Source: Nitrospirota bacterium (GTDB taxonomy: Bacteria > Nitrospirota > Thermodesulfovibrionia > Thermodesulfovibrionales > Dissulfurispiraceae). From it: DNA of 50,832 bases. This document shows positions 1 through 50,832 of this stretch, piece after piece (the stretch's first letter is position 1; every line of letters starts with the position of its first letter). The notes beneath the pieces are model-generated. The model searched no databases. It worked only from the letters and a program-made list of their open reading frames with translations, and was not told where the DNA came from. The stretch covers positions 1 to 50,832 of the forward strand of contig SCQE01000053.1 of the NCBI GenBank assembly GCA_004321915.1, given 5' to 3'. The position numbers and the translations under genes were made by a program.

Positions 1-91
1 AAAGCAAAACAAATCCTGCAGGGTTGGAGTTAAAAACAAAAGGTTACGGGCTGGCTATGATGACCAATACAGAGCCGAGGTTCTTAACCTA

Positions 92-119
92 CAGGGAACG
101 GCATAGTGCGTTTGCCCTG
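92..119 (+). other. Long imperfect hairpin in leader of cytochrome gene
   Basis: Bases 92-119 fold as CAGGG-AAC-(G)-GCA / loop TAG / TGC-GTT-(TG)-CCCTG, about 11 pairs. Just upstream lie AGGTT-CTT-AACCT (79-90) and GGCT (53-56) with AGCC (73-76). No U-tract follows, so it is not an obvious terminator. It ends about 110 bases before the cytochrome start and upstream of the predicted promoter at 166-194. It could be a structured RNA or the 3' part of an element beginning outside the window. No known riboswitch class was matched convincingly. Confidence 0.35.
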
Positions 120-165
120 AATTCTATCCTTTATACTGCGTGTTTTTCATGGTAGAATAATAAAA

Positions 166-194
166 TTGGCTGACAATTATAGGCCGACTAAATA
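166..194 (+). promoter_or_regulatory. Predicted sigma70-type promoter of the dihaem cytochrome gene
   Basis: TTGGCT at 166-171, a 17-base spacer, and TAAATA at 189-194. Transcription would start near 201, leaving a leader of about 30 bases that contains the Shine-Dalgarno GGAGG (220-224) seven bases before the ATG at 232. Confidence 0.4.
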
Positions 195-231
195 AGCCCC
201 TTTCAAAAAAATCTTTTGCGGAGGTATATCT

Positions 232-978
232 ATGAATAGCCTGATTTCGTTTTGCAAGTATTGCGTGCCTGCATTGGTATTTTTAATTTTTGCTTCATTT
301 ACAACTGCCGAAGGCGTCGAAAAACTGAGCGGCAGAAAATTTGCCCAGCTCGTTATGGGCGGCGTTTTATATGACAACTGGCTTGCGGAACTCAGGGTCA
401 AGGTCGATAAAACGCATCCGTCGTATCCTGCGGAGGGCAAACAAAAGGGCGCCAATACCTGGCGCTGTAAAGAATGTCACGGTTGGGACTATAAGGGAAA
501 AGACGGGGATTATTCAAAAGGCAGTTCGAGATATACCGGAATAAAAGGCATCAGGGCATACGCAAATCAGAGCCCCGAGGCGGTCATGAAAATACTTAAA
601 GACGAACGACATGCCTTTGGCAATATGATGTCCGAAGACGCTTACGAATCTCTGGCGCTCTTTGTTTCGTACGGGCAGGTGGACATGGATGCCCTGATCA
701 ACCGCACCACGAAAAAATCGGTCGGCGATCCTACCAGCGGCGCAAGAATTTATTTGAGCTCATGCACGAAGTGCCACGGTGAAGACGGGAAGGCCATAAA
801 CTTCAAAGATGCAAAGAACCCTGAGTATATAGGGACTATCTCCAACAAAAACCCTTGGGAAGTTTTTCATAAAATCCGCTGGGGGCATCCCGGTTCTCAC
901 ATGCTGTCGCTGTTATTTCTTGAGATCAAAGAACAGCTTGATGTCTTCGCGTTCTGCCAGACATTGCCTGTAAAGTAA
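232..978 (+). CDS. Secreted dihaem cytochrome c
   Basis: Predicted periplasmic electron carrier of 248 residues. A signal peptide (hydrophobic stretch at about residues 11-24) is followed by two class-I-like haem c domains. The haem motifs are CKECH near residue 80 and CTKCH near residue 178. Methionines in GNMMSED and GSHML are candidate sixth ligands. The start at 232 has a good GGAGG Shine-Dalgarno at 220-224. The gene is monocistronic and converges on the complex I operon across a shared terminator. The redox partner is unknown. The two-haem layout resembles c4-type or thiosulfate/nitrite-associated dihaem cytochromes, but sequence alone does not decide. Confidence 0.85.
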   Translation: MNSLISFCKYCVPALVFLIFASFTTAEGVEKLSGRKFAQLVMGGVLYDNWLAELRVKVDKTHPSYPAEGKQKGANTWRCKECHGWDYKGKDGDYSKGSSRYTGIKGIRAYANQSPEAVMKILKDERHAFGNMMSEDAYESLALFVSYGQVDMDALINRTTKKSVGDPTSGARIYLSSCTKCHGEDGKAINFKDAKNPEYIGTISNKNPWEVFHKIRWGHPGSHMLSLLFLEIKEQLDVFAFCQTLPVK

Positions 979-1027
979 AACTATGCAAAGATAAGGACCT
1001 GAGCCTTAGAAAAATATCATAAAAAAA

Positions 1028-1053
1028 GCCCCGATTAAATCGGGGCTTTTTTT
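1028..1053. terminator. Bidirectional intrinsic terminator
   Basis: Eight-pair stem GCCCCGAT (1028-1035) / ATCGGGGC (1039-1046), with a run of A on one side (1021-1027) and T on the other (1047-1053). It can terminate both the plus-strand cytochrome gene and the minus-strand nuo/coiled-coil transcript. Confidence 0.9.
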
Positions 1054-1068
1054 AAAAACAACTGTATA

Positions 1069-1440
1069 TTATTTGCCCATCATTTCCTTCATTTCTTTGC
1101 CCTTTTCGGACATCCGTTTGCCGCGCTTTTCCATGCGCTCGCCCTTTTCCTGCATCATTTCGCCTTTTTTCTCTATCTTCTTTCCGGCTTTATCCAATGC
1201 CTCGGCTTCGGCTGTGCGGCCTTTCTCTTCAAGCTTTTTGGCCCTCTTCTGCATCTTCTCACCCTTCTTCTCAAGCCGCTCACCCTCTTTTTCTATCTTG
1301 TCCGCCTTCTTTTCGATCCTGTCAGCTTTTTTCTCAAGATGCTTTCCAGTTTTTTCTACAGCACTCTCATAAGCAAAAGCCGGGGACTGAACAAAAACAA
1401 ACGCCGAAGCAAAAACCAATGCAAGTACAAGCTTTTTCAT
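1069..1440 (-). CDS. Secreted Lys/Glu-rich heptad-repeat coiled-coil protein
   Basis: Protein of 123 residues with a clear signal peptide (MKKLVLALVFASAF..., cleavage near SPAFA-YE). The mature part is almost entirely K, E, R, M and G in back-to-back seven-residue units such as KADRIEK, KADKIEK, EGERLEK and KGEKMQK, predicting one long charged periplasmic helix or coiled coil. AGGAGG lies just upstream of the ATG at 1440. It is the last gene before the bidirectional terminator, 9 bases after the CMD-family gene, so it may lie on the nuo transcript. I do not recognise a named family. Periplasmic spacer, chaperone-like or metal/proton-buffering roles are only guesses. Confidence 0.75.
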   Translation of the reverse strand: MKKLVLALVFASAFVFVQSPAFAYESAVEKTGKHLEKKADRIEKKADKIEKEGERLEKKGEKMQKRAKKLEEKGRTAEAEALDKAGKKIEKKGEMMQEKGERMEKRGKRMSEKGKEMKEMMGK

Positions 1441-1449
1441 AATGTCCTC

Positions 1450-1767
1450 CTATTTCCTCTTTTGGATTATATCGTCCGCCCAGCTTAAAGCCGCCGAAAC
1501 GGTCGGGAACCCGATTGTGCTCGAAAGCAGGATTATAGCGTGATATATCTCCTCAGGCTTTACGCCTGCAGCGAGCGCCCTTCTCGTATGCGAGTGTACC
1601 GCCCCCTCGGACCTTATGGCTGCCGACGCGGCAAGCTGTACCAGTTGGGACGCCTTTTCATTAAGCGGACCTGCGGCCTTTGTCGCCTTGCCCAAGTTGT
1701 CCGCGGCCTTGGAATAGGCCTTAAACCTTTTTCTTATGCTCTCGTACTGGTTCGGAAGTTTTGACAT
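1450..1767 (-). CDS. Carboxymuconolactone decarboxylase (AhpD-like) family protein
   Basis: Protein of 105 residues with the CMD/AhpD helical fold signature, including GAVHSHTRRALAAG followed by KPEEIYHAIIL. Members with a CxxC act as peroxiredoxin-recycling disulfide reductases. Here there is no cysteine at all, so thiol redox activity of the AhpD type is not expected; a decarboxylase-like or structural role is possible. The ATG at 1767 has an AGGAGG just upstream. It starts 22 bases after nuoN ends and is followed after 9 bases by the coiled-coil gene, suggesting co-transcription with complex I. Confidence 0.8.
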   Translation of the reverse strand: MSKLPNQYESIRKRFKAYSKAADNLGKATKAAGPLNEKASQLVQLAASAAIRSEGAVHSHTRRALAAGVKPEEIYHAIILLSSTIGFPTVSAALSWADDIIQKRK

Positions 1768-1789
1768 AAAAGTCCTCCTGTTTTTAGTT

Positions 1790-3178
1790 CTATCCTATTA
1801 CAAGCGACGGCATGATCCCTATGGCAAAAACCATCATGACCGTAATGACTATGGCCAGCGCAAGCGTCGGCGACGGGCTTATCGAAGCCTCCTCTTTCAT
1901 GTCCTTCATGTACATGTTCATTACTATCCTAAGATAATAATACGCCGATACCGCGCTGAACATGACCGCAATAACAACGAGCCACGCGTAACCTGCTTGG
2001 ACCGCTGCAAGGAACAGGTTGAACTTGCCTATGAACCCGGCTGTCGGGGGTATGCCTGTCAGAGAGAACATAAAAACAAGCATCAGTCCTGCAACCAGCG
2101 GCCGGCTCTTTGCAAGCCCTTCGTAGTCCTTGATCTCATCACCCCTGTCGAGCAGTATGATGATTGCAAAAGCGCCCATGTTCATGAAGGTATAAATGAG
2201 CAGATAAGTTATCATCGCGCTCAGGCCTTCGCTTGTGCCCGCTATTATGCCTATCAGCATATAGCCGGCATGGGCTATGGACGAATAAGCGAGCATCCTC
2301 TTTATATTTGTCTGTGTGATTGCGAGTATATTCCCGACCGCCATAGTAATAACGGATATGCCTATGAGCACCGGGACCCAGTCGGCCTGCATGCTCTGGA
2401 AAGCCACATAAAACATCCTGCCTATCACGGCAAACCCGGCGGCCTTCGGGCCTATGGACATAAATGCGGTCACCGAAGTGGGGGCCCCTTCATAAACGTC
2501 CGGCGCCCACATGTGAAACGGCGCAGCAGCTATCTTAAAGCAGAACGCGGCCGTTATGAACATCATGGCCATGACCACTGCGAGAGAGGAACCCTGAAAT
2601 TTGAGATATACCGATATGGCGTAAATGTCGGTGGTCCCGGTAAGTCCGTAAAGGAGCGATATTCCGTAAAGCAGTATTGCAGAGGAGAACCCTCCGAGCA
2701 GCAAATATTTTATTGCAGCCTCGTTGGAACGGATATCGTGCTTTTTGATGCCGGCGAGAATATATGTGCTGAGCGCCATGAGTTCGAGCCCCAGATAAAG
2801 GACTATCAAGTCCTTTGCCGAAGCCATAAGCATCATGCCGGCAGTCGCAAACAGAAGCAGGCTGTAGTATTCGCCGTATTCCGCTTTTTCGCGTTTCATA
2901 TACTGCAGGGATATCATTATCGTAAGCATGAGGTTCAGAAGGAATATGAATTTAAAATATATACTGTAGAGGTCGCTTTTGAACATGCCGCCGAAGGTGT
3001 CGCCGATGGACATCGGCACAAAATACATGGCAAGCGCGGCAATGCCCACACCTATAAAGGCAAGCACGCCCTTGTTCTTAAAAAGAAGTTCCAGCAGCAG
3101 CATAACGGTGGCCGCCGAGATTATTATTATCTCGGGCATTGCCGGAGCAAGGTCCGGAAACGGAAGTGTCACATTCAT
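1790..3178 (-). CDS. nuoN: NADH-quinone oxidoreductase subunit N
   Basis: Antiporter-like membrane subunit of complex I (462 residues, about 14 transmembrane helices), one of three subunits forming proton channels. The conserved glutamate of helix 5 is seen in VLYLGLELMALSTYIL. The channel lysine region is CFKIAAAPFHMWAPDVYEGAP. Length is normal for the family. Its ATG overlaps the nuoM stop by four bases (ATGA), so the two are translationally coupled. It is the last of the fourteen nuo genes; two non-nuo genes follow on the same strand. Confidence 0.97.
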   Translation of the reverse strand: MNVTLPFPDLAPAMPEIIIISAATVMLLLELLFKNKGVLAFIGVGIAALAMYFVPMSIGDTFGGMFKSDLYSIYFKFIFLLNLMLTIMISLQYMKREKAEYGEYYSLLLFATAGMMLMASAKDLIVLYLGLELMALSTYILAGIKKHDIRSNEAAIKYLLLGGFSSAILLYGISLLYGLTGTTDIYAISVYLKFQGSSLAVVMAMMFITAAFCFKIAAAPFHMWAPDVYEGAPTSVTAFMSIGPKAAGFAVIGRMFYVAFQSMQADWVPVLIGISVITMAVGNILAITQTNIKRMLAYSSIAHAGYMLIGIIAGTSEGLSAMITYLLIYTFMNMGAFAIIILLDRGDEIKDYEGLAKSRPLVAGLMLVFMFSLTGIPPTAGFIGKFNLFLAAVQAGYAWLVVIAVMFSAVSAYYYLRIVMNMYMKDMKEEASISPSPTLALAIVITVMMVFAIGIMPSLVIG

Positions 3179-4701
3179 TTTATCACCCCTATAATCTCTG
3201 TCATATCTTTCGTAAGTTGTGGCAGGCTTTGCGGCGGATTCACCCTAAGCAGCAGGTGCTGGACGGACACATCCATAAAACCCAAAAAGGTGTTCGGGTA
3301 CACACCGATCCAGAGAATGAGCAGCAGCATCGGGAGAAGCGTAAAAACTTCCCTTGCATTTATATCGCCGTGGCAGTGCTCTTTTACACCGGAAGAGGTC
3401 TCCATAAAGAACACCCTCTGATAGAGCAAAAGCATATATGCCGCGCCTATTATTATGCCTGTAGATGCAAGCACGCCCAAAGGTTTGGATACTGTAAACC
3501 CGCCTAGGAGGACAAGGAACTCGCCTACGAAGCCGTTGGTGCCCGGCAGTCCTATGGACGCAAGGGTAAATACCATGAAGAATGCCGCATAAACGGGAAG
3601 CACCGAAGCCGTCCCGCCGTAATCAGCTATCACCCTTGTGTGGGTGCGTTCATAAATCATGCCTACGCTGAGGAACAGCGCGCCGGTCACTATACCGTGG
3701 TTTATCATCTGAAGTATGCCGCCCTGAACGCCCTGCACATTCAACGCAAAAATGCCGAGCGTTACAAATCCCATATGGCTCACCGAACTGTAAGCTATAA
3801 GTCTCTTCAGGTCTGTCTGTCCCAGACATATTATGCCGCCGTAAATTATGGCGATGACCGAAAGCACCATCATCGCAGGCGCCATGTCCCTCGATGCATC
3901 GGGCAATATCGGCATATTGAACCTGAGAAAACCATAGGCGCCCATCTTTATAAGCACACCCGCAAGGATCACGCTGCCCGCGGTCGGCGCTTCGGTATGG
4001 GCGTCCGGCAGCCATGTGTGGACCGGAAACATCGGCACCTTGACCGCAAAAGCGGCAAAGAAGGCCCAGAATAGAAGTAGTTGGAGTTTATAAGGGTAAT
4101 TCATCGTCATCATCTGTGTCATATCAAAAGAATACCCTGAGTTGAAATAGAGTATGATTATTCCGACCAGCATAAGAAGACTGCCGACCAGCGTGAAGAG
4201 AAAGAACTTCAACGCAGCATAGACCCTGTTGGGGCCTCCCCAGACGCCGATAAGCAGGAACATCGGTATCAGCATGGCCTCCCAGAATATGTAGAAAAGA
4301 AACATGTCGAGACTGCAAAAAACACCTATCATCGAGCCTTCTATCAAAAGCAGCGAGGCATAGAACTCCTTGGTCTTGTCCTTGATCGCGTTCCACGACA
4401 CCGTAACGCACAAAATAGTGAGCAGTGTCGAAAGCAGGACGAACAGTACGCTTATGCCGTCAACACCGATGAAATAGGAGATGCCTATGGAAGGCACCCA
4501 GCCGTGCTTCTCGACGAACTGCATATCGGCCGTTGTCCTGTTGAAGTCTGTGAACAATGGAATGCTCAACAAGAAGACCAGCACGCTGAGCGTCAGGGCG
4601 GTCCATTTTATAAGGGCCTCTTTGGCCCTGTTCATCATAAAGATCATTACCGCTCCGACTATCGGCAGGAAGATTACGGTGCTTAGAATCTTATAGCTCA
4701 T
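3175..4701 (-). CDS. nuoM: NADH-quinone oxidoreductase subunit M
   Basis: Second antiporter-like proton channel subunit, 508 residues with about 14 helices. Visible landmarks are the helix-5 glutamate in FYIFWEAMLIPMFLLIG and the lysine-containing AVKVPMFPVHTWLPDAHTEA segment that is nearly invariant in NuoM. The ATG at 4701 has GGGGGAA upstream. It lies 11 bases after the nuoL stop and overlaps nuoN by four bases. The C-terminal region is hydrophobic with a short tail as in other NuoM proteins. No key residue is missing. Confidence 0.97.
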   Translation of the reverse strand: MSYKILSTVIFLPIVGAVMIFMMNRAKEALIKWTALTLSVLVFLLSIPLFTDFNRTTADMQFVEKHGWVPSIGISYFIGVDGISVLFVLLSTLLTILCVTVSWNAIKDKTKEFYASLLLIEGSMIGVFCSLDMFLFYIFWEAMLIPMFLLIGVWGGPNRVYAALKFFLFTLVGSLLMLVGIIILYFNSGYSFDMTQMMTMNYPYKLQLLLFWAFFAAFAVKVPMFPVHTWLPDAHTEAPTAGSVILAGVLIKMGAYGFLRFNMPILPDASRDMAPAMMVLSVIAIIYGGIICLGQTDLKRLIAYSSVSHMGFVTLGIFALNVQGVQGGILQMINHGIVTGALFLSVGMIYERTHTRVIADYGGTASVLPVYAAFFMVFTLASIGLPGTNGFVGEFLVLLGGFTVSKPLGVLASTGIIIGAAYMLLLYQRVFFMETSSGVKEHCHGDINAREVFTLLPMLLLILWIGVYPNTFLGFMDVSVQHLLLRVNPPQSLPQLTKDMTEIIGVIK

Positions 4702-4712
4702 TTATTCCCCCT

Positions 4713-6638
4713 CTATTTGCCTGATGCTATAAAAGCAATGGTCAGGATCAAGAACAGCCCGAAGGCCATGCTAATCGCGTAATGCTGGAGATTGCCCGAC
4801 TGCAGTTTCCTGAGCCTCTCCCCAAACCCGGCTATGGACTTAGGCACGCCGTTGACTATGCCCTCGATTATCTTGGCGTCCGTAAAACCTATCAGTATGG
4901 CCGTAGCAGTCCATTTTGCGGGCCTTACGATTATAAAATCGTAAAGTTCGTCGAAATAATACTTGTTCCAGAGCACTTGATAGTAGCCTTTGAATATTTC
5001 ACCCATGCGGACAGGCAGCTTGGGATTCAGCACATAAAAGAGAAATGCCAGTAATATTCCGAATACCGCTCCGGTAACGGATATCGCCATGACCACCCAT
5101 TCCTCGTCATGCCCGCCGCTTACCTTCGGGTGCCCGAGCACAGGCTCGAAGAAATGGCCGATACCGTTATGTCCGCCGAGCACTTCGGGTATGCCCACCC
5201 ATCCGGCCGCAACCGCACCGACAGCAAGGACCATAAGCGGAACGGTCATGGCTTTGGGCGATTCATGCAGATGGTGCTCCTGCTCGTGCGTGCCCCTGAA
5301 ATTGCCGTGAAAGGCGAGGAATATGACCCTGAAGCTGTAAAAAGCTGTAATGGCCGCAACGAGAGTGCCGATAAGCCAAACGATCTTCCCGACATATCCG
5401 CCGTTGTAGGCCATCCAGAGTATTTCGTCCTTGCTGAAAAATCCGGCAAGTCCCGGAATGCCGGCTATGCTGAATGAAGCGATAAGGAATGTCCAGTATG
5501 TGACAGGCATATGTTTTTTCAGACCGCCCATCTTCTGTATGTCGAGTTCACCTGACATTGCATGCATCACGCTTCCTGCGCCGAGGAAGAGCAGTGCCTT
5601 GAAATAAGCGTGGGTATAAAGATGAAAAACACCTGCACCGTAAGCCCCCACTCCGCAGGCCAAGAACATATATCCGAGCTGGCTCACTGTAGAGTATGCG
5701 ACGATCCTCTTAATATCGTTTTGCACGAGCGCTATCGTTGCCGCGAACAGGCTCGTTATGCCTCCGGTCAAAGCCACGACATTCATCGCAGTTTCGGACA
5801 TGCTGAAGAGCGGGTTGAACCTTGCGACCATAAATACGCCCGCCGTGACCATAGTCGCCGCATGTATCAGCGCGCTGACAGGGGTCGGGCCTTCCATGGC
5901 ATCCGGCAGCCAGACATGAAGCGGAAGTTGGGCCGACTTGCCTACAGCGCCGCAGAACAGCAGAAGAGCGATCAGGGTTATCAGATCGACATTCATTCCG
6001 CAGATGGCGATAGTCTGCCCTTTCAGCGTATCCAGCTTGCCGAATATCTCCGTATAGTGCAGGCTGCCGAGCATTATGAACAGCATCATTACGCCCAAAC
6101 CGAAACCGAAATCTCCGAAACGGTTTACTATGAAGGCCTTCTTGCCCGCATCCGACGCGCTCTTCTTGTCAAACCAGAAGCCTATCAGGAAGTAGGAACA
6201 TAATCCGACAGCCTCCCACCCGAAATAGAGCTGAAGCAGGTTGTTGCCCATGACAAGCATCAGCATCGAGAAGGTAAAGAGGCTGAGATAAGAGAAAAAT
6301 CTGTAATAGCCGCCGTCGCCGTGCATGTATCCCACCGAGTAAATATGAACCAGAAGGCTTATGCTGGTGACGACTATAAGCATTATCGCGGTAAGCTGGT
6401 CTATCATGAAGCCTATGCTGACCTTGAAGCTGCCCGATACTATCCATGAATAGACGTCCTGATTAAACGTCCTTCCGTTCATGACATCGAGCATCGTCTG
6501 CACCGCAAGGATAAATGAGCCTGCCACGCCCAATATGGCCACCCAGTGCGCATTGTTCTTGATATAGCTCCTTCCGAAAAGAATGTTTATCGCAAAGGCG
6601 ACTAAAGGCAGAACCGGAATCAGAATCGCATTGTCCAT
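4713..6638 (-). CDS. nuoL: NADH-quinone oxidoreductase subunit L
   Basis: Distal proton channel subunit of complex I, 641 residues. It has the antiporter core (LYFGWEAVGLCSYFLIG with the channel glutamate; GAVGKSAQLPLHVWLPDAME with the lysine) and the extra C-terminal region that forms the lateral helix along NuoM and NuoN, ending in a last anchor helix. Histidines are clustered in the linker near residue 445 (TFEQEHHLHE-like). It starts three bases after nuoK ends, in the standard K-L-M-N order. Length is slightly above E. coli NuoL. Confidence 0.97.
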   Translation of the reverse strand: MDNAILIPVLPLVAFAINILFGRSYIKNNAHWVAILGVAGSFILAVQTMLDVMNGRTFNQDVYSWIVSGSFKVSIGFMIDQLTAIMLIVVTSISLLVHIYSVGYMHGDGGYYRFFSYLSLFTFSMLMLVMGNNLLQLYFGWEAVGLCSYFLIGFWFDKKSASDAGKKAFIVNRFGDFGFGLGVMMLFIMLGSLHYTEIFGKLDTLKGQTIAICGMNVDLITLIALLLFCGAVGKSAQLPLHVWLPDAMEGPTPVSALIHAATMVTAGVFMVARFNPLFSMSETAMNVVALTGGITSLFAATIALVQNDIKRIVAYSTVSQLGYMFLACGVGAYGAGVFHLYTHAYFKALLFLGAGSVMHAMSGELDIQKMGGLKKHMPVTYWTFLIASFSIAGIPGLAGFFSKDEILWMAYNGGYVGKIVWLIGTLVAAITAFYSFRVIFLAFHGNFRGTHEQEHHLHESPKAMTVPLMVLAVGAVAAGWVGIPEVLGGHNGIGHFFEPVLGHPKVSGGHDEEWVVMAISVTGAVFGILLAFLFYVLNPKLPVRMGEIFKGYYQVLWNKYYFDELYDFIIVRPAKWTATAILIGFTDAKIIEGIVNGVPKSIAGFGERLRKLQSGNLQHYAISMAFGLFLILTIAFIASGK

Positions 6639-6641
6639 CGC

Positions 6642-6944
6642 TTACCCCTTCATCTCCATTATTTCATCCGTATGCACGGCAGACTTGTTCTTGAACAGGG
6701 CCACAAGTATGGCAAGGCCTATAGCGGCCTCGGCAGCAGCCACGGTTATTATGAAAATCACGAAAATCTGGCCGCGAAAATCCTGCAGATAATGGCTGAA
6801 AGCCACCAGGCTTATATTCACCGCGTTGAGCATAAGCTCTATGGACATCAGCATTATGATGATATTGCGCCTTATGATAAAGCCTATCATCCCTATCGTA
6901 AAAACTATGGCGCTCAGGCCTATATACCAGCTTAACGGAACCAT
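6642..6944 (-). CDS. nuoK: NADH-quinone oxidoreductase subunit K
   Basis: Small membrane subunit of complex I with three helices, 100 residues from the start chosen here. Intramembrane glutamates on the proton path are visible in [11 protein letters not shown] and in [11 protein letters not shown]. The reading frame continues upstream to 6998, but that would overlap nuoJ. The ATG at 6944 is preceded by AAGGAGGAG at good spacing and gives the family-typical N-terminus [10 protein letters not shown]. It is 22 bases after nuoJ and 3 bases before nuoL. Confidence 0.95.
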
Positions 6945-6966
6945 TTCTCCTCCTTGATTTGCGCTG

Positions 6967-7485
6967 CTATCTGTCGCTCGCCTTTTCTTTTTTTGCAAGC
7001 ACTATAGCCCCTACTATGGCGATCAAAAGAATTATAGAAGCTAATTCGAACGGAAAAAGATAATCCATGTAAAGGACCCTGCCTATGGCCTTTGTATGGG
7101 TCTCGGCCTTGACGGCCTCTATGCTCGCCTGCCCCATAGGCCCGGGCACGAATTTGCCTATGCCGAGGACCGTGAGCGTCATTACGGACAGACCTATCGC
7201 CACGCCTATAGGCCACTCCCCGATCGAGAGGTCGGCATTGAGTTCATGCTTGATGTTCAGCATCATAATGACGAAAAGGAACAGGACAAGTATCGCGCCT
7301 GCATACAGGATGACCTGTACCGCGGCAAGAAACTCGGCGTTCAGGAAAAGGTATAACCCCGCGATATGGAAAAACAAGACCAGCATCCAGAGCACGCTGT
7401 GCACCGGATTTCTTCTCGTTATTATCACAATGGAAAGAGCGATAATAACCACCGCATGGTATAAGAAAAAGAGTATCGGCAGCAT
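6967..7485 (-). CDS. nuoJ: NADH-quinone oxidoreductase subunit J
   Basis: Membrane subunit with five helices, 172 residues, next to NuoK and NuoA in the membrane arm. The conserved helix-3 segment [25 protein letters not shown], which forms the pi-bulge region involved in coupling, is present (about residues 50-75). The ATG at 7485 overlaps the nuoI stop by one base (TGATG). The C-terminus ends in a lysine-rich cytoplasmic tail. Confidence 0.96.
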
Positions 7486-8033
7486 CAGTCAGACCTCCTG
7501 CTTGTTAAAACGGGCTGGTTTTCCGGGGTGCTGAAATCTTCGGCCAACGGCCTCCAGTACTTTTCGAAATACTGTTCCCCTTTTTTGCCCGCCATGAATT
7601 TGTCCCAGTTGGCGAGAAGCCTTTCCTTGGTCATAAAGAGCGCATCCCGCGAATAGTCCGAATACTCGAAATGTTCAGTGAGAACGACCGCCCCAAAAGG
7701 ACAGGCCTCAACGCAGAACCCGCAGAAGAGGCATTTCAAAACCTCGACCTCGTAGCGGTCAACGACCTTAGTATGGTCAACGCCCTCGCTTGTGTAGATG
7801 CTGATGCAGCGTGACGGACATATCGCGGCGCAAAGGCCGCAACCTACGCAGCGGAGCGAGCCGTCCGACTTTCGCACAAGGGCGTGAAGGCCCCTGAACC
7901 CGGGGAACGGCTCTCTTTTTTCTTCCGGATACTGCCTTGTAACGGGTTTTGTGAACATGGTCTTGAATGTCAAGGCCATGCCCTTCAGTATCTCGGTCAT
8001 GAATATTCTTTTTGTAAGCTCGTTAAATGTCAT
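7485..8033 (-). CDS. nuoI: NADH-quinone oxidoreductase subunit I (two [4Fe-4S])
   Basis: Peripheral-arm ferredoxin-like subunit, 182 residues, carrying clusters N6a and N6b that pass electrons towards N2. The two motifs are CVGCGLCAAICP (about residue 62) and CLFCGFCVEACP (about residue 101). The amphipathic N-terminus GMALTFKTMF is the usual membrane-surface anchor. The first ATG (8033) is used here; an internal ATG at residue 12 is an alternative. It lies 21 bases after nuoH and overlaps nuoJ by one base. Confidence 0.96.
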   Translation of the reverse strand: MTFNELTKRIFMTEILKGMALTFKTMFTKPVTRQYPEEKREPFPGFRGLHALVRKSDGSLRCVGCGLCAAICPSRCISIYTSEGVDHTKVVDRYEVEVLKCLFCGFCVEACPFGAVVLTEHFEYSDYSRDALFMTKERLLANWDKFMAGKKGEQYFEKYWRPLAEDFSTPENQPVLTSRRSD

Positions 8034-8054
8034 TGCCGGCTCCTGTCACCCTTT

Positions 8055-9098
8055 TTAGTTCATGAATTTGATGATCGCGGTTGCAACTATATTAAGCAGC
8101 GCAAGAGGAATAAGCACCTTCCATCCGAGCGCCATGAGATGATCATACCTGTATCTCGGCAGCGTGGCCCTTACCCAGTAAAACAAAAACACATGGATAT
8201 ATATCTTCAACACAAACCATATTACTCCCGGCACCGCTGCGAGAGGCGGAAGCAATTTAACAAAAACAGGCGGGATGGACCATCCGCCCCAGAAGCAGGT
8301 CACCGCTATCGCAGACATGACGATCATGCCGACATATTCGGCCACGAAGAAAAGAGAGAACCTCATGCCGCTGTATTCGACAAAATATCCGGCAACAAGC
8401 TCAGTTTCCGCCTCGGGCAGGTCGAAAGGCGTACGGTTTGTTTCGGCAAAAGCGCCTACCATAAATATGAAATACCCCAAGAACTGCGGAAAGAGGTACA
8501 TACCGTACCAATGCTGCTGCTGCGCAAGCACGATCTCTTTGGGATTGAGGGATCCGGACATCATCATAACGCCCACGAGGCTCAGGCCGACAGCGATCTC
8601 ATAGCTTATGACCTGAGACGATGAACGCAGCCCCCCGAGAAACGAGTATTTGGAATTGGAAGACCACCCGGCCATCACAAGGCCGTAAGCGCCGAGGGAC
8701 GACATGGCGAGCAGATATAAAAGCCCGACATTCAGGTCGGCGATTATAAAACCGTCGAAGAACGGGATGACCGCCAACGAACTCATCGCAGCAAAAAGCA
8801 TGACGATAGGCGCCAACTGGAACACCGTTCTATCGGCGGCCGCAGGAATAAGGTCCTCTTTGAAAAACAGTTTTATGCCGTCGGCAATAGGCTGCAACAG
8901 CCCGTGAAAGCCGACGCGCATAGGGCCCATTCGCACCTGCATGTGGCCTATGACCTTTCTTTCAAAATAGGTCGCGTAAGCTACATGGAGCATCGTAACC
9001 CCGAGCACAAGCGCGATCTTTACCAGTATGACGGCAACCATACCGATAATCGTGTCGGGATAAAGTATCGGATAAAGCATAGACTCGATAATGTTCAA
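8055..9098 (-). CDS. nuoH: NADH-quinone oxidoreductase subunit H
   Basis: Membrane subunit forming the quinone chamber with NuoB and NuoD, 347 residues and eight helices. Diagnostic segments are ERKVIGHMQVRMGPMRVG (about residue 46) and the loop NRTPFDLPEAETELVAGY (about residue 220) that contacts quinone. The start is TTG at 9098, overlapping the nuoG stop (TTGA), with GGAGGTG five bases upstream. This coupled non-ATG start is well supported by alignment-like N-terminal spacing. Confidence 0.96.
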   Translation of the reverse strand: MNIIESMLYPILYPDTIIGMVAVILVKIALVLGVTMLHVAYATYFERKVIGHMQVRMGPMRVGFHGLLQPIADGIKLFFKEDLIPAAADRTVFQLAPIVMLFAAMSSLAVIPFFDGFIIADLNVGLLYLLAMSSLGAYGLVMAGWSSNSKYSFLGGLRSSSQVISYEIAVGLSLVGVMMMSGSLNPKEIVLAQQQHWYGMYLFPQFLGYFIFMVGAFAETNRTPFDLPEAETELVAGYFVEYSGMRFSLFFVAEYVGMIVMSAIAVTCFWGGWSIPPVFVKLLPPLAAVPGVIWFVLKIYIHVFLFYWVRATLPRYRYDHLMALGWKVLIPLALLNIVATAIIKFMN

Positions 9099-11710
9099 GC
9101 GGACACCTCCTCTGCCTTACTGCGCAGCTTGCTTATTTCAATTTCATTCCCGTCAAGGGCAGGGTTTTTAAAATCCGGATTCATGTTCCATTTCATAAAA
9201 CTCATAACTCCTTTGTCCGCTAAGATATTCGGAATTAACACCATCATGCCTTTCAGATCAGGGTCTATTATAACATCAAGCTCCGCCGACTTAATGCCGG
9301 ACGCAATGCCTGCAACATCTCCCGCTTGGATTGATTTTTTTTCACTAAGGGCGTTTCCCACCTTCACATAAGAAGCAGGCATCAGCATGCTTAACGCGGA
9401 TGAATTTCTCCCTATAGTGCCTGAATGGAACAGCTGCTGATCTGCAAACAAATAAGGCCTGCCGCAGTCTTTTGCCCTTTTCAGGAGGGTTATGTCGGGC
9501 AAGGCAAAGTCTTTGGCGCTGTCCCTCAAAGGCTCGCCATTATAAGGCCACAGGCATTTACCTCCGTCCATCTCGGCGTATGTTATCCCTTTATGTATCG
9601 GCGATACCTTCGTCAATTCGGCAAGTATGTCCACCACCGTCAGGAAACCGAAATCGGACCCGATGATCTTGGCCACTTCGGAAATTATCTTCCACCCCTC
9701 CATGGCTTCGCCGTGGACCGCTTTTCTTACATGCTGCATCCTGCCTTCAAAATTCGTATACGACCCTTCGGCCTCCGGCCATGAGCAGGCAGGGAGAACT
9801 ACATGGGCGAGTTCCGCCGTCTCGTTCATCAACGTGTCCTGCACAACCAACAACTCCAGCTTCGAAAGAGCTTCTTTTACATATCCCGTGTCGGGAAGGT
9901 CCGGCAGCAGGTTCTCTCCCATGACGTAAAGCGCTTTAAGATTGCCTTCGTGCGCCGCCTGTATCATCTCCATAAGGCTCATTCCCTGCGCAGAAGGGAT
10001 TTCGGAGCCGTAGGAATCTTCATACCGCTTCCTCATGCTGTCGGAAAAAACAGGCCTGCCTCCCGGCAGCATATCGGGCCGACAGCCCATATCGACCAAC
10101 CCCTGGTCATTGGGAAGTTCTGAAATCAGGTATATTCTGCCGTTGAGAAGATATGTGAGTACCGACAACTGAAGCAGCAGAACAGATGCGTCGGAACGCT
10201 GCACAACCTGTCTGCCTATAAGAACTGCCGGGTTTGTCATAAGGTCCAGTTCGTTTACCGCCCTTTCGATATCATTATTGCTCAAGCCGCAGGGGTCCGC
10301 AATATCGTCGCCGGTCGAAAGCATGAATTTTTTAATGGCGCCTTCAAAAAATTCGTTCTCTCCGCAAACAGGTCTCTTTTTCATAAGACCTGAAATAAGC
10401 CGGTTCAAAAGCGCGGGCTCCGAAAAAGCATCAGGAACAAGGCTGCAGGTTGCAAACCGTTTCAGCCCCGGCATATGCCCAACGGTCACGACAGGAATGC
10501 CTTTCCTCGATGCGGCCCTTACCTGAAGTCCGAGTACCGGCGCAACTGCCGACGGGTCTGCGCCTATAACAAAAACCCCGTCTGAATTCGCTATGCCCTG
10601 CATAGGATTGAGCGTAACCCCCTGACCGAATATGTCTTCGAGGAAACGCTGCGCCGGACCGTAGAAAAATCCTGTGGTCGAATCTATATTGTTCGAGCCC
10701 ACTACGGACCTCATGAACCTTTGGAGCGTATAATTGTCTTCGTTCGTGCATAAACCCGAAGCGACGGCCCCTATCGCCGCAGGCCCGTATTTTTCTTTTA
10801 TCTCCTTAAGTTTTCCTGCAGTATGGCTCAGGGCCTCGGCCCAAGTGGTTTGTTTAAGGTCCCCGTTTTTTTGAAGAAGCGGGGATTTAAGCCTTGAAGG
10901 GCTCGCCGTATAGTCGAACCCGAACCTTCCTTTCACGCATAAAAGCCCTTTATTAAGCCCCAAATCAGGCCTCGGTTCGACCCTGACAATGGAATCTCCT
11001 CTTATCTGTGCCACAAAAGAACACCCCACGCCGCAAAAGGAACATACGGTCTCGATCTCCTTTTCGATGTACCAAGGCCTGTATGTGTGTTTGTGCAGCC
11101 GCGACATAAGAGAACCGACAGGGCAGACGGTTATGCAGTTGCCGCAATACTCGCAGTCGAACCTTCCGCCCGAAAAAGGCTCTACACAGGATTTGCTGCC
11201 CCTGTTCGTTATAGTAATGGCATGCGCACCCTGAACGTCGCTGCACATCCTCACGCACCGGGAGCAGAGAATGCAGCGTTCCATGTTCGTAACTATTATA
11301 GGATCGTCGTAACATTCAGGAAGCTTTCTTTTGCCTTCTTTAAAGCGTCCGATCGCAGGACCGCACTGCATCGTGCTGTCCTGAAGGTCGCATTCTCCGG
11401 CCTTGTCGCAATAAGGACAGTCGAGCGGATGGTTTATGAGCAGAAATTCGAGCATCGCACGTCTTGCTTCGAGCACCTTTTCGGTCTCGGTCCAGACGGT
11501 CATCCCATCGGTGACGTACTGCGTGCATGAGGCCTGAAGCTTAGGCATTTTTTCGATTTCCACCAAGCAGAGCCTGCATCCCCCAAAAGGTTCGAGCATC
11601 GGATGGTTGCATAAGGTAGGTATATAAATATCGGCCTTTCTCGCCGCTTCCAAAATGGTGACCGGCTTGTTGAGCGCTATCTTTTTGCCGTTTATGGTGA
11701 CCGTTATCAC
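9095..11710 (-). CDS. nuoG: NADH-quinone oxidoreductase subunit G
   Basis: Large iron-sulfur subunit, 871 residues. In order: N-terminal [2Fe-2S] N1b (C34, C45, C48, C62); N5 region (C98, C101, C107 with the preceding His); two [4Fe-4S] motifs (C146/149/152/156 and C186/189/192/196); then a molybdopterin-oxidoreductase-like domain starting with the N7 cluster cysteines C223, C226, C230 and C258. Having both N7 and the 186-196 cluster resembles E. coli and Thermus rather than mitochondria. No catalytic molybdenum role is expected. GTG start at 11710 overlaps the nuoF stop (GTGA). Confidence 0.96.
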   Translation of the reverse strand: MITVTINGKKIALNKPVTILEAARKADIYIPTLCNHPMLEPFGGCRLCLVEIEKMPKLQASCTQYVTDGMTVWTETEKVLEARRAMLEFLLINHPLDCPYCDKAGECDLQDSTMQCGPAIGRFKEGKRKLPECYDDPIIVTNMERCILCSRCVRMCSDVQGAHAITITNRGSKSCVEPFSGGRFDCEYCGNCITVCPVGSLMSRLHKHTYRPWYIEKEIETVCSFCGVGCSFVAQIRGDSIVRVEPRPDLGLNKGLLCVKGRFGFDYTASPSRLKSPLLQKNGDLKQTTWAEALSHTAGKLKEIKEKYGPAAIGAVASGLCTNEDNYTLQRFMRSVVGSNNIDSTTGFFYGPAQRFLEDIFGQGVTLNPMQGIANSDGVFVIGADPSAVAPVLGLQVRAASRKGIPVVTVGHMPGLKRFATCSLVPDAFSEPALLNRLISGLMKKRPVCGENEFFEGAIKKFMLSTGDDIADPCGLSNNDIERAVNELDLMTNPAVLIGRQVVQRSDASVLLLQLSVLTYLLNGRIYLISELPNDQGLVDMGCRPDMLPGGRPVFSDSMRKRYEDSYGSEIPSAQGMSLMEMIQAAHEGNLKALYVMGENLLPDLPDTGYVKEALSKLELLVVQDTLMNETAELAHVVLPACSWPEAEGSYTNFEGRMQHVRKAVHGEAMEGWKIISEVAKIIGSDFGFLTVVDILAELTKVSPIHKGITYAEMDGGKCLWPYNGEPLRDSAKDFALPDITLLKRAKDCGRPYLFADQQLFHSGTIGRNSSALSMLMPASYVKVGNALSEKKSIQAGDVAGIASGIKSAELDVIIDPDLKGMMVLIPNILADKGVMSFMKWNMNPDFKNPALDGNEIEISKLRSKAEEVSA

Positions 11711-12951
11711 TGCTGTCCGCCTATTCCCGCTTCCATCTCGGACCTGAAGTTATTCAGAAAACCCTGCACCACCATGGCAGCCCCGTCTCCTAGGGCGCAA
11801 AAACATTTGCCTAGTATATTTTTCGAAATCTCGGTCAAAAGCTCTATGTCGCCCGGGTTTCCGCTGCCTGTGCTCATCCTTCGCAGCACGGCGACGAGCC
11901 ACCCCACACCTTCACGGCAGGGCGTGCATTTGCCGCATGACTCGTGGTCGAAAAATTCCATGATCCTAAGACATACCTTCAGAAGGTCTGCTGTCTCATC
12001 AAAGACTATGATCCCGCCGGAGCCGAGCATGCTTCCGTATCTCGGCAGGCTCACGAAATCCATGGGACAATCTATTTTGTCGGCGGTCATTATAGGGGTG
12101 GAAACCCCGCCCGGAATGACCGCCTTCAGCTCTTTCCCGTTCTTGATGCCGCCGCAATGCCCGTATATTATCTCTCTGAGAGTGGTGCCCATAGGAAGCT
12201 CGTATACTCCGGGCTTGTTCACGCTCCCGCTGACCGAAAACAGTTTGGGGCCCGGAGATTCAGGGCTGCCGATCTTCAGATATGCGTCGGCCCCTATCTC
12301 AACGATGTGCGGTATGTTCGCAAAGGTCTCGACATTGTTGATAACGGTAGGCTTTGCGAGAAAGCCTTCATTGACCGGAAACGGCGGTTTAATCCTCGGC
12401 TGCCCTCTTTTGCCTTCGAGGGATTCTATCATCGCTGTCTCTTCCCCGCATATATAGGCCCCCGCTCCGAAATAAACAAAGAGGTGGAATTTAAAACCCT
12501 TACCCAGAATATTGTCGCCGAGATAACCAGCAGAATAAGCGTCCTTTATGGCTTTTTCAACTATTTCCTTTGCCTGAGGGTATTCGCCCCGCAGGTATAT
12601 GTATCCGTATTCCGCCTGAATAGCGTAAGCCGATACGGCCATTCCCTCTATCAGCAAATGAGGGTTCTTTTCGAGTATGGGCCTGTCTTTGAAAGTGCCC
12701 GGCTCCCCCTCATCGGCATTGCAAATAATATACTTGGGCTTTTTGGGGTCCATCGAGGCTATGGTCCATTTCATGCCGGTCGGAAAGCCTGCGCCGCCCC
12801 TTCCCCTAAGTCCCGACCTTCTGACCTCGTTTACAATGTCCGCAGGTTTCATGTCCAAGGCCTTTGACAATGCCTTGTATCCGCCGCTCTCGCAGTACCC
12901 TTTAAGTTCCGTGGATCCGGGATATTCTATATGTTTCAGCAAGATGTTCAC
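11707..12951 (-). CDS. nuoF: NADH-quinone oxidoreductase subunit F (FMN, NADH site)
   Basis: NADH-oxidising flavoprotein subunit, 414 residues. It shows the FMN/NADH loop GLRGRGGAGFPTGMKW (about residue 48), GAGAYICGEETAMIESLEG (about residue 160), and the N3 [4Fe-4S] motif CGKCTPCREG with a distal cysteine (CFCALGDGA). The start is GTG at 12951, three bases after the nuoE stop, with only a weak, distant Shine-Dalgarno (GGAG), so coupling to nuoE is likely. It overlaps nuoG by four bases. Confidence 0.96.
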   Translation of the reverse strand: MNILLKHIEYPGSTELKGYCESGGYKALSKALDMKPADIVNEVRRSGLRGRGGAGFPTGMKWTIASMDPKKPKYIICNADEGEPGTFKDRPILEKNPHLLIEGMAVSAYAIQAEYGYIYLRGEYPQAKEIVEKAIKDAYSAGYLGDNILGKGFKFHLFVYFGAGAYICGEETAMIESLEGKRGQPRIKPPFPVNEGFLAKPTVINNVETFANIPHIVEIGADAYLKIGSPESPGPKLFSVSGSVNKPGVYELPMGTTLREIIYGHCGGIKNGKELKAVIPGGVSTPIMTADKIDCPMDFVSLPRYGSMLGSGGIIVFDETADLLKVCLRIMEFFDHESCGKCTPCREGVGWLVAVLRRMSTGSGNPGDIELLTEISKNILGKCFCALGDGAAMVVQGFLNNFRSEMEAGIGGQQ

Positions 12952-12954
12952 AGC

Positions 12955-13416
12955 TTATTTGTATTTCTCCAAAATAGAAAAGATATTTTCAGTTGTAAGG
13001 TCCTCGTAAAAGTCGTTGTCAACCAGCATGGCCGGCGCAGTCCCGCAAGCGCCTATGCACTCCATCGCAACAAGAGAGAACCTGCCGTCCGGAGTGGTTT
13101 CGTCAGGAGCAATCCCGAATTTGTCCCTGAGCCTTAAAAGCAGCTCCTCCGAACCCGAAAGAATGCATGAAACATTCGTGCACAATCGGACCACATGCCT
13201 GCCAACAGGCTTTTTCCCGAACATATCGTAGAAGGTGGCAAAACCCTTTACTCTCGCTTTCGGAATATCCAAGGCGCCGGCCACGGCCTCCATGGCTTCT
13301 ATGCTCATCCAACCGTGCTCTTTCTGCGCCGTATAAAGCGCCGGCATAAGGGCGGTTTCCTTTTCGCCGCATTCCGGAACGGACTTCAGTGTCCCGTTTT
13401 CGAGGGGCCCCTTCAT
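12955..13416 (-). CDS. nuoE: NADH-quinone oxidoreductase subunit E ([2Fe-2S] N1a)
   Basis: Thioredoxin-fold [2Fe-2S] subunit of the NADH dehydrogenase module, 153 residues from the ATG at 13416. Cluster N1a ligands are visible as CTNVSC and, about 36 residues later, CIGACG. The frame is open upstream to 13539, but that would run through the preceding cNMP gene. The ATG at 13416 instead forms an ATGA overlap with its stop, which is the typical junction in this operon. Length is normal for NuoE. Confidence 0.94.
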   Translation of the reverse strand: MKGPLENGTLKSVPECGEKETALMPALYTAQKEHGWMSIEAMEAVAGALDIPKARVKGFATFYDMFGKKPVGRHVVRLCTNVSCILSGSEELLLRLRDKFGIAPDETTPDGRFSLVAMECIGACGTAPAMLVDNDFYEDLTTENIFSILEKYK

Positions 13417-13868
13417 TTGCTCTTCCTGAACATCATATGCATAAGGTCCCTTTGCTGGCTGTTCATGCTCTTGACTATGGAAGAAAGATGTAGCGCGATT
13501 CTCCTGAGCATTTTTGCGGCAATCATGGGCTGCTCGCACATAAGCCGGTCAAACGCTTCTCTCTCGAACACGAGAATTTTCGTGTTCTCCTCGGCCGATA
13601 TCGTAGCGTCGTGCCTGCTGCGGTCGAGAAAAGACAGGACCCCGAAAACTTCCCCCTGTCGCAACGAGGCCATACAGTATTGGTCGCCCTCCACCATAGT
13701 TTTATTGATGCTGACACGGCCGCTTTCGACTATATTGAGTGTGCCGCCGGGCTCCCCTTCCCTGTAAACCTCTTCGCCCGCAGTACACTCTCTGGACTTT
13801 AACAGTCCCTCTACCGTTTTCTTTTCCTCCGCATCGAGGTCTTCGAATATATAAACCGAGCTTATCAT
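13413..13868 (-). CDS. Stand-alone cyclic-nucleotide-binding-domain protein inside nuo operon
   Basis: Protein of 151 residues made of one CRP-like beta-roll (about residues 1-115: REGEPGGTLNIVESGRVSI, then GEVFGVLSFLDRSRHDATISAEE) plus a C-terminal helical stretch. There is no helix-turn-helix, so it is not a DNA-binding CRP. The FGxxSFLDxxxR(H)xATI segment corresponds to the phosphate-binding cassette but lacks the canonical E..R pair in exact form. It has its own Shine-Dalgarno (AAGGAG), sits 85 bases after nuoD, and overlaps nuoE by four bases. A regulatory or assembly role for complex I is an inference from position. Confidence 0.85.
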   Translation of the reverse strand: MISSVYIFEDLDAEEKKTVEGLLKSRECTAGEEVYREGEPGGTLNIVESGRVSINKTMVEGDQYCMASLRQGEVFGVLSFLDRSRHDATISAEENTKILVFEREAFDRLMCEQPMIAAKMLRRIALHLSSIVKSMNSQQRDLMHMMFRKSK

Positions 13869-13953
13869 TTCCCGCTCCTTTTATTTCCTGATCCCGCGTC
13901 TTGGCAATTAAACTGTCCGCGCCGGAAGCAGGCTGACGGTCTGCAGCAGAAAA

Positions 13954-15147
13954 CTATCTGTCGCACTCGCCGAGCACGACATCCACAGAGCCTATATTGG
14001 CTATAACGTCCGCGACCAAAGCGCCTTCGCTGAGTCTGGGCAGCGCCGATACATGCACAAAAGACGGCGCCCTGAGTCTCATCCTGTAAGGCCTGCCTGT
14101 GCCGTCGCTCACAAAGTATATTCCAAGCTCGCCCTTAGGCGCCTCTATCGCCGAATAAACCTCTCCGGACTGTCCGGTCATCGGACCTTTGGTTATAAGC
14201 ACGAAGTGATGGATCATAGACTCCATGTCTGCAAGCACCTTCTCTTTTGGGGGAAGGGTGAGCTTGGGCGCATCCGGCGCCATAATCGGGCCTCTCGGCA
14301 GTTTTTCGAGACACTGCCTTATGATGCGGGTCGATTGCCTCATCTCCTCCATCCTGCATCTGTATCTGTCATATACATCGCCGTGCTGCCCCACAGGCAC
14401 ATCGAAATCAACCTTGTCGTAAGCGTCATAGGGGAAATGTTTTCTTACATCGTAAGTCACGCCCGACCCTCTAAGTGTCGGCCCGGAAAGCCCCCAGTTT
14501 ATGGCCTCTTCCGCACTTATCACTCCTATGCCCTTGGTCCTCTGGAGCCATATTCTGTTCTGGTCTATCAGGGTTTCATATTCAAGAATCCTCGAAGGGA
14601 ACTCGTCCGTAAATTTATACAAACTGTCGATGAACTCCTGCGATACGTCGTTTCTCACACCGCCTATGCGCGGGTAACTCACGGTCAACCTTGCGCCGCA
14701 AAGCATCTCGAAAAGGTCGAGTATCCATTCCCTCTCCCTGAACGCATAAAGGAAAACGGTCATGGCGCCTATGTCCAATGCGTGCGTTCCGAGCCAGAGT
14801 ATATGGCTGCTGATCCTTGTCATCTCGCCCACCATAGTTCTTATATACTGGGCCCTTTCGGGGGCCGTAATGCCGAACAGCCTTTCGACCGCAAGACAGT
14901 AGGCAATATCATTGGTCATCGAGGAAACGTAATCCAGCCTGTCCATAAGGGGCATTGCAGACAGATATGTCATGTTCTCGCCGAGCTTTTCTGTGCCCCT
15001 GTGCAGATAGCCGATATGCGGCGTGCATTTTACTACTGTTTCGCCGTCAAGATCGAGCACCAGCCTCAAAACGCCGTGGGTCGAAGGGTGCTGGGGCCCG
15101 AGATTGATCGTAAGTTCTTTTTTGAGTTGTTTCTGCGCTGTAGCCAT
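13954..15147 (-). CDS. nuoD: NADH-quinone oxidoreductase subunit D (49-kDa)
   Basis: Quinone-site subunit of the peripheral arm, 397 residues, homologous to NiFe-hydrogenase large subunits. N-terminal [15 protein letters not shown] with the quinone-binding histidine, then [15 protein letters not shown], are diagnostic; the C-terminus ends DVVLGECDR. It is a separate gene, not fused to nuoC. The ATG overlaps the nuoC stop by one base (TAATG). An 85-base gap separates it from the cNMP gene, the widest gap within the nuo run. Confidence 0.96.
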
Positions 15148-15683
15148 TATCTAACCTCGTATTGACTGTTCTTTTCTACGGTCTTGAGCAGGTCGGTATA
15201 GCCTCTCCACTCCATAAGTCCCAGATCGCTTTTTAAGGGATAGTCTTTTCTCAAAGGATGGCCCTCCCAGTCTTCGGGCATCAATATCCTGCGCATGTCG
15301 GGGTGCCCTTTGAACGTTATACCGAAAAGGTCGAAACATTCCCTCTCGTGCCAGTTTGCCCCTGCCCATATATCCACTGCGCTTTCGATGCCGCAATCGT
15401 CCGCAGGCACTTTCGCCCTGATCCTGATAAAATGGCGGTGTCTTATAGAATAGAGATTGTAAACCACCTCGAACCTCGGCTCTTTTTTCCCGAGATAGTC
15501 GACCCCGCAAAGGTCGGCAAGATAATCGAAGTAAAGCTCCGGGGTATCATGAAGAAACCGCAGGATGGCCTTTATCGAATCTTTTCCGACTATCACCGAA
15601 GTCTGTCCCGCAAAATCCGTAACCTCCCTGACCTCTGCCGGAAAACTTTCTTTTATTCTCTCTGCTATCTCTTTAGGTTCCAT
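15147..15683 (-). CDS. nuoC: NADH-quinone oxidoreductase subunit C (30-kDa)
   Basis: Peripheral-arm scaffold subunit, 178 residues. The signature is [20 protein letters not shown] followed by [19 protein letters not shown] (about residues 110-150). It pairs with NuoD near the membrane junction and carries no cofactor. It is a normal-length, unfused NuoC. It starts 43 bases after nuoB and overlaps nuoD by one base. Confidence 0.96.
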
Positions 15684-15726
15684 CCTGTCTCCCTCTGTTA
15701 TTTAAAAATTCGGCGTCTTTTGACCG

Positions 15727-16257
15727 TTATCTCCACGCGCCCCACTTCATATGCTCTCCCCTGATCTTTTCCTGAAGTTTTATCAGGCCGTCCATAAACG
15801 CCTCAGGCCTCGGCGGACATCCGGGGATATAAACATCAACAGGCAAAAACTTATCACACCCTAAAACAGTGCTGTATGTGTCGTAAATATTTCCGCTGCA
15901 AGCGCAGCTTCCCATCGCAATTACATATCGGGGCTCAGGCATCTGATCAAAAACACGCCTGACAACAGGCGCCATCTTCTTTGTTACCGTGCCCGCGATT
16001 ATAAGGCAATCCGCCTGCCTAGGAGAGGCCCTGAATATTATTCCGAAACGGTCCAGATCATAATGAGACGCTCCGGTGGTCATCATCTCGATGGCGCAGC
16101 ATGCGAGACCGAAAGTCATCGGCCACAAGGACGATTCCCTCGACCAGTTCACCACCTTATCGAGACTCGTTACTATCGCATTGGCCCCCGGAATTATCTT
16201 TACTCCCTCTTCAACCTCTACCAATCCTGCCGGTCCATCTATTATCGTTGACGACAT
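15727..16257 (-). CDS. nuoB: NADH-quinone oxidoreductase subunit B ([4Fe-4S] N2)
   Basis: Carries terminal cluster N2, which reduces quinone; 176 residues. The adjacent cysteines in [11 protein letters not shown], plus cysteines in GSCACSGN and [12 protein letters not shown], provide the ligands. ATG at 16257 with GGAGG nine bases upstream. It lies 35 bases after nuoA. The N-terminal 30 residues before the conserved core are slightly longer than minimal NuoB proteins, as in many anaerobes. Confidence 0.96.
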
Positions 16258-16292
16258 CTGCTTTGCCTCCTTGATTTATTGACGAGGGGAGA

Positions 16293-16676
16293 TCAATCCC
16301 ATACAAAGGCTTCTTTTTTCCACGCGTAAACATAGCCCACAAGGAGGACCGCTATAAAAAGCAGCATCTCTATAAGGGCGTAAAGACCTATCCTATCATA
16401 AACGACAGCCCAAGGATACAGGAATACGGCTTCCACATCGAATATGACGAACAGCATTGCGGTTATATAAAACTTAATGCTGAACCGCTCCCTCGGCTCC
16501 CCCACCGGCGGAATACCGGATTCGTAAGGCATGAGCTTGTCCTTGTACGGCCTGCGGACACGAAATATTTTGCCTACGAGAAGGGTCACCACGCCGAAAG
16601 AAACGGCGATCATCATGAAGATAAGAACAGGAAGGTATTCGATGGGCATATAGCTGCCCGGGCTTGAAGGGTTCAT
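16293..16676 (-). CDS. nuoA: NADH-quinone oxidoreductase subunit A
   Basis: Small three-helix membrane subunit, 127 residues, first gene of the complex I operon. The conserved MPYESGIPPVGEPRERFSIK loop and FDVEAVFLYPWA are visible. A GTG at 16682 is in frame, but it overlaps the ribosome-binding site; AGAGG at 16682-16686 is placed five bases from the ATG at 16676, which I take as the start. Transcription probably begins near 16720. Confidence 0.94.
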   Translation of the reverse strand: MNPSSPGSYMPIEYLPVLIFMMIAVSFGVVTLLVGKIFRVRRPYKDKLMPYESGIPPVGEPRERFSIKFYITAMLFVIFDVEAVFLYPWAVVYDRIGLYALIEMLLFIAVLLVGYVYAWKKEAFVWD

Positions 16677-16726
16677 AAACACCTCTGTACTAAATTTTTT
16701 TTTATACAGCTATAAGCAAACGTTTT

Positions 16727-16756
16727 TTTATACTTTAATTAACAAAAAGATGTCAA
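16727..16756 (-). promoter_or_regulatory. Predicted promoter of the nuo operon
   Basis: On the minus strand TTGACA (16756-16751), an 18-base spacer, then TATAAA (16732-16727), followed about seven bases later by the likely start site near 16720 and a leader of about 45 bases to nuoA. The -35 box is a perfect consensus. The A/T-rich leader contains no clear attenuator. Confidence 0.7.
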
Positions 16757-16792
16757 GTCGCAAAGCCTGAAAAACCGAATGTCGACGGCCCT

Positions 16793-16917
16793 GTAAAAAG
16801 TCAGCAACCGGACGTCAGAGTAAAAAGTCCCGGGTGCACGGCCCGCAAACCGGGCATACCCCTGTGTACGTCGCAGTAACCGGGGAAGAAGCGGAACGCG
16901 GCATGCGGACTTTTTAC
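16793..16917. repeat. Small repeat-like element with GTAAAAAGTC ends
   Basis: GTAAAAAGTC occurs twice in direct orientation (16793-16802 and 16820-16829) and once inverted (GACTTTTTAC, 16908-16917). The pair 16820-16830 / 16907-16917 gives an 11-base perfect inverted repeat around a GC-rich core of about 76 bases with internal complementarity (for example GCCCG / CGGGC). It lies in the 304-base gene-free interval between nuoA and the PHP gene, upstream of both. It looks like a REP or miniature non-coding element rather than a gene. Only one copy is seen in this window. Confidence 0.45.
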
Positions 16918-16980
16918 CATATCGTCTATCGTCAATGTTTACTTTTTTTCAAACCTTCTTGTATTCTTTTTAATCATACC

Positions 16981-17631
16981 ATGATAGACCTTCACACACA
17001 CACTATATTCAGCGACGGAGAACTTATACCGGCAGAACTGGTAAGAAGGGCCTCTGCTATCGGGTACGAAGCAATAGCGATAACCGACCATATAGACCAG
17101 TCCAACATCGATCTGATAATTCCGAGAATCGTAAAAGCGGTCAACTCATTAAAAGACCATGTCCCTGTCAAGATCATCCCGGGCGCGGAACTGACGCATG
17201 TGCCGCCCGCACTTATTTCCGACATGGTGAAAGAAGCCCGGAAACTCGGCGCTAAAATCATCGTGATTCACGGGGAGACTATAGTCGAACCTGTGGCAGA
17301 AGGCACCAACAGGGCCGGCATAGAAGCGGGGGCCGACATAATAGCCCATCCGGGTCTGATCTCATCCGAGGACCTCCTGTTTGCCAAGGAAAAGGGGGTT
17401 ACGCTCGAAATAACCGCCAGAAAAGGACACAGCATAACCAACGGCCATGTTGCAAAGAAAGCGCTGCAATTTGGCGTTCCGTTGACCATAAACACCGACG
17501 CGCATGCGCCGTCGGATCTTATTACCAAACAGTTTGCGACCTCCGTGCTGTTGGGCGCAGGGATAGAAAATCCCTCGATAGGGGAAATATTCGATAACGC
17601 ACGGTCACTCGTCAACAAAGCTATTGGATAG
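16981..17631 (+). CDS. PHP-domain phosphatase (histidinol-phosphatase-like)
   Basis: Metal-dependent PHP-family hydrolase, 216 residues. Ligand motifs are in order: HTH near the N-terminus, FSDGE, ITDHID, PGAELTH, IVIHGE, IIAHPG and NTDAHAP. The family includes histidinol phosphatases and related phosphoesterases; the exact substrate is not determined. The frame is open upstream to 16834, but only the ATG at 16981 gives the canonical N-terminus MIDLHTHTIFSDGE. There is no Shine-Dalgarno; possible -10 boxes (TATTCT or TTTAAT) lie 6-13 bases before the ATG, so the mRNA may be nearly leaderless. The TPR gene follows eight bases later. Confidence 0.82.
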   Translation: MIDLHTHTIFSDGELIPAELVRRASAIGYEAIAITDHIDQSNIDLIIPRIVKAVNSLKDHVPVKIIPGAELTHVPPALISDMVKEARKLGAKIIVIHGETIVEPVAEGTNRAGIEAGADIIAHPGLISSEDLLFAKEKGVTLEITARKGHSITNGHVAKKALQFGVPLTINTDAHAPSDLITKQFATSVLLGAGIENPSIGEIFDNARSLVNKAIG

Positions 17632-17639
17632 GGGGCAAG

Positions 17640-18332
17640 ATGCCGAAAGCGATCAAAAAACGTATATCGAAAAAAGAAACAGGCGGCGAAGATATAAGCG
17701 GGACCGTTACGGGCCTGAGGGAGAGGATAAAGGAGCGTCAAAAAACGCTGATATACGCAACCGTTGCGGCCATGACCGTTATAATCTCTGCCGTGACCTT
17801 TTTTGTTTACACCGGCGCGAACGCAACCAAGGCCTCCGAACTCGAAGCCGAAGGGCTTAAAACGCTTTACAGCCTTTCCCGCGGGGCCGAAGTCCCTGTC
17901 GACCAATACAGAAGGGCTCTCGATTTTTTCAAGAAATCTTATGACGCGAAGAAAAGCAACTCCGCGCTCCTTCACATGGCAAACTGCAATTATGCGCTCG
18001 GCAATTATGACGCTGCCATAAAAAACCTTTTGGAACTCAACGGCAGCGCCTCTGACACAGGAATGCTCTCGCTGTCCTACTACAAACTCGCTTCGGCTTA
18101 CGCCAAAAAAGGCGATACCGAAAATGCGTTAAAATCATACGGCAATCTTACGAGCATTAAAGGCGCGGGGCTTCAGGAACTGGCGCTGATCGAAAGCGCA
18201 AAACTACTCGAAGCGGCAGGCAAAACCGAAGAAGCACAGAAGAAGTACAAAGAATTGGCGGAAAAATTCCCGAAGTCCCTTGCTCAGGACAACGTAAGCG
18301 AAACAAACAAAGTTAAGGAAGAAAAGCGGTAA
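17640..18332 (+). CDS. Membrane-anchored TPR protein (YfgM-like)
   Basis: Protein of 230 residues: a basic cytoplasmic N-terminus (about 35 residues), one transmembrane helix (about 37-59, LIYATVAAMTVIISAVTFFVY), then tetratricopeptide repeats with typical A..K..Y...A...L spacing up to about residue 215, presumably periplasmic. The topology matches YfgM/ancillary translocon-type TPR proteins, but nothing specific fixes the function. AGGGGG just after the upstream TAG serves as Shine-Dalgarno, so it is coupled to the PHP gene. Its TAA directly abuts the stop of the convergent transglycosylase gene. Confidence 0.75.
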   Translation: MPKAIKKRISKKETGGEDISGTVTGLRERIKERQKTLIYATVAAMTVIISAVTFFVYTGANATKASELEAEGLKTLYSLSRGAEVPVDQYRRALDFFKKSYDAKKSNSALLHMANCNYALGNYDAAIKNLLELNGSASDTGMLSLSYYKLASAYAKKGDTENALKSYGNLTSIKGAGLQELALIESAKLLEAAGKTEEAQKKYKELAEKFPKSLAQDNVSETNKVKEEKR

Positions 18333-19811
18333 CTACGCGTCGGGGATGTTTTTGGTTTTGTCTTTGACGATAAGACTTTTTCTATCGCCCTTTTTGGCTT
18401 TCACCGTTTTTTGAGACCCGGCCCTTTTGGACTTTACGACTTTCTGAGCGCCCCTCTTTTTTGATTTCGCGATTTTCTTAGTGCCCTTCTTGGCAGAGAC
18501 CCTGTCATCGAGGTCCGCAACATATTTCCCGTGAGGCGGAATATTCAAAACCTGCCCTGCCTTGACCTGAGAAGCGCTGCCCAGAGAATTCATGGCGAGA
18601 ATAACGTTTGACGGCACCCCTGTCTTTTTCGCGATGCCTTTAACTGTTTCGCCTTTTTTTACGGTATACGCGGTCATGCTTACGCGCTCGGTCTCGGGTA
18701 TCCGGGCGAGGTTGGAAAGAAACGCTTCGCGCGAGCCTGCAGGGACCTTTACGGTATATTGAGACACGTTAATAGGCGTACACCAGCGCCTAAGCTCAGG
18801 GTTAAGCTCCCGTATCACCGCGACCGTAGTACCTGCGCATTTCGCTATAACGTCTATATCGACAGGCGATTCCAGAGCGACTTCATCGTAAGCGAGCGGC
18901 TTATGATATTCGAGGTTCTGAAAACCGTAATTCTCGGGAGTGTTCGCAATCATGGTAGCGGCTATGTATCTTGGGACATATTCCTTGGTTTCGGCCCTTA
19001 TCTGCTTTGTATGCAAAAGCCCCCAGTAGTCTTCGGCGCCTGACCTTTTCATTGCCTTGGATATTCTTCCCTCTCCGGCATTGTAAGCCGCAAGCGCAAG
19101 CTTCCATGAACCGAACATCTGATAGAGGTCTTTCAGGTAACTGGCCGCCGCGCCGGTCGATTTCACGGGGTCCTTCCGTTCGTCCCTCCACCAGTCGATA
19201 ACAAGACCGTATCTTTTGCCTGTGGCAGAAATAAACTGCCAAGGCCCCACCGCCCTTGCCCGGGAATACGCGTTAGGATTGAATCCGCTCTCCACTATCG
19301 GCAGAAAGACAAGCTCCTCCGGCATTTCTTTTTCCTTCAGCACATCCTTCATTATGTCTATATATTTCGAAGACCTTTCGAGCCAGATGGAAAAACGTTC
19401 TTTTATCCTGTTTGCAAAAAGCGATATGTTTTTATCTATAGCTTTGGTAGCGGTCGCATTCGACTGGTAAGTTATTCCGAGCGGAGACATCGAATTATTA
19501 TCTTTTAAAGAAAACTGCCGGGGATCTTGAACAGTTGGATTTGGGGCCTGAAGCTTCTGTTCAACTGTCGGAGGGGACTGGGACAACTCCGGTTTTTTCT
19601 GCTCCGCAGAAGTAGTTACAGGCTCTGCCTGCTGCGCATTGTCAACCACAGGCGAATACGCGTTGTATTCAGGCTTGGCCGGAGTCGGGTGTTCTTCGTT
19701 AGCAGCCGCATGTTGCTTATCAACAACAGAAGCGCTTACAGGATTGCATACCGAGAGTACGACCCCTAAGAATGCGAAGACACCAAAGGCAAAAACTTTT
19801 GAGTGCCGCAT
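18333..19811 (-). CDS. LysM lytic murein transglycosylase (MltD-like) with basic tail
   Basis: Periplasmic peptidoglycan lyase of 492 residues. In order: signal peptide (residues 1 to about 27), a Pro/Gln-rich linker (about 30-105), an SLT catalytic domain (about 140-270) with the catalytic glutamate in LPIVESGFNPNAYS and AVGPWQFISATGKRYGL, a MltD-type middle region, one clear LysM repeat (TAYTVKKGETVKGIAKKTGV), and a lysine-rich C-terminal tail of about 60 residues. The start ATG at 19811 gives the best signal peptide. It has no good Shine-Dalgarno, and a TAAAAT box lies ten bases upstream. Confidence 0.88.
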   Translation of the reverse strand: MRHSKVFAFGVFAFLGVVLSVCNPVSASVVDKQHAAANEEHPTPAKPEYNAYSPVVDNAQQAEPVTTSAEQKKPELSQSPPTVEQKLQAPNPTVQDPRQFSLKDNNSMSPLGITYQSNATATKAIDKNISLFANRIKERFSIWLERSSKYIDIMKDVLKEKEMPEELVFLPIVESGFNPNAYSRARAVGPWQFISATGKRYGLVIDWWRDERKDPVKSTGAAASYLKDLYQMFGSWKLALAAYNAGEGRISKAMKRSGAEDYWGLLHTKQIRAETKEYVPRYIAATMIANTPENYGFQNLEYHKPLAYDEVALESPVDIDVIAKCAGTTVAVIRELNPELRRWCTPINVSQYTVKVPAGSREAFLSNLARIPETERVSMTAYTVKKGETVKGIAKKTGVPSNVILAMNSLGSASQVKAGQVLNIPPHGKYVADLDDRVSAKKGTKKIAKSKKRGAQKVVKSKRAGSQKTVKAKKGDRKSLIVKDKTKNIPDA

Positions 19812-19864
19812 AACGGTTGTTATTTTACCCCATTCGAAACAAAAAAAGCCATAAAAATACAATG

Positions 19865-20035
19865 CTATTTCTTTCCGAACTTCACAACGGGGATTTTCAG
19901 GCGGGTATCCGCAGCATCGACCGCAGGCAGCAAAACCGGCGTCTGGTCCCTGTTAAGCTCGATAGAGGCCTTCTCATTATAATTCGGCGCCGCCTTTTTC
20001 TTGCTTGCGTTCGCTATAATAGAAAAATTAAAACT
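19865..20035 (-). pseudogene. Possible gene remnant: 56-codon frame with no start codon
   Basis: On the minus strand, between an in-frame TGA and the TAG at 19867-19865, there is an open frame encoding a protein-like sequence (…YNEKASIELNRDQTPVLLP…VVKFGKK) with no ATG, GTG or TTG. It lies in the 240-base interval between the transglycosylase and aldehyde dehydrogenase genes and overlaps the predicted -10 of the latter (TATAAT, 20015-20020). It may be the decayed 3' end of a lost gene or chance coding. Confidence 0.25.
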
Positions 20036-20051
20036 TCAAAGAGGTATCCGG

Positions 20052-21476
20052 ATGAAAGAGATAAAAAGTCTTCTTGTCGGCGGCAGATGGGTCGAGACAA
20101 AAAAGCTGATAAAAGTGACCGACCCTTTCGGGGGCAAAACGATCGCATCGGTTTACGCTGCGGGTGCGGAAGAAACAGAAGCCGCACTCTCGTCGGCGGA
20201 CAATAGCGCGGGAGACTTTGCCTCGATGCCCGCACATGCCAGAGCAAAAATATTGACCGCGACCGCAGAGAGCATCTCGTCGCAAAAAGATGAATTCGCA
20301 AAGACCATAACGCTCGAAACCGGGAAACCGATAAAAGAATCCCGTGTCGAAGCGGACAGGGCCGCCCTTACATTCAGGATTGCGGCTGAGGAAGCGGTCA
20401 GAATAGGCGGAGAGTTTATGCCCCTCGACAGAAGCGCGCTGACAGAGAAAAGATGGGGGATCACGCGCCGCTTTCCGTGCGGGACCGTATTGGGGATAAC
20501 ACCTTTTAACTTCCCATTAAACCTCGTAGCCCATAAGGTCGCTCCGGCGATTGCGGCGGGCAATCCGATAATCATCAAGCCTGCCACAAAAACCCCCCTC
20601 ACCGCATTGCTGCTCGGCAGGGCGATAATAGAAGCCGGGTTGCCCGAAGGGTGCCTGAGCGTGCTGCCCTGCGATTCAAAGCTCGCAGAGAAGCTTGTTG
20701 TCGACGGACGGATTAAAGTGGTCAGCTTCACAGGCAGCGCGCATGTCGGCTGGCACCTCAAAAGCAAAGTGCCTTATAAAAAAGTTTTGCTTGAACTCGG
20801 CGGAAACGCCGGAGTTTATGTCGATGAAGACGCGGACATCGAGTATGCCGTTAAACGCTGTGTCGCAGGCTCTTTTTCGTTTGCAGGACAGGTCTGTATT
20901 TCGGTCCAGAGGATATTCCTTCACCAGAAAATCTATCACGACTTTCTCAAGCTTTTCATTTCCTTCACAAAAAAACTTAAAGCAGGCGATCCGATGAATG
21001 AAGACACGGACATCGGTCCCGTAATAGACCTCGAAAACAAAAAACGCATAGACGTATGGCTTGCCGAGGCAAAGGATAAAGGCGCCAAGATAGTTGCAGG
21101 CGGCGAATCCAACGGCACGCTCTACCCGCCCACCGTCCTTGTAAATGTGCGGCCGTCTATGAAAATATGCTGCATGGAGGCCTTCGCTCCGGTCGTTACC
21201 GTCTCTATGGTGGACAGTTTCGAAGATGGGCTTGAGGCCATCAATGATTCCATTTACGGCCTTCAGGCCGGGGTTTTTACTAAAGACATAAAAAAGGCGT
21301 TCAACGCCTTTGAGCGCATAGAGGCAGGGGGGGTTTTGATAAACGATGTGCCCTCCTTCCGCGCAGACCATATGCCTTACGGAGGCGTAAAGCAGTCCGG
21401 TTTTGGCCGCGAGGGCGTGCGGTACGCTATCGAGGAGATGACAGAGCTAAAGCTAATGGTGTTAAACCTGACATGA
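20052..21476 (+). CDS. NAD(P)-dependent aldehyde dehydrogenase
   Basis: ALDH-superfamily enzyme of 474 residues that oxidises an aldehyde to a carboxylate. The general-base glutamate is in LLELGGNAGV, and the catalytic cysteine is in SFAGQVCISVQRIF (about residue 280). GSAHVGWHL is the cofactor loop. The segment EDADIEYAVKRC resembles lactaldehyde/succinate-semialdehyde/non-phosphorylating GAPDH-like members, but substrate is undetermined. The frame opens earlier, at 20001. I chose ATG 20052 because AGAGGT lies about seven bases upstream. It heads a four-gene plus-strand run with the GroES-like gene 20 bases on. Confidence 0.88.
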   Translation: MKEIKSLLVGGRWVETKKLIKVTDPFGGKTIASVYAAGAEETEAALSSADNSAGDFASMPAHARAKILTATAESISSQKDEFAKTITLETGKPIKESRVEADRAALTFRIAAEEAVRIGGEFMPLDRSALTEKRWGITRRFPCGTVLGITPFNFPLNLVAHKVAPAIAAGNPIIIKPATKTPLTALLLGRAIIEAGLPEGCLSVLPCDSKLAEKLVVDGRIKVVSFTGSAHVGWHLKSKVPYKKVLLELGGNAGVYVDEDADIEYAVKRCVAGSFSFAGQVCISVQRIFLHQKIYHDFLKLFISFTKKLKAGDPMNEDTDIGPVIDLENKKRIDVWLAEAKDKGAKIVAGGESNGTLYPPTVLVNVRPSMKICCMEAFAPVVTVSMVDSFEDGLEAINDSIYGLQAGVFTKDIKKAFNAFERIEAGGVLINDVPSFRADHMPYGGVKQSGFGREGVRYAIEEMTELKLMVLNLT

Positions 21477-21496
21477 ATGTTTTAAAATAAAAACTT

Positions 21497-21880
21497 ATGA
21501 AGGCAAAGAAAAATTTAATCATAGTCGGCGACAGGGTTTTGATAGACCTCGACGAGCGGATGGAAAAGACAAATGCCGGCCTTTATCTTCCGCCGACAGT
21601 CAGGGAAAAGGAAAAGGTGCAGGGAGGATACATCGTTAAGGTCGGCCCCGGATATCCTATGCCCGATGCAGGAACAGCGGACGAGCCGTGGACTGCCTCA
21701 AAGAAACGCGAAATAAAATACATACCTTTACAGGCTGCCGAAGGCGATTACGCCATATTCCTCCGCGAGTCGGCCATCGAAATAGAATTTGAAAGCAAGA
21801 AATACCTGATAGTCCCCCAATCCGCAATACTCGCGCTTGTACGCACTGAATTCACCGAAGAACAGGAAAGGCTTTCATGA
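21497..21880 (+). CDS. GroES-like (Cpn10-family) protein with insertion
   Basis: Protein of 127 residues with a Cpn10-like beta-barrel: N-terminal VGDRVLIDLDERMEKTNAGLYLPP, then GGYIVKVGPG, and a C-terminal KKYLIVPQSAILAL. It is about 30 residues longer than GroES owing to an insert around residues 58-85 (MPDAGTADEPWTASKKRE). No groEL is adjacent, so it is probably not the main co-chaperonin. No Shine-Dalgarno is seen; a TAAAAT box lies eight bases before the ATG. Its stop overlaps the rmuC start by four bases (ATGA), so the two proteins are made together. Confidence 0.8.
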   Translation: MKAKKNLIIVGDRVLIDLDERMEKTNAGLYLPPTVREKEKVQGGYIVKVGPGYPMPDAGTADEPWTASKKREIKYIPLQAAEGDYAIFLRESAIEIEFESKKYLIVPQSAILALVRTEFTEEQERLS

Positions 21881-23193
21881 CAGAACTCTTCTATGCCGTA
21901 GTTGCTCTGGCCGTCGGCGGACTGTTTTCATGGTTTGTCTCAAAGAGCAGGGCAAGCGCGGCCGAAGCCAGGGTGGAAGAACTCAGACAGCAACTATTAT
22001 CAAAAGAAAATGAACTGGGCCTCCTTCGCTCCGAGCTTTTATCCGAAAAACAACAAAGAGTGCGGCTCGAAGAAACAAAAAACAATCTTGAAAAAGATCT
22101 GAAGCAGCTCGAAGCCATGGAAAAAAATATGGGCGAGACCTTTAAGGCCCTCTCTCACGACGCCTTGACAAAGAACTCGGACGAGTTCAGAAAATACGCC
22201 GAAGACTATATGCGTTTGGCGGAAGAAAAACTTAAGTCCCAGACCTCCGAAGGCAAAAAAGAGCTTGAAGGCAAAAAAGAGCTTATAGATAAAAATATCG
22301 AGGCGATCGGAAAGACGCTTTCGGATGTGCAGAAGAGGATCGAGGAGGTCGGCAAGACGAGCGGCGAAAAGTTCTCCGAAATATCGACCCTGATAAAAAA
22401 GCATGAGGACATCACCTTCAAGCTCAAAGACACTACAGAGCATCTAAGCCGTGCTCTGGCCAGCTCAAAAAAACGCGGCGAATGGGGCGAGCGCATGGCC
22501 GAGGACATTATCCGCCTCGCGGGCATGATCGAAGGCATCAACTATATCAAACAAAAAACATTGGAAAGCTCTTCGGGCAGGCCCGACTATACCTTTTTGC
22601 TGCCGAACAGGCTGAAAATAAACATGGACGTGAAATTCCCCCTCGACAACTACATGCATTACCTGAACGCGCAATCCGACCATGACAGAAAGCATTACAA
22701 GGATGAGCTTCTCAAGAACACTAGGATCATGATAAAGCAGGTCACAACCCGCGATTACATAAATCCGGGCGACAACACTGTGGATTATGTAATAATCTTT
22801 ATCCCGAACGAACAGGTTTACGGATTTATCAATGAAGCCGACCCCTCGCTGATGGATGAATCGCTCAGGCAGAAGGTCATACTCTGTTCGCCGTTTACCC
22901 TATATGCGGTCCTTGCGGTCGTTCGCCAATCGATAGAAAACTTCAACCTCGAACGCACGGCATCCGAGATATTGCTGCTTCTTTCGGAATTCTCGAAGCA
23001 ATGGGGCGCTTACAAAGACAAGTTCAGGGCCATGGGCGAAAGGCTCGATGCCGCAAAAAAAGAATACGATGCAATAATCACTACAAGAAGCAATATGCTC
23101 GAAAGGCCGCTTAAAAAAATAGAGGAATTGAGAAAACAGAAAGCGATAACGTTCGACTCGGAAATAAAATTCGACGATGCTTCACTACTGTAA
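21877..23193 (+). CDS. rmuC: DNA recombination protein RmuC family
   Basis: Protein of 438 residues: an N-terminal membrane helix (about 4-20), a long coiled coil (about 25-190), and a restriction-endonuclease-like domain with RGEWGERMAEDIIRLAGM, then GRPDYTFLLPN and NMDVKFPLDNY, matching RmuC core motifs (D…D-x-K type). RmuC proteins limit inversions at short inverted repeats in E. coli; the nuclease activity is inferred from fold. Start ATG is coupled to the GroES-like gene (ATGA). The LOG gene follows 12 bases later. Confidence 0.92.
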   Translation: MTELFYAVVALAVGGLFSWFVSKSRASAAEARVEELRQQLLSKENELGLLRSELLSEKQQRVRLEETKNNLEKDLKQLEAMEKNMGETFKALSHDALTKNSDEFRKYAEDYMRLAEEKLKSQTSEGKKELEGKKELIDKNIEAIGKTLSDVQKRIEEVGKTSGEKFSEISTLIKKHEDITFKLKDTTEHLSRALASSKKRGEWGERMAEDIIRLAGMIEGINYIKQKTLESSSGRPDYTFLLPNRLKINMDVKFPLDNYMHYLNAQSDHDRKHYKDELLKNTRIMIKQVTTRDYINPGDNTVDYVIIFIPNEQVYGFINEADPSLMDESLRQKVILCSPFTLYAVLAVVRQSIENFNLERTASEILLLLSEFSKQWGAYKDKFRAMGERLDAAKKEYDAIITTRSNMLERPLKKIEELRKQKAITFDSEIKFDDASLL

Positions 23194-23205
23194 TTGGGAG
23201 GATAG

Positions 23206-23895
23206 ATGATCGAAGATTTAAGGAAGTCAGAAACATGGAGGGTGTTCAGGATCCAGTCCGAACTCGTTGAAGGGTTCGAAACTCTTTACGACCTCGGCCC
23301 TGCAGTGACCGTTTTCGGGGGGTCGCGCATGACCGAAGATTCGTTTTATTACCATCAGGCGGTGCGCGTAGGCAAGATGCTTGCGGATGCCGGTTTTTCG
23401 GTGATTACGGGCGGGGGCCCCGGAATCATGGAGGCCGCTAATAAAGGCGCCAAGATCGGCAAGGGCAAATCAGTGGGACTGAACATACAACTTCCTCACG
23501 AGCAGCAGCAGAATGCGTATCAGGACCTGAGTGTGAATTTCAGGTACTTCTTCGTCAGAAAGCTGATGTTCATAAAATATGCTCTCGCGTACATAATTTT
23601 CCCGGGCGGCTTCGGCACCATGGATGAAATGTTCGAGGCGCTGACGCTCGTCCAGACAGGCAAGATCAGAGACGCCTTTCCGATAATACTCTTCGGCAGC
23701 GACTACTGGAAAGGGCTTGTTGACTGGATGAAATGCACGCTTGTGGCCGAAGGCTCGATCAGCGAAAAGGATTTTTCCCTGTTCCACGTTGTTGACGACG
23801 CCTCGGAGGTATGCGAACTGCTGAAAGAACACATGAAGGCCATCGGCATAGAACAGCCTTCAGGCGACTGCAGCAAGCACAACAACAAACATTAA
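23206..23895 (+). CDS. LOG-family protein (lysine-decarboxylase-like Rossmann fold)
   Basis: Protein of 229 residues with the LOG signature PGGFGTMDEMFEALTLVQTGKI (about residues 132-153) and ITGGGPGIMEAANKGA near residue 65. Plant and bacterial LOG proteins are nucleoside 5'-monophosphate phosphoribohydrolases that release a base; whether this one has that or another role cannot be told. GGGAGG lies seven bases before the ATG. It is last in the aldehyde dehydrogenase/GroES-like/RmuC run, and converges on the cNMP gene with about 100 bases between. Only a weak hairpin (GCCGTGACGGC then T5, 23953-23968) could act as terminator. Confidence 0.88.
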   Translation: MIEDLRKSETWRVFRIQSELVEGFETLYDLGPAVTVFGGSRMTEDSFYYHQAVRVGKMLADAGFSVITGGGPGIMEAANKGAKIGKGKSVGLNIQLPHEQQQNAYQDLSVNFRYFFVRKLMFIKYALAYIIFPGGFGTMDEMFEALTLVQTGKIRDAFPIILFGSDYWKGLVDWMKCTLVAEGSISEKDFSLFHVVDDASEVCELLKEHMKAIGIEQPSGDCSKHNNKH

Positions 23896-23995
23896 CGCCA
23901 ACCCGACCGGACACGGCACAGATGAGCAATTACAGGTTTGCCGCCTGTTAGCGCCGTGACGGCTTTTTCCGCTTGTACATCGCGGTCAGAACGAT

Positions 23996-24412
23996 TCAAC
24001 TCTCTGATTTTAGCCTTAAGAGTTCGGACCTTACATTTATAAGTTCTGCCGTAGTCTTTTTCAATCTTTCGGTAAGCGCCCTCATTATCAACCTGAATTC
24101 GGAAGATGTCTTGTTCCACTCCGAATCAAGAAAATCCTTGTCTAAGACCCCTATTTGGACATCTCCGGAAGCGACCACAGAGGCAAACCGCTGACGGCCT
24201 TCGTCAATAATATTTGTAGGTTCCGCAAACCTTATTTCTCCAAAAAGATCGTCCTTTCCTAGCGTTGCAACCAGCATGTCCTCACCGTTAATTTTCTTGA
24301 AAACATTAACATTGCCGGACAGAACAATGTAAGTGCTCTCTCCAAAAGTCCCCTCCTTGAATATGGTTTGCCCGTCCTTGAAATTTTCTTTGTTTACAAC
24401 CTTCCCGCGCAT
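23996..24412 (-). CDS. Stand-alone cyclic-nucleotide-binding-domain protein
   Basis: Protein of 138 residues with one CRP-like beta-roll (FKEGTFGESTYIVLSGNVNV, then LGKDDLFGEIRFAEPTN) and a C-terminal helix of about 40 residues (LIMRALTERLKKTTAELINVRSELLRLK) that may dimerise. No DNA-binding domain. It is the second such single-domain protein in the window; sequence similarity to the nuo-operon one is only at fold level. The ATG at 24412 has GGGGGAAG upstream. The promoter region carries a class-II-spaced FNR-like palindrome. Confidence 0.85.
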   Translation of the reverse strand: MRGKVVNKENFKDGQTIFKEGTFGESTYIVLSGNVNVFKKINGEDMLVATLGKDDLFGEIRFAEPTNIIDEGRQRFASVVASGDVQIGVLDKDFLDSEWNKTSSEFRLIMRALTERLKKTTAELINVRSELLRLKSES

Positions 24413-24494
24413 TTTTCTTCCCCCTTTTTTATTTTTTCCTTATTATTCCTCATGCTGTGGTATTCAGATTGAAGTATTTATTTTTCACCTTTAA

Positions 24495-24540
24495 AGTGTA
24501 ACCGCAGACAAGAAATAGTGATATGATCTATATCATATCA
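24495..24540 (-). promoter_or_regulatory. FNR/CRP-type operator and promoter of the cNMP gene
   Basis: A near-perfect 22-base palindrome at 24519-24540 contains the core TGAT-CTAT-ATCA (24524-24535). On the minus strand, TACACT at 24500-24495 is a plausible -10, giving a start near 24488. The palindrome centre (24529.5) then lies at -41.5, the classic class II activator position. The leader would be about 75 bases. The interval 24541-24707 shows nothing further that I can support. Confidence 0.5.
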
Positions 24541-24707
24541 ATGAAAACGAGAAACTTTGATGCCAAGATATTACATTAACGCTGATGGAAGGAACCGCTC
24601 AGTTCGATGTTATCGTTTTTTGATAGAACCGCCCCTTTTGCTTTTTCTTACAGATTGGTCCAACTTTTACGCAAAATCAGGCGGGCGGAGAAAAAACTAT
24701 TTGACCG

Positions 24708-25718
24708 TTACAGCGTGTTCGTGGTCCTTTTTATCTCTTCGAGCTTGTTCAGCGCCTTTTTTGAGTCTATCGCCTCGGCAGCCATATCTCTCGCCGCAAT
24801 GAGGTCCTCCGTAATGCCCGAAATCACTATCGCAGCTGCCGCGTTCATAAGCACGGTTTCGCGCTTAGCGCCCTGCTCTCCCTGAAGCAAAGACATGGTA
24901 ATCGCGGCATTGGATGCCTTGTCCCCGCCCACAAGCTCTTTCCTGTCTTTTATAGAAAAGCCGAACTCCTCAGGCGTTATGTAGAAAGATTCGACCTTTC
25001 CATGCCTTGTGCGCGACACCCTCGTTGCATTGCAGAGTGTAATCTCGTCAAGCCCGTCCTCTCCATGCACAACCATCGCATCCTCGGCGCCCAGATTCGC
25101 CAGAACAGAAGCGAGCGGCTCTGTAAGCTTGGATGAGAAGACGCCGAGCATCTGGCGCTTTGCGCCTGCAGGATTGGTTATCGGCCCCAAGATATTGAAT
25201 ACGGTTCTGATGCCTATCTCCCGCCGCGGACCGATAGCAAACTTCATGGCAGGATGAAAAAGAGGCGCAAACAGAAAAGCGAAGTTTGTTTCAAAAAGAC
25301 ACTTCTCGACCTTTGAGGGTTCGAGGTCTATTTTAACTCCGAGGGCTTCGAGCACATCCGCGCTGCCCGACTGACTCGATACAGAGCGGTTTCCGTGCTT
25401 TGCGACCGGCACCCCAACAGCTGCAACAACAAGTGCTGTGGTGGTGGATATATTGAAAGTGCCGGACATATCCCCGCCGGTGCCGCATGTATCTATGACG
25501 CCTTGCGGGGCCTTGATCTTGGTGGCTTTGTCCCGCATGATCCTTGCCGCGCCTGTGATCTCCTCGATGGTTTCGCCCTTGATGCGCAGGGCGGTAAGGA
25601 ACGAACCTATCTGCGCGTCGGTAGCCCTGCCCTCCATTATTTCTGTCATTGTCTCGGCCATCTCCGCCTCGGACAGACCGATGTTCTGGATCACTAAGTT
25701 AATAGCCTCTTTTATCAT
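24708..25718 (-). CDS. trpD: Anthranilate phosphoribosyltransferase
   Basis: Second step of tryptophan synthesis, joining anthranilate to PRPP; 336 residues. Motifs: DTCGTGGDMSGTFNISTTTA (PRPP loop), KHGNRSVSSQSGSADVLEALG, NILGPITNPAGA, and HGEDGLDE. The frame begins with a TTG at 25730, but that codon is part of the GGAGG ribosome-binding site; the ATG at 25718 is correctly spaced. No other trp gene is nearby, so the pathway is dispersed. It has its own promoter. Confidence 0.95.
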   Translation of the reverse strand: MIKEAINLVIQNIGLSEAEMAETMTEIMEGRATDAQIGSFLTALRIKGETIEEITGAARIMRDKATKIKAPQGVIDTCGTGGDMSGTFNISTTTALVVAAVGVPVAKHGNRSVSSQSGSADVLEALGVKIDLEPSKVEKCLFETNFAFLFAPLFHPAMKFAIGPRREIGIRTVFNILGPITNPAGAKRQMLGVFSSKLTEPLASVLANLGAEDAMVVHGEDGLDEITLCNATRVSRTRHGKVESFYITPEEFGFSIKDRKELVGGDKASNAAITMSLLQGEQGAKRETVLMNAAAAIVISGITEDLIAARDMAAEAIDSKKALNKLEEIKRTTNTL

Positions 25719-25761
25719 GTTGGCCTCCAACAGAAATAGACAGTATATATTTTATGGATAA

Positions 25762-25790
25762 ATTATATCAGAAGGATTGATTGATGGTAA
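25762..25790 (-). promoter_or_regulatory. Predicted trpD promoter
   Basis: Minus strand TTACCA (25790-25785), 17-base spacer, perfect TATAAT (25767-25762), giving a start about 38 bases before the trpD ATG. No leader peptide rich in Trp codons is seen in the short leader. Confidence 0.5.
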
Positions 25791-25888
25791 AAAGATAAGC
25801 ATTGTAGACTGTTTCGCGCCGTTCACAATGACCGGATACTGAGTTCAGGATAAGAGGACCTATAGGGACTTTTTTGTTCCACCTAATG

Positions 25889-26671
25889 TTACAGCAGTTT
25901 CAGGGCCTTATCGTGAAGCTTTGCGTTTCCTGATGCGAGTATTGTAGCGCCCCTGCCCAAGCCGGCCTCTGCATTGTCTATCGAATTCCCTTTTGTGTCG
26001 GTTATTACGCCGCCCGCCTCTTTTACAAGAAGCCATCCGCCCGCATAGTCAAAACTGCGCGAAGGCGCAGGCATTACGAACACGCTTGCCGAGCCGTAAG
26101 CGAGATATGCAAGGTCTAGGGCCATAGAGCCGAAACATCTAGCCCTCCGCGCCTCAGCGAGCAGGTTTATAATAGCCGGGATGTCCCTCTTAGGCATCTG
26201 CGCTTCGTATGCTATGAAATAAAAGAGATCGTCCTGCTGTGTTGTCATCCTGTTGCCGTTGAAATAAGCCCCTCTGCCTCTTTCCGCCCAAAACTCATCG
26301 CCCGTAAGCAGGTTTATTACATACGACATAAAAACGCTCCCTACCGTGTTGCCGTCGGCTACAGCAATGGATGAGCAATAAAAAGGCACGCCGCTTATCG
26401 CATTCTTGCTGCCGTCTATCGGGTCGATGAGCACTCTCGAACCGCCGCCTTTTATCTCTTTGATGCCCGCCTCTTCCGAGACTATGCTCAAAGGCTCGTC
26501 CAGCATTTCGAGACCTGAGATTATTATGTCTTCGGCCTGTTTGTCTATGGGAAAGGTCTTGTCCCCCCCGGCCCCTTTGCCTATCGAAGACGATTCAAAA
26601 GGCCTCAACCTCGTCTTGCCGATCCCTGCAAAAAGCTTCTTCCCGATGCTTCTAAGGTCTTGGATTTCCAT
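25889..26671 (-). CDS. Inositol-monophosphatase-family phosphatase
   Basis: Lithium-sensitive-phosphatase-fold enzyme, 260 residues. The metal ligands are visible in IVSEEAG, VLIDPIDGSKNAISG and a C-terminal FDYAGGWLLVKEAGG (equivalent to WDxxAG, here with F for W). The family covers inositol monophosphatase, fructose-1,6-bisphosphatase and PAP phosphatase; substrate unknown. The frame is open to 26710, but the ATG at 26671 sits seven bases after a perfect TATAAT and has no Shine-Dalgarno, so I place the start there as a leaderless gene. It diverges from hisC. Confidence 0.85.
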   Translation of the reverse strand: MEIQDLRSIGKKLFAGIGKTRLRPFESSSIGKGAGGDKTFPIDKQAEDIIISGLEMLDEPLSIVSEEAGIKEIKGGGSRVLIDPIDGSKNAISGVPFYCSSIAVADGNTVGSVFMSYVINLLTGDEFWAERGRGAYFNGNRMTTQQDDLFYFIAYEAQMPKRDIPAIINLLAEARRARCFGSMALDLAYLAYGSASVFVMPAPSRSFDYAGGWLLVKEAGGVITDTKGNSIDNAEAGLGRGATILASGNAKLHDKALKLL

Positions 26672-26678
26672 AGTGTTA

Positions 26679-26707
26679 ATTATAACCGACATGCTTTTCG
26701 TTGACAA
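26679..26707 (-). promoter_or_regulatory. Leaderless promoter of the IMPase-family gene
   Basis: Minus strand TTGTCA (26707-26702), 17-base spacer, TATAAT (26684-26679), then seven bases to ATG 26671. Transcription should begin at or next to the A of the start codon. The -35 box shares five bases with the divergent hisC -35 box. Confidence 0.65.
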
Positions 26708-26729
26708 CACATGGCCGTCAATATAATAT
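26701..26729 (+). promoter_or_regulatory. Leaderless promoter of hisC
   Basis: TTGACA (26701-26706), 17-base spacer, TAATAT (26724-26729); an overlapping TATAAT (26722-26727) gives a 15-base spacer. The hisC ATG at 26735 is only 5-7 bases downstream and no Shine-Dalgarno is present, so the transcript is probably leaderless. Confidence 0.6.
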
Positions 26730-26734
26730 AAAGC

Positions 26735-27772
26735 ATGGATTTTTCAGCCCTGACAAAGAAAAATATCCGCTCGCTCAGACCGTATAAAGCGGAAGAAATA
26801 CCTTGTACAGCGAAGCTAGATGCTAACGAAAGCCCCTATTGCATCGGGTCAAAACTCGCCGCTGACACCCTAAAGAAACTCAACCGCTATCCGGACCCTG
26901 ACGCAAAGCTTCTTAAAGCGGCCATAGCAAAGGATTTGAAGGTCGCCAAAGAAAACATAATTTTGGGCAACGGTTCCGACGAACTGATTTATTACCTGAT
27001 CGTCACATTCGGCGGGCCGGTGCTTTTCCCGGTGCCGACCTTTTCGATGTACGGCATAATCTCTCAGGCGCTCGATGAAAAATTTGTCGGCATACCGCTC
27101 GACAAAGATTTCGACCTCGATACGGATAAAATGCTCGCGGCCGTAAAAAAATACAGGCCCAGACTGATATTCCTGAGTTCGCCTAACAATCCTACAGGAA
27201 ACTGCTTTTCGGCCGACAGGATTCTAAAGATAATCGGGGCTTCAAAAGGCATCGTTGTTGTCGATGAGGCGTACCAGCCTTTTTCAAGCGAAAAAGGTTT
27301 TCTGCCGCTGCTCGGCGATTATGCAAATCTCACAATAATGCGCACGCTCAGCAAGATAGGCTTTGCCGCGCTGCGAACAGGTTTTATGGTTGCAGACAGC
27401 GGTTTGATAGAGGAGGTCAATAAGGTGCGGCTGCCGTTTAACCTGAATTCGCTTTCCCAGACAATCGCGCTCGAGGCCTTCAAACAAAAACAAGCGGTAG
27501 GCAGGGCAGTAAGATCCATCGTATCGGAAAGAGACCGTATGATCGATGCGATGACAGAAATGAACGGGGTCATACCTTATCCGTCCGAGGCCAATTTCAT
27601 ACTCTTCAGGGTCAAGAACGCGGATTTGATCTACAAGAAACTTTTGAGGTCCGGAGTGCTGGTCAGGAATCTTTCGGGGACCGTTAAAAACGCGCTGCGT
27701 GTGACCGTCGGAACTCCGGATGAAAATAATATGTTTATAAAGTCGCTCGAAAGGGCATCGAGGAGGAATTGA
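26735..27772 (+). CDS. hisC: Histidinol-phosphate aminotransferase
   Basis: PLP enzyme of the aspartate-aminotransferase fold, 345 residues, converting imidazole acetol-phosphate to histidinol-phosphate. Visible: NESPYCIG, NPDAKLL-type N-terminus (RYPDPDAKLL), NGSDELIYYL, SSPNNPTGN, VVDEAYQPF, and the PLP lysine in RTLSKIGFAALRTGFM. The C-terminal arginine is in LRVTVGTPDEN. Start ATG 26735 is probably translated from a leaderless mRNA. Its stop overlaps hisB (TGATG). Only hisC and hisB of the pathway are here. Confidence 0.93.
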   Translation: MDFSALTKKNIRSLRPYKAEEIPCTAKLDANESPYCIGSKLAADTLKKLNRYPDPDAKLLKAAIAKDLKVAKENIILGNGSDELIYYLIVTFGGPVLFPVPTFSMYGIISQALDEKFVGIPLDKDFDLDTDKMLAAVKKYRPRLIFLSSPNNPTGNCFSADRILKIIGASKGIVVVDEAYQPFSSEKGFLPLLGDYANLTIMRTLSKIGFAALRTGFMVADSGLIEEVNKVRLPFNLNSLSQTIALEAFKQKQAVGRAVRSIVSERDRMIDAMTEMNGVIPYPSEANFILFRVKNADLIYKKLLRSGVLVRNLSGTVKNALRVTVGTPDENNMFIKSLERASRRN

Positions 27773-28356
27773 TGAGGACTGCAACGCTTGAGAGAAAAAC
27801 AAAAGAGACCGACATTTCTGTGGAGCTTTCGCTTGACGGCAAAGGCACGGCCGATGTAAACACATCGATACCGTTTCTTGACCACATGCTGAACCTGTTT
27901 TCGTTTCACGGGCTTTTTGATCTGCGTGTAGCGGCAACAGGCGACATAGAAATAGACTACCATCACCTTATGGAGGATCTGGGCATCACTATGGGCGAAG
28001 CCTTAAAAAAAGCCCTCGGCGATAAAAAAGGCATAACACGATACGGAGCCTCTGTTGTGCCTATGGACGAGAGTCTTGCTCAGGTGGCCATAGACCTGAG
28101 CGGCAGGCCTTATCTTATCTACAACGTGGAGCCTACCATGCACTCGCTGCGTGGACTCGAGATATCGCTCTTCGAGGATTTCTTCAGGGCGTTCACCAAC
28201 CACGCTATGATGAACCTGCATATAACGGTCAGCTATGGCCGGGACATTCATCACATATTCGAGGCCATATTCAAGGCTGTGGGCAGGGCATTGAGAGAGG
28301 CTGTATCCATAGATCCCCGCATGAAGGGCGTTCCCACAACAAAGGGCAAACTATAA
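27772..28356 (+). CDS. hisB: Imidazoleglycerol-phosphate dehydratase
   Basis: Sixth step of histidine synthesis, manganese-dependent dehydration of imidazoleglycerol phosphate; 194 residues, monofunctional (no phosphatase domain). Motifs: PFLDHMLNLFSFHG, DYHHLMEDLGITMG, SGRPYLIYN, and HHIFEAIFKAVGRAL with paired metal-binding histidines. An in-frame TTG lies at 27769, but the ATG at 27772 with GGAGG (27762-27766) is better and overlaps the hisC stop by one base. It overlaps thyX by one base as well. Confidence 0.95.
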   Translation: MRTATLERKTKETDISVELSLDGKGTADVNTSIPFLDHMLNLFSFHGLFDLRVAATGDIEIDYHHLMEDLGITMGEALKKALGDKKGITRYGASVVPMDESLAQVAIDLSGRPYLIYNVEPTMHSLRGLEISLFEDFFRAFTNHAMMNLHITVSYGRDIHHIFEAIFKAVGRALREAVSIDPRMKGVPTTKGKL

Positions 28357-29087
28357 TGCCGGAAGCAAAACTCAAGGTAATACTGCTCAAACACACGCCC
28401 AATCCGGAAGAAACCGTAGCTATGGCTGCAAAGCTATGCTACAGTCCTTCCGACATAGAGAACCTCAAAGGCAAGATAGAAGCAAAAGACCAGCTTGCCT
28501 TTGTCGAAAAACTTATGAAGATGGGGCACATGAGCCCGATAGAACACGCCTCTTTCACCTTCGCAATCGAGGGCATATCGAGGGCATGCTCTCACCAGCT
28601 CGTGCGCCACAGGCTCGCCTCGTACAGCCAGCAGTCCCAGAGATACGTCAGCGAAGAGTCCGGTTTTGATTATCTCGTTCCGCCCGTAATAGGAGAGGAC
28701 AAAGAACTGAAAAAACTCTTCACCGGCCTTATGGACGAAGCGCAGAAGGCTTACAATCAGCTCGTCGTAAAACTCAACGAAAAAGGCGTAAAAGGGGAGT
28801 CGGCGAATCAGGACGCGCGCTTTGTTCTGCCGAACGCGGCCGAGACCAAAATAATAGTCACTATGAACGCCCGCGAACTCCTCCACTTCTTCAAGCAGAG
28901 GTGCTGCAACCGCGCCCAGTGGGAGATAAGGCGGATGGCCGAAGAAATGCTCGGACTTGCCAGAAAGACCTCTCCTGTAATCTTTCAAAAAGCGGGGCCG
29001 GGATGCCTTTACGCGCCTTGTCCGGAAGGCGAATATTCTTGCGGGAAAATAAAAGAAGTCAGGAAAAAATACGGCGTCTCTCAGTAA
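28356..29087 (+). CDS. thyX: FAD-dependent thymidylate synthase
   Basis: Flavin-dependent dUMP methylation to dTMP, the alternative to ThyA; 243 residues. The ThyX motif RHRx7S is seen as RHRLASYSQQS followed by QRYVSEES (about residues 82-100). FAD/dUMP residues continue in NARELLHFFKQRCCNRAQWEIR. ATG overlaps the hisB stop (TAATG), so it is the third gene of the leaderless hisC transcript. Linking histidine and thymidylate genes seems to be operon economy rather than pathway logic. Confidence 0.95.
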   Translation: MPEAKLKVILLKHTPNPEETVAMAAKLCYSPSDIENLKGKIEAKDQLAFVEKLMKMGHMSPIEHASFTFAIEGISRACSHQLVRHRLASYSQQSQRYVSEESGFDYLVPPVIGEDKELKKLFTGLMDEAQKAYNQLVVKLNEKGVKGESANQDARFVLPNAAETKIIVTMNARELLHFFKQRCCNRAQWEIRRMAEEMLGLARKTSPVIFQKAGPGCLYAPCPEGEYSCGKIKEVRKKYGVSQ

Positions 29088-29114
29088 ATTTCTTAGAACA
29101 AGCCGTTCAGCATT

Positions 29115-30992
29115 ATGGATCCCATAGACATATTCAAAAAAGAGTACCCGGAAAAATTTGCCTCTGAAGCCCTAATCTTCGGGCATATTCATGCAGGGAA
29201 CAGAATTTTCATAGGCACAGGCTGCGGCGAGCCCCAGTATCTCGTAAATGCCCTGATAAACCATGTCGGTTCGCACCCAAAGGCCTTTTTCGACACGGAA
29301 ATACTTCACGTCTGGACGCTCGGAGTCGCCCCTTACACCGACAAGAAATTCAAGCAAAACTTCAGACACAATTCGTTTTTTATAAGCAACAACAGCCGCG
29401 ACGCCATCAATACGGGGGCAGCCGATTACACACCGGTTTTTTTATCGGCAGTGCCGGAGCTGTTTCGCAGAAAAATCGTGCCCATAGATGTGGCCTTGAT
29501 CCAGACATCCATGCCCGACAAGCACGGTTATATGAGTCTCGGCATCAGTGTCGACATAACCAAAGCGGCGGCGGAAGCAGCATCGGTCGTCATTATACAG
29601 ATAAACGAAAACATGCCGCGAGTGCACGGTGAAACCTTCATACACGTCAGCGACGTTGACTTCATCGTCCAGCACAACGAACCGCTGATGGAATTCGAAT
29701 CCAAAGTCTCGGATGACATCGCCCAGAAAATAGGCAGGCACGTGGCCCGGATAATTCAGGACGGAGACACCATACAGGTGGGCTACGGCAAAATACCAAA
29801 CGCAATCCTATGTCATCTCGACAATAAAAAAAATCTCGGCGTTCATACGGAACTGCTGACCGACGGCATAGCGGAGCTTATGAAAAAAGGCGTTATCGAC
29901 AACAGCAGAAAAGAATTAAACAGAGGCAAATCGGTGGCCGCTTTCTGCATGGGTAAGCGCTCGACTTACGAATTCATCAATGACAATCCGAGTATAGAGT
30001 TCAGGCCCGTAAGCTACACGAACAACCCTCTCACAATTTCGAGAAACAGCAATATGATCGCCATCAACAGCGCCCTCAAGATAGACCTGACAGGACAGGC
30101 CACAGCAGAGTCTATCGGGAAACTGTTTTACAGCGGCATAGGCGGGCAGGCGGATTTTATGCGCGGCGCGATCCTGTCGGACGGAGGCAAAACAATACTG
30201 GCGCTTGAGTCGACCGCCGAAAACGGCGAAGTCTCCCGCATAGCGCCTTTGCTGAGCGAAGGGGAAGGCGTCACTCTGACGAGAGGAGACATTCATTATG
30301 TCATAACCGAATGGGGCGTCGCATATCTGCACGGTAAGAACGTGCGGGAAAGGGCCATGGACCTGATAGCGATAGCCCACCCCAAATTCAGGCAGGGGCT
30401 TATAGAAAAAGCGAAAGAGTTGGGATTGATTTACAGGGATCAGGCGTTCATACCCGGAGACCAAGGGGCCTATCCGGAAGAACTCGAGACCCATAAAGTC
30501 ACCAAATCGGGACTAAAGATATTCCTCAGACCGGTCAAGATCAGCGATGAGCCGCTTCTTAAAGATTTTTTCTACTCTCTTTCTTCGGACTCGATGTACA
30601 AAAGATTTGTATCTTCGAGAATCGATATGCCGCATGAGCGCCTGCAGCCTTTCGTTATAATCGACTATTCCAAAGAAATGGTGATACTCTCCGTAATAAA
30701 CGAAGGCGGCCGCGAGAAAATAACCGGAATGGGCCAATATCTGATCGACGAAAACTCGAATACCGCAGAGGTCGCCTTTGTGGTGCGCGATGATTACCGC
30801 AACCACGGTATCGGGGCCGAGATACTGGCTTACCTTACCCTACTTGCAAAGAAAAACGGGCTGCACGGTTTTACGGCCGAGCTCCTTTCGGACAACTTCT
30901 CTATGCTCCATGTGTTCGAAAAAGCGGGCTTTGATATTAACAAAAAGTGGGAAGAGGATATGTGCTCCCTAAAAATGTCGTTTAGGAGTTGA
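29115..30992 (+). CDS. Acetyl-CoA hydrolase/CoA-transferase fused to GNAT acetyltransferase
   Basis: Protein of 625 residues. Residues 1 to about 445 are a class I CoA-transferase of the acetyl-CoA hydrolase/4-hydroxybutyrate CoA-transferase family, with GTGCGEPQYL near the N-terminus, the catalytic glutamate in HTELLTDGIAEL, and FYSGIGGQADFMRGA. After a linker (about 445-475) comes a GNAT domain (about 475-625) with the acetyl-CoA loop RDDYRNHGIGAEIL. This architecture is known in databases. CoA transfer between acyl groups plus acetylation of a protein or small molecule is inferred; the acceptor is unknown. No clear Shine-Dalgarno; 27 bases after thyX. Confidence 0.9.
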   Translation: MDPIDIFKKEYPEKFASEALIFGHIHAGNRIFIGTGCGEPQYLVNALINHVGSHPKAFFDTEILHVWTLGVAPYTDKKFKQNFRHNSFFISNNSRDAINTGAADYTPVFLSAVPELFRRKIVPIDVALIQTSMPDKHGYMSLGISVDITKAAAEAASVVIIQINENMPRVHGETFIHVSDVDFIVQHNEPLMEFESKVSDDIAQKIGRHVARIIQDGDTIQVGYGKIPNAILCHLDNKKNLGVHTELLTDGIAELMKKGVIDNSRKELNRGKSVAAFCMGKRSTYEFINDNPSIEFRPVSYTNNPLTISRNSNMIAINSALKIDLTGQATAESIGKLFYSGIGGQADFMRGAILSDGGKTILALESTAENGEVSRIAPLLSEGEGVTLTRGDIHYVITEWGVAYLHGKNVRERAMDLIAIAHPKFRQGLIEKAKELGLIYRDQAFIPGDQGAYPEELETHKVTKSGLKIFLRPVKISDEPLLKDFFYSLSSDSMYKRFVSSRIDMPHERLQPFVIIDYSKEMVILSVINEGGREKITGMGQYLIDENSNTAEVAFVVRDDYRNHGIGAEILAYLTLLAKKNGLHGFTAELLSDNFSMLHVFEKAGFDINKKWEEDMCSLKMSFRS

Positions 30993-31050
30993 CACTCCGT
31001 CCACAAGAATTATATGCGACAAAATAACAATCAATGTTTCCGGCCAACAT

Positions 31051-31632
31051 CTATTCGAGCGTCAATTTTGAAGCAGCCAGCTTAGTTTCAAACTCCCGGC
31101 TTAGAGACTCTATTTGTTTCAAGGCTTCGCCGCCGGATTGGTCTTGACCGGCCTTTTCGACCGCTGCGCTAAGTTTTTGCTGAATTAAAGCAAGGTGGGC
31201 AAGGTCTAATTTAAGGTTCTCGATAAGACAAAGTATGTTGTTAAACGCCCCGTTGACCTCCTTGAGCGACGTTGTCGGCAATTGAATATTCAAATCACCT
31301 TTACCGATCCGGAGCACTGCATCGTCAAAAGCCTTAAGCCTTTTGGATATCCTCCTGAAAATGAAACTCGTCAGCACATAGGATATAAGCAAAAGCGCAA
31401 CTGCGCCTATAGCAATGGATTTAAGCGCTATAGGAATAACTATGTCCAACGGAGATATCCTCGGAAGATGCGACCTGTAGAGGAAATTTTCGAGTTCATC
31501 GACGGAAAAGTACCATATGACAAGCGTTGTGAAAAGGGTTACAACAAGCCCTACCGTCAGAAACAGAAATGTGAACTTGCCTTGAAATTCTTTGTTTATA
31601 AAATAATTTTTCCTTTTGTATTTCTCAGACAT
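31051..31632 (-). CDS. Two-helix membrane protein with HAMP-like domain (B)
   Basis: Protein of 193 residues: basic N-terminus, helix 1 (about 19-41), a short periplasmic loop of about 25 residues, helix 2 (about 66-92), then FRRISKRLKAFDDAVLRIGKGDLNIQLP, a good HAMP linker, and a C-terminal coiled coil. There is no kinase, cyclase, chemotaxis or receiver output domain. It starts 17 bases after the heptahaem cytochrome gene on the same strand. It shares the layout of the protein encoded at 32410-32934. Role unknown; signal relay or a membrane anchor for the cytochrome are possible. Confidence 0.7.
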   Translation of the reverse strand: MSEKYKRKNYFINKEFQGKFTFLFLTVGLVVTLFTTLVIWYFSVDELENFLYRSHLPRISPLDIVIPIALKSIAIGAVALLLISYVLTSFIFRRISKRLKAFDDAVLRIGKGDLNIQLPTTSLKEVNGAFNNILCLIENLKLDLAHLALIQQKLSAAVEKAGQDQSGGEALKQIESLSREFETKLAASKLTLE

Positions 31633-31649
31633 CTTACCTCCCCCCTATT

Positions 31650-32402
31650 TCACAAGTTGTGGCATGCAAAGCAGAGCGCGCTGCCGGTCATGGGCAAGGC
31701 AAGCTTAAATTTATCACCCGCAAAAACGCTGTGACAACTGCCGCAGCCGACCTTTCCGTTATAAAATTTTATAGCAGGATTGACCGAATATATGGGATAA
31801 AGCTTGCCTCTCTTCCGATACGCATCCATATAGTCCACACCGATGGGGTGAGACACGCCGTTGCCGTGGTTCCATACGCCGGAACCCATATTTGAGCTCA
31901 CGTCAGCCAGAGAACCGAGCGCTCCGTCATGGCATCCTAGGCATTCTTTGGACGTCCTGTCAATGTCTCCTGCCTTGTCGGTAACTGCAAAGCTCATCTT
32001 TGTAACGTCCATGCGCTCCCTTGTATGAAGGGACTCCGGCATTATGCTATGGCTGGTATTCAGGCCTTTGTGGCAGTTTACACAAAACATCTTTCCCGGT
32101 TTTTGCCCCTTAAGCAGAAATTCGCCATGGCCGTGGACATCGTGGCAGGTCGCGCAAGTCATCCTGCCTGCCCAATCGAGTTGAAACCCGGCAGGAGGCT
32201 TCATTGAAGGCTTTATGCCTGAGGGGTGCGAGGGACCCGTTTGAGGATGGCAGGGGGTACACAGAAAATCTATCTCTCTCACGAAATGTTTATTGTCGGG
32301 CGGGGAGGCCATATGGCAGGTGTCGCATCTACCGTCAAAATTATGCGCTGTCTTCTTTGCCGCCGGAATAAGCGGCAGCAAAACAATAACAGCCGAAACC
32401 AT
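31650..32402 (-). CDS. Heptahaem c-type cytochrome
   Basis: Exported multihaem cytochrome with seven CxxCH motifs: CDTCH, CTPCH, CATCH, CVNCH, CLGCH, CGSCH and CFACH, in about 250 residues, with paired-CxxCH spacing (CATCHDVHGHG…FCVNCHKG). Many extra histidines can supply the second ligands. A hydrophobic segment (VSAVIVLLPLIPAA) is the signal or anchor. The frame is open upstream, but ATG 32402, eight bases after the preceding stop, is the first plausible start; it gives an N-terminus poor in positive charge, so a rare upstream start (ATT at about 32423) is not excluded. It is sandwiched between two HAMP-like genes. Confidence 0.85.
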   Translation of the reverse strand: MVSAVIVLLPLIPAAKKTAHNFDGRCDTCHMASPPDNKHFVREIDFLCTPCHPQTGPSHPSGIKPSMKPPAGFQLDWAGRMTCATCHDVHGHGEFLLKGQKPGKMFCVNCHKGLNTSHSIMPESLHTRERMDVTKMSFAVTDKAGDIDRTSKECLGCHDGALGSLADVSSNMGSGVWNHGNGVSHPIGVDYMDAYRKRGKLYPIYSVNPAIKFYNGKVGCGSCHSVFAGDKFKLALPMTGSALCFACHNL

Positions 32403-32409
32403 CGCGACT

Positions 32410-32934
32410 CTAAAAGCTGATTTTATTGATGGCCTTCTCAATTTTATCCGCCTTCGTCTTAAGTTCAGCATGCGAGACGGCGCCGATCCGGGCTTCCTCA
32501 AATTCCCGGTACGCCGCAGAAATGGCATCCAGCCTGCTTTCAAGGTCTCTGATCATCGTGTTTAAGGCGTCCGCGGTCTCATGGAGTTGATCGCTGTTCC
32601 TGAACCTCAAGGGCCGCGCTTTTCTTTTTTCGGCCATATCGTTGATAAATTTCTGCATGCGATAGATCGGCCCGGCAATTTTATGAGAGGCGAGGATGGC
32701 TATCACGGTAACCGTAAAAGGAATCGTCAACGAATCTATCACAAAAGCCGCAATCAGAAGCAACGGCAAAAACTTGTTGGCATCGGAAAAAGATGAAAGA
32801 GTGCCGCCGTAGCTGATTATTGTCGTTTTTGGCAGGCCCAGAAAAAGCAGCAGCAGGATGACAAGAAGTCCGAACGAAACTATGCATATATACTTCAAAA
32901 AAAATTTTGTGCGAAACTTCGATTCTATTATCAT
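32410..32934 (-). CDS. Two-helix membrane protein with HAMP-like domain (A)
   Basis: Protein of 174 residues: short basic N-terminus, helix 1 (about 12-34), periplasmic loop of about 20 residues, helix 2 (about 56-82), then ASHKIAGPIYRMQKFINDM, a HAMP-type linker seen in methyl-accepting and sensor proteins, and a terminal coiled coil. No output domain. It is the first gene of a three-gene minus-strand cassette (A, heptahaem cytochrome, B), with an eight-base gap to the cytochrome. Only a weak Shine-Dalgarno (AAAGG) precedes the ATG. Confidence 0.7.
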   Translation of the reverse strand: MIIESKFRTKFFLKYICIVSFGLLVILLLLFLGLPKTTIISYGGTLSSFSDANKFLPLLLIAAFVIDSLTIPFTVTVIAILASHKIAGPIYRMQKFINDMAEKRKARPLRFRNSDQLHETADALNTMIRDLESRLDAISAAYREFEEARIGAVSHAELKTKADKIEKAINKISF

Positions 32935-33025
32935 TAAGTTCGTACCGTACCTTTGTACTATTAAAACATAAGCCCCGAAAGAAATCCAGATTAATCGTAC
33001 CGCCGCCCGCCGGATCCGGGCGGGC

Positions 33026-33054
33026 TTGTAAAAATTTCGGCTTCGGACTAAAAT
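33026..33054 (+). promoter_or_regulatory. Predicted promoter of the 73-residue small gene
   Basis: TTGTAA (33026-33031), 17-base spacer, TAAAAT (33049-33054), start near 33061. A GC-rich inverted repeat GCCCGC…GCGGGC (33005-33025) abuts the -35 box and could be an operator or a transcription-blocking hairpin. The leader of about 85 bases holds two small hairpins (33066-33079 and 33081-33101). Confidence 0.45.
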
Positions 33055-33145
33055 AATGAATTCGACTTTAACATTAAAGCTGCAAGACTACATTTCTTGC
33101 ACCCGGACAAGCCAATAATTTTTCAAATACAGGAAAGAGGTTTTT

Positions 33146-33367
33146 ATGATAACAAAAACTTTGGTGAAATCGTTCTACAACAGCCTGTTGGTGACCTGCT
33201 ATGAACAAGACGGCATAAAATATGTCACCAACCAGCACGGCAATTACGATGTTTATGAGTCCGAATACATACGCGGCAACAAGACAAAAACCGTTGATGC
33301 AGGTTCGGAAGAGATTCAGAGCATTATCCGCGAGTTTAAAAAGCAAGGCGGCGAAAACAATAAATAA
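33146..33367 (+). CDS. Small protein of unknown function
   Basis: A 73-residue cytosolic-looking protein (MITKTLVKSFYNSLLVTCYE…), with mixed beta-like N-terminal half and a charged C-terminal helix (SEEIQSIIREFKKQGG). I do not recognise it. It is supported by AGAGG five bases before the ATG, a predicted promoter and coding-like codon use. It is flanked by the HAMP/haem cassette (divergent) and by tRNA-Val, whose CCA end abuts its TAA. Its function is open. Confidence 0.6.
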   Translation: MITKTLVKSFYNSLLVTCYEQDGIKYVTNQHGNYDVYESEYIRGNKTKTVDAGSEEIQSIIREFKKQGGENNK

Positions 33368-33442
33368 TGGTAGGCGATGCTGGGATTGAACCAGCGACCT
33401 CTCCCGTGTGAAGGGAGCGCTCTCCCACTGAGCTAATCGCCC
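33368..33442 (-). tRNA. tRNA-Val (anticodon CAC)
   Basis: Full cloverleaf on the minus strand: acceptor GGGCGAT / ATCGCCT (with a G-U first pair), D arm TAGCTCAGTGGGAGAGC, anticodon stem CTCCC / GGGAG around loop TTCACAC (anticodon CAC, reading GUG), T arm GCTGG-TTCAATC-CCAGC, and an encoded CCA (33368-33370). It follows the diguanylate cyclase gene by 49 bases on the same strand and could be part of its transcript or have its own promoter. Confidence 0.95.
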
Positions 33443-33491
33443 TGCATTTCTATTAAATTAACAGTTGCTTCTGTACGCTTTAATCCCGAAT

Positions 33492-34730
33492 TTAATCTTC
33501 TGAACGCTCAACCCTGTCCCTGCCGGAATGTTTTGCTTTGTACAATCCATGGTCGGCCCTGCGTATGATTTTTTCTATCGTCTCATCGGCCGCCTGATAA
33601 TTCGAAACTCCCGCGCTTATTGTTACAGGAATGCCGAGAATCGGAAACTCCTTGACTTTGTCCCTTACCCTTTCTGCAAGCTGCATGGTGCTTTCAGCGC
33701 CTGCATCAGGCATCACAATCAAGAATTCCTCTCCCCCGTAACGCCCTAAAACATCATAGGCCCTTATAGAGGATTTCAGTATCTTAGAAATTTCGACGAT
33801 AACTTTGTCGCCTATCTGATGGCCGAAGGTATCGTTAATCTTCTTAAAATAGTCTATATCGAGAAGTATGCAGCCGAGTTCGCTGCTGTTTCTTTTTGTG
33901 CGCTCAAGCTCTTCTTCAAACCTTTCAAGCAGATGCCGCCTGTTAAAAATATCGGTCAGCCCGTCTGTTATAGCCATACGTTCAATCTCGACGCGGGCAT
34001 CAGAAACCCTCTGTATAAGCCTTGAGGTAAATATGTAGATCAGTCCCAACAGCAGTCCTGTGGTCGTCACCGCAAAAACCAGTATAAGGACCGTATTTTC
34101 GGCCAATTTTTTCTGCAGACTGTCTACATCAAAAGAAACGCTGATCCCCCCCCTTATCTGCCCTTTTTTATACCCCTGTTTAGCATGGCATTGCAGGCAG
34201 CTCTCTTCCACATAAAGCGGCGCCATATACCTGAAATAAGGCTTTTCGTTCAATACGCTGACCTTGAAAGCCTCCTCTTTCCCGTCCTCAAACATCTGTA
34301 AAGCGGCTGCTTCAAACTCATCGGGCTTATTGTTGGGATTTAGCGGCCTAAGGCTCGTTATCCTGAAAACAAAAGCGCCGCCCGTCTTTGCCAGTTCTGA
34401 TATTTCACGTGTCATAAGGGCCGGATTTTTTTTAGTGAAAACCCTGCCGTCGGAGGCGGTAATATCAGGGTCTTCAAGATAGGGGTTGGACTGCACACCT
34501 TCTTTTTTCTCGACATAGACCCCGTTAAAGGATGCGTTCCATTTGCGCGCCAGTACTATGCTGCTGAAGAGAGCGCGCGCCTGAGCAAGGCTGCTGTCGA
34601 AGATAAGCTGTCTCGTTCTTATAGACATGCCTAAGAATATGCCCGACAAAACCAGAGCGATGGCCAAACTTACGGAAATTACAAAGGTTTTGTAGATTTT
34701 AGTTTCTCTTAACAACGGCATATCATTCAT
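33492..34730 (-). CDS. Haem-sensor diguanylate cyclase (Tll0287-like + GGDEF)
   Basis: Membrane signalling enzyme of 412 residues making cyclic di-GMP. Helix 1 (about 14-36), a periplasmic Tll0287-like (DUF3365) domain with a single c-haem motif CLQCH (about residue 178), helix 2 (about 212-235), a short signalling helix, then a GGDEF domain (about 250-410) with active-site GGEEF and an I-site RAYD five residues before it, so product inhibition is expected. Haem suggests redox or gas sensing. It lies next to the haem cassette and 49 bases upstream of tRNA-Val. ATG 34730 chosen; ATG at residue 4 is possible. Confidence 0.92.
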   Translation of the reverse strand: MNDMPLLRETKIYKTFVISVSLAIALVLSGIFLGMSIRTRQLIFDSSLAQARALFSSIVLARKWNASFNGVYVEKKEGVQSNPYLEDPDITASDGRVFTKKNPALMTREISELAKTGGAFVFRITSLRPLNPNNKPDEFEAAALQMFEDGKEEAFKVSVLNEKPYFRYMAPLYVEESCLQCHAKQGYKKGQIRGGISVSFDVDSLQKKLAENTVLILVFAVTTTGLLLGLIYIFTSRLIQRVSDARVEIERMAITDGLTDIFNRRHLLERFEEELERTKRNSSELGCILLDIDYFKKINDTFGHQIGDKVIVEISKILKSSIRAYDVLGRYGGEEFLIVMPDAGAESTMQLAERVRDKVKEFPILGIPVTISAGVSNYQAADETIEKIIRRADHGLYKAKHSGRDRVERSED

Positions 34731-34821
34731 AATCTCGACGTTTGAAGGTAGTTTAACACTTATGCCGTTTTACATACAATAAAACCGTGGCTGATAATAC
34801 CATTCTGCCGGATTTTAAAGC

Positions 34822-34850
34822 TTGACTTTTAACGCTTTTTTCTTTAGTAT
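34822..34850 (+). promoter_or_regulatory. Predicted atpB-atpE promoter
   Basis: TTGACT (34822-34827), 17-base spacer, TAGTAT (34845-34850), start near 34857, then GGAGG (34867-34871) seven bases before the atpB ATG. The leader is very short, about 20 bases. Confidence 0.5.
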
Positions 34851-34877
34851 AAACATACTTTTTTCCGGAGGTTTTTT

Positions 34878-35555
34878 ATGGAATCACCTGCTTTTTTGCA
34901 TATGGTCTTACCGAGTGTGCCGCCTTATGTCTCTTATTCATGGCTTGCAATGGGAGTATTAATAGGCACGTCCCTCGCATTAAAGAACAAAATAGCCCTT
35001 GCGCCGTCAGGGCTGCAAAACGTTATGGAGACGTTTGTAGATTTCTTTCAAACTCTTGCAAACTCTAATATCGGCCACCATTGGGGAGAAAAGTTTTATC
35101 CTCTAATAGGCACGCTGGGGCTGTACATACTTGTCTGTAATTTCTTTGGCCTGATTCCGGGGTTCGACTCGCCCACAAGCAATATTAACATGACCGCGTC
35201 GATGGCGATACCGGTATTCTTAGCGACCCATTATTACGGGATCAAGGTGCATGGTTTTAAATATATAAACCATTTCCTCGGTCCTATACGTTCAATCTAT
35301 GCCCTGCCGCTTATGGTCCTGATGTTTTTCGTTGAATTTGTGGGGCATCTCGTAAGGCCCATAACTCTTTCTGTCAGGCTTTTTGGCAATATGATAGCAA
35401 AGCACATGATTATCATCATCCTCGGCTTGCTTGCTCCGGCCATAGTACCTATGGCGATACTCGGGCTTGGGGTCCTCGTAAGTCTTATACAGGCCTATGT
35501 CTTCATACTGCTGACCTGTCTCTATCTTGCAGGGGCGGTTGAAGAAGGCCATTAA
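34878..35555 (+). CDS. atpB: F0F1 ATP synthase subunit a
   Basis: Membrane stator subunit carrying the ion half-channels, 225 residues, about five to six helices. The essential arginine lies in RPITLSVRLFGNMIAKH (about residue 160), and the C-terminal QAYVFILLTCLYL holds the conserved glutamine/tyrosine helix. A strong GGAGG precedes the ATG. atpE follows 32 bases later. The F1 genes, delta and b subunits are not in this window, so the ATP synthase is split between loci. Confidence 0.95.
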   Translation: MESPAFLHMVLPSVPPYVSYSWLAMGVLIGTSLALKNKIALAPSGLQNVMETFVDFFQTLANSNIGHHWGEKFYPLIGTLGLYILVCNFFGLIPGFDSPTSNINMTASMAIPVFLATHYYGIKVHGFKYINHFLGPIRSIYALPLMVLMFFVEFVGHLVRPITLSVRLFGNMIAKHMIIIILGLLAPAIVPMAILGLGVLVSLIQAYVFILLTCLYLAGAVEEGH

Positions 35556-35587
35556 TCATAATTTTATCAAGAAAGGAGGAACGCTAA

Positions 35588-35941
35588 ATGAAGAAAACAA
35601 TCTCAATCGTAACGCTTGCGCTTATAGCGCTTGCAATCTGTGCGCCGCTGGCAATAGCTGAAGAGGCTGCAACCCCCGGAGCGGTGAGTGATGCAAAACT
35701 CGGGTATTACGGAATGGCCGTGCTCGGTTCCGGGCTTGCTATAGGTCTGGCAGCTCTCGGAACAGGCATCGGACAGGGTGTAGGCTTGAGAGGCGCAACT
35801 GAAGGCGTGGCAAGAAATCCCGGAGCGTCGGGTAAAATTACAACGACCCTTATTATCGGACTTGCAATGATCGAGTCCTTGGCAATTTATGCCCTTGTCG
35901 TTGTTCTTATAGTTCTTTTCGCCAATCCTTTTAAACTTTAA
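35588..35941 (+). CDS. atpE: F0F1 ATP synthase subunit c, with N-terminal signal-like extension
   Basis: Rotor-ring subunit of 117 residues. An extra hydrophobic leader ([27 protein letters not shown]) precedes the two-helix hairpin, as in several Desulfobacterota and related groups. Helix 1 contains [22 protein letters not shown]; helix 2 has the ion-binding glutamate in [13 protein letters not shown]. The combination Q in helix 1 and ES…Y in helix 2 resembles sodium-binding rings, but the usual Thr after ES is Leu here and many proton rings carry a similar pattern. AGGAGG lies upstream. A perfect terminator follows. Confidence 0.93.
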
Positions 35942-35961
35942 TCTTAAAAGACTCGAGAAAA

Positions 35962-35998
35962 GGGTGTTGATGAAATTTCATCAACACCCTTTTTTTTT
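35962..35998 (+). terminator. Strong intrinsic terminator after atpE
   Basis: Perfect 14-base inverted repeat GGGTGTTGATGAAA (35962-35975) / TTTCATCAACACCC (35976-35989) followed by nine T (35990-35998). On the minus strand the last codons and the stop codon of the convergent RibL-like gene are inside this hairpin, so the terminator region is also coding. Confidence 0.92.
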
Positions 35999-36391
35999 CC
36001 TGAAAAAAGATGACTTATACGTATGCGGGTGAAAAGATTCAAGCCTTACCACACTGCATGAAGGAAACCGTTCCATTATCGTTTTGTCTGAAACACGCTG
36101 GTCATAGCCTAGAGCTATTACATCGGGCTTCAGGTCCTCGATGATCCTGAAAATATCGGCTCCGGAATTCCCCAACATGACTTTAAATGGTATGCCGGTA
36201 TTTTCAACATTCGAAAGACGGACCTGCTCATCATCGGTCGGGAAGAAACCTTTAATTCTATTAACAGTCTCGTCACGCGCAACTATGACTATAAGTTCAT
36301 CCCCCAACCTTTTTGCCTGATCAAGATAACTTAGGTGGCCGCGATGGAAGTGATCGAAAGTGCCTGCGCATACGACAACTCTTTTTTTCAT
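35981..36391 (-). CDS. Cytidylyltransferase-fold nucleotidyltransferase (RibL/FAD-synthase-like)
   Basis: Protein of 136 residues with the nucleotidyltransferase motif GTFDHFHRGHLSYLDQAKRLGDELIVIVARDETV, and KPDVIALGYDQ later. The GYDQ and ARDxTVxxIKG features resemble archaeal-type FAD synthases (RibL) more than CoaD, but glycerol-phosphate or other cytidylyltransferases are alternatives. The frame is open to 36427; ATG 36391 is chosen because it lies seven bases after a -10 box with no Shine-Dalgarno. The C-terminus KKKGC and TGA come from within the atpE terminator hairpin. Confidence 0.8.
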   Translation of the reverse strand: MKKRVVVCAGTFDHFHRGHLSYLDQAKRLGDELIVIVARDETVNRIKGFFPTDDEQVRLSNVENTGIPFKVMLGNSGADIFRIIEDLKPDVIALGYDQRVSDKTIMERFPSCSVVRLESFHPHTYKSSFFRKKKGC

Positions 36392-36398
36392 CGGCTGT

Positions 36399-36427
36399 AT
36401 AATACCAAAACCAAACCGGCTTGACAA
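36399..36427 (-). promoter_or_regulatory. Leaderless promoter of the RibL-like gene
   Basis: Minus strand TTGTCA (36427-36422), 17-base spacer, TATTAT (36404-36399), then seven bases to ATG 36391. The arrangement matches that of the IMPase-family gene base for base in spacing. Confidence 0.6.
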
Positions 36428-36592
36428 CCGAACTTATGCGGTGAGCTAAAACAAGCTGTGATTAAGAATTGAAGACTATTTGCATTTTTTAGAGTTTCCC
36501 GACCCTTTGGAAGGCACGGCTCAGGTGGGAACCCCGAGCTTAGGAAGTATGACAAACTGTAGAAGCAGCCAAACTATAAAAACCCCTAAAAC

Positions 36593-36615
36593 AAGCAGTG
36601 TTTCGTTCACTGCTT
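36593..36615 (-). terminator. Putative terminator overlapping the rplQ stop
   Basis: Minus strand hairpin AAGCAGTG / loop AACGAAA / CACTGCTT (36615-36593), eight pairs, then GTTTT and a further T5 ten bases on. The rplQ stop codon (36609-36607) lies inside the hairpin. It ends the long ribosomal transcript. Confidence 0.6.
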
Positions 36616-37014
36616 GACGCTCTCTTTTTCCTTCTTTTCGGGCACTTTCACAACATCCTCATAGTCAACAAACTCTATAATAGCCATGGGGGCGCGGTCA
36701 TTGACCCTTTGACGCGTCTGGACTATTCTCAGATAACCGCCGTTCCTGTCGGCAAACCTCGGCGCTATCTCCGAAAACAGCTTAGACATGACCTCCCTGT
36801 TGGGGATATATGCCATAACCATACGTTTAGCATGAAGGTCCCCGCGCTTCCCGAATGTAACAAGTTTCTCCGCAATACCCTTTATTGCTTTTGCCTTTGC
36901 CAGAGTGGTTTCTATCCTCTGATGAGCAAAAAGCGATATTATCAGCCCGCGAAGCAATGCCTTCCTTTGGTTTGCAGTACGGTCAAAATTTCTTCCGGCA
37001 ACTCTATGACGCAT
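36607..37014 (-). CDS. rplQ: 50S ribosomal protein L17
   Basis: Large-subunit protein near the exit tunnel, 135 residues. Typical N-terminus MRHRVAGRNFDRTANQRKALLRGLIISLF and RIETTLAKAKAI. It has a charged C-terminal tail (KVPEKKEKESVKQ) that runs into the terminator. Last gene of the alpha operon, 34 bases after rpoA. Confidence 0.97.
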   Translation of the reverse strand: MRHRVAGRNFDRTANQRKALLRGLIISLFAHQRIETTLAKAKAIKGIAEKLVTFGKRGDLHAKRMVMAYIPNREVMSKLFSEIAPRFADRNGGYLRIVQTRQRVNDRAPMAIIEFVDYEDVVKVPEKKEKESVKQ

Positions 37015-37048
37015 CTTCTTTCCTCCTGTATTTCCTGCAGATGGACCG

Positions 37049-38035
37049 TTACCGGCCCATGTCGAGTCTCATGCCCAGATTCAATCCCATTGACACAAGC
37101 ACGCTCTTTATCTCGTTCAATGATTTGCTTCCAAAATTCTTCGTCTTGAGCAACTCGTGCTCGGTGCTCTGAACAAGGTCGCCTATGGTCTTTATATTCG
37201 CGTTCTTAAGGCAGTTGAAAGCCCTGACCGAAAGTTCCAGTTCATCTATGCTCTTGTTCAGAGACTCCTTTTCGATATTGACAAGCTGTTTGCCGGAAGC
37301 GGCGCCTTCAGCCAGATCAAACGATTCAGCGTCTTCATCTTCCGATATAAACTGGTTTAAATATTCTTTAAGTATTTTAGCGGCATCGCTTACTGCCTTC
37401 TCGGGTGTTATGCCGCCGTCCGTCCACAACTCCATAATAAGCCTGTCATAATCCGTGGACCTGCCGACCCTCGCCTTTTCCACCCAAAAATTTACTTTCT
37501 TTATAGGGCTGAATACGGAATCAACGGGTATTACATCAACAGGCAGTCCTTCTTCCTTATTCATTTCAGCAGAAATATATCCCTTGCCTTTTTTAACATA
37601 CAGTTCCATATCGAATGTTGTGCCGCTGTCAACGGCAGCTATGTAGTGGTCACCATTAAGGATCTCGACGCTCCCGTCCGTTTCGATATCAGCGCCCGTA
37701 ACCTCTTTGGGGCCTTTAACTTTTATGTTTACAGTCCTCTTGCCGTCGCCATGCACCTTGAATCTGAGTTTCTTTACGTTAAGCAGGATGTCCACTACAT
37801 CTTCTTTAACCCCTTTAATCGAAGAGAACTCGTGAAGCACGCCCGCAATCTTCACCCCGGTTACGGCAGAGCCCTGCATCGAAGACAACAAAATCCTACG
37901 CAATGCGTTTCCTATCGTAGTGCCAAACCCACGCTCAAGAGGTTCAACTATCAGTTTCCCGTAAAAATCCGTAATCGTATCTTCTTCAAAATCACTCCTC
38001 TTGGGTAACTGAAAGCCCATCGTCAAAAGATCCAT
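37049..38035 (-). CDS. rpoA: DNA-directed RNA polymerase subunit alpha
   Basis: Assembly and regulator-contact subunit of RNA polymerase, 328 residues. N-terminal domain with [21 protein letters not shown] and the beta-contact region; a linker around residues 228-245; C-terminal domain with [21 protein letters not shown] and [11 protein letters not shown], which contacts UP elements and activators such as FNR/CRP proteins. Start ATG 38035, GGAGG 12 bases upstream. Between rpsD and rplQ as usual. Confidence 0.97.
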
Positions 38036-38076
38036 ATGTCAAGGCCTCCTATGCCTTCGTATTTAAATTAAGATTA

Positions 38077-38703
38077 CTACTTGGAATACAACTCAACTAT
38101 CAACTGCTCCTGCACAGGAAGTTGTATCTCCTCCCTAGACGGGATCCTTACAAACTTGCCTTTAACGTTAGCGGAATCAACTTCCACCCACTCGGGGAAA
38201 CCCTTATGTTCCGCAACCTCCAAGCTTTCGCGTACAGGCTTCAGGTCCTTGCTGGACTCCCTTATTTCCACAATGTCCCCGGGCTTTAAAAGATACGAGG
38301 GGATATCGGTCTTCACACCGTTCACCGAAAAATGACCGTGCTTCACCAGTTGGCGGGCCTCTCTTCTGTTCGATGCAAAACCCATGCGATAAGCGGCATT
38401 ATCAAGTCTCCGCTCGAGCAGCTGGAGCAATATCTCTCCCGTGATTCCCTTCATTCTTGAGGCCTTCTCGAAATACATCCTGAACTGTTTTTCCATCACG
38501 CCGTAAATGCGTCTTACCTTCTGCTTCTCTCTTAACTGCACGCCATAATCCGACAGTTTGCCCCTGTTCTGACCATGCTGTCCGGGCGCATATTTCCGTC
38601 TTTCCACCGCACACTTCTCGGTGTAACACCTATTACCCTTTACAAAAAGCTTCTCGCCTTCGCGCCTGCAAAGCCTGCACAAAGCGTCGGTATATCTAGC
38701 CAT
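38077..38703 (-). CDS. rpsD: 30S ribosomal protein S4 (zinc-type)
   Basis: Assembly-initiating 16S rRNA-binding protein, 208 residues, with an S4 RNA-binding domain ([32 protein letters not shown]). The N-terminus carries four cysteines (CRLCRREG…RCYTEKC), the zinc-binding C+ form. In E. coli S4 represses the alpha operon; whether that holds here is unknown. It starts two bases before... the rpsK stop and is followed by rpoA 41 bases on. Confidence 0.97.
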
Positions 38704-38705
38704 AC

Positions 38706-39092
38706 CTATACCCTCCTTCTCTTCGGCGGCCTGCAGCCATTATGCGGAACAGGCGTTACATCCTTAATAAGGGTTATCTCCAAACCCGCTGCCTGAAGCG
38801 CCCTTATAGCGGTCTCTCTTCCGGCGCCCGGACCTTTAACAAAAACATCGACCTGCTTCAATCCCATTTCCATCGCCTTCTTTGCCGCGGTTTCAGAAGC
38901 TATCTGCGCGGCAAACGGAGTGCCTTTTCTGGACCCCTTAAACCCGAGGCTGCCTGCGCTTGACCATGCGATAACACCTCCGGCCGCGTCAGTAATGGTT
39001 ACGATCGTGTTGTTGAAAGTAGTCTGTATATGCGCTGCTCCATTGTGTATATTTTTTTTGACTTTTTTACCGCTTCGTTTCTTTTGTGCCAT
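38706..39092 (-). CDS. rpsK: 30S ribosomal protein S11
   Basis: Platform protein of the small subunit, 128 residues. Signature [20 protein letters not shown] and C-terminal [18 protein letters not shown]. The basic N-terminal extension ([13 protein letters not shown]) is normal. It ends two bases before rpsD starts. Confidence 0.97.
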
Positions 39093-39110
39093 TATTTAAA
39101 ATCCTCCTTC

Positions 39111-39476
39111 CTACTTTTTCTTCGCGACCAGTTTCCTCGGCCCCTTGCGCGTTCTTGCGTTTGTCTTGGTCCTCTGACCATGCACCGGCAAATGCGCATT
39201 GTGTCTAAGCCCTCTATAGCAGCCGATTTCAACCAGCCTTTTTACATTCATGGACACATCACGTCTTAAATCGCCCTCAACCTTATAGTCCCTTTCAAGG
39301 GTGTTCCTGATCTTCAGTATGTCATCGTCGGTAAGGTCTTTGACCCTCACATTCGGATTAACTTTCGTCTCGCTTAAAATTTTGTTCGACAGAGCCCTTC
39401 CGATTCCGAATATGCGCGTGAGCCCTATTTCGACCCGCTCATTCTTCGGAAGATCAACACCAGCTATTCTTGCCAT
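39111..39476 (-). CDS. rpsM: 30S ribosomal protein S13
   Basis: Head protein contacting P-site tRNA and forming bridges to the large subunit, 121 residues. N-terminal [26 protein letters not shown] and C-terminal [24 protein letters not shown] are diagnostic; the lysine-rich tail reaches tRNA. First alpha-operon ribosomal gene after rpmJ, 26 bases on. Confidence 0.97.
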
Positions 39477-39502
39477 AGAAAACTCCTCACTCTAAAATTT
39501 TG

Positions 39503-39616
39503 CTATCCCTGTCTCTGCTTGTGACGAGGGTTTTCACAAAGTATTCTTATCACACCTTTTCTTTTTACAATCTTGCATTTAGCGCATATAGGCTTCACCG
39601 AGGGCCTTACCTTCAT
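39503..39616 (-). CDS. rpmJ: 50S ribosomal protein L36 (zinc-type)
   Basis: A 37-residue protein, [20 protein letters not shown]… ending NPRHKQRQG. The zinc ribbon has C11, C14, C27 and H32 (C+ form). GGAGG lies 7 bases before the ATG at 39616. It sits between infA and rpsM, its usual place. It is too short to be reported by length-filtered gene finders. Confidence 0.96.
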
Positions 39617-39653
39617 TGCATTTCCTCCGTATCTTCAGTTAAAAGAAATAAAA

Positions 39654-39693
39654 AGAGCGCTCAACATCTTTCGCTCTTAGACAGTAATCTGTC
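39654..39693 (-). other. Tandem hairpins between infA and rpmJ (possible attenuator)
   Basis: Minus strand GACAG-ATTA-CTGTC (39693-39680) is followed by AGAGCG / CGCTCT (39677-39672 with 39659-39654, loop of about 12) and a run of T. The second hairpin looks like a weak terminator inside the operon, before the rpmJ ribosome-binding site. It could tune expression of the downstream alpha operon. Confidence 0.4.
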
Positions 39694-39702
39694 TTTTAAA
39701 TC

Positions 39703-39921
39703 CTATTTAAACCTGTATGTAATCCTGCCTTTGGTAAGGTCATAAGGCGACAACTCGACCGTAACCTTATCTCCGGGCAGTATTTTGATGAAGTGCATTC
39801 TCATCTTGCCTGAAACATATGCCAAGATAATCTGTCCGTTTTCGAGTTCAACCCTGAACATCGCATTCGGCAGCGTTTCTACTATTGTACCCTGTACTTC
39901 AATGTTTTCTTCTTTCGACAT
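39703..39921 (-). CDS. infA: Translation initiation factor IF-1
   Basis: OB-fold protein of 72 residues that blocks the A site during initiation. [27 protein letters not shown] and the C-terminal [14 protein letters not shown] are typical. It starts 14 bases after map ends and precedes rpmJ, a common arrangement. Confidence 0.97.
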
Positions 39922-39935
39922 TTAAGCTAAAAAGT

Positions 39936-40697
39936 TTACCTGAAATCCTCTATTTTAGTCAATATACACGGACCGCTATTCATAACAGCAATCGTATGCT
40001 CAAAATGCGCCGATGGTCTCCTGTCGGCCGTCACAGCGGTCCATCCGTCTCCCAGAATATCTACATCCGGAACGCCGGAATTTACCATCGGCTCTATCGC
40101 AAGGGTCATCCCGCTCTTAAGCCTCGGTCCCTCACCCTGCCTTCCGTAATTCGGGATTTGCGGGTCTTCATGCAACGACCTGCCTATGCCGTGCCCCACA
40201 AACGCCCTTACAACCGAGAAACCGTTAGACTCGACATGCTTTTGTATGGCGGCCGATATGTCCGAAACCCTGTTGCCTACAACCGCCTTTTCTATGCCGA
40301 TATAAAGGGCCTCTTCCGTAACTTTAAGCAATCTCGAAGACTCGGCGCTTATTTCTCCGGCAGGGACAGTCACGGCAGCATCCCCATAAAAACCATCCAC
40401 AATTGCGCCGAAGTCTATACTTACTATGTCCCCGTCCTTAATCCTGACTTTTCTGGAAGGTATACCGTGTACAACCTGCTCGTTAATCGAAACACATACA
40501 CTTGCAGGATAGCCCCGATAGCCTTTAAAAGCCGCAACCGCTTTTCTCTGTTTTATCCGGTTTTCCACATGACTTTCGATTTCAAAAGTTGTAATACCGG
40601 GCTTGATTAGGGTCTTAAGGTCTTCGAGAATCTCTGCAACAATTTTACATGCTGCCTCAATCTTGATTATCTCCGCCTGAGACTTAACTATTATCAC
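39936..40697 (-). CDS. map: Methionine aminopeptidase, type I
   Basis: Removes N-terminal methionine from new proteins; 253 residues. Metal ligands: two aspartates in SIDFGAIVDGFYGDAAVT, histidine in FVGHGIGRSLHEDP, and glutamates in TLAIEPM and HFEHTIAV. Type Ia without N-terminal extension. It follows secY after 15 bases; adk, often found between them, is absent. Confidence 0.97.
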   Translation of the reverse strand: MIIVKSQAEIIKIEAACKIVAEILEDLKTLIKPGITTFEIESHVENRIKQRKAVAAFKGYRGYPASVCVSINEQVVHGIPSRKVRIKDGDIVSIDFGAIVDGFYGDAAVTVPAGEISAESSRLLKVTEEALYIGIEKAVVGNRVSDISAAIQKHVESNGFSVVRAFVGHGIGRSLHEDPQIPNYGRQGEGPRLKSGMTLAIEPMVNSGVPDVDILGDGWTAVTADRRPSAHFEHTIAVMNSGPCILTKIEDFR

Positions 40698-40712
40698 GGA
40701 TTGAGCGCCTAT

Positions 40713-42020
40713 CTATCCCCTTCTGCCTCTTAGTCTGCCTTTTTTAAGAAACCCTTCATAGGACCTCGTTATAAGATGCGACTCGATCTGCGAAACCGTG
40801 TCGAGCGCAACACCCACGGAGATAAGAAGAGATGTCCCCCCGAAATAAAACGGCACATTAAACTGGCTGATCATAAGTTCGGGCATTACGCACACTATAG
40901 CTAGGTAAACCGCGCCTACAAAAGTAAGTCTCGACAAAACCCTGTATATATACTCCGAAGTTTTTTGACCGGGCCTTATACCGGGGATAAAACCTCCGTT
41001 CTTCTGCAGATTCTCAGAAATGTCCACGGGATTAAAAACAACCGCAGTATAGAAATAACTGAAAAAGAAAATCAGTCCTACATAGAGCATTGTGTATAGC
41101 GCCGTTCCGGGCGAAAGCTGCTTGGCAATGCTTTGTACCCACGGGATTGCAATAAACCCTGCCACTGTAGCCGGAAACATTATTATGGATGAAGCAAATA
41201 TAGGAGGTATAACACCTGAAGTATTGACCTTCAAGGGCAGATGAGTGCTCTGTCCGCCGAAAACTTTCTTGCCAACAACACGCTTTGCGTATTGAACAGG
41301 TATTTTCCTCTGACCTCGTTCGATAAAAATTATGCCGCCTACGACCGCAATCATAAGCACGGTAAGGAATATTACGAAAAACAATGAGAGCTCGTTTGCC
41401 TTCACAAGCTGTAGAGTGCTGACCACCGCGTTGGGAAACCGGGCAACTATGCCGGCGAATATAATAAGCGATATTCCGTTGCCGATCCCCCTCTCGGTTA
41501 TCTGCTCCCCGAGCCACATAAGAAAAGCCGTTCCTGACGTAAGTGTCACCATTGTAAGCAGCCTGAACGGCCAGCCGGGATTCTGTATGAATTCACCGCC
41601 CGACATGCCTTCTAAACCCACGGCTATACCGAAAGACTGTATGGCGGCTATAACAACAGTAGCGTACCGCGTATACCTTGTGATCTTCTTTCTTCCGGCT
41701 TCGCCCTCTTTAGCAAGCTTACCGAGAGCAGGTATAACTACGGTAAGAAGCTGGAAGATAATGGAAGCGCTTATGTAAGGCATTATACCGAGAGCGAAAA
41801 TAGTCACCCTGGACAATGCTCCACCGGAAAACATATCGAAAAAGCCCATCATCGCCCCGCCTTTTTCGATCAAAAATTTACTGAGCGCTTCACCGTTTAT
41901 GCCGGGCGTCGGAATATGAGCGCCTATCCTGTAGACAGCCAAAAGCCCCAAGGTAAAGAGGACCCTGTTTTTCAGCTCGGGAATCTTAAATATGTTCTGA
42001 ATGTTTGAAAGCAGGCTCAT
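40713..42020 (-). CDS. secY: Protein translocase subunit SecY
   Basis: Channel subunit of the Sec translocon, 435 residues and ten transmembrane helices. The N-terminal plug region TPGINGEAL and GGALSRVTIFALGIMPYISASIIFQLL (helix 2) are diagnostic; cytoplasmic loop 5 GQRKIPVQYAKRVVG is a ribosome contact. It follows rplO after 28 bases, as usual in the spc operon. Confidence 0.97.
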   Translation of the reverse strand: MSLLSNIQNIFKIPELKNRVLFTLGLLAVYRIGAHIPTPGINGEALSKFLIEKGGAMMGFFDMFSGGALSRVTIFALGIMPYISASIIFQLLTVVIPALGKLAKEGEAGRKKITRYTRYATVVIAAIQSFGIAVGLEGMSGGEFIQNPGWPFRLLTMVTLTSGTAFLMWLGEQITERGIGNGISLIIFAGIVARFPNAVVSTLQLVKANELSLFFVIFLTVLMIAVVGGIIFIERGQRKIPVQYAKRVVGKKVFGGQSTHLPLKVNTSGVIPPIFASSIIMFPATVAGFIAIPWVQSIAKQLSPGTALYTMLYVGLIFFFSYFYTAVVFNPVDISENLQKNGGFIPGIRPGQKTSEYIYRVLSRLTFVGAVYLAIVCVMPELMISQFNVPFYFGGTSLLISVGVALDTVSQIESHLITRSYEGFLKKGRLRGRRG

Positions 42021-42048
42021 AATTATGTTTGTTGGTTTAGTTAAATCT

Positions 42049-42513
42049 CTACTCGGACGTGATTACTTCAGCCTTGCCGCCTGCCGCGCTGATCTTGGAT
42101 GCAGCCGAAGCGCTGAAAGCGTGGGCCTTTATTATAAGGGCCTTGCCTAAATCACCTTTCCCCAGAACTTTTATTCCGTCCTTTGCTTTTTTTACTATTT
42201 TCTTTTTTATAAGCACTTCCGGGGTAATAGCATCAACATCGGAAAATTTATCCATATGCTTTGCAAGATCTGCCAGATTTACGGCCGCATATTCTTTTTT
42301 GAACGGCGCATTCTTGAAACCCCTTTTGGGAAGTCTCCTCTGGAGCGGGGTCTGCCCGCCTTCAAAAGAGGGCCCCTTAGTACCGCCCGACCGCGCCTTT
42401 TGCCCTTTATGTCCCTTTGTGGCCGTTCTTCCATGCCCCGAACCCGGGCCCCGGCCTATACGTTTGCGTTTCTTTGTACTTCCGTATTCAGGTGAAAGCT
42501 CTTCTATTCTCAT
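42049..42513 (-). CDS. rplO: 50S ribosomal protein L15
   Basis: Late-assembly large-subunit protein, 154 residues. Glycine-rich basic N-terminus [21 protein letters not shown] and [17 protein letters not shown] are typical. Its ATG overlaps the rpsE stop (ATGA). This leaves no room for rpmD (L30), which normally lies between these two genes. Confidence 0.97.
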
Positions 42514-43055
42514 GACCTGCTCTTAGCCTCCTCATCCACTTCTTCTTCGGTTGGACCTTCACCCTCGGCCTTACCCCTAAGCTTAAGCACAAGGTCGGGA
42601 TCTTTCAGCTTCTGCAATCCGCTCAATGTTGCTCTAACCGTATTAAAAGGATTATGGCCGCCAAGTGATTTCGCAACTATGTCCTGAATTCCGGACACTT
42701 CAAATACGGCGCGCACAGCGCCTCCGGCTATCAAGCCCTTGCCTTTAGGGGCCGGATTCATAACAACAGAATTCGAACCGTAACGTCCTATGATTTTGTG
42801 CGGTATCGATCCGTCCTTCAGCGGAAACCTCATCAGACGTTTCTTCGCCTGTTCAACAGCCTTCCTTATCGCTTCAGGAACTTCAGATGCCTTGCCTTTG
42901 CCGACGCCTACGATACCGTTGCCGTCCCCTACAACTACAAGAGCGCTGAACGAGAATCGCCTGCCGCCTTTTACAACCTTAGCGACCCTGTTTATATATA
43001 CGACCTTGTCCTTAACGTTAAGTTCTTCAGCTTCAATTCTCTGTGTCTTCACCAT
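42510..43055 (-). CDS. rpsE: 30S ribosomal protein S5
   Basis: Decoding-fidelity protein, 181 residues. N-terminal double-stranded-RNA-binding fold with [24 protein letters not shown] and [14 protein letters not shown]-terminal domain [13 protein letters not shown]. It has an acidic C-terminal tail ([18 protein letters not shown]) longer than in E. coli. ATG 43055 follows rplR by five bases. Confidence 0.97.
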
Positions 43056-43060
43056 ACCTC

Positions 43061-43420
43061 CTAAAATTCCAGCCCGCCCTCACGGGCTCCATCTGCAAGG
43101 GCTTTTATGCGACCATGATACCTGTAGCCGCCCCGGTCAAACACGACTCTTTTTATGCCTGCCTTAGAAGCTTTTACAGCAAGAAGCTGCCCGGTCTTCT
43201 TAGCATTGTCGGCATTGCCCTTGTGTCCTTCTCCGATTTTCATTTCCTTATCGAGGGTTGAAGCGGAAATCAACGTAGTTCCCTTAATGTCATCGATGAT
43301 CTGCGCATATATATTGTTCAGACTTTTATAGACGCACAACCTCGGTCTTTCGGAAGTTCCGAGAACTTTCTTTCTTATTCTTGCATGCCTCTTTTGTCTG
43401 GATGTTTCCTTTATGTTCAT
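43061..43420 (-). CDS. rplR: 50S ribosomal protein L18
   Basis: 5S rRNA-binding protein of the central protuberance, 119 residues. [20 protein letters not shown] and the C-terminal [26 protein letters not shown] are diagnostic. Ten bases after rplF. Confidence 0.97.
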
Positions 43421-43430
43421 GAGGTCTCCT

Positions 43431-43973
43431 CTATTTCTTGCCTGTCTTGCCGGCTTTCAGCTTTATCCTCTCGCCGGAGAACCTGACACCTTTGCCTTTA
43501 TATGCATCCGGCGACCTTAATTTCCTTATGTTTGCGGCCACCTGTCCCAAAAGCTGTTTGTCAATAGCGTTAAGCGTTATCGTTGTCTGTTTTTCATCAA
43601 CGACAGCGGTTACCCCGGGAGGAAGTTCAAACTCTATCGCATGCGAATACCCGAGCGTGAAACCGAGTTTGCCGCCCTTGGATTGGGCCCTGTAGCCTAT
43701 TCCTATAATCTCAAGCACACGTTTATACCCTTGAGAAACACCACCAACCATATTAGATACCAAACTGCGCGTAAGCCCGTGAAAGGCCCTGTCAGCCTTG
43801 CTGTCCGAACTTCTCAAGACATGGATCTTGCCGTCAGCTACGGATATGTTTATACTGCCCGGGAATGAGCTTTTCAACTCTCCCTTCGGGCCCTTAACGG
43901 CAATCACGTCCTGCTTTACTTCAACATTTACACCCTGCGGAATTTCTATTGGTTTTTTACCGATTCTCGACAT
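43431..43973 (-). CDS. rplF: 50S ribosomal protein L6
   Basis: Factor-binding-site protein with two repeated domains, 180 residues. N-terminus [17 protein letters not shown] and the C-terminal [28 protein letters not shown] are typical. Ten bases after rpsH. Confidence 0.97.
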
Positions 43974-43983
43974 CTATAGCTCC

Positions 43984-44379
43984 TTACCAGATGTAGCATA
44001 AAACTTCGCCGCCTACGCCCTCACGCCTGCTTGACTTGTCCGTCAGCACGCCTTGAGGCGTTGACAATATAGCTATCCCGACTCCGCCCATGACAGTAGG
44101 GATTTTATCCTTACCTACATAAACACGTCTTCCGGGCTTGCTTATCCTCTTAAGTCCGGTCAGCAGGCTTTCACCGTCCGCCGTATATTTTAAAGCGACT
44201 TTGAGCATACCCTGCTTTCTGTCCTTTATTATCTTATAGGACTTAATAAAACCTTCTTCTTTAAGTATCTTGGCAATCTCAACCTTGAGTTTAGAGGCCG
44301 GTATATCGACCTTCTCCATCTTCACAAGAATTGCATTCCTCACACGCGTCAGCATGTCTGCAATTGGGTCAGTAAGCAT
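43984..44379 (-). CDS. rpsH: 30S ribosomal protein S8
   Basis: Primary 16S rRNA-binding protein, 131 residues; in E. coli it is the repressor of the spc operon. [20 protein letters not shown] and the C-terminal [26 protein letters not shown] are diagnostic. Nine bases after rpsN. No S8-like mRNA target site was identified here. Confidence 0.97.
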
Positions 44380-44388
44380 CCTTCTCTC

Positions 44389-44574
44389 CTACCAGCTTGA
44401 TTTTGTAACCCCGGGAATCTGTCCCTTAAGGGCCAAGTTTCTAAAACACACCCTACACATCCCAAACTTCCTCATATAGGCCTTGGGACGACCGCATACT
44501 TTGCACCTGTTATTCGCCCTGACCTTGAATTTAGGCGCCCTTTTCGACTTCTCTATTATACAAGTCTTTGCCAC
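44389..44574 (-). CDS. rpsN: 30S ribosomal protein S14, type Z
   Basis: Short zinc-containing S14, 61 residues, with CKVCGRP and CRVC as the zinc ribbon. The frame extends to 44631 but would overlap rplE; the GTG at 44574 with AAGGAGGAG three to four bases upstream gives the family-typical N-terminus [12 protein letters not shown]. Type Z is the zinc-binding form used by many anaerobes and Gram-positives. Confidence 0.94.
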
Positions 44575-44585
44575 CGGCTCCTCCT

Positions 44586-45128
44586 TTATTTCCTGAACGG
44601 TACGCCCATATGCTTCAGAAGCGCCTTGCACTCTTGGTCTGTCTTTGCAGATGTACAGATATTGATATCAAGGCCATGGACCATCTCTACCTTGTCATAA
44701 TCTATCTCAGGGAATATATACTGCTCCTTTAACCCGAAAGAATAGTTGCCGCGACCGTCAAAAGACTTCGACGACAAACCCCTGAAGTCCCTGATCCTCG
44801 GCAAGGCTGCGCTGATCAGCCTGTCGAAAAATTCGTACATTGTATCGCCCCTGAGCGTCACTTTACACCCTATCGGCGCGCCCTGTTTCAGCTTAAACCC
44901 CGCAATTGCTTTTTTGGATTTTGTAATAAGCGGCTTCTGTCCTGTAATAGCCGCCAACTCTTTTTCCGCGGCATCAAGGACCTTTACGTTTTGCAATGCT
45001 TCGCCAAGAGTAACATGCACAATTATTTTCTGGATTTTAGGGGCCTGCATTATATTTTTGAAAGAGAATTCCTTCATCAGCGCCGGCAAAACTTCTTTCG
45101 TGTATTTTTCCTTAAGCCTCGGTGCCAT
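44586..45128 (-). CDS. rplE: 50S ribosomal protein L5
   Basis: 5S rRNA-binding protein that contacts P-site tRNA, 180 residues. Typical: [49 protein letters not shown] and [24 protein letters not shown]. Two bases after rplX. Confidence 0.97.
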
Positions 45129-45130
45129 TA

Positions 45131-45448
45131 TTAGTCTATAACCTCCTTACACTTCTTGCACGTCCTTGCTTTCCTGCCCTCATCGAGAAGCGTGTTCCCA
45201 ATTCTGGTAGGCTTGCTGCATTTAGGGCAGATAAGCATAGCGTTTGAGATATGCACAGGGGCCTCTTTATCGATTATGCCGCCCTGTGAATACTGCTTGT
45301 TAGGCTTCATATGTTTTTTCACAATATTAATGCCTTCAATTATCAGCTTTTCTTTTGACGGAAGAACTGACAGCACCCTGCCGCTCTTTCCCTTGTTCTT
45401 TCCGGTCAAAACCACCACCGTATCATTTTTCTTTATTCTCAAACCCAC
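45131..45448 (-). CDS. rplX: 50S ribosomal protein L24
   Basis: Assembly-initiator protein near the tunnel exit, 105 residues. N-terminal KOW motif ([17 protein letters not shown]). The C-terminal half has two CxxC pairs ([11 protein letters not shown] and CKKCKEVID), so it probably binds zinc. 23 bases after rplN. Confidence 0.96.
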
Positions 45449-45471
45449 TTTATCCTCCTACGGCCTCTTTG

Positions 45472-45840
45472 CTATAACACTTCAGGAGCAAGAGAGATTA
45501 TCTTCATAAATTCCCTCCAACGCAGCTCCCTTGCCACCGGCCCGAAAATTCTCGTTCCTACCGGCTCCATCTGATTATTAAGTATTACGACTGCATTCTG
45601 ATCAAACCTTATATACGAACCGTCCGGCCTTCTCGTCTCTTTCTTTGTTCTAACAACCACAGCCTTAGCAACGGCCCCTTTTTTAATATTGCCGTCCGGA
45701 ATAGCCTCCTTGACACTGACGACTATAATATCCCCAAGCCTCGCATACCTTCTGTTGGAGCCGCCAAGAACTCTTATGCATAGGACCTTTTTCGCTCCCG
45801 AGTTGTCAGCCACATCGAGGATGCTTAAATTCTGTACCAT
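45472..45840 (-). CDS. rplN: 50S ribosomal protein L14
   Basis: Inter-subunit bridge protein and binding site for silencing factor RsfS, 122 residues. [23 protein letters not shown] and the C-terminal [23 protein letters not shown] are near-invariant. Two bases after rpsQ. Confidence 0.97.
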
Positions 45841-45842
45841 GA

Positions 45843-46091
45843 TTACCTGCCCTCGCCTTCAACTATTTTAATAATTTGCCAGCGTTTGTCCTTACTTAAC
45901 GGCCTGCTTTCTATTATCTCAACCTGATCGCCGATTTTGCATTTATTTGCCTCATCGTGCGCTTTAAATTTTGTGATCTTTTTTATGGTCTTCTTAAAAA
46001 CAGGGTGCTGGAATGTTCTTGTAACCGCAACCACCGCAGTCTTATCCATCTTATCGCTTACAACTTTACCTGTATAAACCTTCTTAGGCAT
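45843..46091 (-). CDS. rpsQ: 30S ribosomal protein S17
   Basis: OB-fold 16S rRNA-binding protein, 82 residues. [25 protein letters not shown] and [31 protein letters not shown] are diagnostic. It overlaps rpmC by eight bases. Confidence 0.97.
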
Positions 46092-46287
46092 TTGCTTTCC
46101 CTCTCGTCTTTTCGGTGATTACGGTGAGAATCCGCGCTATGTCCTTTCTGACCGCCTTCACTCTCATATTGTTCTGCAGTTCGCCCTTGGAGAGCTGAAA
46201 CCTGAGATTAAAAAGTTCCCTTCTCATATCGCCTTCTTTTTGCTGCAGTTCCTCTTGTGTCAACATTCTGATTTCGGAGAGCTTCAT
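46084..46287 (-). CDS. rpmC: 50S ribosomal protein L29
   Basis: Two-helix protein at the tunnel exit, a docking point for trigger factor and SRP; 67 residues. [35 protein letters not shown] and [12 protein letters not shown] are typical. ATGA overlap with rplP and eight-base overlap with rpsQ. Confidence 0.96.
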
Positions 46288-46703
46288 GCCACCGCCTCCT
46301 CTCTCTTAACGAATTTAGTAGCTATCGGAAGCTTGCGGGACGCCCTAAGAAAAGCCTGCTTCGCCACTTCCTCGGTAATGCCCGAAACTTCATAAATAAT
46401 CCTGCCCGGCTTTACTACCGCCACCCAAAACTCAGGATTACCCTTACCTTTACCCATTCTTGTTTCAGCAGGCTTGCGGGTTATCGGCTTGTCAGGAAAA
46501 ATCCTGATCCACACCTTGCATCCCTTCTTGGCCTGCCTAGTTATAGCGATTCTGGCCGCCTCGATCTGTCTGCTCGTGATCCATCCGGGCTCAACCGCTT
46601 TTATCCCGAACTCACCGAAAGAAACTTCAGAGCCACGGTACGCCTTACCGTTCATATTGCCCTTCATCATCTTTCTGAATTTTATCTTCTTAGGTGCAAG
46701 CAT
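46284..46703 (-). CDS. rplP: 50S ribosomal protein L16
   Basis: A-site protein of the large subunit, 139 residues. [31 protein letters not shown] and [25 protein letters not shown] (with the arginine that is hydroxylated in E. coli nearby) are diagnostic. Two bases after rpsC. Confidence 0.97.
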
Positions 46704-46705
46704 AT

Positions 46706-47359
46706 TTATTCTCCTACGGCCGAGCTTGAATGCTCAGCAAGAATGTCTCCGTGATATATCCACACTTTTATCCCTATCTTCCCATAAGTCGTCCTCGCCT
46801 CGGCAAACCCGTAATCAACGTCGGCCCTGAAAGTACTGAGCGGGACCCTGCCCTCCCTATACCATTCGGTCCTTGCGATTTCGGCCCCGGCGAGCCTTCC
46901 GGAACACTGGACCTTTATGCCCAACGCCCCAAATCTCATGGCCGATGCAACGGCCCTCTTAAGCGCCCTCCTGAATGCGACCCTCTTTTCGAGCTGCAGC
47001 GCAATGTTTTCCGATACAAGCTGTGCATTGACTTCCGGTTTGCGTATCTCTTTTATATCAACCGCAACCTGCTTACCGGTAATTGATTCTATCTCTTTCT
47101 TCAGCTTTTCAACTTCAGCGCCCTTTTTCCCGATTATAATCCCGGGCCTTGCAGTATATATTATCACCTTCATCTTTTGGCCGGGGCGCTCTATTTCTAT
47201 CTTCGAAACCCCTGCATGGGACAATTTCTTTTTTATAAGGTCACGGACCCGCAAATCCTCAAGCAGCTGCTCGGTATATCCTCTCTTAGCATACCACCTA
47301 GATTCCCAAGTCCTTGTTATTCCTATCCTGTTGCCTATGGGGTTAGTCTTCTGACCCAA
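46706..47359 (-). CDS. rpsC: 30S ribosomal protein S3
   Basis: mRNA-entry protein with helicase role, 217 residues. N-terminal [25 protein letters not shown] domain with [20 protein letters not shown], and C-terminal [35 protein letters not shown] precedes the ATG. It is separated from rplV by 61 bases, an unusually wide gap here, with nothing recognisable in it. Confidence 0.97.
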
Positions 47360-47420
47360 ATCAGCACCTCCACATTAAAACATCTGAAATTTGTAATTCA
47401 TGATTCGCAATAAACATCCG

Positions 47421-47756
47421 CTATTCCTCCGCAAGGATAATTGTAATGTGACAGCTTCTTTTCTTGATAACATTCGACCGTCCCATGGCCCTCGGCTCCA
47501 TCCTCTTCATCGTAGGTCCCTGATCAACAAGGGCGGTCTTTACCATAAGCTTGTCTATGTCAACATGCGCGTTTTTCTGCTCCGCGTTTGCCATAGCGGA
47601 TTTAAGCAGCTTTTCTATATTCTTCGCCGCCCTGTAAGGCATGAAGCGTAAAGATATAAGCGCGTCAGCAGCCCTTTTTCCACGGATCAAATCGATTACC
47701 CTTCTTGCCTTTCTCGGCGTCATGCGTGCGTATTTAAGTATTGCCTTTGCTTCCAT
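47421..47756 (-). CDS. rplV: 50S ribosomal protein L22
   Basis: Exit-tunnel constriction protein, 111 residues. ARMTPRKARRVIDLIRGK, the beta-hairpin region TMKRMEPRAMGRSNVIKKRSCHITIILAEE lining the tunnel (macrolide-resistance site). 12 bases after rpsS. Confidence 0.97.
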   Translation of the reverse strand: MEAKAILKYARMTPRKARRVIDLIRGKRAADALISLRFMPYRAAKNIEKLLKSAMANAEQKNAHVDIDKLMVKTALVDQGPTMKRMEPRAMGRSNVIKKRSCHITIILAEE

Positions 47757-47768
47757 ATTTTTTATCCC

Positions 47769-48050
47769 TTACCTTACCGATGTTGTCTTTTCGGACTTTG
47801 CATGCCCCTTAAACGTCCTCGTGGGTGCAAACTCGCCCAGCTTATGCCCAACCATGTTTTCCGTGATATACACAGGAATAAACTTTCTTCCATTATGCAC
47901 GGCAAACGTGAATCCTATGAACTCAGGAACTATTGTCGAACGCCTCGACCACGTCTTGAGCAATTTCTTATCGCCCGATGTTTCCATGTCACCAATCTTC
48001 TTTAGGAGCTTAGGCTCCACAAAAGGGCCTTTTTTTAAAGATCTCGGCAC
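47769..48050 (-). CDS. rpsS: 30S ribosomal protein S19
   Basis: Head protein paired with S13, 93 residues. [38 protein letters not shown] and [18 protein letters not shown] are diagnostic. 11 bases after rplB. Confidence 0.97.
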
Positions 48051-48061
48051 TTGCTCCTCCT

Positions 48062-48880
48062 TTACTTGCGTCTCTTTACTATAAATTTATCGGTTCTTTT
48101 GTTTCTTCTCGTCTTGACACCCTCAGGCTTACCCCAAGGCGAGCACGGCGGCCTTCCGCCGGACGATTTACCCTCTCCACCGCCGAGGGGATGGTCTACC
48201 GGATTCATCGCAACACCCCTGACATGAGGCCTGACGCCTTTATACCTTGTCCTACCGGCCTTGCCGTAAGATATGTTTTCGTGTTCGATGTTTCCTACCT
48301 GCCCGATTGTGGCCATGCAATTCATCCTGATAAGCCTTACCTCACCGGACGGCATCTTCACCTGCGCATAAGCCCCTTCTTTTGCTACTATCTGCGCTGC
48401 AACGCCTGCGCTTCTGACCAGCTTTGCGCCCTGCCCGGGATTAAGCTCGATATTATGTATCATAGTTCCGAGCGGGATGTCTTTTATATAGAGGGCATTA
48501 CCCGGTTTTATCTCAACGTCGATGCCGGCCATCACCTTATCGCCTGCTGCAAGGCCTACAGGCGCAAGGATATATCTGTATTCGCCGTCATTATACTTTA
48601 AAAGAGCTATACGCGCCGAACGGTTAGGATCATACTCTATCGTCTTTACGATCGCAGGAATACCGAGCTTATCTCTTTTAAAATCGATCTTCCTGTACAG
48701 GACTTTGTTCCCACCGCCTTTTTGCCATGCGGTCACCTTGCCGGTATTATTACGGCCGCCGGTTTTTGTCTTGCGCTCCGTCAACGGCTTATGCGGCCTG
48801 TCGGTGGTTATGTCCTTATAATCCGATGCGGTTTGAAATCTTCTTCCGGGGGAAGTTGGATTGTATTTTTTAACGCCCAT
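48062..48880 (-). CDS. rplB: 50S ribosomal protein L2
   Basis: Core protein near the peptidyl-transferase centre, 272 residues. The conserved [20 protein letters not shown] loop is present; the essential first histidine is kept and the second, H in E. coli, is L as in many bacteria. It begins directly after the rplW stop with no gap. Confidence 0.97.
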
Positions 48881-49168
48881 TTATATACCCTCTACCAAAT
48901 CAAGTTTTTCGCCTTGCTTCAAAGTTATTATCGCCTTCTTTTTATCGGGCCTTCTGCCGACCGATCTTCCAAGCCTCTTTAATTTTCCGGGCAAGATTAC
49001 AGTGGCCACTTTATCAACCTTCACCTTGAAAATTTCCTCAACGGCTTTTTTTATTTCATGTTTGTTCGAATTAATATTGACCTCAACAAGGATCTTGTTC
49101 TCGCGCTCTTTAATCTCCATGCCCTTTTCGGTAAAAAGCGGTTTCTTTATCACTTCATAAACAGTCAT
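48881..49168 (-). CDS. rplW: 50S ribosomal protein L23
   Basis: Tunnel-exit docking protein for trigger factor and SRP, 95 residues. VIKKPLFTEKGMEIKERENKILVEV and KRLGRSVGRRPDKKKAIITLKQGEKLD are typical. Overlaps rplD by one base (TAATG) and abuts rplB. Confidence 0.97.
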   Translation of the reverse strand: MTVYEVIKKPLFTEKGMEIKERENKILVEVNINSNKHEIKKAVEEIFKVKVDKVATVILPGKLKRLGRSVGRRPDKKKAIITLKQGEKLDLVEGI

Positions 49169-49800
49169 TATGCCGCCTCCTCGCCACGCTGCAACATGGC
49201 AATTGCATCTGCAGTTATTACAAGATTATCATGCGATGCGACATCATAAGCATTCAAATCCGCAACCCTAGTAACGCTTACACCCGGAATATTGCCTACC
49301 GACAGGATAAAATTATCTTCCTTCTCCGGCAGCACAAACAAAATGCTTTTCTTGGAAAGCCCCAATGTCTTTATAACCTTGGCTATTTCTTTCGTCTTGG
49401 GGGCTCCCACAGGCAATGCATCTATCGCTACAAGTTCATTATCCGAAAGCTTCATGCTCAAAGCCTTATACAAAGCATTTCTCTTTGCATTTTGCGGCAG
49501 CTTAATCGAATAGTCCCGCGGTTGAGGGCCAAAGATAGTGCCGCCACCCCTCCAGATCGGAGAGCGCGAACTGCCGGACCTTGCCCTTCCCGTGGATTTT
49601 TGCTTCCACGGCTTTTTGCCGCCGCCGCTGACCATTCCGCGCGTCTTGGTTGCATGCGTGCCCTGCCTCTGGTTGGCAAGATATGCAACAATTGCGCTAT
49701 GCACCAATGCTTCCGAGGCCTTGGATGCGAATATCTCGTCCGAAAGGTCGATTTTGCCTTTTGAATTATTGTTTATATCTTTTAGTTCAAGTTGAAGCAT
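49168..49800 (-). CDS. rplD: 50S ribosomal protein L4
   Basis: Exit-tunnel protein and, in E. coli, the S10-operon repressor; 210 residues. The extended loop [33 protein letters not shown]-type segment (here …[18 protein letters not shown]) lines the tunnel. Four bases after rplC. No L4-type leader is in the window. Confidence 0.97.
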   Translation of the reverse strand: [210 protein letters not shown]

Positions 49801-49804
49801 ATTA

Positions 49805-50416
49805 TTATCCCTTCCGAATCTCTACTATTGAATTGGCAGGTCCCGGAATCGCACCTTTTACAAGAATGAGATTCTGTTCGGGCCTGACGTCAACCACCGT
49901 AAGCTTTTTAATGGTCACCCTATCGCTGCCCAAATGACCGGCCATTCTCATGCCCTTCCAAACCCTTGAAGGATAAGAACTTGCTCCGATTGAACCGGGC
50001 GCCCTGTAACGCGTCGAGCCGTGTGAAGCAGGACCGCCTTTAAAATTATGGCGCTTCATGCCTCCCTGAAAACCCTTACCCTTTGATATGCCCGAAACAG
50101 CTATGGAATCGCCTTTATTGAAGCTGTCAGCCTTTATCATGTCCCCGACTTTAAGACCGTCCATATCAAATTCCTTAAGGAATTTATAAGAAGCTGTCGC
50201 AGCCTTCTTGAATACGCCCAACTGCGGCTTGGTCATATTTTTTTCTTTTTTAAGCTCCACAAACCCGACCTTAACCGCCGAATATCCGTCCTTTTCGGAC
50301 GTTTTAACCTGAATAACACAGCAAGGCCCGGCCTCTACAACCGTAACCGGTACAACCTTGCCGTCTTCGGCGACTATCTGGGTCATTCCGAGTTTCTTGC
50401 CTAAGATGCCTGTCAT
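49805..50416 (-). CDS. rplC: 50S ribosomal protein L3
   Basis: Early-assembly protein reaching the peptidyl-transferase centre, 203 residues. [63 protein letters not shown] (methylated Gln site in the loop) are diagnostic. ATGA overlap with rpsJ. Confidence 0.97.
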
Positions 50417-50718
50417 AGTTTAATCTCCACGTCCACCCCGGAAGCGAGCTCCAGCTTCATGAGCGCGTCAACAGTGTCCGGGGTCGGATCATATATATCA
50501 ATCAATCTTTTATGGGTCCTTATCTCGAACTGCTCTCTGGACTTTTTGTCTATATGAGGAGACCTCAATATTGTATATTTGCTTATCTGGGTCGGAAGCG
50601 GCACCGGTCCGGAAATGCGAGCGCCTGTCCTGTGAGCAGTATCAACAATCTCTTTTACCGACTGGTCAAGCAGTCTATGGTCATACGCCTTAAGTTTTAT
50701 TCTTATTTTTTGATTCAC
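50413..50718 (-). CDS. rpsJ: 30S ribosomal protein S10
   Basis: Head protein, also NusE in transcription antitermination; 101 residues. [39 protein letters not shown] and [16 protein letters not shown] are typical. GTG start at 50718; the GGAG ribosome-binding site overlaps the tuf stop codon, so translation is coupled to tuf. Confidence 0.97.
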
Positions 50719-50721
50719 TTT

Positions 50722-50832
50722 TTACTCCAGAATTTCGGTGACAACGCCGGCACCTACCGTCCTGCCTCCTTCTCTTATTGCAAACCTCAATTCCTTGTCC
50801 ATCGCTATCGGCGCTATCAACTCCACCGATAT
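50722..50832 (-). CDS. tuf: Elongation factor Tu, C-terminal end (partial)
   Basis: Last 36 codons of EF-Tu, ending [17 protein letters not shown] then TAA (50724-50722). The rest lies outside the window. Three bases separate its stop from the rpsJ GTG, the usual str-to-S10 junction. Confidence 0.95.

Follow-up and report, generated by a model that had tools for sequence, protein, structure and literature searches.

A cassette of three genes, in which a heptahaem c-type cytochrome (CYT7) is encoded between two HAMP-type two-helix membrane proteins (A and B), recurs in a fixed order across many bacterial phyla, and we give about an even chance to the view that it encodes an inner-membrane-tethered periplasmic electron-transfer module in which the HAMP pair anchors CYT7. 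The copy from which the analysis started lies in a stretch of 50,832 nucleotides of Nitrospirota DNA, the whole of which is referred to as the window (Table 1).

Table 1 Features of the A-CYT7-B cassette and of its surroundings in the window
Feature	Position	Strand	Description
Acetyl-CoA hydrolase/transferase-like protein	29115-30992	plus	C-terminus resembles a GNAT acetyltransferase domain, by sequence only
Gene B	31051-31632	minus	193 aa; two predicted TM helices, HAMP-type segment, coiled coil
CYT7	31650-32441	minus	Heptahaem c-type cytochrome; N-terminal hydrophobic helix; likely TTG start
Gene A	32410-32934	minus	174 aa; two predicted TM helices, HAMP-type segment, short terminal coiled coil
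90-aa ORF	33074-33346	minus	Covered by the plus-strand 73-aa ORF
73-aa ORF	33146-33367	plus	73-aa homologue in the sister genome; outside the cassette
tRNA-Val (cac)	33368-33442	minus	Abuts the 73-aa ORF; between cassette and cyclase
Diguanylate cyclase	33492-34730	minus	GGDEF domain and Tll0287-like c-haem sensor domain; outside the cassette

An earlier note on this DNA had described three minus-strand genes separated by gaps of 8 and 17 bases, the middle one with seven CxxCH motifs. All three open reading frames were found at the coordinates it gave, the seven motifs are present, and the 17-base gap between CYT7 and B stands; the 8-base gap does not, as the distance from A is 7 bases when CYT7 is read from its first ATG at 32402, and a reading from the TTG at 32441 yields a protein of 263 aa whose gene overlaps A by 32 nt. 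CYT7 of the sister genome also has a TTG start with the identical 32-nt overlap, and the TTG is likely the better start. In comparison with the sister genome, dN/dS is 0.087 for A, 0.059 for CYT7 and 0.119 for B, and all three are genes under purifying selection. A scan for promoters and terminators gave hits which were not clearly above those in shuffled sequence.

The haem-binding motifs of CYT7 are CDTCH, CTPCH, CATCH, CVNCH, CLGCH, CGSCH and CFACH. In an alignment of 79 sequences none of the seven CxxCH histidines varies, and exactly seven further histidines are conserved at 94-100%, which in the window protein are H20, H59, H90, H118, H126, H179 and H185 (numbered from the ATG). Since seven distal histidines is the number required for seven bis-histidine haems, CYT7 is predicted to be an electron carrier in which every haem is bis-histidine ligated, and not a protein with a gas-binding or catalytic haem. 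Its N-terminus forms a hydrophobic helix that stops a few residues ahead of the first haem, and a lipobox is absent from this region in all 80 loci retained from the cross-phylum scan described below; CYT7 is thus probably anchored in the membrane via this helix. The protein exceeds the Pfam cut-offs of PF09699 (Paired_CXXCH; 54.8 bits, cut-off 20.6), PF14537 and PF14522 and the NCBIfam cut-off of TIGR01905, and it stays below every NCBIfam cut-off for the named cytochromes DmsE (34.8 vs 192.2), GSU2203, NrfB, NrfH (22.8 vs 134.2) and HmcA. The PDB matches of the CYT7 profile are exclusively multihaem cytochromes. The AlphaFold model of CYT7 is poor (pLDDT 54) and provides no basis for judging a complex.

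For the outer two genes, the description as two-helix HAMP-type proteins devoid of an output domain holds for the families, whereas in the window's own sequences the HAMP signal is weak or unmatched: B scores 16.9 bits against Pfam HAMP, where the cut-off is 25, and for A Pfam yields no HAMP match. Of 20 B-family members, 12 match PF00672 at E<=0.1 (best 2e-6) and four match HAMP_2 (PF18947), and in the PDB the profiles of both families find solved chemoreceptors as well as the transducer of sensory rhodopsin II, with matches over TM2 and the HAMP region. Both families also show the HAMP landmarks expected after a TM helix, i.e. the AS1 proline, the connector glycine and the AS2 acidic residue, although the position of the AS1 proline is variable in the B family. 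The HAMP assignment, weak from the window's A and B by themselves, is therefore clear at the level of the family profiles. The best-conserved columns of A are HAMP landmarks (G88, P89, R112, D115 and N125), and Tyr42 in its periplasmic loop is invariant (73 of 73); B conserves an N-terminal cytoplasmic R-x-x-Y...Q motif and the HAMP connector (G112, D113, L114) and, less strictly, His55 in its loop. Neither A nor B showed an output domain in searches of Pfam and NCBIfam, nor can they be assigned to the chemoreceptors or the sensor kinases; in about 70 genomes both are uniformly ~190 aa long and lack such a domain. The membrane segments of A and B contain no conserved residue pattern suggesting the binding of haem b or a quinone. 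The predicted structure of B has helices as expected, and a Foldseek search with it returned nothing at E below 1, which is uninformative for a helical protein.

CYT7 relatives occur in about one fifth of 100 genomes of the window's order, nearly always in the order A-CYT7-B and with the genes adjacent or overlapping in nearly all copies, and at the level of the window's phylum 59 of 396 genomes carry CYT7, as do 41 of 170 genera. When species genomes were scanned across phyla, 209 CYT7 relatives emerged, of which the best 80 were retained. An automatic profile search detected both A and B at 68 of these best 80 loci, and six more were recognized by eye (L120, L124, L145, L146, L159 and L174), giving 74 loci with A-CYT7-B. 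The cassette is interrupted by contig ends at L114 and L170; CYT7 stands without A and B at L109, L144 and L173, and A alone is missing at L140. Thalassotalea sp. G2M2-11 carries a divergent copy of the module (L172). The 80 loci are labelled as eight or more phyla, with 53 in Nitrospirota and the others in Thermodesulfobacteriota, Pseudomonadota, Omnitrophota, Aminicenantota, Acidobacteriota, Fibrobacterota, Nitrospinota and 'Deltaproteobacteria' bins; as most of the 80 are metagenome bins, phyla represented by a single bin could be binning errors. The gene trio, for which a check of conservation across genomes had been suggested, thus reaches far beyond close strains, and its recurrence in the window's order, in its phylum and in other phyla rules out a cassette limited to such strains.

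The pairwise distances of A, B and CYT7 correlate with r values of 0.83-0.88, compared to permutation maxima of 0.15-0.28. In a joint tree of A and B, 33 A sequences form one side of a branch, while the 33 B sequences require just two changes. According to these comparisons, A and B are two ancient clades of one HAMP-only two-helix family that go back to one duplication, and the separate clades together with the correlated distances point to an ancient duplication followed by joint inheritance. The idea of a conserved A-cytochrome-B unit with two distinct partners, co-inherited with the cytochrome, is borne out by this analysis, which also suggests, without proof, an A:B heteromer. Profile comparison places A, B and a third family, T, in one superfamily. 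Family T is found in a three-gene row composed of a SurA_N-like protein, T and an exported protein of ~177 aa, the latter with no family match where scanned (L044, L048, L049, L051, L053, L059, L060, L066 and L094); this row is a second widespread HAMP-only cassette and is likewise undescribed. Another HAMP-cytochrome pairing is present at L058, L068 and L091, where a pentahaem cytochrome is directly followed by a HAMP-only two-helix protein.

The genes surrounding the cassette in relatives point to work in electron transfer rather than to a dedicated signalling operon. Another cytochrome with at least four haems lies within 5 kb at 43 of the 80 loci and at one of 20 control stretches taken from module-bearing genomes (Fisher p 4e-5), a comparison in which the control is small and neither set is phylogenetically independent. 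Within the same distance, a cytochrome with at least ten haems is encoded at 27 of the best 80 of the 209 loci, and a small tetrahaem cytochrome follows immediately downstream of B at 18 of the 80. Some loci, with barrel-like, NHL lipoprotein and 11-13-haem genes, are laid out like extracellular electron-transfer clusters. Two recurrent layouts can be distinguished. In several Nitrospirota and 'Deltaproteobacteria' bins, a barrel-like protein, an NHL lipoprotein, an 11-haem cytochrome and an exported protein of 250-280 aa precede A, CYT7 and B, with one element missing in some; in Desulfobulbia, a 13-haem cytochrome, a 5-haem lipoprotein and a 5- or 7-haem cytochrome precede A, CYT7, B and a tetrahaem cytochrome. 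Neither Pfam nor NCBIfam has a match for the barrel-like proteins, which were called as barrels from their sequence pattern only. Several observations count against an electron-transfer module: within 5 kb, multihaem neighbours are absent from 37 of the 80 loci, the window cassette itself has no adjoining electron-transfer cluster, and the lack of a haem b or quinone pattern in A and B leaves an exchange of electrons between CYT7 and the quinone pool unexplained.

The cassette of the window is isolated, with an acetyl-CoA hydrolase-like gene on one side and, on the other, a short ORF on the opposite strand together with a tRNA gene. Porin-cytochrome conduit genes are absent beside it; barrel-like and large multihaem genes occur at several relatives' loci. 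Multihaem clusters of the window's genome, which are candidates for electron-transfer clusters, are located on other contigs (C121, locus L200, and C131, locus L201); among their products are NHL lipoproteins, cytochromes with 13, 10 and 8 haems, one barrel-like protein and also a stand-alone tetrahaem cytochrome of 110 aa that resembles the one found after B in other genomes. A redox-signalling locus had been considered on account of a nearby diguanylate cyclase, whose Tll0287-like sensor belongs to a family with signalling members recently reported to be Cache domains that bind c-haem and have the properties of NO sensors (PMC12889525). This link did not hold up. The tRNA gene and the opposite-strand ORF intervene between cassette and cyclase, and the minus-strand ORF previously taken as the next gene is probably spurious; a Tll0287-like sensor domain was found near the module in none of the best 80 of the 209 relatives, and in the sister genome ATP synthase genes occupy the place of the cyclase. 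Membership of the cassette in a haem-sensing c-di-GMP operon was rejected, as the linkage is not conserved.

In the proposed electron-transfer module, CYT7 would be situated at the periplasmic face of the inner membrane, secured by its N-terminal helix, and would relay periplasmic electrons to or from the larger multihaem and outer-membrane cytochromes that serve extracellular electron transfer. Anchoring and organising CYT7 would be the task of A and B, assembled in the inner membrane into a hetero-oligomeric bundle of helices; given the retained HAMP landmarks, this bundle may shift its conformation with the state of the cytochrome. We infer the A:B:CYT7 complex, the anchoring of CYT7, the direction of electron flow and the conformational relay. 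The constraint on the HAMP landmarks of A and B exceeds the need of a bare anchor, and it is mainly for this reason that signalling is kept as a possibility.

The alternative closest to this proposal is a redox-signal relay, which we consider possible but clearly the weaker candidate. CYT7 would then act as a sensor whose oxidation state determines how it contacts the short loops of A and B in the periplasm; through the HAMP bundle, the signal would reach a soluble cytoplasmic partner, in the way in which sensory rhodopsin II drives a two-helix transducer. Such a role would fit the prominence of G88, P89, R112, D115 and Tyr42 in A, the retention of the connector Gly112 and Leu114 and of the loop His55 in B, and the chemoreceptors and the HtrII transducer as best PDB profile matches of both. 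PilZ proteins, moreover, flank the module at L152, L168, L175 and L178, at L179 on the Geoalkalibacter subterraneus plasmid pGSUB1 CYT7 lies between PilZ proteins without A or B, and in one clade a response-regulator/sensor gene pair adjoins the module. On the other hand, PilZ proteins are encoded within 5 kb at just about seven of the 80 loci, only the copy in the window has the cyclase as a neighbour, A and B have no output domain and no constant cytoplasmic partner gene, and seven bis-histidine haems exceed what a sensor needs. A more far-reaching version, which we regard as unlikely, combines both functions in a new transmembrane redox relay: CYT7 would carry respiratory electrons and also drive an A:B bundle through which soluble partners in the cytoplasm are informed of electron flow in the periplasm or outside the cell, or, in reverse, c-di-GMP would act via PilZ proteins to gate the electron flow through CYT7.

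Less probable still is a function in assembly or export, with A and B serving as a membrane platform on which exported cytochromes are folded, matured or passed on, e.g. to a secretion system. The related family T does lie between a SurA_N-like and another exported protein in many relatives, PPIase genes are present in some clusters, and type II secretion-like genes (GspE/GspF-type ATPase and platform, pseudopilin-like) follow B at six related Nitrospirota loci (L112, L119, L129, L145, L151 and L169). These secretion genes are, however, confined to one clade, A and B are always partnered by this one cytochrome family, whose seven haems do not vary, and neither A nor B has a chaperone feature. 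The chemoreceptor-like TM2 and HAMP region, finally, might be taken as a sign that the outer two genes encode truncated or frameshifted chemoreceptors in a cassette that arose as a local accident. We attach practically no weight to this explanation, which is excluded by the constant lengths and gene order across about 70 genomes, by purifying selection and by the existence of two ancient clades.

Accounts of multihaem electron-transfer systems usually centre on cytochromes, porins and quinol oxidases. In the A-CYT7-B cassette, a HAMP signal-relay fold is paired with one cytochrome, and this pairing is kept across many phyla, including groups dominant in iron and sulfur cycling in the subsurface. 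If A and B only anchor CYT7, they would represent a new way of tethering periplasmic cytochromes to the inner membrane; if they act as a relay, they would couple electron flow physically and directly to the behaviour of the cell. Under either reading the fixed gene order serves as a searchable marker and defines a testable complex.

The A-CYT7-B combination is unnamed in Pfam and NCBIfam, and the open literature searched, which excluded most subscription journals, holds no description of HAMP-only proteins with a multihaem cytochrome; papers on Gallionellaceae and Geobacter name HAMP in ordinary sensor proteins only. Like A and B, the transducer HtrII (PDB 2f95 and relatives) has two TM helices, a short periplasmic loop, a HAMP domain and an input from a separate partner. 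HtrII, however, continues into a chemotaxis signalling domain and has a rhodopsin as partner, whereas A and B end about 50 residues past the HAMP segment, are paired and flank a cytochrome gene. The Archaeoglobus orphan HAMP receptor Af1503, a weak PDB profile match to A and B, has HAMP as its sole cytoplasmic domain and possesses an extracellular domain of its own; it is not known to have a cytochrome partner. Porin-cytochrome conduits such as OetABI (PMC10553843), in the description of which the term HAMP is absent from the main text, may be comparable to the clusters of some relatives, in which barrel-like, NHL lipoprotein and large multihaem genes accompany the module; no conduit genes adjoin the window cassette. 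CYT7, in turn, resembles the Paired-CXXCH and cytochrome c3-type multihaem cytochromes, whose cut-offs it exceeds, and differs from them in its fixed plan of seven haems and seven distal histidines, in its HAMP partners and in belonging to no named family of the libraries searched. The parts are thus of known kinds, and their combination appears to be undescribed.
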